From an uncultured Pseudomonadota bacterium (GTDB lineage: Bacteria > Myxococcota_A > Bradymonadia > Bradymonadales > Bradymonadaceae): DNA of 40,604 nt. The position numbers and the translations under genes are program-made. Every line of letters begins with the position of its first letter. Positions within the stretch are counted from its first letter, which is position 1. Of the stretch, positions 1-40,604 are shown piece after piece. Below the pieces are notes generated by a model, which did not search any database, was not told the origin of the DNA, and saw only the letters and a program-made list of their open reading frames with translations. The stretch spans positions 1-40,604 of the forward strand of contig CATLTV010000025.1 in the NCBI GenBank assembly GCA_950059285.1, written 5' to 3'.

Positions 1-45
1 ACCTTTTGCGCAGCAAAAGGTCGCCCACCGCGCGCCCCACACACC
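1..45. terminator. Right part of a gene-end inverted repeat after prfB, cut by the window edge
   Basis: Bases 1-9 (ACCTTTTGC) pair with 13-21 (GCAAAAGGT) around a 3-base loop. The sequence continues as a GC-rich stretch to about base 45, eight bases from the prfB stop. It resembles the right arm of the other long gene-end palindromes in this window. If so, its left arm lies outside the window; that part is inference. Confidence 0.55.
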
Positions 46-53
46 GTCCATCA

Positions 54-1194
54 TCAGTCGTCAGAACCTGCCACGGGTTCCATGGATTCGCCGCTACCAA
101 GCTTGAGCAAGTAAGCCACGATGAAGTCATCCAGATCGCCGTCTAACACCTTGTCCACATTGTTCACGGTGTGACCTGTACGCAGATCCTTGATTTGCTT
201 GTAAGGGTGGAGCACGTAGGAACGAATCTGAGAGCCAAATGCAACCTCGCGCTGTTCCGAATACTCCTGACTTGCTGCGTCTTCCCTTGCCTGTAACTCA
301 AGATCGTACAACCTGGACTTGAGCATCTTCATGGCTGTTGCACGGTTCTTGATCTGGGAGCGTTCATTCTGACATTGCACCACGATGCCCGTGGGGATGT
401 GTGTCATACGCACAGCAGAATCAGTACGGTTAACGTGCTGACCACCCGCACCACTGGCACGGTACGTGTCGATGCGAAGGTCGCTGTCATTGATTTCAAT
501 GTCGATGTTGTCATCGACCTCTGGCACGACCTTCACCGCAGCAAAACTTGTCTCACGACGTTGCTTACCATAAGGACTAATACGCACCAGTCGATGCACA
601 CCATTTTCCGCCTTGAGGAAGCCATAGACGTTCTTGCCCGAGACATGCAGCGTGGCGCTCTTGATGCCCGCCTCTTGACCTGATTGAAGATCGTTCTCCT
701 CAACCTTCCAGCCCTTGGCATGGCAGTAACGTGTGTACATACGAAGCAACATCTCAGCCCAGTCCTGACTGTCTGTGCCACCTGCACCTGAGTTGACCGA
801 GATGAACGCGCTGGACTTGTCGTGATCACCGCCAAGCATACGTTGGGTCTCAAGCTCAACCACAGCAGCTTCGACCTGCTCGATCTGCTCGGCTGCCTCG
901 GCCATCGCAAGTTCGCCTTCTTCACCCTCCTCGGTCAGACCCATCTCTACAAAGAGTTCGGCCTCCTCAAGTGAGGTGGATTGCTTCTCCAATGACTCCA
1001 GAATCTCGACGAGTTCGCCGCGCTCCTGCATGATTTTCTGTGCGCGGTCAGCATCATCCCAAAAGTCTGGGGCCTGGCTGATCGCATCAATTTCCTGAAT
1101 CCTTGCCTCCTTTTGAGGCAAGTCAAAGATGCCTCCGGAGTTCTTGAACTCGAGCAGTCAGGTCACTTATTTTTCCACGGACATCTTCCAACAT
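54..1194 (-). CDS. prfB: Peptide chain release factor 2 (RF2), programmed +1 frameshift
   Basis: RF2 recognises UGA and UAA stop codons in the ribosomal A site and triggers release of the finished protein. The catalytic GGQ motif is seen in GAGGQHVNRTDS, and the family signature NSGAGGTDSQDWAEM is present. The stop-recognition tripeptide reads SPY (in RISPYGKQRR) where E. coli RF2 has SPF. The gene starts at the ATG at 1194, behind an AGGAG ribosome site. Twenty-three codons are read to CTT, then an in-frame TGA (1125-1123) follows; skipping one T gives GAC and opens the main frame. The slip site CTTTGAC is preceded by a Shine-Dalgarno-like CGGAGG, the classic autoregulatory RF2 arrangement: scarce RF2 lets the ribosome pause and shift. 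The full product is about 379 residues, slightly longer than usual because of a short acidic C-terminal tail. Confidence 0.95.
1123..1136 (-). promoter_or_regulatory. RF2 programmed frameshift site
   Basis: Read on the minus strand, codons CGG AGG CAT CTT are followed by an in-frame TGA and then C. CTTTGAC is the known RF2 shift heptamer, and the upstream CGGAGG can pair with the 3' end of 16S rRNA to push the ribosome +1. Both halves of the gene match RF2 only if the shift takes place. Confidence 0.9.
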
Positions 1195-1465
1195 AAATGT
1201 TTACTCCTAAAACAATAACTTGACATACACCATGCCAGCATCTGGCTGAACATGAGCTTTTATGCTTTGCATCCTTGCCATTGTCGGGCTAAAAAAATCA
1301 ACTGTAATCTCTTATCAACACTTGAAATCGGCCTGACAAGGCGGGTAATCTACCGACCCCCAGTAGAGCATGTCAATCACACGACATGGGGAACACTTTT
1401 TTACAACACCGCAACCTCAGGGCTTCATCCCTGATCGTGTTGTGCACAAGGACAGTTATAACTAC

Positions 1466-2377
1466 ATGCGTCACACACAACTCATGTCAACGACATCCAT
1501 CTTCACATCCGCACTCCTTACAATGGGAATCATCCTCGTGACACATCAGGAAGGGTTTGCACAGGACACCGCTGAAAACCAGCCCACCGAGGAGCAGTAC
1601 AAGCTTTATCAGCGTGCTCAACAAGCCTACGAAGATGAAAACTACACCAACGCCATCGCTCTACTTGAGACAGCCAACACCATCCAGCCCTATGACCTCT
1701 TCATGTACAACATCGCCCGATCACACTATCGGCTTGGGCAAAGCATCGAGGCCAAAACAGCTTATGAAAAAGCAAAAAACCTGACGCGACTTGGCCCAAG
1801 CCTCACAGTCCAGATCCGCGAAGGACTTGAAGAGCTTGCGCTTACCTGTGAGGGCACCGTAACCATCACCTGTAAAACGCCTCAAAGCACCACCATCCAT
1901 GTGGACAATCAACCTGATATTGCCTGCACTCTGGCTCAACCCATGGCCCTGAAACCTGGTATGCACTCGCTGATTGCAAAGCTCGATACTCAGGTTGAAA
2001 CCATCAGCTTTGAAATCAAGGGCATGGAAACGACCAAAGTATCAACCACCTTGCAACCGCTCCCCGAGCAGGTCCGCTTTGCGTCCACCACCTGGGGGAA
2101 ACGCCTCTCTCTTGGTGGAGGTATTTTAATTGGTAGCGCGCTTGTACTGGACCAGACGCTGGTGCGAAGCCGTAAAAGCAATTACATCAGCGCCAATGAA
2201 AACTCACTTCAGACCAAAGACATCTTGACGGCCAAGCGCAAACTACGCAGAAGCCAGGCGCTCACCCTCTCCACCGCAGCACTTGGTGCTGTATCGCTCT
2301 CGCTGGGAGGCACATTGTGGTTCAGAGCACGTCATCAAGATGACACCACAGAAGTTTCCATTCTCACTGAGTTCTAG
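1466..2377 (+). CDS. Secreted or membrane-anchored TPR protein with PEGA-like domain
   Basis: The open frame begins at 1370, but the ATG at 1466 gives a normal signal peptide (MRHTQLMSTTSIFTSALLT... ending near GFAQD) and has an AAGGA about 13 bases upstream, so it is preferred; the product is then 303 residues. After the signal come about two TPR-like helical repeats (EEQYKLYQRAQQAYEDENYTN, then IARSHYRLGQSIEAKTAYEKA). A beta-rich segment follows (GTVTITCKTPQSTTIHVDNQ) that resembles PEGA-type domains. Two hydrophobic stretches near the C-terminus could be membrane segments. This architecture is common in myxobacterial-type genomes, where such proteins sit in the envelope and probably bind partner proteins. 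No enzyme motif is seen. It is divergent from prfB and upstream of two lipoproteins. Confidence 0.75.
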   Translation: MRHTQLMSTTSIFTSALLTMGIILVTHQEGFAQDTAENQPTEEQYKLYQRAQQAYEDENYTNAIALLETANTIQPYDLFMYNIARSHYRLGQSIEAKTAYEKAKNLTRLGPSLTVQIREGLEELALTCEGTVTITCKTPQSTTIHVDNQPDIACTLAQPMALKPGMHSLIAKLDTQVETISFEIKGMETTKVSTTLQPLPEQVRFASTTWGKRLSLGGGILIGSALVLDQTLVRSRKSNYISANENSLQTKDILTAKRKLRRSQALTLSTAALGAVSLSLGGTLWFRARHQDDTTEVSILTEF

Positions 2378-2494
2378 AACGCGATAAATCACAGAGAAGA
2401 ATCACAGGTAACCCGAGAGCCTTCTTCTTTATTAAATTTTCCCACGCACAGTGCATTGCTCTGCTCCAAGCACACGATTCGTCACGAGCCATTG

Positions 2495-4333
2495 ATGAAC
2501 ACATCCATACACCACATCGCATCTTGCGGCTTACTCGCCATGCTTCTGCTCGCCATGTCAGGATGTCAGAGCATCAGCGGTTTTGCGCCCTACTGCCAGA
2601 GCGATGACGACTGCCAGTCACATCAATTCTGCGATACCGATGAAAACGCCTGTTTTGTCAGAGAAGCGTATAGTACGAGCTGTGATCCTGACCTGCTCTT
2701 TCCAGATTGCCCCGCTGCAACCACATGCGATGAGACCGCAAAGATATGCATACCGCGCACGTTTCGCGCTGCATTCATCTACCCCTTTAACACCTCGGTC
2801 TATGGACGCAGGCAGTATGCCAATATGCTCAGATTTCTGACCGAATCCGTGTCAAAGCAGCTCTTCGAGCCACTTGATTGTAAAGAGTCCTCTGAAGACG
2901 CACAAAAAGCACACATTGTGTACACATGCACAGGTCAAGACATTGAATTTCTCTTCATCAATTCAGGGGATGACGAGGAACAAACGGCCCAGAATATTTC
3001 AGATGCATATAAATTTGCGCCCTTTGATATCACACTCCCAGGAAGATCGATTGAGTATGCCTACACTGTACCCTTCCTGGAACAAAACCAGGCCAACCTA
3101 TTCACCCTTGGCCGAAGCAATCTTAACCTTGACTATGTCTCAAAAGAGCTTGAACCAGATTACAAATACCCTTCACTCGAAACACGCTTTGACTTCTCAC
3201 TTAAAACTTTCTCACTCAACCCAACCTACTGGTCATTTGTTATGGAAGAGCTTGAATGTGAAAGGCCCTTAACACTTTCATACAACGTGGGAATCGAAAA
3301 CTTAACCCAACACAAACAGGAAGAACTCTGGGCAAAACATGGCACATGCCTGGATCGCATTACTCTGGAAGATAGCTCCTCTGTAGAATGGGTCGATACA
3401 ATTACAGAAAAGGATATTGATTGCCTACTCATCAGCGGGTTTGTTGACGCCAATCAAATATATGATCTGCTATCAACGTATACACAGTCTTCACGGTACA
3501 CCAAATCCCCCAGGATAAAGTGGTTAACACATAAGTATTTGGTAGATGAATCTTCTGCTATCACGCAAAACTTAAGGGACATCATCCTCAGCTCTTTTCG
3601 CGAAGATATGTTCTTTATCTCAGGAGAAATATCCAGCTCACCAAAATACAACAGCTTTGCAGCTCAACTTGAAAAAGATTACAAGACTTATCTTGATAAG
3701 CGAAGTTGCCTGAACACACCCCAGAGGGGGTGTGACTCGCTCACATGCGATGCACCTTCCTCCCCCATTGAGGAGGACGCCTGTGCACAACTTAACTGTC
3801 CAGCTACACCAAACTGCCTGGAGTTAGGTTGTCTCGTCTCCAACCCTCCAGAATGGTGTAATCTCATTCAATGCGAATCTACTCGAAACTGCGACTATTA
3901 CGAACCAAATCAGCTCTACACAATCTCATTTGATATATCCTCAATCATTACACAAATAAGCACCTCATGGCTGCTATTTTACAAAGTTCGAGCCCGTCAA
4001 AACACATCTCAAATGCCAATGAGCAGAGAAGCGCTGCGCGATTCTTTTTTGGAGATCATGGGCCACAAAGAATCGGACCATTCTTGCATATTTCCAGACT
4101 TGACATCATGCGAATTACTCTCAGCTCAACAGAAAAAATACAGTTACACCAATATTTTCCCCATGACGATCAACCCAGATGCACGCATCTCAACAAACCA
4201 GAATACGACCACACTATACTCACAAGTAAACTCAGCCTTTGAGTTCTTACCCCCAACACAAAGCTACTCCTATCAAGACGCCGAGGAACTCAATAATCGA
4301 CCTGCTGTTGAACCTGCACCAGAGTGTAACTGA
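2495..4333 (+). CDS. Large lipoprotein, possibly periplasmic-binding-protein-like (first of a tandem pair)
   Basis: The start chosen is ATG 2495 (MNTSIHHIASCG), which gives a proper lipoprotein signal ending in LLAMSGC; the open frame extends back to 2456. The product is 612 residues. Behind the lipid-attachment cysteine lies a short cysteine-rich module (APYCQSDDDCQSHQFCDTDENAC), then RAAFIYPFNTSVYGRRQYAN and an alternating alpha/beta pattern that is reminiscent of type-1 periplasmic ligand-binding proteins. This fold assignment is an inference from pattern only. A second cysteine-rich block (CDSLTCDAP ... NCLELGC) lies near residue 415-460. The downstream gene is a full-length paralog starting three bases after this stop, so the two are almost certainly co-transcribed and translationally coupled. 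Ligand unknown. Confidence 0.8.
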   Translation: MNTSIHHIASCGLLAMLLLAMSGCQSISGFAPYCQSDDDCQSHQFCDTDENACFVREAYSTSCDPDLLFPDCPAATTCDETAKICIPRTFRAAFIYPFNTSVYGRRQYANMLRFLTESVSKQLFEPLDCKESSEDAQKAHIVYTCTGQDIEFLFINSGDDEEQTAQNISDAYKFAPFDITLPGRSIEYAYTVPFLEQNQANLFTLGRSNLNLDYVSKELEPDYKYPSLETRFDFSLKTFSLNPTYWSFVMEELECERPLTLSYNVGIENLTQHKQEELWAKHGTCLDRITLEDSSSVEWVDTITEKDIDCLLISGFVDANQIYDLLSTYTQSSRYTKSPRIKWLTHKYLVDESSAITQNLRDIILSSFREDMFFISGEISSSPKYNSFAAQLEKDYKTYLDKRSCLNTPQRGCDSLTCDAPSSPIEEDACAQLNCPATPNCLELGCLVSNPPEWCNLIQCESTRNCDYYEPNQLYTISFDISSIITQISTSWLLFYKVRARQNTSQMPMSREALRDSFLEIMGHKESDHSCIFPDLTSCELLSAQQKKYSYTNIFPMTINPDARISTNQNTTTLYSQVNSAFEFLPPTQSYSYQDAEELNNRPAVEPAPECN

Positions 4334-4336
4334 TCT

Positions 4337-6226
4337 ATGGATAACCACTCGATAAAAAAGCTCGCCATTTTCACCACTGCTCTATCTGCCATGCTCCTGC
4401 TCGCCATGTCAGGATGCCAGAGTATCAGCGGTTTTGCGCCCTACTGCCAGAGCGATGACGACTGCCAGTCGCATCAATTCTGCGATACCGATGAAAACGC
4501 CTGTTTTATCAAATCATCCTACAATCAGGAGTGCGATCCCTCCCAAGAATACGACACATGCCCTGTCGCCACCGAATGCAACGCAGACGCGCAAGCCTGT
4601 CTACCCCGCAAGTTCCGTGTCGCCTGGATGTTCAGCATGAACTCCCCAAGATATGAACGCCGACAGGTCACCAATAACCTCAAATTCCTCACCGAGCGCA
4701 TCTCGGCACAATACTTCTCACCACTCAATTGCGCCACACCTTCCACGACAGAACAACAAGCCAACATCATCTACCGTTGCGATAACGATCAAATTGAGTT
4801 CCTCTTCATTGACTCAGGCGATGATGCCTCCACACAGCAACAAGAGCTCTCCAAAGCATTGCGCCTTAAACCTGTGGACATGTTGCTGACATACTTCTCA
4901 TCAGGCTATGCAGGAGCATATGACCTCAACGCTCAGGCAGGGCTTGATTACTTGCTCATTGGACGCCTCAACAGAAGAGCTGATCGCGTCAAGGAAGAGC
5001 TCCAAAAAGACTACCAATACCCCGAACTTGATGAACGTTTTGATTTCTCCTTGGGAGGGCTAAGAAGCACAATTACAAACAGCGCCTACATGTCCTCTCC
5101 ACTTGAATGCCAACGCCCCCTCGTGATCCATGAGGATAATCAACCGTACACGCTTGATAGAATTATCATGCAGCAAGAGAGTCAACAGTTTGGCCTCTGC
5201 CTGGACTACCTCACCATTCCTGGCGATGCTCGCGCAAGCTATGCTGACGAAGTTCAAATTATCGCCGAAAATAACTATGACTGCATCTACACAGGCACCA
5301 TTATCACCCCGGACAAACTCTCCACATTGTTGCAAGATTATCGAAACTCCACACACTACAACGAACATCCAGCACACTGGATCTTCCAACGCTCGTTTGT
5401 GGAATCGACCAATGAGTTAGAGTCAGGTCTACGCACCATTATCAGTGAAAACTTCCTTGATCATGTCAGCCTGAAAGCACAGCAAAGCATCAATGTGGAC
5501 TACAACGGTCTTCAAGCTCGCCTGGAGAAGGACTACCGTGAACTCCTTCAGGCTCAAGGCTGCCTGGGGGTTCCAAATGTAAGCTGTGAGGATCTTAACT
5601 GTACGGACTCATCACAGACAGACGAAGCAGCGCTCTGCAACCAGCTTGGATGCGCCACCACACAAAGCGCATTAACCTGCCTTGAGCTTGGATGTCTTGC
5701 CCCCTCAGCGCCCAGCTATTGTGCCAATCTTGAGTGTGACATCCCACTGAGCCAGTGTGATTTCCTCCCCCCTAATATTTTTGAGCTCGAACCCAACACA
5801 ATCACAACCATTGCAGAGCCTATATTCGTCGCCTGGCTACTCTACTTGCAACAGCAGCATACACAACAAAACCAGGACGCTCCGCTCTCAAGGGCTCAGC
5901 TCAGAGATCTGTTTTTGGAGCTCGCCAATCCCGATCATGTCGCATGCAAAATCTCTGACATCACGGCATGCACAACCAACATCGCAAACTCAAAACAAAT
6001 CCACTTTTCTGGCATCAACAGGGACTTTGTCCTCGGAGTTGATGGACGCCTGATAGGCTCAACACACACCATTGAGTTCTACAAACCAAACTCAAACCTC
6101 GAGTTTGGTGCCCCCATCAAGAGCTACACACCTCAAGAACAAAACGCACTTAGTAACTACCAGATCATGCCCGAAGTCTCATGCCCAGAGGTAGACGCAC
6201 AAATCGCGGAAGCGCTCATGGAATAG
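4337..6226 (+). CDS. Large lipoprotein, paralog of the preceding gene
   Basis: The product is 629 residues with a lipoprotein signal ending LLAMSGC and the same cysteine-rich module as its neighbour. Shared landmarks through the full length include a RRQxxNxLxFLTE segment, FLFIDSGDD (FLFINSGDD in the neighbour), ERFDFSL, LEKDY, CLELGC and a final SYxxxExxxLxN region, so the pair arose by tandem duplication. Most of the two proteins has diverged strongly, but the first ~124 bases around the lipobox and cysteine module are about 96% identical in DNA. The predicted location is outer-membrane or periplasmic lipid-anchored. A ligand-binding role like the type-1 periplasmic binding proteins is possible but unproven. 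It converges on a membrane histidine kinase, which might suggest a sensing partnership, though nothing in the sequence proves it. Confidence 0.8.
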   Translation: MDNHSIKKLAIFTTALSAMLLLAMSGCQSISGFAPYCQSDDDCQSHQFCDTDENACFIKSSYNQECDPSQEYDTCPVATECNADAQACLPRKFRVAWMFSMNSPRYERRQVTNNLKFLTERISAQYFSPLNCATPSTTEQQANIIYRCDNDQIEFLFIDSGDDASTQQQELSKALRLKPVDMLLTYFSSGYAGAYDLNAQAGLDYLLIGRLNRRADRVKEELQKDYQYPELDERFDFSLGGLRSTITNSAYMSSPLECQRPLVIHEDNQPYTLDRIIMQQESQQFGLCLDYLTIPGDARASYADEVQIIAENNYDCIYTGTIITPDKLSTLLQDYRNSTHYNEHPAHWIFQRSFVESTNELESGLRTIISENFLDHVSLKAQQSINVDYNGLQARLEKDYRELLQAQGCLGVPNVSCEDLNCTDSSQTDEAALCNQLGCATTQSALTCLELGCLAPSAPSYCANLECDIPLSQCDFLPPNIFELEPNTITTIAEPIFVAWLLYLQQQHTQQNQDAPLSRAQLRDLFLELANPDHVACKISDITACTTNIANSKQIHFSGINRDFVLGVDGRLIGSTHTIEFYKPNSNLEFGAPIKSYTPQEQNALSNYQIMPEVSCPEVDAQIAEALME

Positions 6227-6298
6227 AGAACCCAACAACTAACTCCCACTTCATTTTCCTGTTCTATAGAGTCTTCGTGGTTTGTGTGTATCACGCCC

Positions 6299-7681
6299 TT
6301 ATGAAACCAGGAGGGTCACAGGCATCTTGATACAGAAGGTTGTCCCCTCTCCAGGCACGCTCTCAAACTCCACATCAAGCTCAAGCAACTCGGCAAAGTG
6401 CTTCACCAGAGAGAGCCCAAGTCCTGCTCCGTCCTGCGCGCGAGTGGATGAGTTGTCCACCTGTGAAAACGGCTCAAAGATGATGTGGTGATGAGACGCA
6501 TCGATCCCTGGACCATGGTCAATCACTTCAAGCACTGCGTGCGTATCGCCCTCACGCACCGGGTGTAGTACGACCTTGATAAGCTTGTCTTCAGGCGTAA
6601 ACTTACATGCATTATCAATGAGCTTATCAAGCAAGCCCATGAAACTTGGCAAGTGTGTACTGATATGTCGCTGATTCCAGTACGGATCGACCTCAAGCAC
6701 AATCGTCCGCTCAAAACCAAACACTAACCGCTCCAACTCCTTCTCAAGGATAAATGGGGCGACCTCAACCTCGATCTCTCCCACCTCAAACTGCGTCAAC
6801 GCAAGAATGTCGTGAAGCATCTGCACGAGGCTGCGACCCGAACGCTGAATCAGCTCAAATTCCTTGTTGTACTCCTGGTTCCCCTCATCCTCCAACTCCT
6901 CCTGAATCATCTCTGAATAACCAAGAATGGCATTCAAGGGAGTCCTGAGCTCATGGCTCATATTGGCGAGGAACCTGTCCTTGATTTGACTGGCAAGAAT
7001 CGCCGCATCACGTGCGCTGGCAAGATCCTCGTTGCGTTGCTGGAGAATCTTCTCGTTTTGCTGCAAACGGTCCACAACCCAGTGATAATGCATATTGAGC
7101 ACGTACACAAAGCCTGTCAATGCACAGAGGAAGATGAGGCTATTACCAAGATCAACGAGTGGATACTCTTCGTCGGAAAACACCTGCATCGCAGTCAAGA
7201 CACCACTATCAAACAGGAAGAAGAAGACAACTGGCGTCACCAGCGCAATCGTCAACCACAGCATCGCAAGGTAACGCTTGCTTGAAAAAATCCCCAAAAA
7301 AGGAAGGACAATAAGCCACTTCACAGTATAAGAGGAGACCCCACCAAGCACCATAAAGCCTGAAGCCGTTGCACCAAACAAGGCAAGCCCAATCAGGTTT
7401 GTTGCCAGAGACATCGACCCCACAAACCGTAGCACAAATACTGAAGCAAACGCCAATGCGCCAAAGCTCAGGGTCAAAAAACCCAGACCATAATGCCCAT
7501 CTCTGAAGTAAGGAAACGCCACAAAAGGAACGGCAGCACAGAAGGTCATGGAGCTAAGCATATAGATCTTGGCCCTCATCTTGACGATATCATCCTTCAA
7601 CAACTTGGGATGTAACCAGCCAGATGTTCGCTCATGCTCAACAAACCGCTGTAAAATCGGCTTTTTCTGTGATTTCGTCAC
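6299..7681 (-). CDS. Orphan membrane-bound sensor histidine kinase
   Basis: The start is GTG at 7681 with a weak AAGG upstream. The protein has 460 residues: about 33 cytoplasmic residues, about six membrane helices (roughly 35-200), a short coiled coil (VDRLQQNEKILQQRNEDL), then the kinase core. The H-box reads FLANMSHELRTPLNAIL with the phospho-acceptor at H243. The ATPase domain has the N-box (LIDNACKFTPED), G1 (VIDHGPGID) and G2 (GAGLGLSLVKHFAELL). It should autophosphorylate and pass phosphate to a response regulator, but none is encoded nearby, hence orphan. There is no obvious extracellular sensor domain, so the signal may be read by the membrane helices themselves. A good promoter with an overlapping inverted repeat lies upstream. 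Confidence 0.92.
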   Translation of the reverse strand: MTKSQKKPILQRFVEHERTSGWLHPKLLKDDIVKMRAKIYMLSSMTFCAAVPFVAFPYFRDGHYGLGFLTLSFGALAFASVFVLRFVGSMSLATNLIGLALFGATASGFMVLGGVSSYTVKWLIVLPFLGIFSSKRYLAMLWLTIALVTPVVFFFLFDSGVLTAMQVFSDEEYPLVDLGNSLIFLCALTGFVYVLNMHYHWVVDRLQQNEKILQQRNEDLASARDAAILASQIKDRFLANMSHELRTPLNAILGYSEMIQEELEDEGNQEYNKEFELIQRSGRSLVQMLHDILALTQFEVGEIEVEVAPFILEKELERLVFGFERTIVLEVDPYWNQRHISTHLPSFMGLLDKLIDNACKFTPEDKLIKVVLHPVREGDTHAVLEVIDHGPGIDASHHHIIFEPFSQVDNSSTRAQDGAGLGLSLVKHFAELLELDVEFESVPGEGTTFCIKMPVTLLVS

Positions 7682-7756
7682 GTTCAGTTCAACCTTATTG
7701 CTGTATTAAATACAACACGCGCAGGGGAAAATCTCAGGTTCTTGGTTTGTCTTCAA

Positions 7757-7785
7757 GATATACGAGTATCACTGCAACAAGTCAA
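7757..7785 (-). promoter_or_regulatory. Sigma-70-type promoter of the histidine kinase gene
   Basis: On the minus strand TTGACT (7785-7780) and TATATC (7762-7757) are separated by exactly 17 bases, close to the consensus. Transcription would start near 7750, giving a leader of about 70 bases before the GTG start. Confidence 0.6.
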
Positions 7786-7790
7786 TGTTG
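7775..7790. promoter_or_regulatory. Inverted repeat bracketing the kinase -35 box (possible operator)
   Basis: CAACA (7775-7779) and TGTTG (7786-7790) are perfect inverted copies, and the six bases between them are exactly the -35 hexamer of the kinase promoter. A protein bound here would block RNA polymerase. This is inferred from geometry only. Confidence 0.35.
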
Positions 7791-7889
7791 TTACAGACAA
7801 TTAATTCACACATAATCCTCTATCCGCGCCACATGCTTGGAAGTTTATCAAATGATCGCCATACGATGCATTTGAAGTTTGAATAGGAT

Positions 7890-7919
7890 TTGCGTTGCGC
7901 AAAGATTAAGTGATAGATT
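7890..7919 (+). promoter_or_regulatory. Candidate promoter of the MoxR-VWA-SWIM gene set
   Basis: TTGCGT (7890-7895) and TAGATT (7914-7919) are 18 bases apart, about 60 bases before the AAA+ ATPase start codon. It is a moderate match to the sigma-70 consensus. The rest of 7682-7981 shows no gene; besides this site it holds the divergent kinase promoter. Confidence 0.4.
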
Positions 7920-7981
7920 GGCCGCGCATGGAAAACAGATGACACTACCTATTTATTTACACCATTGTGCTGAGAGGTATC

Positions 7982-9106
7982 ATGACCAGCAAGAAGAAGA
8001 AGGTTGATATTGAGTCGTTACAGCGTCCCTCCGTGGAAATGCTGTATGCCGATGAAATAGCGCTCCTTATAAAACAAGACAAAGACAAGCCCAAACCCAT
8101 GGGCTGGCAAATGACACCTGATTCGGTCGTGAAGTTTGTGTTGGGTGACAAGAAACTTGATCTCAAACCCAAGTTTGTGGGTACACGCCGTTTCATTGAG
8201 CGCTGTGTCGTGGCACTTGCCACCAACAGGGGCCTGATGCTGATCGGTGAGCCTGGTACTGCAAAGTCCTACCTCAGCGAGATCTTCACCGCTGCTATCA
8301 GTGGCGACTCCACACTCATCGTTCAAGGTAGCGCAGGTACCACCGAGGATGACATCAAGTACTCCTGGAACTACGCGTTGCTCCTGTCACAAGGACCAAC
8401 ACCTGCGTCCATGGTCCCTGCACCGCTTCACGATGGTATGAGTCAGGGTAAACTCGTTCGCTTTGAAGAGATCACACGCTGTCCTCTTGAAATTCAGGAT
8501 ACGCTCCTCTCCATTCTCAGTGACCGTGTAATGACCATCCCCGAATTTGAAGAGAGTGAAAAGACACTCTATGCACAGGCAGGCTTTAACGTCATCGCCA
8601 CAGCAAACACACGTGACCGTGGCGTGAACGAAATGAGCGCCGCGTTGAAACGTCGCTTCAACTTTGAAACGGTCCACCCCATACAAAACCTCAAGCAAGA
8701 ACGCGCCCTTGTCCAGAACGAGATGCAGCGTCGCCTTGACCGCGCTGGCATTCCCGTTCGCTTCAGCGACGATGCCACCGAACTCCTCGTCACCACGTTC
8801 CACGAGTTACGCCAGGGAAAGACGATGGGCGGGCAAGCCATTGAGAAGATGAGTACTGTCATGAGTACGGCCGAAGCTGTCGAGGTCGGTTACGCATCCA
8901 GCTTGCACGCCTACTACTTTGGAGCCTCAAGCGTCAAACCTGACCACCTCGTCGACAACCTCATTGGAGCTGCGCTCAAAGAGAATGAGGATGACCTGAA
9001 AAAACTACGTCTCTACTTCAACCAAGTTGTCAAGGGACGCAAGGGTGACCACTGGCAAGCTTATTACAAGGCGAGCAAAGGTAGCCTTGGTACAGATAAG
9101 TCATGA
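7982..9106 (+). CDS. MoxR-type AAA+ ATPase
   Basis: ATG 7982 (MTSKKKKVDIES) is preferred over an upstream in-frame GTG at 7967 because GAGAGG sits just before it; the product is 374 residues. The Walker A motif is GEPGTAKSYL (K95), the Walker B ends in RFEE (E162-E163), sensor 1 is in IATANTRDRG (N209), and ALKRRFNFE carries likely arginine fingers. MoxR ATPases form hexameric rings that remodel partner proteins, usually together with a VWA-domain protein encoded next to them. That partner is the next gene here. The enzyme is cytoplasmic. A 15-bp inverted repeat follows the stop codon, so expression of the downstream genes may be reduced or partly independent. Confidence 0.9.
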   Translation: MTSKKKKVDIESLQRPSVEMLYADEIALLIKQDKDKPKPMGWQMTPDSVVKFVLGDKKLDLKPKFVGTRRFIERCVVALATNRGLMLIGEPGTAKSYLSEIFTAAISGDSTLIVQGSAGTTEDDIKYSWNYALLLSQGPTPASMVPAPLHDGMSQGKLVRFEEITRCPLEIQDTLLSILSDRVMTIPEFEESEKTLYAQAGFNVIATANTRDRGVNEMSAALKRRFNFETVHPIQNLKQERALVQNEMQRRLDRAGIPVRFSDDATELLVTTFHELRQGKTMGGQAIEKMSTVMSTAEAVEVGYASSLHAYYFGASSVKPDHLVDNLIGAALKENEDDLKKLRLYFNQVVKGRKGDHWQAYYKASKGSLGTDKS

Positions 9107-9126
9107 TGACTCTGTCATGATTACTG

Positions 9127-9157
9127 GATGCGGGCATCACAGTGTGATGCCCGCATC
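9127..9157. terminator. Inverted repeat after the AAA+ gene
   Basis: Two perfect 15-base arms (9127-9141 and 9143-9157) flank a single base. The stem is GC-rich, but no T-run follows on the plus strand. It lies inside the gap between the ATPase and its presumed VWA partner, so it is either a partial terminator or an mRNA-stabilising hairpin that sets gene ratios. Confidence 0.5.
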
Positions 9158-9219
9158 TCCCACACTGTTCACATCTTTCATTACCGATTACCCACTTCTA
9201 TTCTGGAGCAACAAGCACC

Positions 9220-12200
9220 ATGGAACCAATCCTCGATACATTGATCCAGCGTGAGGATAGTCTACGCGTACGCTTTTTTCCCGTTCGTCACTACAGCCCC
9301 ACAAGTGCGCGAATGCTTCACGAGGTCGCAAAACAAATCAACCCTGTCGCGATCTTGATCGAGGGTCCATCTGACTATAACGAGCAGATAGAAGAGTTCT
9401 ACCTTGAGCACGAGCTCCCCATCGCGCTCTTCTCTTACGTGCGTTACTCCGATAGCACACGCGACCGCGCGTTCTACCCCTTTTGCGAGTTTTCTCCCGA
9501 ATGGCAAGCGCTCCAGATCGCCAGAGAACGCAACATCCCCGCGCGATTCATTGATAAGCCATGGTATGAAATCGATCGCGAAACATCCCCGCAAAAGCAC
9601 CGCTACGCCGATCGTAAGTTTGATAAAAACGCCTATATCGACGCCCTGTGTGAGCGCCTTGAGGTCGAAGACTTTGACGAAGTCTGGGACGTCCTCTTTG
9701 AACTCGACGCCAGCATCGACGCAGACACCTACCTTGATCGTGCCTATCACTTTGTATACCAGCTCCGTTACACAGATAACGAAGCATCCTACAAAGACCG
9801 ACAGCGCGAAGAGTTCATGGCCGATCGCATCCGTGAGGCTCTTGAAGAACACCCCGAAGGCATGATCCTCGTGGTCACGGGTGGATACCACACACCAGCC
9901 CTCAATGCGCGTCTACGCAACCTCCCACTTGATGATCTCTTTGCACACGGCGAACTCATTGAAGATGCTGAATATGAAGAGGAATCCGCCGAGGCAGGAC
10001 AACCCATCCTGTTTGACCAGGAAGGCAACCCCATTGACCCCGAGCTTGCCGCCGAAATCCTCGCACAGCAACAACCACCGCCCAAAGAAATCATCGATCA
10101 TGGCATCACCATGACACCCTTCACCTACGATCGCATCGACCGCATGAGCGGCTATCAATCAGGTGTACATGGCCCCGCTTTTTACGAATATGTCTGGCGC
10201 AGTCGTAACAACGGAGAGCTCCTTGATGGACGAGAGCTCCTCTATAATATCATCGGTAAACTGCGCACCAAGGGACAGGTCCTCTCAACCTCCGATGCCA
10301 TTGCGGTAGAAACCACAGCATGGGCGCTCGCCAATATGCGTGGCCGCCAGGAGCTCTGGCGTTACGACCTCCTTGATGCACTCAACGCCGCTGTCATCAA
10401 GGAAGAAACCGATGCCGAATACGAACACCCCGTGATTCGTGTCGCCCGTGAGGTCTTCTGTGGTGAAAAAATAGGACTCCTTGGTGACGGCACAGACCTC
10501 CCTCCCCTGGTCCGCAATACGCGAAAACAACTCCACGACCTTGGACTCACTCCCACGGAAAAAAAGAAGGTCGCCAAACTTGAACTCCTCAAGCCTGAAG
10601 ACCTCCAGAAGTCTCAGATCCTTCACCGCTGTCGTACACTCGGAATTACTGGCTTTACAAACACACATGCCACCGATCTCGTGAACCGTGATGACCTCTC
10701 AAACCCAGAAGAAACCTGGGAAATCATCTGGTCTCCAGAACATGAAGCCAAGCTCATTGAGAACGCTATCTATGGTGCAGACCTCGCCGAGGCCGCCACA
10801 GCAAAGCTCCTTGAAGATGCACAGGCCATCTCACGTGACGCTGAAAAAGCAGCCCTCGTCGTGATTGATGCCACACTCATGGGACTTCACGCCTCGACCG
10901 AGGAACTCTATGAACGCCTGTTAGAAATTGTGGGTGAAGACCCTGACTTCTTCCACCTCACTTCGGCGCTCAACCACTTGCTGTACCTCTATGCCTTTGA
11001 TGATGTCTTTGGCGGAAAAACCGCCAACAACATCCCTCAAATCCTTGGCACATCGTTCAATCGTGCACTCTGGCTCTTTGAGAGCCTTGGACACATCGTG
11101 GACCGCGACAAGGAGCTTATTAAAGCCATTGGCGCCCTCTTCTACACCTTCCAGCGCTGCGAGCACGAACCCTTCACGGATCGTGACGAATTCATTGGTC
11201 TTTTTGGACGAATTGGTCGCAATGATGACCAGATGCCTCTGATTCGAGGGGCAACGCTTGGCGCGCTGTTCTCACTGGCAGAAAGTGACATGGACGAGAT
11301 CCTCACGGTCATGAACTACTTCTCTGACCCCATGGAACTTGGTGACTTCCTGATCGGTTTCTTTAGCCTCGCACGTGAAGCCGCTCAGCGCGATCCTCGC
11401 TTGCTTGAAAAGCTCAATGACATGATCATGAACCTGAATGAAGAGCAGTTCTGGGAAGTCTTGCCAGGCTTGCGACTCGCCTTCACATTCTTCACGCCGC
11501 GTGAAAAGCATCGCCTGATCGATATGCTCTTTCCACGAAATGCTCCTGGTGATGGTGAAGAAGATGAACTCGCAGGCATGCCTTTTGTGGATGCTCTCAC
11601 CTTTGATCATGCCCAAAATCTCACCGCGCGCCTTCTCGAAACTATCGAGAAATACCACCTGCGCAGCCTGCGCAAACAACCTCAGATCGACAGCCCTGCA
11701 AGCGACGAGTTTAACCAGCCCCAACAACCACCCCTGCCAGGTGAATCACCTGATGCTCAACCTCAGGATTCACAATGTGATGGCTCCGGGGGACAGCAAG
11801 GTCAACAAGGTCGGCAAGGCACAAGCGGCAAACAAGGTCAATCTGGTCAACAAGGAGAGCAAGGAGAGCAAGGAGAGCAAGGAGAACAGAACGCTCAATC
11901 CCTTGACGCTCAACAACAAGCAAACGCTCCTCGTACAGGCCAACCCCAACCCACAGAGGGGGCAGGATCGACTGAAACTGCTGCCAACGCCTCTCAGAAA
12001 GAAGGAACGGACGCTTCCAGCGATGACGGCACACCTCAGGGCTCATCCTCCTCAGCGGGCGCTTCTGGTGGTGGTTCTTCGCAACATGCACCCTCACAAT
12101 CAAGTCAAGGAAGCGCCGCAGGCGCCGGGCAAGAGGCCGCAGATCCTGATTTTCAGGGAGGCTCCACGCCTGCTGAAGACACGCAAAACTTGCCCTCACC

Positions 12201-13347
12201 TTATACTGCCGAGGAGCGCATGCAGCGCTGGAAGGTTGTGCTTGGTGTAGGTGGTGAAGACCTCCCTTGCCAACTCCCTCAAAGCTGGCAAGAACGTGAA
12301 AACCTCGTCAGTTACCTCTACGACCGCGAGTATGGTCAGGGCCGAAATGTACGTGGCCAGGGCGGTGGTAGCGGTCAAGGTGGTCGTGAAGGAGGATCTG
12401 GCCAGAGCTCGCTCTCTGTACCGGACTGGATCAATGGTGTGCACACACTCTTCCCACAGCGTGTCATTGAGCGCCTCGAAAAAGATGCGCTGGACCGCTA
12501 CAACATTGAGGAGCTTGTCACCCGCCCTGAGCTGCTTGAAAAGGCTGAGCCCAACATCACCTTGATGAAGGCTGTGCTGCGCACCAAACACCTCATGGAC
12601 CCACAGGTCTTGCAGCTAGCCAAGAACCTCGTCAAAAAGGTCGTGCAAGAGCTCGTTGAAAAGCTCGCGCGCACCATCAGCACACCCTTTGCTGGCTCCA
12701 TCGACAGACGTCGCCGCAGCTTTATGAAGATCGCAAAGAACTTCTCTGCACCTGAAACCATTCGTCGTAACCTCAAAAACTATGATCCTGAACACAAACA
12801 GATCATCATTCAAGACCCCTACTTCTTCTCCCGTATTCGCCGACAGGTTGATCGCTGGCAGATGATCATCGTCGTTGATGAATCTGGCTCCATGATGGAC
12901 TCGGTGATTTACTCCGCCGTAAGCGCTTCTATTTTCTGGGGAATCAAGGCACTTAAAACACACCTCATCATCTTTGACACCGAGGTTGTCGATCTGACAA
13001 GCGAGTGCTCCGATCCTGTTGAAACATTGATGAAAGTTCAACTCGGCGGCGGTACGGATATCGCCAAGGCGGTACGCTACGCACAAACCCTGATTGAAAA
13101 CCCTCGACGCACAATCCTTGTCCTTGTCACAGACTTCTATGAGGGCGGCAACCCTGCTGACCTCGTCCAGGCAACCAAGGAAATCTGCGAAGGTGGTACC
13201 ACGTTCCTTGGACTCGCAGCTTTGGACGATCGCGCCAACCCCACGTATGACAAGAACCTTGCGCAAAACATGGTCAATGTCGGGGCTCAGGTCGGCGCAA
13301 TGACTCCAGGCGAACTCGCAGCATGGGTCGCCGAGAAAGTCCGCTAA
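9220..13347 (+). CDS. DUF5682-like region fused to a C-terminal VWA domain
   Basis: The product is 1375 residues, cytoplasmic, with no signal peptide. The N-terminal ~240 residues contain FFPVRHYSP (H24), ILIEGPSDY (E48) and VVTGGYHTPAL (H224), the pattern I associate with DUF5682 and, more loosely, with the ChaN/EreA/TraB-like fold. A long helical region follows to about residue 820. Next is a low-complexity linker (about 825-985) that includes eleven collagen-like Gly-X-Y triplets, then a helical part, and finally a VWA domain from about 1210. The VWA metal site is complete: DESGSM (D1220-S1224), GGGTD (1276-1280) and VTDF (D1305). In other bacteria the DUF5682 and VWA parts are, to my knowledge, usually separate neighbouring genes; here they are one protein. 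The likely partner of the MoxR ATPase just upstream; the biological target is unknown. Confidence 0.85.
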   Translation: MEPILDTLIQREDSLRVRFFPVRHYSPTSARMLHEVAKQINPVAILIEGPSDYNEQIEEFYLEHELPIALFSYVRYSDSTRDRAFYPFCEFSPEWQALQIARERNIPARFIDKPWYEIDRETSPQKHRYADRKFDKNAYIDALCERLEVEDFDEVWDVLFELDASIDADTYLDRAYHFVYQLRYTDNEASYKDRQREEFMADRIREALEEHPEGMILVVTGGYHTPALNARLRNLPLDDLFAHGELIEDAEYEEESAEAGQPILFDQEGNPIDPELAAEILAQQQPPPKEIIDHGITMTPFTYDRIDRMSGYQSGVHGPAFYEYVWRSRNNGELLDGRELLYNIIGKLRTKGQVLSTSDAIAVETTAWALANMRGRQELWRYDLLDALNAAVIKEETDAEYEHPVIRVAREVFCGEKIGLLGDGTDLPPLVRNTRKQLHDLGLTPTEKKKVAKLELLKPEDLQKSQILHRCRTLGITGFTNTHATDLVNRDDLSNPEETWEIIWSPEHEAKLIENAIYGADLAEAATAKLLEDAQAISRDAEKAALVVIDATLMGLHASTEELYERLLEIVGEDPDFFHLTSALNHLLYLYAFDDVFGGKTANNIPQILGTSFNRALWLFESLGHIVDRDKELIKAIGALFYTFQRCEHEPFTDRDEFIGLFGRIGRNDDQMPLIRGATLGALFSLAESDMDEILTVMNYFSDPMELGDFLIGFFSLAREAAQRDPRLLEKLNDMIMNLNEEQFWEVLPGLRLAFTFFTPREKHRLIDMLFPRNAPGDGEEDELAGMPFVDALTFDHAQNLTARLLETIEKYHLRSLRKQPQIDSPASDEFNQPQQPPLPGESPDAQPQDSQCDGSGGQQGQQGRQGTSGKQGQSGQQGEQGEQGEQGEQNAQSLDAQQQANAPRTGQPQPTEGAGSTETAANASQKEGTDASSDDGTPQGSSSSAGASGGGSSQHAPSQSSQGSAAGAGQEAADPDFQGGSTPAEDTQNLPSPYTAEERMQRWKVVLGVGGEDLPCQLPQSWQERENLVSYLYDREYGQGRNVRGQGGGSGQGGREGGSGQSSLSVPDWINGVHTLFPQRVIERLEKDALDRYNIEELVTRPELLEKAEPNITLMKAVLRTKHLMDPQVLQLAKNLVKKVVQELVEKLARTISTPFAGSIDRRRRSFMKIAKNFSAPETIRRNLKNYDPEHKQIIIQDPYFFSRIRRQVDRWQMIIVVDESGSMMDSVIYSAVSASIFWGIKALKTHLIIFDTEVVDLTSECSDPVETLMKVQLGGGTDIAKAVRYAQTLIENPRRTILVLVTDFYEGGNPADLVQATKEICEGGTTFLGLAALDDRANPTYDKNLAQNMVNVGAQVGAMTPGELAAWVAEKVR
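11791..11889 (+). repeat. Collagen-like Gly-X-Y triplet run inside the VWA fusion gene
   Basis: Residues 858-890 are eleven uninterrupted Gly-X-Y triplets (GQQ, GQQ, GRQ, GTS, GKQ, GQS, GQQ, then GEQ four times). At DNA level the last four are near-perfect copies of the 9-mer CAAGGAGAG (11851-11886), which suggests recent slippage expansion. Confidence 0.85.
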
Positions 13348-13401
13348 GCAGTTCAATCAACACAGCAATTACCACCTTTTTATATTCGTGAGATCAAGCA
13401 C

Positions 13402-15462
13402 ATGCGCCAAGATTTACTTGTACTGACAGCAGAAGACCTCGCCACAATCAGCAACCGTGGTACGGTCAAACGCGCCACAAAAGAACTCTCCAAGGGAAAT
13501 GTTCAGGTCGAGATCGAAGAGCTTGAAGGCAATGGCCTCAGGTTCACATGGAGCGATGATGTCATCTGCACCTTTGCTCAGGATGTCGTCGTCAAGGACG
13601 CCGAATGCACTTGCCCTGCTACTGGCATGTGCCGCCACATCATCAGGTCTGTCCTCTCGTACCAGGAGTGGGCTGTGGAGCATACGTCTTCAGGTCCAGA
13701 GGCGACACAGGGTGAGGACGCTCCCCCTACAGAAGAAATCATCAGCGCTGATGAACTCAAGCCCTGGAACCCTGGTGACTTCACCGACGAACAAATCGCC
13801 AAGGAGTTCAACGCCACCAAACTTCGCAAGGCCAGGAAGATGTATCGCGATGGCCTCGTGACAGAACTCTTACGCAGCACAAAACCTCAGGCACGCTTCC
13901 ACAAACTCGGACACACCCTGCGTTTTCAAGTCCCCAATGACTTCCGCTACTCACGCTGTGACTGTGCAGAAGAAGCGCCATGCATTCACGTCCCACTCGC
14001 CATCTGGGCATTCCGCGAGCTGAACAGCGAACAACGCGCTGGCTTTGTCACCACCGCAGCGAGTGAAGAACCTCGCGCAGATGACCTCCTTGATGCCACG
14101 GAAGACAAGCTCGTTGAACTCCTTCAACACGGCTTTACTGGCACGCCCAAAGCTGCCTTTGACAGGTTCAAACAACTTGAACACCAGCTCCACGAAACAG
14201 AGTTCGTCTGGCCCGCCACAATCCTCCAGGATATTCGACAACAATACGACTATTACAGCGACCACGATGCGCGATTCAGCCCCATCTATGTCGCCGATCT
14301 TATTGGAGAATTCCTCATCAGAAGCGACGCACTTCGCGCTGATGATGTCCCCATCCCAAGGCTCTTCATTCGCGGCAGCGTCGATGATACCAAGAGCAAG
14401 CTTGGACAAACCCGCCTCGTGGGACTTGGCTGCACAGTCATCCATCGCAAACGCTCCGTGATCATTCAGGCGCTCCTCCAGGACTCCGCCACGGGCAAGG
14501 TGATGGCGCTTGGTAACGAATTCAAAAACCCTGAAGATGACGCGGTCATCCCCCCATCGTTTAGCGAGCTTGGAAAAAAACTCCTCGTCAAAGGCCGCGA
14601 TATCGCCTCTCTTGGCTCGGGTCAGCTCGTCCTGAAAAAGGCCGATCTTCACCCCGATCACCATATTGAACTGGGACGCTCCCCTGCCTCGGCTTACCCA
14701 CAGAACTTCGCATGGGAACAGTTGCCATCACCTGTGTTTGTCGAAGACTTCGACGAAGTCCGCGCCCGACTTGCAACGCTCCCCCCCGCATCACTGCGTC
14801 CTCGCCGCGTCGGTGAAGACTTCCACGTCGTCCCCATTGCAAAAGTCGAAAACGCAAGCTTCTCCGTGCGTGACCAGGCTGTCATCGCCACCCTCGTCGA
14901 TCAACTTGGTAACACGGCACACCTCCAACACCCCTACACCAACCGCAACAGGTCTGGCACAGAGCGTCTGCTTGCCAACCTCACGCGAAACCCTGAACAG
15001 ATATGTTTTGTCGCTGGCAACATGCATGTGGGCGCACATGGACTGGTCATCCAACCCACTGCTGTGGTCTTCAAATCAGAAGACGATCCTGATAACCGCT
15101 ACATGATCCAGCCCTGGATCGACGAGTTTGGAGAACGCGAAGCAAGTGACACACAACTTGGTAACGCCAGACCTCCTCTTGATCCTATTGATGTGTTCCG
15201 CTCAGAGCTTGCCAACGCACTGGGCGAGCTCTTCCTGCTCGGGCTCAACCATGTGGACTCCAATGTCTACGCACAATGGAAGAAGCTCTATCACTATGGC
15301 CTGAAACTCGGCATGCATGATGTCCTCGCACCTGTCGCGGATGTCGTCAGTCTCCTTGATCCCGAGGTGAAACTCCCCATGGAAATGCGCTCGATAGAGG
15401 CCCAGGCAAAGCCAGTCATGGAAGCAAGCGTGGTGAGTCGATTGATTCAGGAACTTGCCTAA
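13402..15462 (+). CDS. Protein with two SWIM zinc fingers
   Basis: The product is 686 residues and cytoplasmic. Two SWIM-type zinc fingers with identical spacing are visible: C69-x-C71-x5-C77-x-H79 (CTCPATGMCRH) and C186-x-C188-x5-C194-x-H196 (CDCAEEAPCIH). SWIM fingers bind DNA or proteins. The remaining ~490 residues are mixed alpha/beta without a motif I recognise. The gene starts 54 bases after the VWA fusion stop on the same strand and so very likely belongs to the same transcript. MoxR ATPase, VWA protein, DUF5682 protein and SWIM protein form a recurrent gene neighbourhood in bacteria, as far as I know without an assigned function. The gene ends in a long bidirectional palindromic terminator. 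Confidence 0.85.
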   Translation: MRQDLLVLTAEDLATISNRGTVKRATKELSKGNVQVEIEELEGNGLRFTWSDDVICTFAQDVVVKDAECTCPATGMCRHIIRSVLSYQEWAVEHTSSGPEATQGEDAPPTEEIISADELKPWNPGDFTDEQIAKEFNATKLRKARKMYRDGLVTELLRSTKPQARFHKLGHTLRFQVPNDFRYSRCDCAEEAPCIHVPLAIWAFRELNSEQRAGFVTTAASEEPRADDLLDATEDKLVELLQHGFTGTPKAAFDRFKQLEHQLHETEFVWPATILQDIRQQYDYYSDHDARFSPIYVADLIGEFLIRSDALRADDVPIPRLFIRGSVDDTKSKLGQTRLVGLGCTVIHRKRSVIIQALLQDSATGKVMALGNEFKNPEDDAVIPPSFSELGKKLLVKGRDIASLGSGQLVLKKADLHPDHHIELGRSPASAYPQNFAWEQLPSPVFVEDFDEVRARLATLPPASLRPRRVGEDFHVVPIAKVENASFSVRDQAVIATLVDQLGNTAHLQHPYTNRNRSGTERLLANLTRNPEQICFVAGNMHVGAHGLVIQPTAVVFKSEDDPDNRYMIQPWIDEFGEREASDTQLGNARPPLDPIDVFRSELANALGELFLLGLNHVDSNVYAQWKKLYHYGLKLGMHDVLAPVADVVSLLDPEVKLPMEMRSIEAQAKPVMEASVVSRLIQELA

Positions 15463-15466
15463 TGAC

Positions 15467-15533
15467 GCAGAATGAAGAAGAGGGGGCGGCCAAAAATCGA
15501 AGTTTTTTGGCCGCCCCCTCTTCTTCATTCTGC
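15467..15533. terminator. Long bidirectional palindromic terminator (30-bp arms)
   Basis: Perfect arms 15467-15496 and 15504-15533 flank a 7-base loop. Each side of the loop is an A- or T-run, so both strands read as a GC stem followed by U residues. It lies between converging genes: the left arm begins four bases after the SWIM stop, and the right arm overlaps the last codons of the opposing gene. The inner core GGGGCGGCCAAAAA recurs at 33931-34001. Confidence 0.85.
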
Positions 15534-16751
15534 CGCGTAATAATCTAGCCAGCGACGCTTGACCTTCGCCAACACATCATCGCCCATCGCCTCGGCGTGC
15601 CGCGCCAACACTGAGGAGTGACCACGCGCACAAATCTCGTCGAGCAAACTACTGGCTGCCTCAAAGTCCTCATCTGAGGCATCCAACCACAACGGCAATA
15701 ATCCATGCACGCCATGCTCCGTATTGGACACAATCCAATCACGCGAGGCCCTCGAAAATTGCTTGCGTTCGCTGAGCTTTACAAATCCTCTCACCGCTCG
15801 CCATGAATGAATACGCAGCAGATCCTTGAACACCACAGAGACAAAGCCATCATCGTGCGCCACAACCTGCTCCATCAAACGTGGTACAACCTCAAAGCCA
15901 CCGCGAAGCAACAACGTGGGAATCATCTCCTGTGCAAGATGATAATCCTCAAAACGCTCAAACCACTGCGCAAAATGAGTGCGTTCTTTCAGTAAATGCA
16001 CACAATCACGTACCAGAAAACCTGAACGCTCCTCCATTGTGTACACCCGCTCACACAATGTGCAGGCGACAGCTTCTACATGAAAGCGTTCCAATAAACG
16101 CACCGCTGTGTATGCATCCTCCTCGCTGCGCTCCACTGGAATCAACTCCACATACTGACGCACCAACAACGCGACGCGCTCGTTGACATCATCATCTTCA
16201 GACCACCCCAGATGCACAAAAAAGTGGCGCAGCTCGGAGAGAGGAATCACCTCCCACAATAAACCAAGCACCTCATCAACAGGAAGTAACTCCTTTAATA
16301 ACCTCGAAAAATACGCATAGGAAAACCATCGAACCTCGCGACGCAGTAACGCCTCTTGCTCAAACCATTGCCTGAGCCGCTCTCGCAACATCGTAGCAAG
16401 ATGCTCATCCTCCACTTGCTCAAAGTCCAGCGCGCGTAATGCTTCCACTGCTCGCGACTCCACCTGCGTATCTTCATGACGCAAAGGATGTGTCATCGCC
16501 ATCAACCAGAAGAACGCCTCCTGTTGACTGAGCCCAGAACTCCTCCACAACCAACGTCCCTGCCAGGCACGATCGCTCCAGGGATAAATATCATTCTCAT
16601 CCTGCTCCAGTGGAAGATGCCTCACATACAGATCAAGCGCATCCTCCACCACAAAAGGAGAAACCTCAATCAATCCATCCTCATCCATCACACTTGAGGT
16701 AGACAGACTCTCCTCAACCTCAAAGTCATGATACTCTCTTACCTTAAACAT
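15525..16751 (-). CDS. Hypothetical alpha-helical protein
   Basis: The product is 408 residues, acidic, and rich in Leu, Glu, Arg and Trp, with no signal peptide or membrane segment. The predicted secondary structure from pattern is almost entirely short helices with recurring LL and W positions (for example AWQGRWLWRSS and WLMAMTHPLRH), as in HEAT-like solenoids, but no clean repeat could be defined. No catalytic motif is recognised. It converges on the MoxR/VWA/SWIM set across a shared terminator, so it is not in that transcript; a functional link is only possible. It is divergent from kptA, with a 217-base gap that must hold both promoters. Confidence 0.7.
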   Translation of the reverse strand: MFKVREYHDFEVEESLSTSSVMDEDGLIEVSPFVVEDALDLYVRHLPLEQDENDIYPWSDRAWQGRWLWRSSGLSQQEAFFWLMAMTHPLRHEDTQVESRAVEALRALDFEQVEDEHLATMLRERLRQWFEQEALLRREVRWFSYAYFSRLLKELLPVDEVLGLLWEVIPLSELRHFFVHLGWSEDDDVNERVALLVRQYVELIPVERSEEDAYTAVRLLERFHVEAVACTLCERVYTMEERSGFLVRDCVHLLKERTHFAQWFERFEDYHLAQEMIPTLLLRGGFEVVPRLMEQVVAHDDGFVSVVFKDLLRIHSWRAVRGFVKLSERKQFSRASRDWIVSNTEHGVHGLLPLWLDASDEDFEAASSLLDEICARGHSSVLARHAEAMGDDVLAKVKRRWLDYYAAE

Positions 16752-16895
16752 CGCCTCGTCACCTCTTACCTGTGTACTCTTGCCAGAACCTCACTCGAAC
16801 CATCTACACATCACACTAGCCACCTGTCTAGCACCTAACTTGGATAAAATAGCTTCGCTGGAATAAACACCACATCTGCTCTGGTTGAACTCCCA

Positions 16896-16912
16896 AACAC
16901 AACCTTTGTGTT
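16896..16912. promoter_or_regulatory. Small inverted repeat upstream of kptA
   Basis: AACACAA and TTGTGTT are perfect 7-base arms around CCT, about 57 bases before the kptA start, in the divergent intergenic region. It could be an operator or a weak hairpin; there is no independent support. Confidence 0.3.
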
Positions 16913-16968
16913 AAAAAAACACAATCAAAACAACACGTGGTAAAATCACGAACCAATGGAGAAATTCA

Positions 16969-17538
16969 ATGAAGCCTATGCACAAAGAAGAAAAAAGACG
17001 CCTGAGCAAAACCATATCACACGCGCTCAGACACGCCCCTCACCTCTACGAACTTGAACTTGATGACCACGGATGGACACCTGTTGACCACCTCATCGAT
17101 GGATTACACCATCACCGTAAGGCTTGGCGAACAGTCGATCTGGAGACCATTGAGGAGATCGTCAAGACGGATAGCAAAGGTCGTTATGAACTCGACCTCA
17201 AAACATCAAAAATCAGAGCACTTTACGGGCACTCCACCACGAGCAAACTCATCAAGGAAGCCGCCACACCTCCCGAGATCCTGTTCCACGGCACATCTCC
17301 TGCGACAGCCAAGCTGATCATGGAGCAAGGACTTCGACCCATGTCACGACAGTTTGTCCATCACTCTGTCGACACGGCCACGGCAAAGGAAGTTGGACAC
17401 CGCAAGGATGGCAAACCTGTCCTGCTCCATGTACACGCCCACAAGGCACACCTTGCAGGCATCACGTTCTACAAAGGAAACGCGCTCATCTGGCTCTCTG
17501 ACCCCGTCCCACCCGAGTTTATATCACTAGCACCCTGA
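16969..17538 (+). CDS. kptA: RNA 2'-phosphotransferase (Tpt1/KptA family)
   Basis: The product is 189 residues, the normal family size. Tpt1/KptA enzymes remove an internal RNA 2'-phosphate by transferring it to NAD+, giving ADP-ribose 1'',2''-cyclic phosphate and nicotinamide. The N-terminal signature KTISHALRHAP carries R21 and H22, the NAD+-binding FHGTSP carries H107, and GLRPMSRQFVHHS carries R127 and H131, which fits the family's Arg-His-Arg active-site set. The usual QGHS segment reads YGHS here. In yeast the substrate is spliced tRNA; bacteria lack that pathway, so the bacterial target is unknown and may be repaired or damaged RNA. The start has a GGAG site eight bases upstream. Confidence 0.92.
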   Translation: MKPMHKEEKRRLSKTISHALRHAPHLYELELDDHGWTPVDHLIDGLHHHRKAWRTVDLETIEEIVKTDSKGRYELDLKTSKIRALYGHSTTSKLIKEAATPPEILFHGTSPATAKLIMEQGLRPMSRQFVHHSVDTATAKEVGHRKDGKPVLLHVHAHKAHLAGITFYKGNALIWLSDPVPPEFISLAP

Positions 17539-17657
17539 ATTCATGACCACACCAGTGGCCTGACCTCTCGCCTTGACGCCACTGCTGAACTTGTACATGC
17601 TCCACATATCCGCGCAGTCCACCACGGACGCACTAACACTCCCTCTCACAGTGAGAT

Positions 17658-18254
17658 ATGATGAGCATGAATACACGGCATCTCTTGACAGCAACCACTA
17701 TCCTCGCCCTCATCACCTTACTCAGTTCGTCGGCCATGGCTCAGGAAGGACGCGCCAGCGTCAAGGCAGAGCTTGGCGCTCGCCTCGCCCTTGATGACTG
17801 GGCTGATATCAGCGGACCTGGCTTTGGTGGCACCCTCGGTTTTCACTACCATGTCACACCCGAACTTGAATTGCTCGTGCGTGCTGGCTACTTCGCGGGA
17901 CTCCCAAAAACAACGGATCAATTTTTTGGTTTCAGTGGCAAGGTCAAGACCAACGAACTCCCCATTCTCTTTGGTGCGCGCTACCACCTGCCAAGCAATG
18001 GCGCAGCAGGTCCGCTCTGGGCTGGACTTGAACTTGGTATGAGCCAGATCAGCTACAGAGCATGGATTGAAGACAGCGATGGGGATCGCGACTTCTTCAC
18101 CGACGATCAAGAGCTTGAACCCACACTCGTCCTTGGCGGAGGTTATGACCTTGGACAGGTTGAACCTCATGTTGCCGTGCACTGGATTCCTCTTGATGGT
18201 GATGATCTTGTCGCTGTGGTCCTGACACTTGGCTTTGACCTTACGTCATTCTAA
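17658..18254 (+). CDS. Outer-membrane beta-barrel protein
   Basis: The product is 198 residues with a signal peptide ending at AMAQE. The mature part alternates hydrophobic and polar residues in strands separated by acidic turns (GFHYHVTPELELLVRAGYF, ELPILFGARYHLP, LWAGLELGMSQISY), and it ends on a strand with a C-terminal Phe (LTLGFDLTSF), the typical BAM recognition signal for barrel insertion. The length fits an eight-stranded barrel like OmpX or OmpA-N. A loop with an Asp-rich turn (EDSDGDRDFFTDDQE) might bind calcium. In-frame ATGs at 17658, 17661 and 17667 are all possible starts. Specific function unknown. Confidence 0.8.
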   Translation: MMSMNTRHLLTATTILALITLLSSSAMAQEGRASVKAELGARLALDDWADISGPGFGGTLGFHYHVTPELELLVRAGYFAGLPKTTDQFFGFSGKVKTNELPILFGARYHLPSNGAAGPLWAGLELGMSQISYRAWIEDSDGDRDFFTDDQELEPTLVLGGGYDLGQVEPHVAVHWIPLDGDDLVAVVLTLGFDLTSF

Positions 18255-18256
18255 GA

Positions 18257-18329
18257 GCAGCAAGAAAACGACAGAGGGGGCGGCCATTTACGCAGTAAAT
18301 GGCCGCCCCCTCTGTCGTTTTCTTGCTGT
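18257..18329. terminator. Long bidirectional palindromic terminator (33-34-bp arms)
   Basis: Arms 18258-18291 and 18295-18328 are perfect with a 3-base loop, and an outer G-T pair extends it. It sits between the converging barrel gene and the Trm112-like gene, starting within five bases of the barrel stop. The centre contains AGGGGGCGGCC, shared with the palindrome at 15467. Confidence 0.85.
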
Positions 18330-18335
18330 TTACGC

Positions 18336-18593
18336 TCAAGACTTGAGAATCAACGCATCCCTGGAATTTAACAGCGCGACGCCTCCCAACACAGGGTAAC
18401 CAATCGCCTTGTCCTCACGAATCAATACTGCATCAGGAAGCTCTGTAACGAGCTCGCCTGCACCGTTTGAAACTTTCTCCTCATCGATTTTTTTCTTCAA
18501 TGAGGTCATCGCCCTCTTGGACATTTCCGCAAGCTCGGACTGATCTTGTGGACACCTGAGAATTGGCAACATCTTCGTGATTACATCTTCCAT
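18336..18593 (-). CDS. Trm112-like small protein with degenerate zinc site
   Basis: The product is 85 residues. It has the Trm112/UPF0434 layout: a start like MLPILRCPQD, an insert of about 35 residues, then VLIREDKAIGYPVLGGVALLN, matching the family ending YPVxxGIPxLL. Trm112 proteins are small zinc-ribbon activators of methyltransferases. Here the first CPxC pair reads CPQD and no other cysteine is present, so zinc binding is probably lost. It lies 13 bases after the TerB-like gene and is almost certainly co-transcribed with it. Confidence 0.7.
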   Translation of the reverse strand: MEDVITKMLPILRCPQDQSELAEMSKRAMTSLKKKIDEEKVSNGAGELVTELPDAVLIREDKAIGYPVLGGVALLNSRDALILKS

Positions 18594-18606
18594 TTCACTA
18601 TCCTAA

Positions 18607-19194
18607 TTACTTGTTTGCGTACATTGTAAGGTCTTCAGCGGTTGTGGAGGCTGCATCAAACTTGTGTGTCAACTCCTCGATCAACTGCTCTTCTTCCTCG
18701 CTGATACGGTTGCCAAAACCAAAGAACCCGCCAGAAGCGTTGGCAACTTCCTTACACAGCTCGGGCACGCTCTTCTTGATCCAGGAATCAGGGTCAGCAG
18801 AGATGATGTGTGCGAGCACGCGGTTGACCCTCTCAAAGAAAAGGTCTGAAGGCTGCTCCACCAACAACATGGAAAGAAAATCATGTGCTGCTGAGCCCTT
18901 CTCAATACCTCTGGCCTCGGCAAGCTCCAATACGCTCTTCTCTTCAGCAACGCTGACAGAACCATCTGCCCAGGCCACCTGAATCAAAGGAAGCAAGGGC
19001 ATCACACGAGCTGTCTCTGCGGAGAAACCAAGCTCCATGGCCTCGTTTGCAACCTCTTCAGAGGTCGAAAGAGATGCAGCAATGCCAGCACGCTCTGTCC
19101 TGCGCAAGGACTCAAGCTCGCGCTCACGACGCAGGCTCTCAATACGATCTTGTTCAAGCTTCTGAAAATACTTATCTTCTTCTTTATTGGACAT
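18607..19194 (-). CDS. TerB-like domain protein
   Basis: The product is 195 residues. A charged N-terminal coiled coil (about 1-45, KYFQKLEQDRIESLRRERELES) leads into an all-helical domain with VAWADGSVSVAEEKSVLELA, the helix-acidic turn-helix typical of TerB/TerB-like proteins, which bind divalent metal through such acidic turns. TerB-like proteins occur in stress and phage-defence settings, but that role is not shown here. Cytoplasmic. It forms a two-gene unit with the Trm112-like protein downstream. Confidence 0.75.
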   Translation of the reverse strand: MSNKEEDKYFQKLEQDRIESLRRERELESLRRTERAGIAASLSTSEEVANEAMELGFSAETARVMPLLPLIQVAWADGSVSVAEEKSVLELAEARGIEKGSAAHDFLSMLLVEQPSDLFFERVNRVLAHIISADPDSWIKKSVPELCKEVANASGGFFGFGNRISEEEEQLIEELTHKFDAASTTAEDLTMYANK

Positions 19195-19408
19195 AATTGC
19201 TCCGGTGATATGCTAGGTTGTCGATGACAAGTAAACGCAAGTTGACTTACATGTTTTATTCACAAAACACAATCCTCGTGTCACCACATCACATGGTACA
19301 CCCACAGACACAACGACACGAGTACAGCAAAAGATAGGGCGCATAACTTCCCAGACAAGGAGTCCATGCGCCCACGTATAAGCTATCTTGTGATGAACAA
19401 ATGTTTAA

Positions 19409-20710
19409 TTAATCCAGCTTTTTTGCCTCTTTCTTGAGCTTATTTGCTCTCTTGCGCAGCTCTCTCGCCTTCGCCTCAAGGTGTTTTTTCTCGGCCTCAA
19501 GCGAACGAATTCGACCATGAATCTGCGTATCCGATACATCTGCTGAGCCCGTCGACACATTTGGATCAGCCTGCCTGTTCATCACCACCACATCTGTGGG
19601 CGTCCCAAAAGGATCATTTGTCACCCCCTGACCTCCTGACGCGACATCCACAGAACCTGGATTGTCCGTCAAACCAGGATCACTCACACCTTGACCTGCA
19701 CCATTGGCTGAATCAAACCCATCTGTCACAGGATCTGAACCTCGGTCCACAGAGTCATCCTGCTCAAATGCGACTCCCTCATCACCAGCACCTGCTTGTG
19801 GCACATCGGGGTCGGCTTCAGGTGCAGCGGAGTCTGTCTCAAGCCCCCCTTCAGATACATTAGGCTGATCCTGCCTGCTCCCCTCGGAGACACTCTGGTC
19901 ATCATCTTCGCCTTGTGATGACGACCCCGAGTTTCCTGTCACCACGCGAGTTCTTGAGCCCACCGTGCGACCACGGTCGCCCTCTTCAAAGAACCTCTCT
20001 TCACGCCAAAAACTATCTGCTCTTTGCAACAACTTCTGACGTGTCTTCAAGGTATCAATGCGCCCATCAAGCTCTTGCAACTGCTGCTGAATCTGTCCTT
20101 CCGCATCAAGCAACTCATCGGCCATCGCCAACATGTCATCAGGATCTCGTGCCTGTGTTGAATCCTCCAACATGCTCGCATAACTACGACGGTCTATCCT
20201 TGGCAGAGGCTGCGCATAACGCTCGCGCTCCACACTGAGCTCGTTCAACGTGGTGATAAGCTCCTGGCCTCCCTCGCCACGTGCGAGCTTGTCCTCCAAA
20301 CCAAGACGCTCTCCATCAAGCAAGTCCACGATCTGGCCGCTAATATTCGCCATCTGCCTGTCGCGCTCTCCAATTGAACGCTGCAATGCTTCAAGCTGCT
20401 CGGCAAGTTCCCTTGCCTCTCGCAACTTACGCTCCAATTTGCGTCGATTCAAACCATCCACGCCCGACTTCTTCAAAGCCTCGATCTCTTCGACCTGCTC
20501 CTCATAACGCATGGACAACATCTCAAGAGTCTCCACCATCTGACGACGCTCTGCCATCGCAAGCTCCCAAGAACCTTTAAGCTCCTCAAGACCTGCCACG
20601 TCCAGACGTGCCAACACTCCTTCATTGAACGTCAGCGCCATCGCCTGATGCTCAACACCACCCCAAAAAAGGAGCGTCGTAAGAAGTATGTGGGTGAATA
20701 ATCTCTTCAT
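19409..20710 (-). CDS. Secreted coiled-coil protein with acidic low-complexity linker
   Basis: The product is 433 residues with a signal peptide (MKRLFTHILLTTLLFWGG... to AMALT). Residues about 35-245 form long coiled coils (EERRQMVETLEMLSMRYEEQVEE-type heptads). Residues about 260-385 are rich in Asp, Gly, Ser and Pro without structure, and the last ~45 residues are a Lys/Glu-rich coiled coil (RKRANKLKKEAKKLD). No enzyme motif is seen. A periplasmic or envelope structural role is plausible, but I do not recognise the family. It has its own gap of 216 bases upstream, where the porin-like gene terminates. Confidence 0.7.
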   Translation of the reverse strand: MKRLFTHILLTTLLFWGGVEHQAMALTFNEGVLARLDVAGLEELKGSWELAMAERRQMVETLEMLSMRYEEQVEEIEALKKSGVDGLNRRKLERKLREARELAEQLEALQRSIGERDRQMANISGQIVDLLDGERLGLEDKLARGEGGQELITTLNELSVERERYAQPLPRIDRRSYASMLEDSTQARDPDDMLAMADELLDAEGQIQQQLQELDGRIDTLKTRQKLLQRADSFWREERFFEEGDRGRTVGSRTRVVTGNSGSSSQGEDDDQSVSEGSRQDQPNVSEGGLETDSAAPEADPDVPQAGAGDEGVAFEQDDSVDRGSDPVTDGFDSANGAGQGVSDPGLTDNPGSVDVASGGQGVTNDPFGTPTDVVVMNRQADPNVSTGSADVSDTQIHGRIRSLEAEKKHLEAKARELRKRANKLKKEAKKLD

Positions 20711-20851
20711 CTTTCTTTCTATACTACAATCAATCCTGTCACACGCTTTTGCGTCATTTCAGGAAAATGCAATGTACATTCCAACACCAACACAAAACAA
20801 AAACACAACAAAATCAACACACTAACACCACAAAAAACCAGTCAACTCTTA

Positions 20852-20917
20852 GAATTTTGAGGTCATGGTGGTGTGATCTCAGATATCTGAGATCACACCA
20901 CCATGACCTCAAAATTC
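20852..20917. terminator. Perfect 66-bp palindrome with no loop
   Basis: Bases 20852-20884 are the exact reverse complement of 20885-20917, so the axis lies inside AGATATCT with no spacer at all. It starts ten bases after the stop of the porin-like gene. It probably ends that transcript, although the stem is far longer than needed and no clear T-run follows. Confidence 0.8.
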
Positions 20918-20926
20918 CAAAAATCG

Positions 20927-22717
20927 TCAGAACATACCATCACACCCAAGCCAGAGCTGGTCGTTCCCATCGTACAAACCTCCTGGCGTCAAGGACTCCG
21001 AAAGCGGCGGACCTTCATACAGTGCACCTCCCAGAGAGATGCCAATACCTCGATCTCCCAACGCCTTGCGCACACTTCCTTGCACAATCACATCGCGTGT
21101 TGACACATTGTACACCCCTCCCACACGTGATGAGAGGCCAAGCTCAGGCAACTCCAACGTCCCTCCCATCGCTACACCATACAATAAATCACCAATAAAC
21201 ACGATCTGCGCATCCTCATCACCGCGCTCATCTTCGGAGACAAAAAACACGGTCGCATCATCCTCTGCGCCAAACGGACGCAACACAAAACCCTCGGCAA
21301 GAAGACCCAACGTCGCGCCTGACTCGAACAGACGCTCATACGATAACCCCATCGCACCAAACGCAGATGGACGCCTCACCGTGTTCAAATCCGTCGTCAA
21401 GAAGTTCTGCGCAGGACTCAACGCCACATCAGCCCTCACACCAATTGGCCCCACATACCGCGTCACATCCATCAACATCGTGTGACGTCGCTGATACTCC
21501 GCAGCAAAGACATCCTCTCCATCCCTTTGCTTTTGAGCAATTGAGTTCGACAGCTCCAACACACGAGGATTTCTCACCGCAAGACTGGTAAAATTATAGT
21601 CTTGCGCAAACTGCTCATCACTCAGCACAACCCTTACAAGCTCCGAAAACTCCTCATCGACATAAAGCGACTGCGTCCTGTCCCATCCCCAAAAATACCC
21701 CACACCAATATCAGTATTGAGCACTGTGCGCGTCCAACGCGCGCCCAAAGATGAACTCGTGAAATCCTCATCAGGAAACGCAAATAACGATGACAACCCT
21801 TGCGCCTGATCCCACGCACCTGGGTCCAACAAGCTCTTCATCAGGGGCACCACTGGAAAGTTTGCCGCGATCGGATTATTGTCCTGTAACACCCCGATAT
21901 CACGCCCAAATAACACCGTCCTGTCCGCCATAAAAAATGGCACCCACAGCAGCTCCACGCCCCCCTTTCCTGGTGAACTCCATGTAAGCTCCACAGCAGG
22001 TTGTGCAAGCTTACCATCCTGTTGCATTGGTCCAACCATGCCAAAGTTTCGCTGATCGCGTGGGTTAATTACATTGCCTGGCTGCACCAGCGATGTGCTC
22101 CCCCACGCGCTCTGTAACATCCCCACTCTCAAACTCACGCTATCCCAACGCCGACGCCAGTACGACTCACCAAGCCTTATATCAATCTCGGCCCTTGTAT
22201 CTGCATCCTCACGCTGTGCCCCAAATGTCTGCTTACGCGCACCAATCCAGTGCCTCATCTGCGCTCTGATCACCGCCTTTGATGAATCGTTCACATCCTG
22301 AGAAAAACTTACGTCCACGCCTGAACCAAGCTCAAAATGGTCCTCTCCTTCCTGGCTCCAATACGTGTCCACAGCCAGTGAACTCCCCCACTCCACCTTG
22401 AACAAAAGCTCGACGGGCATCGCCTCAGACGCCACACCAGACGGAGCATCCACAGGAGAAAGCACATACCCACCTGATGTATTAGATTGATTTTCAACAT
22501 CTTTTTCTGCTGACACACAGGAGGGATTCTCAGGATCGCAGATCACGATCTCCTCAACACCCCCATCATCCTCACTGGTGTCGGGCTCATCGACAGGCTG
22601 GCAGGAAGGATTTTCAGGATCACAAATGATGATATCTTCTGCATAAACGGGCAGATGCCCACAGAAGATACCACTGGTCAGCACAAGAACACTGGAGATA
22701 AACCGACAGGCTTTCAT
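20927..22717 (-). CDS. DUF1302-like outer-membrane porin/export protein
   Basis: The product is 596 residues with a signal peptide ending VYAED. Just after it two copies of I-I/V-ICDPENPSC are separated by about 24 residues. The rest reads as a large beta barrel, and several stretches (LFKVEWGSSLAVDTYW, VSLRVGMLQSAWGSTSLVQPGNV, NPRDQRNFG) match DUF1302-type proteins, which typically appear beside a LolA-like protein and RND/MMPL lipid transporters. The start overlaps the stop of the upstream LolA-like gene by four bases (ATGA), so the two are translationally coupled. A role in lipid or hydrophobic-compound handling at the outer membrane is inferred from that pairing; no transporter gene is visible in this window. 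Confidence 0.75.
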   Translation of the reverse strand: MKACRFISSVLVLTSGIFCGHLPVYAEDIIICDPENPSCQPVDEPDTSEDDGGVEEIVICDPENPSCVSAEKDVENQSNTSGGYVLSPVDAPSGVASEAMPVELLFKVEWGSSLAVDTYWSQEGEDHFELGSGVDVSFSQDVNDSSKAVIRAQMRHWIGARKQTFGAQREDADTRAEIDIRLGESYWRRRWDSVSLRVGMLQSAWGSTSLVQPGNVINPRDQRNFGMVGPMQQDGKLAQPAVELTWSSPGKGGVELLWVPFFMADRTVLFGRDIGVLQDNNPIAANFPVVPLMKSLLDPGAWDQAQGLSSLFAFPDEDFTSSSLGARWTRTVLNTDIGVGYFWGWDRTQSLYVDEEFSELVRVVLSDEQFAQDYNFTSLAVRNPRVLELSNSIAQKQRDGEDVFAAEYQRRHTMLMDVTRYVGPIGVRADVALSPAQNFLTTDLNTVRRPSAFGAMGLSYERLFESGATLGLLAEGFVLRPFGAEDDATVFFVSEDERGDEDAQIVFIGDLLYGVAMGGTLELPELGLSSRVGGVYNVSTRDVIVQGSVRKALGDRGIGISLGGALYEGPPLSESLTPGGLYDGNDQLWLGCDGMF

Positions 22718-23523
22718 TTCCCGAGCTGCTCACGCGTAAAGAGAGAGGTTGGGAATGACGCATCAAAATCAGCATTGGAGATAATGATCGTGGAGTACCC
22801 TCCCTTCTTGGAGCGCAGGGTCATCTGCGAAATATACGCGCTGCCCGTCTCACCCTTGGTGATCTTCTCGACAAAGAGTGTCTTGATCTCCTCCTTGCCC
22901 TCCTTGTCATAGAAACGAATCTTGCTCAGCATATTGGACGCCTGACTCACATAGACCTTGATCTTGCCATACTCTGAGGAGGCCTTGTCCTTGGGTGTCA
23001 CCGAGATCACATACACAGGGTCATTGGCAATCTTCTCATCATCAAGGCGCTTGTAGTCTGCGGCCTTGAGATCGCGCGATTCCAGATCGGCAAAGGAGAA
23101 GTGACTGCCAAGAAAGGCTCCTTTCTTCTGACTCCCCTCAACACGTCTTGAAACCTTGAATGCGGGCAAATACATCCATACATCATCCTCTGCGCTCTTG
23201 TTCTCGGAGAACAAAAACGCCTGCCCTGCAAGCTCCTTGGGAGATGTAATCTTGACCAGTCGACGCACAGTCTCATCAACCTTGGCACTCTTGACACCAA
23301 GCAGGCGAGTACGTCGTGTTCCTGTACGATCCTCAATGACAAGCTTGATATCCATGGAACCTTGAGTGATTCCAAGCGCCTGATTTTGATCGATCGCCCT
23401 GTCCATAATCTCCTTTGCTGTCAGAGACTTATCTTGAGCCGAAACAGACACAGAGAAAAGCAAGGACACTGCCACCAGACCTGCCATCAAGAATGAGAGT
23501 GAAAGAGAGTTGAATGGACGCAT
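22714..23523 (-). CDS. LolA-like outer-membrane lipoprotein-sorting protein
   Basis: The start is ATG 23523 (MRPFNSLSLSFLMAG), with a strong GAGGAG seven bases upstream; the longer TTG start at 23538 would sit on that ribosome site itself. The product is 269 residues with a signal peptide ending VSAQD. The core (GSMDIKLVIEDRTGTRRTRLLGVKS, DDVWMYLPAFKVSRRV, GSHFSFADLESRD, KIKVYVSQASNMLSKIRFYDKEG) matches the LolA-like outer-membrane lipoprotein-sorting family, a half-barrel that holds lipid. These proteins usually work with RND/MMPL exporters and a DUF1302-type partner. The partner is the next gene, overlapping by four bases. Confidence 0.85.
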   Translation of the reverse strand: MRPFNSLSLSFLMAGLVAVSLLFSVSVSAQDKSLTAKEIMDRAIDQNQALGITQGSMDIKLVIEDRTGTRRTRLLGVKSAKVDETVRRLVKITSPKELAGQAFLFSENKSAEDDVWMYLPAFKVSRRVEGSQKKGAFLGSHFSFADLESRDLKAADYKRLDDEKIANDPVYVISVTPKDKASSEYGKIKVYVSQASNMLSKIRFYDKEGKEEIKTLFVEKITKGETGSAYISQMTLRSKKGGYSTIIISNADFDASFPTSLFTREQLGK

Positions 23524-23623
23524 AAGAAGACTCCTCAAAAGCTAATGTGTTTCACCAGCAGACATTCACGCTACCGCCTGACACAAGAGTAAGACGCAAC
23601 AAAGCAAATTTGGATTCAAACAA

Positions 23624-23662
23624 GCAAGGGGCGCTGGTGTTTGAAACACCAGCGCCCCTTGT
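23624..23662 (-). terminator. Terminator-like inverted repeat after cysK
   Basis: Arms 23625-23642 and 23644-23661 are perfect 18-mers around one base, with an outer G-T pair. It begins eight bases after the cysK stop, with a GC-rich outer stem and T/A-rich apex. Confidence 0.8.
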
Positions 23663-23669
23663 CATTCAA

Positions 23670-24596
23670 CTACAGGTCGCGAAACAGAGGTGTGGAGAGG
23701 TAGCGCTCACCCGTATCGCAGAGCATGGTCACAAGACGCTTGCCCTTGAACTCGGGTCGACTCGCCACTTTGATCAAGCCAGCAACGTTGGCACCTGCAC
23801 TGATTCCCACAAGAAGCCCCTCTTCAGAGGCCAATCGACGAGACATCTCAAACGCCTCATCATCACTCACCGTGATCACCTCATCAATCAAGGAAGCATC
23901 GTAGTTCGTTGGCACGAACCCCGCGCCAATACCCTGAATACGGTGTGGACCAGCGCTACCACCAGACAACACGGGGCTACCTTCAGGCTCAATTGCAATT
24001 GCCTTGAACTGAGGATTCCTCTCCTTGAGCACCTTGCTAATACCCGAGATCGTACCACCAGTACCCACACCTGTGACGATGGCATCAATGTTTCCATCGG
24101 TGTCCGCCCAGATCTCCTCGGCTGTGGTCAGAATGTGCGCCTTTGGGTTCGCAGGGTTCTTGAACTGCTGAAGGAGGATCGCATCATCCTGCTCCTCCAC
24201 AATCTGCTGGGCTCGTTCCACGGCACCACGCATACCAAGTGCACCAGGAGTAAGCTCCAGCTCGGCGCCAAGCGCCTTCAACAAGGAGCGACGCTCAAGA
24301 CTCATGGTATCAGGCATGGTCAGCAACAACTTGTATCCACGTGCAGCACATATATAGGCAAGCGCGATACCTGTGTTTCCACTGGTAGGCTCAACAAGAA
24401 GAGTCTTGCCTGGTGTAAATTCCTTGGCCTTCTCAACTTCAGCGATCATCTGAAAACCGATCCTGTCCTTGACGCTACCAAGCGGGTTAAAAAACTCGGC
24501 TTTTCCGAGTAGTTCAGCCTCAACATCACCCACCACCTTGTTCAAGCGAATCAGCGGTGTCTTGCCTACAAGTTCTGTCACATTGTTGTAAATCAT
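23670..24596 (-). CDS. cysK: Cysteine synthase (O-acetylserine sulfhydrylase)
   Basis: The product is 308 residues. This PLP enzyme makes L-cysteine from O-acetylserine and sulfide. The PLP lysine is K43 in NPLGSVKDR; the substrate loop is TSGNTGIALA; the phosphate-binding loop is GVGTGGTISG; and the C-terminal part has HRIQGIGAGFVP, as in CysK. The start has AAGGAG six bases upstream. It lies after the homocysteine methyltransferase/MTHFR gene on the same strand, which brings cysteine and methionine metabolism together, but a terminator separates them. A hairpin and a 10-base palindrome lie in its leader. Confidence 0.95.
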   Translation of the reverse strand: MIYNNVTELVGKTPLIRLNKVVGDVEAELLGKAEFFNPLGSVKDRIGFQMIAEVEKAKEFTPGKTLLVEPTSGNTGIALAYICAARGYKLLLTMPDTMSLERRSLLKALGAELELTPGALGMRGAVERAQQIVEEQDDAILLQQFKNPANPKAHILTTAEEIWADTDGNIDAIVTGVGTGGTISGISKVLKERNPQFKAIAIEPEGSPVLSGGSAGPHRIQGIGAGFVPTNYDASLIDEVITVSDDEAFEMSRRLASEEGLLVGISAGANVAGLIKVASRPEFKGKRLVTMLCDTGERYLSTPLFRDL

Positions 24597-24618
24597 ATGT
24601 ACTCCTTAATGCATATCA

Positions 24619-24671
24619 TATCATGATAAAGTTATAAAATTCGGACATCTGCGTCACCATAACGCATGTCC
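24619..24671 (-). promoter_or_regulatory. Structured leader upstream of cysK
   Basis: Two elements lie 22-75 bases before the start codon. A hairpin (arms 24643-24654 and 24662-24671, with a two-base bulge and 7-base loop) and a 10-base palindrome TATCATGATA (24619-24628). The palindrome could be an operator and the hairpin an mRNA structure; neither matches a riboswitch I recognise. Confidence 0.35.
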
Positions 24672-24706
24672 ATCAAAACCAGAGGAATCTATCAGTCCTC
24701 CTCTGG
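24671..24706 (-). terminator. Terminator overlapping the end of the homocysteine methyltransferase gene
   Basis: On the minus strand CCAGAGGA (24706-24699) pairs with TCCTCTGG (24686-24679), followed by TTTTGAT. The left arm lies in the last coding triplets and the stop codon is in the loop. Confidence 0.6.
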
Positions 24707-26653
24707 CAACGTATAGCCTGGTATACAGGACAATATCTCCAATGCCGCCCGATAGCGACCAAAAGGTGGCATAATATACGCACCAACCACCTTGTCCTTG
24801 ATCTCCATCAAGGTCTCCTGCGCGATTCTGACACCTTCTGCACGTGCGGTCGCCTGATCAGGCGTGGCTTTCATCCTCGCGCGCACATCATCAGGCACGC
24901 TCATACCTGGCACCTCGTTGTGCAAAAATTCAGCGTTTCGCCAGCTCGCAAGCGGCAAAAGCCCCACAAGCACAGGCATCTCCAGGTGACTAATATCACG
25001 TAAGAACCGCTCAAGAACAACAGGATCATACACGGGCTGCGTCATCACCATCGAGGCACCCGCCTCCTTCTTCATCTCCAGACGACGAATCTCACGATCA
25101 TAATCTTGTGCTGCAGGTTCAGCGCCACAGGCAGCAAAGAAGTTTGTCACCTGACCCACGCTCTTGCCCGCAGGATCAACACCATGGTTGAAGTGATCCA
25201 CCATTCTAAGAAGACCAATACTATCCAGATCAAAGACCGCCGTGGCGTTGGGATAATCCCCTACTTTGGGCGGATCACCTGTAATCACCACAAGATTGCT
25301 CAAATTGAGCGCGTGATAAGCCAACAGATCAGATTGAAGACCAAGTAGGTTACGATCGCGCGCGCACATATGAAGGATGACCTCCATATCAAGCTCATCA
25401 CGCACACGCTTACCAAGCGCCCAGTTAGACATACGCACCGAGGCACGCGGGCCATCAGCAATGTTAATCACATCCACGCCATGTTCTTGTAACATTTTTG
25501 CCGCCCTGACAGAGCGCTCAGGATCCAGACCTCGCGGTGGGTTAACCTCCACACTGACCACAAAATTATCCTTGTGCAATGCGGGCTTACTGGATTCATC
25601 TGCGAGGATGCGTGTACGCCACACATGCTCCACCTTCCCCGAAAGCCCCGTCCTTCTGGACAACTTCACGGGCTCATGCTCGCCAGTCACCTGAATCTGG
25701 CGATGAGGAATAACGATCGTGTCCTCTTGATGCTGTGCGCCGCCCATCATACGGGCTGCATCTGTCACGCGCTGAATATGCTCAGGAGATGTTCCGCAAC
25801 ATCCGCCCACAATACTCACACCAGCCTGAAAGAACCTGCGCGCATACACACCAAAGTACTCGGGGTTGGCCATGTACACGAGGCGTTCATTCACAAAACG
25901 AGGATAGCCCGCATTGGGCTGCGCAATCACAGGGAGGCCCGCCTCCAACATTTGTGAGGTCGCATCAAAGAGGACGTGAGGCCCCTCCATACAGTTTGCA
26001 CCAATGATATCTGCTCCCCAGTCTTCAAGCAGGAGCGCCACACGCTCGGGCAACGCACCTTCAGCCGTACGAAGATCAGAGTCAAAGGCGACCTGCGCAA
26101 TAATGGGCATCGAATCCGAGATCTCACGGGCAGCTTCAATCGCGACCTTGAGCTCGGAGAGTTGCCTGAAGGTTTCAAAACAGAGCACATCCACGCCCGC
26201 ATCAATCAGGACCGAGATCTGCTCCTTGAACGCATCAGAGATGGCGGTGAGTTCTTTTGAAGTAAGCATGGTGGGCGTCTGACCTGTGGGCCCCACAGAT
26301 CCCACCACAAAGAGTGACTCCCCGGCAACTTCCCTGGCAATTTCAACCGCAGCACGGTTGATCTCCTCAAGCTTCTCCACCAGACCATGACGGGTAAGCT
26401 TGAATCGATTGGATGAGAATGTGTTGGTGGTCAGGGCCATCGCACCTGCCGCGCGGTAGTCCTCATGAACCTGTCGTACGAGCTGCTTTCGATTGAGGTT
26501 CGCGCTATCAAAGGAGTGATTAATGTACACGCCTCTTTCATAGAGTTGAGTTCCCATCGCCCCATCAAACACGAAGGGGCCACGACTTACGGCTTCCAAA
26601 AAGCGATTTTTCACGTCTTTAACACTGTAAAAAGAGGATGGCTTGGCTGGCAA
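24692..26653 (-). CDS. Bifunctional homocysteine S-methyltransferase / methylenetetrahydrofolate reductase
   Basis: The product is up to 653 residues. The N-terminal half is a zinc-dependent homocysteine methyltransferase: DGAMGTQLYERG near the start, then C221 in GANCMEG and C285-C286 in GGCCGTSPEH, which bind zinc. The C-terminal half is methylene-THF reductase (VEVNPPRGLDPER, VDVINIADGPRASVRMSN, HMCARDRNLLGLQSDLL, LVVITGDPPKVGDYP). The fusion, as in Bacillus YitJ, links the making of methyl-THF to its use in methionine synthesis. The longest frame starts with TTG 26653, but that codon lies directly behind a run of seven T and has no ribosome site. GTG 26614 (MKNRFLEAV...) fits the family's usual N-terminus better. 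Start uncertain; function secure. Confidence 0.9.
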   Translation of the reverse strand: MPAKPSSFYSVKDVKNRFLEAVSRGPFVFDGAMGTQLYERGVYINHSFDSANLNRKQLVRQVHEDYRAAGAMALTTNTFSSNRFKLTRHGLVEKLEEINRAAVEIAREVAGESLFVVGSVGPTGQTPTMLTSKELTAISDAFKEQISVLIDAGVDVLCFETFRQLSELKVAIEAAREISDSMPIIAQVAFDSDLRTAEGALPERVALLLEDWGADIIGANCMEGPHVLFDATSQMLEAGLPVIAQPNAGYPRFVNERLVYMANPEYFGVYARRFFQAGVSIVGGCCGTSPEHIQRVTDAARMMGGAQHQEDTIVIPHRQIQVTGEHEPVKLSRRTGLSGKVEHVWRTRILADESSKPALHKDNFVVSVEVNPPRGLDPERSVRAAKMLQEHGVDVINIADGPRASVRMSNWALGKRVRDELDMEVILHMCARDRNLLGLQSDLLAYHALNLSNLVVITGDPPKVGDYPNATAVFDLDSIGLLRMVDHFNHGVDPAGKSVGQVTNFFAACGAEPAAQDYDREIRRLEMKKEAGASMVMTQPVYDPVVLERFLRDISHLEMPVLVGLLPLASWRNAEFLHNEVPGMSVPDDVRARMKATPDQATARAEGVRIAQETLMEIKDKVVGAYIMPPFGRYRAALEILSCIPGYTLPEED

Positions 26654-26752
26654 AAAAAGACTTTCTTCACAATGCGATAACGCATCGCGTCACAAGTTCT
26701 TCAGACCGATAACATACGGAAAGTAGCGCGTCCAGTCGGCGCAAGGAAGATC

Positions 26753-27199
26753 TTAACGCTCGTACTCTGCGGCATTCACCGATGTTTCCTGCACATGAAT
26801 CCTCTTCAGGCGGACATGTTGCTGACGATGTTCAGGGAGGAGGCGTTGAAGGATGAGTTCACTTTGATGAAAGATCCATTCAGCGAGAAGTTCTGTGGAG
26901 GGTTCGTGATCAAGCTCAAGGATGCGAGCTTCAGGCTGAACACCCCGAATGGCAGCTGCGACGACATCACCTTTTTTGACGACAAGGTGATGATCAAGTG
27001 TGTCATCAAGGAAGGTACGCCACGCTTTTTTAAACGCCCCAAACTCAATGACCATCCCCTGTTCATCAAGGCAGTCACCTTCAATGGTTGCCGTGACCCA
27101 CCAGGAGTGGCCATGAATCGATTGACATTTAATGGGAGCATCCTTGGAGGAAAGACGATGCGCGGTCTCGAAGTTATGTCGCAAGCTAATACGGTGCAT
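26753..27199 (-). CDS. 6-pyruvoyl-tetrahydropterin synthase / QueD family enzyme
   Basis: The product is 148 residues. The zinc ligands are H14 (FETAHRL) and H29, H31 (IHGHSWW). C25, in CQSIHGH, is in the position of the catalytic cysteine of QueD, and LDHHLV plus QETSVNAAEY complete the active-site signature. QueD makes 6-carboxy-tetrahydropterin from dihydroneopterin triphosphate, an early step to queuosine; close relatives make 6-pyruvoyl-tetrahydropterin. The cysteine favours QueD. No other queuosine gene is in the window. Confidence 0.85.
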   Translation of the reverse strand: MHRISLRHNFETAHRLSSKDAPIKCQSIHGHSWWVTATIEGDCLDEQGMVIEFGAFKKAWRTFLDDTLDHHLVVKKGDVVAAAIRGVQPEARILELDHEPSTELLAEWIFHQSELILQRLLPEHRQQHVRLKRIHVQETSVNAAEYER

Positions 27200-27270
27200 A
27201 TGCGCTCCTGAGTCTCATGCCAGGCAAGCAAGAGAGGCATGATGGGTATAGGTTCATCCAGAATCAAGAG

Positions 27271-27293
27271 GGAGAGGTGGACAACACCTCTCC
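27271..27293 (-). terminator. Hairpin after the small membrane-protein gene
   Basis: GGAGAGGTG and CACCTCTCC are perfect 9-base arms around a 5-base loop, in the gap downstream of the minus-strand gene ending at 27308. No T-run follows, so it is only a candidate terminator. Confidence 0.45.
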
Positions 27294-27307
27294 ACTTCAG
27301 CAGTCAG

Positions 27308-27814
27308 CTATACATCACCATCAGTACAGGATAAAGTGCGCATTGTATCAGGCATGCGCTTGTCCTCGAGCAAACGTTCCTCGCGCGCTTTTTGCCAGAG
27401 CGTTGCAGCGAGCTGGTGGACCTCCTCTTCCTTACGCGCGCTCATCGAGAGCGTAATTGCAACCAGCGCAAAACCACCTGCGACCGTGGCCACAATCAGG
27501 AACACAAAACCGCTTAACCCTAACAGAAGCAAGCTGGCGAGTGCGCCTGATGCGACAGCGCCACAAAGAGATGCGCCCACAAGACGCCAGTAGACACCTT
27601 TATAGGCAGCATCGCGATGCACAGGAATGGGGGGCGCGACCTCATACAGTTTCTTGCGTTCGATCAACTGACGCGCGAGCTGCACCTCATCAAGACGTCC
27701 GTCCGAAACGTCCGAGGCCTTGAACTTGCGATACCGCTGCTCACGTTGCGCCTTCCTCCTCCCCGACGCGGTCCTCCTCGTGCGAGGGGTATGATCCCAA
27801 TCTCGACGCCTCAA
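27308..27814 (-). CDS. Small membrane protein of unknown function
   Basis: The frame opens at TTG 27847, but TTG 27814 has GAAGGA seven bases upstream and is preferred; the product is then 168 residues. The N-terminal half is strongly basic (RRRDWDHTPRTRRTASGRRK) and is followed by two hydrophobic helices (about residues 75-125, LVGASLCGAVASGALASLLLLG and FLIVATVAGGFALVAITL), then a charged C-terminal helix (ARKEEEVHQLAATLWQKAREE). I do not recognise the family. The layout is a cytoplasmic basic tail, a two-helix membrane hairpin, and a cytoplasmic helix. Confidence 0.65.
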   Translation of the reverse strand: MRRRDWDHTPRTRRTASGRRKAQREQRYRKFKASDVSDGRLDEVQLARQLIERKKLYEVAPPIPVHRDAAYKGVYWRLVGASLCGAVASGALASLLLLGLSGFVFLIVATVAGGFALVAITLSMSARKEEEVHQLAATLWQKAREERLLEDKRMPDTMRTLSCTDGDV

Positions 27815-27950
27815 AACTGATTCCTTCAGGCTCTGAATACACCACAAGCCTTGTTGTTAAATTTTTTTAACACACCTGACACACCCCTCTACAAGATGTA
27901 ACCTCCCAAGACTAAAAACATTCCCCTCATAAAACAACTACGTCACGATC

Positions 27951-28008
27951 CTTTTTTTTAAAAAGTTAAAAAAAACGTGTTGACACCTCAGACTCAAACC
28001 CGTAGATA
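27951..28008 (+). promoter_or_regulatory. Strong tRNA promoter with UP element
   Basis: TTGACA (27980-27985) and TAGATA (28003-28008) are separated by 17 bases. Directly upstream, 27951-27974 is almost pure A and T, as expected of an UP element bound by the RNA polymerase alpha subunit at stable-RNA promoters. The start would be near 28015, giving a leader of about 175 bases before the first tRNA. No gene was seen in the remainder of 27815-28191. A CTCTTTGAAAA segment (28164-28174) resembles the boxA antitermination site of rRNA leaders. Confidence 0.7.
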
Positions 28009-28191
28009 TGTCTTCGTCTTGACGGGGAAGAAATCAACAGCTTCTCAACTCAAGGCAGGGAATTGAAAGATTCTCAGCTGAAAAAGAAAATTTTGGAATA
28101 AAACGTTTATTCTTAACATTTCAGTTTCAGTGTGGCGATATAGCCAACACCTCGAGAGAGGCCCTCTTTGAAAAAGTGTCCTAACGGGTAT

Positions 28192-28267
28192 GAGTCATTA
28201 GCTCAGTTGGTAGAGCAGCTGACTTTTAATCAGCGGGTCGCAGGTTCGATCCCTGCATGACTCACCA
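28192..28267 (+). tRNA. tRNA-Lys (anticodon UUU)
   Basis: All four stems pair: acceptor GAGTCAT/ATGACTC, D-stem GCTC/GAGC, anticodon stem GCTGA/TCAGC, T-stem GCAGG/CCTGC. The anticodon loop is CTTTTAA, so the anticodon is TTT. CCA is encoded (28265-28267). Lysine AAA/AAG. Confidence 0.97.
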
Positions 28268-28268
28268 T

Positions 28269-28340
28269 GGCCCGTTCGTCTAGTGGTTAGGACACTGGCC
28301 TTTCACGTCAGTAACACGGGTTCGAGTCCCGTACGGGTCA
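28269..28340 (+). tRNA. tRNA-Glu (anticodon UUC)
   Basis: Acceptor GGCCCGT pairs with ACGGGTC (one G-T wobble), anticodon stem CTGGC with GTCAG (one wobble), T-stem ACGGG with CCCGT. The loop CTTTCAC gives anticodon TTC. The discriminator A at 28340 is followed by T, so no CCA is encoded and it must be added after transcription. It begins one base after the CCA of tRNA-Lys. Confidence 0.95.
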
Positions 28341-28341
28341 T

Positions 28342-28381
28342 AAAAAAAGCCGTTCAGCATTCAATGCTGAGCGGCTTTTTT
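28342..28381 (+). terminator. Rho-independent terminator of the tRNA operon
   Basis: A GC-rich stem (GCCGTTCAGCAT with ATGCTGAGCGGC, one G-T pair) is preceded by seven A and followed by six T, a textbook intrinsic terminator. Confidence 0.95.
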
Positions 28382-28452
28382 CCTTTCTTGCCTCTTTCAT
28401 CACTCAATCCCCTCCCCCCTGAAAAACCACGCCTAAATAATCTCGCACAGAA

Positions 28453-28481
28453 TTGACCTGTGTATTAAAAATAGGCATAAA
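28453..28481 (+). promoter_or_regulatory. Candidate promoter of the cysteine-rich lipoprotein
   Basis: TTGACC (28453-28458) and CATAAA (28476-28481) have 17 bases between them, about 50 bases before the start codon. Confidence 0.5.
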
Positions 28482-28531
28482 GAGGACTCTTCCACCAAAT
28501 GAATCACATTTCTTAGACGGGGTAACAATTC

Positions 28532-29539
28532 ATGAACTCAAAGACCATCGCCTTTTTGTTTGGCTCTGCACTGCTGCTTCTTGGTACTGCGTGCGGTGGC
28601 GGTAACGATGACGACACACCTCCTACATACAACGAATTCCTGACCTCCTACAGCCAGCTTGCTGCCGAAGGCTTCTGCAAGGTAGCCTTTGAATGCATCT
28701 CTGAAGCCCCTGAACTGCTTACGCTCACATCTTCAACACAAGAAGAGTGTGTCGCATGGGCCGCCTCGGACATTCAAGCCTATGATGACATATCAGAGGC
28801 TGTCGCTGCGAAACGCATCACATACAATGCATCACAGGCGCAGGATTGCCTCACCGACCTTCAAGCCCTGCTCGATACATCCGCCTGCAATATTGGCTCT
28901 CAAATCGGCAATGACACGTTCTTCTCACGTCGCAGCTGTGAAACAGTCCTCCAAGGCACCCTGGCAGAGGAAGCCCCCTGCACCATGGATGATGAATGCC
29001 AATCTGGATTGGAGTGTGAATCAAGCAATGAGGAAGATATCTGCTATGGTACATGTGTGCCACAACCTTGCAATGACGCATGCAGTAACAACCAATACTG
29101 CAAGGAAGGTGAGACTCGCGAGGAAGATGAATGTGTCAAGTTCCTCGCCAAGGGCGAGAGCTGCGTCTTCAGTTCGGAGTGTGGAGCAGGACTCAAATGC
29201 GGTGCACAATCCATCTGCGAGGAAGAAGAAGAAGACGCCCCGATCATCCTTCGCGATATGGGTGAAGTCTGTGATCTTGGAGCAACCTCATGGTGCAAAC
29301 AAGGTCTGACATGCGTTGACTTCAGCTTCGCAACAGAACGTGGCGTGTGTGGCCCACCTCGCAACGAAGGCGAAGAATGCCTGTTCTTTGAATGTCGAAT
29401 CGATCTGGTATGCACTCAAGGAACCTGCACAAAACCTCTCACCAACGGAGGGTCTTGCGAAGTCGATTCAGACTGCATCTCCCTTAACTGTAATGATGAA
29501 GGTATATGCACTGAAGTTGAAGCCTGCATGCTCCCATAA
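28532..29539 (+). CDS. Cysteine-rich lipoprotein
   Basis: The product is 335 residues with a lipobox LGTAC, so it is lipid-anchored. After a helical region (about 30-135) come repeated short cysteine modules of the form CxxDxECxxGLxC (CTMDDECQSGLEC, CVFSSECGAGLKC, CEVDSDCISLNC), like the small disulfide-bonded modules common in lipoproteins of myxobacterial-type genomes. An acidic stretch (EEEEED) is near the middle. No enzyme motif. It is monocistronic: its own promoter and a 74-bp palindrome at the end. Confidence 0.8.
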   Translation: MNSKTIAFLFGSALLLLGTACGGGNDDDTPPTYNEFLTSYSQLAAEGFCKVAFECISEAPELLTLTSSTQEECVAWAASDIQAYDDISEAVAAKRITYNASQAQDCLTDLQALLDTSACNIGSQIGNDTFFSRRSCETVLQGTLAEEAPCTMDDECQSGLECESSNEEDICYGTCVPQPCNDACSNNQYCKEGETREEDECVKFLAKGESCVFSSECGAGLKCGAQSICEEEEEDAPIILRDMGEVCDLGATSWCKQGLTCVDFSFATERGVCGPPRNEGEECLFFECRIDLVCTQGTCTKPLTNGGSCEVDSDCISLNCNDEGICTEVEACMLP

Positions 29540-29540
29540 G

Positions 29541-29614
29541 GACAGAGCAAGAACAGGACAGGGGCGAGGAGTTTGCTAGCAAACTCCTCGCCCCTGTCCT
29601 GTTCTTGCTCTGTC
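29541..29614. terminator. Perfect 74-bp palindrome with no loop
   Basis: Bases 29541-29577 are the exact reverse complement of 29578-29614; the axis lies in GCTAGC with no spacer. It starts one base after the stop of the lipoprotein gene and ends ten bases before the tyrS stop, so it can serve both converging transcripts. It is the longest such element in the window. Confidence 0.9.
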
Positions 29615-29624
29615 TCAAAAAGAC

Positions 29625-30971
29625 TTACACAATCTTCACCACGCACTGGTTCTTCTTGCCTGCGCGCAACACAAGCATGGTCTCACTGGAGAGGTCCTCG
29701 CGTGTCACATCGCGCTCCTCCTGACCAAAACGCTTGTTGTTGATGTACACACCATTCTGCTTGAGCAAACGACGTGCAGCGCCCTTGGACTTCTGCATGC
29801 CACTTTCCACGAGCAAATCTGCGATCGGCACACCCGATTCAAGACGAGCAGCCTCAAGCTCAAAGCTTGGAGCATCCTTGAAGAGGTCAGCGAGTTCCTT
29901 ATCTGTAAGGCCGCTAATTTCCTCACCAAAGAGCATCTTGGAGACGCGCACAGCTTTATCAGCTGCTTCCTTGCCATGCACAAGCCATGTGACCTCATGA
30001 GCAAACTTTTCTTTGACCTGCTGAGGACGATTCTTGCTCTCAATTTGCGCTGACAACGCATCAACCTCTTCCTCTGGAAGGAGCGTGAAGACACGCATCA
30101 GACGTGGGATATCCTCATCATCAAGGTTGTACCAGTACTGGTAGAACTCGTAAGGCGAGGTACGCTCGGCATCAAGCCAGATAGCGCCAGCCTCACTCTT
30201 GCCGTATTTTTTGCCCTGACTGTTGGTGAGCAATGGAAGCGTCAAACCAAACGCAGACTTGGACTCGGTCCTACGAATAAGGTCTGTACCTGCGGTGATG
30301 TTGCCCCACTGATCAGAGCCACCAATTTGTAGTGCGCAGGATTTTTCCTTGAAGAGGTGAAGGAAGTCATAGCCCTGAATCAGCATGTAGCTGAATTCGG
30401 TGTAGCTGATGCCCTGATCACGGTTCTCAAGGCGATCCTTGACGGAGTCACGTGCGAGCATGGTGTTCACTTTGAAGTGCTTACCCACGTCACGCAAGAA
30501 GTCGATGAAGCTCCAAGGCTTCATCCAGTCAGCGTTGTTCACAATGGGGGTAGGTTCATGCAACGCATTCTTGACGTCGTCAGAGAGCTGATCGGTGTGC
30601 ATCTCAAGCGCGCGATCAAGAATGGTACGAAGCTGAACGCGAATACCATCAATGTTCTTCTGAACCTGCTCCTCGGTGATAAGCTCGCGCTCTGCGGACT
30701 TGCCTGTGGGATCACCAATCAATCCTGTCGCACCACCTACGAGCGCCATTGGCTTGTGACCGTGTCGACGAAACTGTGCCAGAGCAATAATAGGAAGCAA
30801 GCTGCCAGCATGCAGAGAATCTGCTGTTGGATCGAAGCCACAATACAACGATACGGAACCTTCGCTTAACACCTGATCAAGCTCTTCCTGGTGTGTCTGC
30901 TGCTTGATCATGTCTCGCCATGTCAATTCCTTCAAGATACCGCTCTTGGGCTCACCATTTTGGCCGCTCAT
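29625..30971 (-). CDS. tyrS: Tyrosyl-tRNA synthetase
   Basis: The start is ATG 30971 with AAAGGAG seven bases upstream (an in-frame TTG lies just before it); the product is 448 residues. This class I enzyme charges tRNA-Tyr. The HIGH motif appears as HAGS (FDPTADSLHAGSLLP), the KMSKS loop as YGKSEAG, and a C-terminal S4 RNA-binding domain ends the protein (KGAARRLLKQNGVYINNK). GSDQWGNITAG and the tyrosine-binding segment YTEFSYMLIQGYDFLHL are also in place. Monocistronic on the minus strand. Confidence 0.96.
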   Translation of the reverse strand: MSGQNGEPKSGILKELTWRDMIKQQTHQEELDQVLSEGSVSLYCGFDPTADSLHAGSLLPIIALAQFRRHGHKPMALVGGATGLIGDPTGKSAERELITEEQVQKNIDGIRVQLRTILDRALEMHTDQLSDDVKNALHEPTPIVNNADWMKPWSFIDFLRDVGKHFKVNTMLARDSVKDRLENRDQGISYTEFSYMLIQGYDFLHLFKEKSCALQIGGSDQWGNITAGTDLIRRTESKSAFGLTLPLLTNSQGKKYGKSEAGAIWLDAERTSPYEFYQYWYNLDDEDIPRLMRVFTLLPEEEVDALSAQIESKNRPQQVKEKFAHEVTWLVHGKEAADKAVRVSKMLFGEEISGLTDKELADLFKDAPSFELEAARLESGVPIADLLVESGMQKSKGAARRLLKQNGVYINNKRFGQEERDVTREDLSSETMLVLRAGKKNQCVVKIV

Positions 30972-31338
30972 CAAATGCTCCTTTTATAAAATATTTCGAC
31001 AACTTAAAACAACTCAACAGGAATCATCCTGTCTCTACGTGACTACGTTTTGCTTTAAGTCCATGTAAAAAGTCAAGCATCCATCAAACACCTGACCCCC
31101 AAACAATCCCATAGCTCTTGCGAACTATTCCCCAAAAGAAAACGCCCCAAACATCACAATAAATCAATCCACTCCCGTGTTGGTAAAGAACTACATCTGG
31201 AGAGTTCTCCCGATGTCATGTATGCTCCCACATGTTTGCGCTCGCCAAAAAGCGCTTTGCAAACCACTTGAGCGTCTTAAATTACTCAAACACTTAAACC
31301 TGTCGTATCAGAAATTCCACATACAGGATCACAACAAC
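30972..31338. other. Gene-free divergent region between tyrS and a lipoprotein gene
   Basis: A short hairpin (ACAGGA/TCCTGT, 31017-31032) lies in the tyrS leader and a lone minus-strand TTGACT (31076-31071) could be a -35 box, but no matching -10 is clear. The open frame that runs from 31177 into the lipoprotein gene is not believed to be coding before 31339. No RNA gene or T-box was recognised. Confidence 0.6.
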
Positions 31339-32595
31339 ATGACACGATTGAGATCAACACTTCAAACCTATGCACTGTTCGGACTCCTTGTCGCGGTCAC
31401 AGCCTCGGGTTGTCAAAACTGTAAACGCAAACCTCCAGCCCCAAAGCTTGAGGATACCAAGGAAATCACAGAACCCGTCGTGGAAGAAACCCAGGCGGAT
31501 ATCACCGAGAAAAGGTTTCAGGCCGTCCTTGATAACTGTGAGCTCACCTCATCAAATCGTATCAAAAACTGCCAGAACGACGAATACAACGAGTTCATTG
31601 AGTACGTACGTTCACAGGGCGCGAACATTGTCACGCCTACCACAGAGGCGCTCCTCTCTGGCAAGGTCAAAAAACAGCGCCTCGCTGCACAAATCTTGCG
31701 CGACTTCATCCCATCCATCCTCCATACCATGGACCCAAGCCACCTTGCTGAAGGCGATGTGCGTGCCCTTCTTGGAAAACTCCAGGAACAGAACCCCACA
31801 ACCAGCAATATCGCACTTGATACTGCACGCCCAATCCTTGCGCTGACCTCTGTCATGGGCATGGAGGAAGAGGCTCGCAACACCATCAAACAGTTTGATC
31901 CAAGCATCAACAAGGCGACCATGTGGGTCCACCTCCAGGCAATCAAGGGGTATTCGCTCCATGCTCGTCTCGGCGCGTTTGACCTCATCAAGGAGACATT
32001 CAAGAGCGATGTCCCCGAGATGCAAGTCGCAGCTGTCGAAGCCATTATTGATATCCCCAACTGGACCAAGGAAGAAAGCCAGAGGTTCTGTGAATGGGGC
32101 GGTGAAATCCTTGTTCAAGAAGGCGCAGATAAACTCAAGGGCATCCCTGCTCAACTGATGCTCCGTTGCGACCGCGACCCATGGCAAAAAAAGGTCATGG
32201 ATGAGGCAGAAAAGCGTGAGAAAAACCTCACCTACGGACGCCCCTTTGCTGACCACTTCCGATTCATTTGCCCCAAGGTCGATGAGTATGATGGACGTAC
32301 CGATGAGATATGCAAACGTCAGTACGCCCTCCTCCTCCGTGTCAGCCAGAACCCCAAATTCTCGGTCAAGGAACGCAAGTACGCCCTCGCCATGATGGCT
32401 GACCGTTGGCCCGACGAGGAAACTGTCAAGGCGCTGGAGAGCCTCTCCCAGGACTCCAACACCGAAATCAGCGACCTTGCCAAAACCATGAAGTCCAAAA
32501 TGGCCACACGCATCAAGGCGCTCGCTGAGGATAAGGCACGAAAAGAACGTGGTGATTACACACCTCCGCCCCAGGGACCAGGCGAAGGCGGCTAA
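31339..32595 (+). CDS. Helical lipoprotein A (paralog of the next gene)
   Basis: The start is ATG 31339 (MTRLRSTLQTYALFGLLV), since it gives a lipobox VTASGC; the frame itself is open back to 31177. The product is 418 residues. The mature protein starts QNCKRKPPAPK, then continues as regular helices of 15-25 residues, typical of HEAT-like solenoids. It shares with the downstream gene the segments xCELTSSNRIKNC / ECTLDQKSKVNAC, KEESQRFCEWGGE / AEESNTICTWASS, and AQLMLRCDRDPW / ARLLLRCNDANTW, so they are ancient paralogs. The C-terminus is Pro/Gly-rich. A scaffold or protein-binding role in the envelope is inferred; function unknown. Confidence 0.75.
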   Translation: MTRLRSTLQTYALFGLLVAVTASGCQNCKRKPPAPKLEDTKEITEPVVEETQADITEKRFQAVLDNCELTSSNRIKNCQNDEYNEFIEYVRSQGANIVTPTTEALLSGKVKKQRLAAQILRDFIPSILHTMDPSHLAEGDVRALLGKLQEQNPTTSNIALDTARPILALTSVMGMEEEARNTIKQFDPSINKATMWVHLQAIKGYSLHARLGAFDLIKETFKSDVPEMQVAAVEAIIDIPNWTKEESQRFCEWGGEILVQEGADKLKGIPAQLMLRCDRDPWQKKVMDEAEKREKNLTYGRPFADHFRFICPKVDEYDGRTDEICKRQYALLLRVSQNPKFSVKERKYALAMMADRWPDEETVKALESLSQDSNTEISDLAKTMKSKMATRIKALAEDKARKERGDYTPPPQGPGEGG

Positions 32596-32618
32596 GCCAC
32601 TGCAATAATAAACAAATC

Positions 32619-32651
32619 AGGCAGGCAACACATTTCATGTGTTGCCTGCCT
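32619..32651 (+). terminator. Hairpin between the two helical lipoprotein genes
   Basis: Perfect 15-base arms 32619-32633 and 32637-32651 flank TTC. It lies 23 bases after the stop of lipoprotein A and 36 bases before the start of lipoprotein B. It may limit read-through into the second gene. Confidence 0.7.
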
Positions 32652-32687
32652 TACATGTATTTTGACACTGATAATGATAACGGATGA

Positions 32688-33929
32688 ATGATGAATACAC
32701 GCTCTTGTGCTCCCCTGATCCTCCTTTCCTGCCTCACACTACTTGCCTTCTCTTGCGACAAGAAAACCCCCGCCACAGACAAGGCAACCACACCCGCAGC
32801 CACCAAAAATAACGGCGCGGACGCAAAAACAACACAAAAGACCAAGACTCAACCCCAATCCCTCGCACAGCTCATTGAGTCCACGGCACAAGAGTGCACG
32901 CTTGATCAAAAGTCCAAAGTCAACGCGTGCAAGCCGCTGAGAAGCATCAAAAAAATCCTCGGCAAACAACGCATGAAGGCATTTCCTGAAATCGTAAATG
33001 CGCTCACATCAAAGAATGAAAAGACCGAGTATGTCGCAGCATATCTGCTCAAAAACAACGCGCTCTACTTCATGAAAGACGCCGCAAAAAAAGACTACAC
33101 CATCCGAGCCGAGGACAAGCGCGCTAACCCCATTGATAAAACCACCGCCAAAAAGCTCATTGAGCATGTCCAGGGTTACGATGTCAAAACACAGACAGCG
33201 CTCCTTAAACTCACCGCTGAAGCAGCTATGGATGCCGCCACACTCGGTGATATGAACGACGAGGCAAAAGCACTCCTCAAGAAGTTCGATCCTCAAGCAT
33301 CCGCTGAACAAAAAGAACTACACCGCATGGTTGCCAAGAGATCCATGCTCTATACACGCATGTCGCTCTTTGATGTCGCGCAAAGCTACCACACACACCC
33401 AATTAAAGACCTCCAGCCCATCGCCTTTGAAGCACCTCAAATGATGCAGAACTGGAACGCCGAGGAGTCCAACACCATCTGCACATGGGCAAGCTCCATG
33501 ATGAGCAAAAAGGAGGTTGCATGGAACACTGCACCCGCTCGCCTGCTACTTCGCTGCAATGACGCCAACACCTGGCGAAACGTCCTGCTTGATGAAGCCA
33601 CACGTCGCTACAACACCAAGGAGCTTGATCGCTCATTTGCAAACGTCCTGTGCCGCATCTGCGCCCCTGCTGTACATCAGGTCTACCCCGCAGGAGGCAA
33701 GACTGTGTGCGCCCGTGGAGAAGCCCTGTTCCTCAAGTTTACCGAGGATGCGACCAACAACCTCGACATCAGCACTCGCCAGACCCTGATGAAATGCCTC
33801 CCAGAGCAGTGGCAGAGCAAAACGACCATTGAGCATCTGCAACATCTCACCAAGGATCAGAACCCCCAGATCAATACGCTTGCTACCGAGCTGTTTAACA
33901 AATATGCCCCCAAGAATATGAAGAAATAA
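32688..33929 (+). CDS. Helical lipoprotein B (paralog of the preceding gene)
   Basis: The product is 413 residues with a lipobox LAFSC. A Thr/Ala/Lys-rich flexible linker (about 20-55) connects the lipid anchor to a helical body with the same paired-cysteine landmarks as lipoprotein A. The charged C-terminus ends in NKYAPKNMKK. Divergence from A is much larger than in the 2495-6226 pair, so duplication is older. ATG 32691 is an equally possible start. Function unknown. Confidence 0.75.
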   Translation: MMNTRSCAPLILLSCLTLLAFSCDKKTPATDKATTPAATKNNGADAKTTQKTKTQPQSLAQLIESTAQECTLDQKSKVNACKPLRSIKKILGKQRMKAFPEIVNALTSKNEKTEYVAAYLLKNNALYFMKDAAKKDYTIRAEDKRANPIDKTTAKKLIEHVQGYDVKTQTALLKLTAEAAMDAATLGDMNDEAKALLKKFDPQASAEQKELHRMVAKRSMLYTRMSLFDVAQSYHTHPIKDLQPIAFEAPQMMQNWNAEESNTICTWASSMMSKKEVAWNTAPARLLLRCNDANTWRNVLLDEATRRYNTKELDRSFANVLCRICAPAVHQVYPAGGKTVCARGEALFLKFTEDATNNLDISTRQTLMKCLPEQWQSKTTIEHLQHLTKDQNPQINTLATELFNKYAPKNMKK

Positions 33930-33930
33930 G

Positions 33931-34001
33931 CGTAAAAAAGAGGGGTGCGGGGCGGCCAAAAATCTTCGATTTTTGGCCGCCCCGCACCCCTCTTTTTTAC
34001 G
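33931..34001. terminator. Long bidirectional palindromic terminator (34-bp arms)
   Basis: Perfect arms 33931-33964 and 33968-34001 flank TTC. The centre shares GGGGCGGCCAAAAA with the palindrome at 15467. It starts two bases after the lipoprotein B stop and ends seven bases before the rny stop, so it serves both converging genes. An A-run and a T-run flank the outer GC stem. Confidence 0.9.
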
Positions 34002-34007
34002 GATCTA

Positions 34008-35759
34008 TTATCGGGCGAAATCAATCGCGCGCGTCTCACGAATCACAGTCACCTTGATCTGACCAGGATAAGTCAACTCATCCTCAATCTTGCGTGCAAT
34101 CTCACGCGATAACACAAATGCCTGATCATCATTCACGCGAGAGTTCTGCACCAGAACGCGAATCTCTCGTCCTGCCTGAATTGCATATGTCTTCTCAACA
34201 CCTTCAAATTCAAGAGAAATTCTCTCAAGGTCTTCAAGGCGTTTGATGTAGGTCTCAAGAATTTCACGACGAGCACCAGGACGAGCACCACTCAGAGCAT
34301 CAGCCGCAATCACAAGGTGGGCGATGACAGAGTTTTGAGGCTCCTCATTGTGGTGTGCAGCGATCGCATTTCTCACCACTTCATGCTCACCATATTTACG
34401 CGCAAAGCCAGCACCAATCAGCGCGTGACTCCCCTCCTGCTCATGTGTCACGGCCTTACCAATATCGTGGAGCAAACCTGCGCGACGAGCCATCTTGACG
34501 TTGACGCCAAGTTCAGCAGCCATCAAACCACAGAGGTAACCCACTTCAATCGAGTGAGACCACATATTTTGCCCATAACTGGTACGGTACTTCAGGCGAC
34601 CAAGCAGCTTGATAAGTTCAGGATGAAGCCCGTGGATACCAAGCTCAAACGCAGCCTGCTCACCAGCTTCCTTGATCTTCTGAGCAACCTCTTGTGAGGT
34701 CTTCTCTGCGACCTCCTCGATACGAGAGGGGTGAATACGCCCATCCGAGATGAGTTTTTCAAGGGTCAGACGTGCGATTTCACGACGTACAGGATCAAAA
34801 CCACTGACAATCACAGCCTCGGGAGTATCATCAATGATGACATCAATTCCTGTAGCAGCCTCAAGCGCGCGAATGTTACGCCCTTCACGACCAATAATGC
34901 GCCCCTTCATCTCATCACCAGGGAGCTGAACCACGCTCACACAGCGCTCCACAGCAAACTCACCCGCGTAACGCTGAACAGCGATGCTGATGACCTTCTT
35001 GGCGCGACGGTCAGCTTCATCAATGGCCTGCTCTTCGATGCTTCGCACCTGCTTGGCAGCCTTGATTTTTGCGTCTCCGATAATGCGATCGATCACCTCC
35101 TGACGAGCTTCATCACTGGTCAATCGACCAATGCGCTCAAGCTCAGTTGTCACCTCGGTATGGCGAGCTTCAAGATTTGCCAGTGATGTCTCAAGCTCTT
35201 GCTGCTCGTCCTTGATCTTCTTGGATTGCTCCTCCAGAGACTTCTCTCTGGAATCAAGCTTATCACCTCGAGAATCAAGCACATTTTCACGCTTTGAGAG
35301 GCGTTCCTCGATCTTATCCAGTGCAAGTCGACGCTCACGCAACTCATCTTCGGCTTCCTTTTGTGCCACAAGCGTGAGTTCACGTGTCTTGAGTTCAGCA
35401 TCCTTGAGCAGTGCATCATGCTCATGACGCGCTTCATCAAGCAGACGTTTTGCGTCTTTTTCAGCGTCTTGCTTGATGCTCTGCTCGATATCGGCCTTGA
35501 GGCGCTCGGAGAGATCCTCTCGTACTTCATCGTGAAGCTCTTCGCGCAGCTCTCTCTCCACACGACGCTTGGTCTTCTCTACCGTTTCCTCCCTGAGTTG
35601 TTCTAAACGTTCCTCGACACGTGTATGCACTTCGCTATTGGCGAGCGCCTGTGCCTGCTCGATGCGAGACTCGCTGGCATCGATCTTACTTTTCATGATC
35701 ATATATACAGTCACCGCTCCAAATAGGAATGCAGCGACTGCGGCGAGGATGATCTCCAT
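34008..35759 (-). CDS. rny: Ribonuclease Y
   Basis: The product is 583 residues. RNase Y is a membrane-anchored endoribonuclease that starts mRNA decay. A single N-terminal helix ([20 protein letters not shown]) anchors it; a very long coiled coil (about 30-270) follows, somewhat longer than in Bacillus; then comes a KH RNA-binding domain ([15 protein letters not shown]) and an HD catalytic domain with [18 protein letters not shown] and AIAAHHNEE. Ribosome site GGAG lies upstream. It is downstream of zapA, fau and the candidate 6S RNA, a neighbourhood I know from delta-proteobacterial genomes. Confidence 0.95.
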
Positions 35760-35815
35760 CCTTGTTCTCCAGGGTCTTGTATGCCTGAAGTTCGACTGTG
35801 CTCCAAAGATCGCAC

Positions 35816-35833
35816 CTGTCGCGTTTGCGACAG
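35816..35833 (-). promoter_or_regulatory. Small hairpin in the rny leader
   Basis: CTGTCGC and GCGACAG are perfect 7-base arms around GTTT, 57-74 bases before the rny start. RNase Y levels are often controlled through mRNA leaders, so this may matter, but the sequence proves only the hairpin. The rest of 35834-36147 shows no gene. Confidence 0.35.
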
Positions 35834-36147
35834 ATCCGTCATCACTGAAAGCTCTAATGTGTCACAGCTATAAAGGTAACCATGGCGATGTTTACATGGA
35901 CAATACACTTACAGGTGAGCATAAACACACCCCAAAAGGCGTGATAAAACAATCACATATACATATCCCCAGTAATCACGCAACCACAGCAATCATATAT
36001 ACCCCTTTCGTTGTTTTACGATAAAAAACGACACCTTAGAAACCCTTACTCGGCCATAACGCGTGCTACAACCAAGGCTAAAAACACCATTCAAATTCAT
36101 GACTTATAAGCGTTCCTCACAGTTTAAATTCGAATGTGTTCTGATAT

Positions 36148-36313
36148 ATTATTGGAGCTCAAACGAGCTTTAAAGCATAATGTGAAACTTGAGCCAGAGG
36201 TCTTACCTCAAGGCTCAAATATATCGTGAAGCGACACAACAGGGTCCTCAATCTATGAGTTCTCCCATTGCATTGCGTTGTCTCTCTAGTTTGTGTGCTT
36301 CATTTCCAATAAT
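36148..36313 (-). ncRNA. ssrS: Candidate 6S RNA
   Basis: 6S RNA mimics open promoter DNA and sequesters the housekeeping RNA polymerase. On the minus strand a perfect 9-bp closing stem joins ATTATTGGA (36313-36305) to TCCAATAAT (36156-36148). A second stem TGAAGC/GCTTTA lies inside (36302-36297, 36176-36171), with a 4-bp side hairpin at 36168-36157. A large open bubble follows, then a terminal stem GAGACAAC/GTTGTGTC (36284-36277, 36240-36233) capped by GGG/CCC and CTCA/TGAG. The 3' side of the bubble carries a hairpin TTGAGCC/GGCTCAA (36218-36212, 36195-36189), the same position as the TTGAACC hairpin of E. coli 6S. Size (166 nt) and place (32 bases after fau, in a zapA-fau-rny block) agree. 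No sequence search was done. Confidence 0.7.
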
Positions 36314-36344
36314 GTCAAGTCACAGCAACGCAAAATCATCATCT

Positions 36345-36995
36345 TCATCGCGCAGAAAGACCACGCATCACCCTTGAATTAAACCAGATTACGCCCGTTG
36401 GAGAAATCACACCATCCATGCGTATATCGTGCGCTTGCATCGGGAGTCGCTCTGACACCAGAAGCTCATCATCACACACACCAAGAATCACAGGTCGGCG
36501 AGGACAGGACATCACCTTGCTTAAAAAAAGATCGTAATACCCCCCACCCATACCCAGACGCCCACCATAACGATCAAACATCAGCCCAGGCACAAGCACC
36601 AGACCAAGCTTGCTCAACGGAGCGACCTCACCAAGCGGCTCAAGAATCCCCCATCGCCCCACCTGAAGACCACGCTCAAAGCTGTGTACCCTGACCATGT
36701 CCATCTCATGCGCTCGTGACGTCACACGTGGAAGCATCACATGGCCTCTCAGATGATGCAGATAAAACTTGAGCGCTGCCATGCAGGATAACTCTCCACG
36801 CACGGCCATGTAACCCGCCACAGCTTTTCCCTGTAACGCTCGTGATGCAAGGAGCGGACGTAACTGCACACAGAGCCGCTCATGACGCCCGATCTGACCA
36901 GACTGTCGTGCACACTGCGCCCGAACAGAACGAGCGAGGAGGCGAAGCGCATCCTTACGCTTCGCCTCCTCGCTCGTGTTCTCACAAAAACTCAT
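36345..36995 (-). CDS. fau: 5-formyltetrahydrofolate cyclo-ligase
   Basis: The start is ATG 36995 (an in-frame TTG sits just before it); the product is 216 residues. The enzyme converts 5-formyl-THF to 5,10-methenyl-THF with ATP. The nucleotide-binding signature GMGGGYYDLFL is present, and the N-terminal KDALRLLARSVRAQ is the usual basic substrate helix. The gene starts 12 bases after zapA in the same operon. Unusually, codons 6-21 form a 19-bp perfect hairpin in the DNA. The gene is followed by the candidate 6S RNA, as in many proteobacteria. Confidence 0.9.
   Translation of the reverse strand: MSFCENTSEEAKRKDALRLLARSVRAQCARQSGQIGRHERLCVQLRPLLASRALQGKAVAGYMAVRGELSCMAALKFYLHHLRGHVMLPRVTSRAHEMDMVRVHSFERGLQVGRWGILEPLGEVAPLSKLGLVLVPGLMFDRYGGRLGMGGGYYDLFLSKVMSCPRRPVILGVCDDELLVSERLPMQAHDIRMDGVISPTGVIWFNSRVMRGLSAR
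36931..36976 (-). repeat. Perfect 19-bp hairpin inside the fau coding start
   Basis: Arms 36931-36949 and 36958-36976 are exact inverted copies around an 8-base loop, and they encode part of fau (EEAKRKDALRLLARS). It is as GC-rich as the gene-end palindromes elsewhere in the window. In the mRNA it would fold just after the start codon and could slow ribosomes, or end zapA transcripts early. Confidence 0.9.
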
Positions 36996-37007
36996 CAACG
37001 TATCAAC

Positions 37008-37403
37008 TCACGACTCGTGAGGACCTACACTCGACTCCTGATCAATCAACGCAATCAAAGCCTCGGTCTTGGCGGCAAAGTCGTGGCGAAGATGCGCCAT
37101 ATCTGCACGCACTTCGAAGAGCTCCTCAATAATGTTCATGCTCGCCAGCATCAGCAACTTCTCAAAGGCTGCCGAGGGCGCTTGCGTCTGCAAGTCCTTG
37201 AGCTTCACATCCAAATAGTTTGCAATTTGATGCACATAAACAGGATCGTGATCGGTCCTGATCGCCAGACGCTTTCCGCGAACCTCGACGTTGACCGTAT
37301 CGGTCCTCGACATGCGTGGCTGCGTTTGACGCGAGGGTGAGGTCGCTGTAGAGACCTGACTCCCTTTTTGAGATGACTTGTAACTCTTATATCCTGTTCC
37401 CAT
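37008..37403 (-). CDS. zapA: Cell division protein ZapA
   Basis: ZapA stabilises FtsZ protofilaments at the division site. The domain (TVNVEVRGKRLAIRTDHDPVYVHQIANYL, then a long helix MLASMNIIEELFEVRADMAHLRHDFAAK) fits the family well. The start chosen is ATG 37403, which follows GGAGGTGA closely; an ATG at 37415 lies ahead of that site. The product is 131 residues with a Ser/Gln/Thr-rich N-terminal extension of about 30 residues that most ZapA proteins lack. First gene of the zapA-fau transcript that probably continues to 6S RNA. Confidence 0.9.
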   Translation of the reverse strand: MGTGYKSYKSSQKGSQVSTATSPSRQTQPRMSRTDTVNVEVRGKRLAIRTDHDPVYVHQIANYLDVKLKDLQTQAPSAAFEKLLMLASMNIIEELFEVRADMAHLRHDFAAKTEALIALIDQESSVGPHES

Positions 37404-37663
37404 TCTCACCTCCATGTGATGTTGGGAGTTATCTCTGATCTATTCTTCAACCGTGAACCTTGCATCTGGTCCACCGCGCGATCGTGGTGTGAAACGCGCC
37501 CCGAATTTTTAAATTCGTATAAAAGCACAATCCTTGCGCTCACACATCGATCCACCTCTGTGGTATGCGTGCAATTGAACATAATCGCTCATGATCTTCA
37601 GAGCAACACCCGATTTTTGTACATCATCCCAAATCGCCACCACACCCCCTTTGACCCACGATC

Positions 37664-39712
37664 ATGCTCTCCAAATTTCAAGATATACTACGTCAAAACA
37701 AAGCACGCATCATCCTGCTCTTTGTCATTATAATACCAATACTTATCACGCTTCAAACGTTCACACCCACGACCGAACAATCGCAGGTCATGGCGAGTAA
37801 AGTCCTGGTCCAAAATGAGATAAAAAAATTACCACAGCTCCCAAAAGATAAAACGATCAAGCTCATCTATACTGGACCCGCTCAGGTCAAGGAACTCATC
37901 GAACAACGCTACAACACACAGCTCAAAGCCAAGACAAATCAAGACTTTACACTCACGACCACGATACAACAGAAACCGCTCACGTCCACGCTCTCACTGA
38001 CGCTCTCCCCTCACCCAAACTCCCAGACAAAGCCCACATTCACACACCAAGCGTCACAAACTCACGCACAGTGGACCTCTCTGCTCCCACCTGTTCTCGC
38101 GGTCACGTTCGCCATCATCTTCAGAAAACTCATCCTCTCGCTTATCCTCTCCGTATGGCTTGGCGCAGCTCTTCATACGCACTTCAACCCACTCAAAGCC
38201 ACACACAAGGTCGCTGTCGATTATATCTATCCCACCGTCAGTGACCCCTTTAACCTCTATATCCTCGGCTTCACCGTGAGTCTCGTGGGCATGGTTCATA
38301 TTATTTTGCGCATGGGTGGCATGGCGGGCATCTTGCTCAAGCTATCCAAAGTCGCACGCTCCCGAAAAGCTGTACAGCTCTCCACTGCGCTCATGGGAGG
38401 CGCGCTCTTCTTTGATGACTACGCCAACACAGTTGTCGTGGGCTCAACCATGCAACCTGTATCTGATCAGCATCGCATCAGTCGTGCAAAACTTGCCTAT
38501 ATTGTCGACTCCACAAGCGCTCCCATCGCTGGCCTCGCGCTCATCTCAACCTGGATCGGGTACGAGGTCGGACTCTTTGACGACCTCGCCAATCAACTGG
38601 CCATGAACACAAGCGGATACGCCATATTCCTCAATATCTTACCGCTGAGGTTCTACTGCATCTTCACGCTCTTCTTTGTCATCGCCAACATCCTCACGTC
38701 ACGTGAATTTGGCCCGATGTACGCTGCCGAAACACACGCCATTCAAACAGGCGAACTGCTCCCCGAAAATCCAACTCTTTTGACCAAAAATACAGAGGAT
38801 CACCTCCCAAAGGAAGGACTCCCTCCTCGCTGGTATAACGCTGTCATCCCCATCTGTACGGTCCTCATCGCCACTCTGATTGGTATGTACTATTCAGGCT
38901 GGCGCAGCGCCCATCAGGAACAACTCCCCCATGTGTTATCGCTCGCCACACACACGCATCTACTGCAAGACGCCCTGTCCGATGTGCTCTCAATTCAAAC
39001 ATGGAGGTCTGCGTTCTCCGATGCCGACAACGCCAAGGTCCTCTTTTTCAGCGCGCTCACAGGTAGTGTCATCGCCATGACACTCGCGCTCACACAGCGC
39101 CTGCTCTCTCTCAAAGAAACACTTGTGACCTGGCTCAAGGCAATACCATCCATGGCCACAGCAATGACAGTGCTTGTTCTTGCGTGGTCCATTAAATCTG
39201 TCTGTCAGGACCTCCACACAGGGCTCTACCTTGTCACACTGCTCGCAGATGTCACATCGCTCATAATGCTCCCTCTGATTACATTCCTGATGGCTGCCAT
39301 GATGGCCTTCTCTACAGGCACGTCGTGGGGCACCATGGGTATTCTCCTCCCCACGATGATTCCTCTGGCACACTTCATGATTCAGACGGGCTCACATGAC
39401 ATGCAACACCCAGAGGCAGTGCTTATGCTCTGCTTTGCTGCCGTGCTCGATGGTGCCATCTTTGGTGACCATTGCTCCCCCATCTCTGACACCACTGTAA
39501 TGAGCTCCATTGCAACCAACAGCGACCATGTAGAACATGTCCGCACGCAGGCACCTTACGCCCTTTGCACGATGCTCATCGCCGCCACGCTGGGCTACCT
39601 CGGCATCCCTCTTGGCCTCCCCTCTTATCTCGTGCTTCCCATTGGCTTTGCTGTAATCATGATCGTGCTATTCACACTTGGAAAACGTATCGATCATCAC
39701 TCCAGAGGATAA
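37664..39712 (+). CDS. NhaC-family Na+/H+ antiporter
   Basis: The product is 682 residues and an integral membrane protein with about 11-13 helices. The NhaC signature FFDDYANTVVVGSTM, the RISRAKLAYIVDSTSAPIAGLALISTWIGYEVG segment (read in parts) and the C-terminal DGAIFGDHCSPISDTTVMSS are present. Such proteins exchange Na+ or other cations or organic anions for H+. Unusually, a soluble stretch of about 100 residues (roughly 30-135, outside the membrane) separates the first helix from the antiporter core. The 3' end overlaps the opposing sulfurtransferase gene by 16 bases. Confidence 0.88.
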   Translation: MLSKFQDILRQNKARIILLFVIIIPILITLQTFTPTTEQSQVMASKVLVQNEIKKLPQLPKDKTIKLIYTGPAQVKELIEQRYNTQLKAKTNQDFTLTTTIQQKPLTSTLSLTLSPHPNSQTKPTFTHQASQTHAQWTSLLPPVLAVTFAIIFRKLILSLILSVWLGAALHTHFNPLKATHKVAVDYIYPTVSDPFNLYILGFTVSLVGMVHIILRMGGMAGILLKLSKVARSRKAVQLSTALMGGALFFDDYANTVVVGSTMQPVSDQHRISRAKLAYIVDSTSAPIAGLALISTWIGYEVGLFDDLANQLAMNTSGYAIFLNILPLRFYCIFTLFFVIANILTSREFGPMYAAETHAIQTGELLPENPTLLTKNTEDHLPKEGLPPRWYNAVIPICTVLIATLIGMYYSGWRSAHQEQLPHVLSLATHTHLLQDALSDVLSIQTWRSAFSDADNAKVLFFSALTGSVIAMTLALTQRLLSLKETLVTWLKAIPSMATAMTVLVLAWSIKSVCQDLHTGLYLVTLLADVTSLIMLPLITFLMAAMMAFSTGTSWGTMGILLPTMIPLAHFMIQTGSHDMQHPEAVLMLCFAAVLDGAIFGDHCSPISDTTVMSSIATNSDHVEHVRTQAPYALCTMLIAATLGYLGIPLGLPSYLVLPIGFAVIMIVLFTLGKRIDHHSRG

Positions 39713-40581
39713 GCCTCACTCTCTTCGGCTGCCCACTGCCACATCGACCCCGCATAATTCGTGGCATTGCTGTAACCAGCCGACTGTAATATCGCCACGA
39801 CCCATGCCGAACGAATACCTCCCGTGCAGTACGCGACAATGGGCGCGTCCTTGCCCTTGATACCATGAGACTTGAGCACTTTTTCCAGCGCCTTGCCTGT
39901 GAGCACCTTCCCATCCTTATCCATAAGATCCTTGAAATAAAGATGTTTTGCACCAGGCACATGCCCACCACGAGACTCACCATAAGGAGTCTCCCCCTTG
40001 AATTCACGTAACTCTCGCGTGTCCAGTACGGTGACATTTTCTTTTTTCAAGGTGCTCTTGAGCATTTTTTTCGATGCCGAAAACTGGCCCACACGCGCAA
40101 TTTTAAAGTCACCCACTTCCACGCTGGACGCCTTCCCTGATGAAGTCTTCACGCCAAACTTGCTCAGGGCCTTGTACCCACCATCCACAAGCGCCGCGTT
40201 CTTGTGTCCAAGACTCCTTAACATCCAGACAATTCGTCCCTCCTCACCCCATCCACCAAGAGGATCGCCAACCACAAGCACAGGCCTGTCATTCCACACA
40301 CCCACTGCGCGCAAACGATGCTCCAGCACCGCATCATCACGAAGCAGCTCACCGTGGTTCTTCCCCTTGCTCATTGAAAACTCTTGCCAGGTGACACGCT
40401 GTGACACATTCACATGACCTGCCTCAAAGCTGGCCTTGCTCCTCGTATCAAGCACAGTCACTTCACCCTGATTGATCAACTCACTGGCTTGCTTTCCACT
40501 GACGACCCATGACATCGCCATCGCTTGCAAAGGCAACATCACAACACACATAAACATGGCCACACCACATACTAACTTCAT
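39697..40581 (-). CDS. Secreted rhodanese-type sulfurtransferase
   Basis: The product is 294 residues from ATG 40581 (MKLVCGVAMFMCVVML), which gives a normal signal peptide; the frame also opens at GTG 40602 near the window edge, so the start is not certain. Two rhodanese domains are present. The second keeps the catalytic cysteine in YCTGGIRS; in the first the loop reads GDPLGGWGEEGR with no cysteine, the usual inactive partner domain. These enzymes move sulfane sulfur from thiosulfate or 3-mercaptopyruvate to an acceptor. It acts outside the cytoplasm. Confidence 0.88.
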   Translation of the reverse strand: MKLVCGVAMFMCVVMLPLQAMAMSWVVSGKQASELINQGEVTVLDTRSKASFEAGHVNVSQRVTWQEFSMSKGKNHGELLRDDAVLEHRLRAVGVWNDRPVLVVGDPLGGWGEEGRIVWMLRSLGHKNAALVDGGYKALSKFGVKTSSGKASSVEVGDFKIARVGQFSASKKMLKSTLKKENVTVLDTRELREFKGETPYGESRGGHVPGAKHLYFKDLMDKDGKVLTGKALEKVLKSHGIKGKDAPIVAYCTGGIRSAWVVAILQSAGYSNATNYAGSMWQWAAEESEAYPLE

Positions 40582-40604
40582 ATCACTTAACATCCTGTTC
40601 ACCT

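Follow-up and report, generated by a model that had tools for sequence, protein, structure and literature searches.

Three neighbouring genes in the genome of an uncultured Bradymonadaceae bacterium encode a MoxR-type AAA+ ATPase, a 1375-residue protein in which a DUF5682 region is joined to a VWA domain, and a protein bearing two zinc fingers of the SWIM type. The questions raised by this locus are what such a set of genes represents, and what the DUF5682 region, of which no mention was found in the literature searched, might do within it. The genes lie on contig CATLTV010000025.1 of a 441-contig draft genome (GCA_950059285.1); the window refers here to the whole stretch of DNA that was analysed, 40,604 nt in length. 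An earlier reading of the letters alone (the sequence-only reading) had proposed this content on three same-strand genes, and the open reading frames, Pfam searches and motifs bear it out.

Gene content and homology to yehLMPQ

The list of open reading frames with translations places the three genes on the + strand at 7967/7982-9106, 9220-13347 and 13402-15462, separated by gaps of 113 bases (ATPase to fusion) and 54 bases (fusion to SWIM gene). The first gap holds a perfect inverted repeat with 15-base arms (9127-9157), which proved to be a single site in the whole genome in a search tolerating up to 3 mismatches. The flanking genes, both on the opposite strand, encode a histidine kinase (6299-7681) and a protein without a significant Pfam match (15525-16751).

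The first gene encodes an ATPase of 374 aa (7982-9106), the ATG at 7982 being a more likely start than the GTG at 7967. It matches the Pfam model AAA_5 above the curated cut-off (E 2.7e-34), carries the P-loop GEPGTAKS at residues 89-96, and is 53% identical over 355 aa to E. coli YehL, with which it falls into one supported group (96/95) in a tree of MoxR proteins. The MoxR ATPases are divided into seven recognised subfamilies, of which YehL is one (PMC3893208). Among PDB entries, midasin was the sole match to the window's MoxR protein.

The second gene (9220-13347) encodes the fusion, in which Pfam recognises DUF5682 at residues 38-847 (E 2.7e-113) and VWA_CoxE at residues 1149-1370 (E 1.3e-46), both above curated cut-offs. 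The protein begins with a domain of the TraB/PrgY type (residues about 17-235; 9268-9924), described below, followed by the remainder of the DUF5682 match (residues 236-847; 9925-11760). A linker with a high content of Q, G, S and A (residues about 848-998; 11761-12213), delimited by composition and by the domain spacing in relatives, leads to a YehP-like part (residues 999-1375; 12214-13344). This last part contains the VWA domain, the metal site (MIDAS) of which had been described as complete; all of its residues are indeed found in the sequence (D1220-x-S1222-x-S1224, T1279 and D1305). The VWA part gave no match in the PDB.

The third gene (13402-15462) encodes a protein of 686 aa, for which two SWIM fingers had been claimed. 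Both CxCxnCxH motifs are present, CTCPATGMCRH at residues 69-79 and CDCAEEAPCIH at residues 186-196. The Pfam SWIM model detects the first finger only, weakly and below the cut-off (E 0.03); the protein is nevertheless a homologue of E. coli YehQ (E 2e-41, 26% identity), both fingers of which are recognised by Pfam. No PDB match was obtained for the SWIM protein.

In E. coli K-12 MG1655, the genes yehL (MoxR), yehM, yehP (VWA) and yehQ (SWIM) are adjacent, and they have the same order and the same strand as the parts in the window. The window sequences are 53, 29, 49 and 26% identical to YehL, YehM, YehP and YehQ, respectively; residues 22-812 of the fusion align to YehM, itself a DUF5682 protein according to Pfam, and residues 1001-1375 to YehP. 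Because all parts are homologous to yehLMPQ and follow the same order, the window gene set is almost certainly a yehLMPQ locus in which M has been joined to P. YehQ also has two SWIM fingers; a difference lies in YehM and YehP, which are separate proteins in E. coli and a single protein with a long Q/G/S-rich linker in the window. The sequence-only reading had described these parts as separate neighbouring genes in other bacteria, which is correct, but it missed both the identity with yehLMPQ and the frequency of the fusion in this phylum. The gene set is thus a known, uncharacterised one, and the fusion is a recurrent variant of it; the main new result is the assignment of DUF5682 to the TraB/TIKI proteins. 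No functional study of yehLMPQ turned up in the literature searched, nor did any substrate, phenotype or interaction.

Distribution and recurrence of the fusion

Neighbourhoods were collected from genomes of the window's phylum, to which plasmid, phage-collection and E. coli records were then added, and profiles were built for the four parts. The DUF5682 model finds a match in 64 of 284 genomes of the phylum (57 above the cut-off), and the weak matches are the same ORFs that are found by the TraB model. The four parts co-occur outside the window, as the sequence-only reading had expected: near DUF5682, MoxR is present at 45 of 49 loci, VWA at 44 and a SWIM motif at 32, many of the absences being contig ends. 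At three loci (L040, L051 and L070), there is no MoxR beside DUF5682 although the sequence covers the expected place. Named records with the set belong to Pseudomonadota, Bacteroidota, Deinococcota, Actinomycetota, Fusobacteriota and Myxococcota; the records of Actinomycetota and Fusobacteriota are unannotated, and their genes were located by profile.

Three layouts can be distinguished, and a SWIM protein is common to all of them. In E. coli, Iodobacter and, with a slightly different order, Sinorhizobium, the set reads DUF4132 (YehI), MoxR, DUF5682, VWA and double SWIM; DUF4132 has no match on the window's contig. Deinococcus and Hymenobacter carry SWIM, DUF5691, MoxR, DUF5682 and VWA. The third layout consists of MoxR, fused DUF5682 and VWA, and a single-SWIM protein, adjoining a protein of approximately 1600 residues.

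DUF5682 and VWA share a single ORF at 18 loci, counting the window, in a survey of fusions that was systematic for the window's phylum. It could be argued that the fusion is an artefact of assembly or gene calling and that YehM and YehP are really separate here, given the low complexity of the linker and the draft state of the genome. However, the frame is open across 1375 codons with no stop, and the 17 other loci have linkers of unequal length, that of the window being the longest seen. One MAG contig carries the same single-ORF fusion with 57% identity across residues 1-1375. Since this contig and other genomes have the same ORF, the fusion is no assembly artefact, and recurrence leaves that explanation with a practically negligible probability. 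The window's family includes a MAG whose record names an uncultured Myxococcales bacterium; two of the locus entries, L035 and L045, are one and the same 7410-base contig of it.

In a MoxR tree of 16 fused and 26 split rows, two changes between the fused and split states are needed, both forced by strongly supported branches. The fusion clade of the window (with L035, L046, L048 and L050) groups with split sets of the E. coli type, and the remaining 11 fused rows come together in a clade far from it. As fused loci fall in two separate clades, DUF5682 and VWA were probably joined at least twice. Two separate fusions are the simplest reading of change counts that, on this tree, are compatible with both gain and loss.

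The N-terminal domain of DUF5682 and its putative active site

The conservation of H24, E48 and H224 had been remarked on as suggestive of an active or metal site. These three residues are invariant in 39 of 39 DUF5682 proteins and align with active-site positions of the TIKI superfamily. E94, D112, R183, R196 and E197, among others, are likewise invariant (window numbering). Comparison by hhalign of 38 DUF5682 N-terminal domains with TraB/PrgY profiles gave a probability of 97.5%; against a TraB set gathered by the TraB model alone, the value was 97.6% (E 3.7e-12, 226 columns). Reversed and 20 column-shuffled TraB profiles, used as controls, reached at most 0.4%, and the profiles of MoxR, VWA and SWIM gave 0.1-0.2%. 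The N-terminal and C-terminal halves of the domain matched TraB separately (88.5% and 95.2%) and in the right order. The motifs are in register: H24 corresponds to the His of GTAH, E48 to the Glu of VEL, R196-E197 to the ER pair and H224 to the His of GAAH. For the gumN-type branch of TraB, the match spans just 33 columns at the last motif (24.9%).

Pfam TraB had no match on the fusion protein at the threshold used, and nothing significant came back when a profile of the N-terminal domain was run directly against the PDB, the best real lead being a TraB chain (E 0.6). Viral contigs scanned for further homologues yielded none. An AlphaFold model of residues 10-245, which supersedes an earlier model of residues 1-352 (pLDDT 55), has a predicted beta-alpha core (pLDDT 71.5, pTM 0.76); its input consisted of two sequences, those of the window and L035. 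For a member of the TIKI superfamily, a parallel beta-sheet core with helices on its flanks would be expected. Foldseek searches with this two-sequence model ranked TraB family chains first in the PDB, weakly (E 0.04, probability 0.89), and a TraB family protein first among viral structures (E 7e-4, probability 1.00). A fold of the ChaN/EreA kind, which had been suggested for this region, is what the TraB/PrgY profile match and, more tentatively, the predicted-structure searches point to. The sequence result is strong and the structural result is supportive only; taken together, they make it very probable that the N-terminal domain of DUF5682 belongs to the TIKI superfamily (ChaN/EreA/TraB). 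In comparison with the TraB/PrgY family (PF01963, which shares the TIKI superfamily with ChaN, Ere and RRSP), about 225 columns are aligned with matching His, Glu, Arg-Glu and His motifs, whereas in the window approximately 600 further DUF5682 residues and a VWA domain come after the TraB-type domain.

The site can be compared with that of RRSP, an endopeptidase of the TIKI superfamily, in which cleavage depends on a pair of His and a pair of Glu residues together with an Arg close by (PMC6254334). DUF5682 shares both His residues, the Arg and the second of the Glu residues, and the spacing between R196 and H224 (28) is close to that between Arg4001 and His4030 of RRSP (29). On the other hand, nothing in DUF5682 corresponds to Glu3900 of RRSP, the first Glu of the Ere/RRSP type, which precedes the His by two residues: across 39 DUF5682 sequences, position 22 is mostly V and never a conserved E. 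The PrgY-type branch of TraB (GTAH) also lacks this first Glu. A diverged second copy of DUF5682 in the window genome keeps the motifs HHS, MEL, RERYM and GAIH. With two His, the second Glu and a near-equal Arg spacing retained, the site looks kept for function, and this function is, to judge from the residues, probably hydrolysis. That the domain is an active hydrolase is the reading that we favour, by a modest degree; that its client is of the peptide type is a more tentative suggestion.

Possible mechanism and alternatives

In characterised MoxR-VWA pairs, the metal site of the VWA protein captures a peptide, and ATP hydrolysis releases the client in a changed state (PMC7159879). By analogy, and with somewhat more confidence than doubt, we propose that the yehLMPQ set with YehM and YehP fused comprises a MoxR motor acting, via VWA, on a TIKI-type hydrolase, together with a SWIM client module. 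The YehL-type MoxR protein would assemble into a ring driven by ATP. Its co-chaperone would be the VWA part, with a metal site that grips a peptide or an acidic residue, and the TraB/PrgY-type domain would use H24, E48, R196 and H224 to hydrolyse peptide or ester bonds. Since enzyme and VWA part are covalently linked, the hydrolysis of ATP by MoxR would most likely remodel the enzyme-client complex, with the client being either loaded into the TIKI site or released. The double SWIM protein is probably a zinc-dependent module that aids recruitment or recognition of the client. The RavA-ViaA and CoxD-CoxE systems share with the window a MoxR AAA+ protein and a VWA partner (the VWA of the window is of the CoxE type by Pfam), whereas attachment of VWA to a protein with a TIKI-type domain and the presence of a SWIM partner are features of the window.

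These same systems also suggest another reading, in which the TraB/TIKI-type domain is a non-enzymatic binding scaffold and the set is a dedicated assembly chaperone that matures a specific complex. Characterised MoxR-VWA pairs serve as assembly or insertion chaperones (PMC7159879, PMC3893208), some domains of the TIKI superfamily, such as PMT, have no catalytic residues (PMC6254334), and in the PDB the name TraB family protein is given to chains of a respiratory complex from a ciliate. Against this, H24, E48, R196, E197 and H224 do not vary at all among the 39 divergent sequences and the motifs are kept in the second copy, which would be unusual for a dead site; a scaffold is considered less likely than an enzyme, though far from negligible. 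The sequence-only reading had tentatively offered a chaperone-like or a defence role, and of the two it is the chaperone-like role that fits the MoxR family.

A role in anti-phage defence or conflict, related to the ternary MoxR-vWA systems that Kaur et al. 2020 described (PMC7159879), is improbable. The set shares with such systems the logic of MoxR, VWA and a third component, and the P-loop GEPGTAKS fits the GXXXTAKS variant of two MoxR-vWA conflict systems (PMC7159879), with which common ancestry may be shared; the MoxR protein also has a partial match, below the cut-off, to the bpMoxR model (E 6.7e-5), and on one Iodobacter plasmid a type I restriction gene adjoins the set. However, the third conserved protein of those systems is VMAP, iSTAND, FtsH or a beta-propeller, whereas that of the window is TraB-type/DUF5682; none of the former was found here, and Pfam on the core proteins gives DUF5682 and SWIM only as further components. 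The main text of PMC7159879 makes no mention of SWIM, TraB, DUF5682 or yeh genes. The core proteins have no meaningful PADLOC match, and a PADLOC comparison of 130 flanking with 117 control proteins of the same phylum, coarse and based on family counts only, revealed no excess by eye. The neighbouring genes are mostly housekeeping genes, and the parts of the set do not change; no variable effector was seen among them.

If the reading is right, a MoxR-VWA motor works here on a TIKI-type hydrolase; to our knowledge, such an arrangement has not been described earlier. The natural fusions suggest that the VWA adaptor and the enzyme-like part function together as a single unit. At close to an even chance, though slightly below it, YehM/DUF5682 may constitute an unrecognised, AAA+-driven branch of TIKI hydrolases, conserved in organisms as far apart as E. 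coli, Fusobacteria and Bacteroidetes, in which fusion of the motor adaptor to the enzyme took place at least twice. Placement of the N-terminal domain in TraB/TIKI singles out particular residues for mutation and suggests which kind of chemistry to seek; yehL, yehM, yehP and yehQ are uncharacterised genes of E. coli K-12, and the assignment makes the set testable there.

A second, diverged gene set

The genome from which the window derives carries, on contigs C245 and C286, a diverged second VWA and MoxR pair and a DUF5682-like protein of 1021 aa (loci L073, 6856-9478, and L074, 99-3179, respectively). This protein retains the HHS, MEL, RERYM and GAIH motifs of the DUF5682 N-domain. The three genes probably form a single cluster that has been split by the contig ends, since in another genome (locus L075) VWA, MoxR and DUF5682-like genes all occur at one locus.

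Loci of unusual composition or origin

DUF5682 and VWA regions are also fused in two genomes of a single genus (loci L040 and L051); no MoxR gene was found beside these fusions, and their motor may be encoded elsewhere. A complete MoxR-DUF5682-VWA set (locus L119, 166-4879) is present on a scaffold from human faeces deposited as an unverified 'Bacteriophage sp.'. In the MoxR tree this set is placed near that of Fusobacterium, and the scaffold is therefore possibly a bacterial contig with a wrong label.

Other features of the window

Between the ATPase and fusion genes lies a perfect inverted repeat, GATGCGGGCATCACA/TGTGATGCCCGCATC (9127-9157), which occurs only once in the genome; it has no T-run on its 3' side, and thus is perhaps an attenuator or an RNA processing site. 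Downstream of the core set, on the same strand, is an RNA 2'-phosphotransferase of the Tpt1/KptA family (16969-17538; Pfam E 3.8e-38). Homocysteine S-methyltransferase and methylenetetrahydrofolate reductase are joined in a single ORF (24692-26653). A tandem pair of Cys-containing proteins, probably lipid-anchored, is encoded at 2456-6226; their overall identity is 38%, but over a stretch of about 40 residues close to the N-terminus, which takes in the signal region, the two sequences do not differ, suggesting recent gene conversion.

Distribution of DUF4132 (YehI)

No DUF4132 match was obtained on the window's contig. Genome G000 contains 15 such matches (e.g. loci L141-L143), and among the 14 control genomes only that of E. 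coli gave any match. In several lineages, DUF4132 adjoins yehLMPQ.
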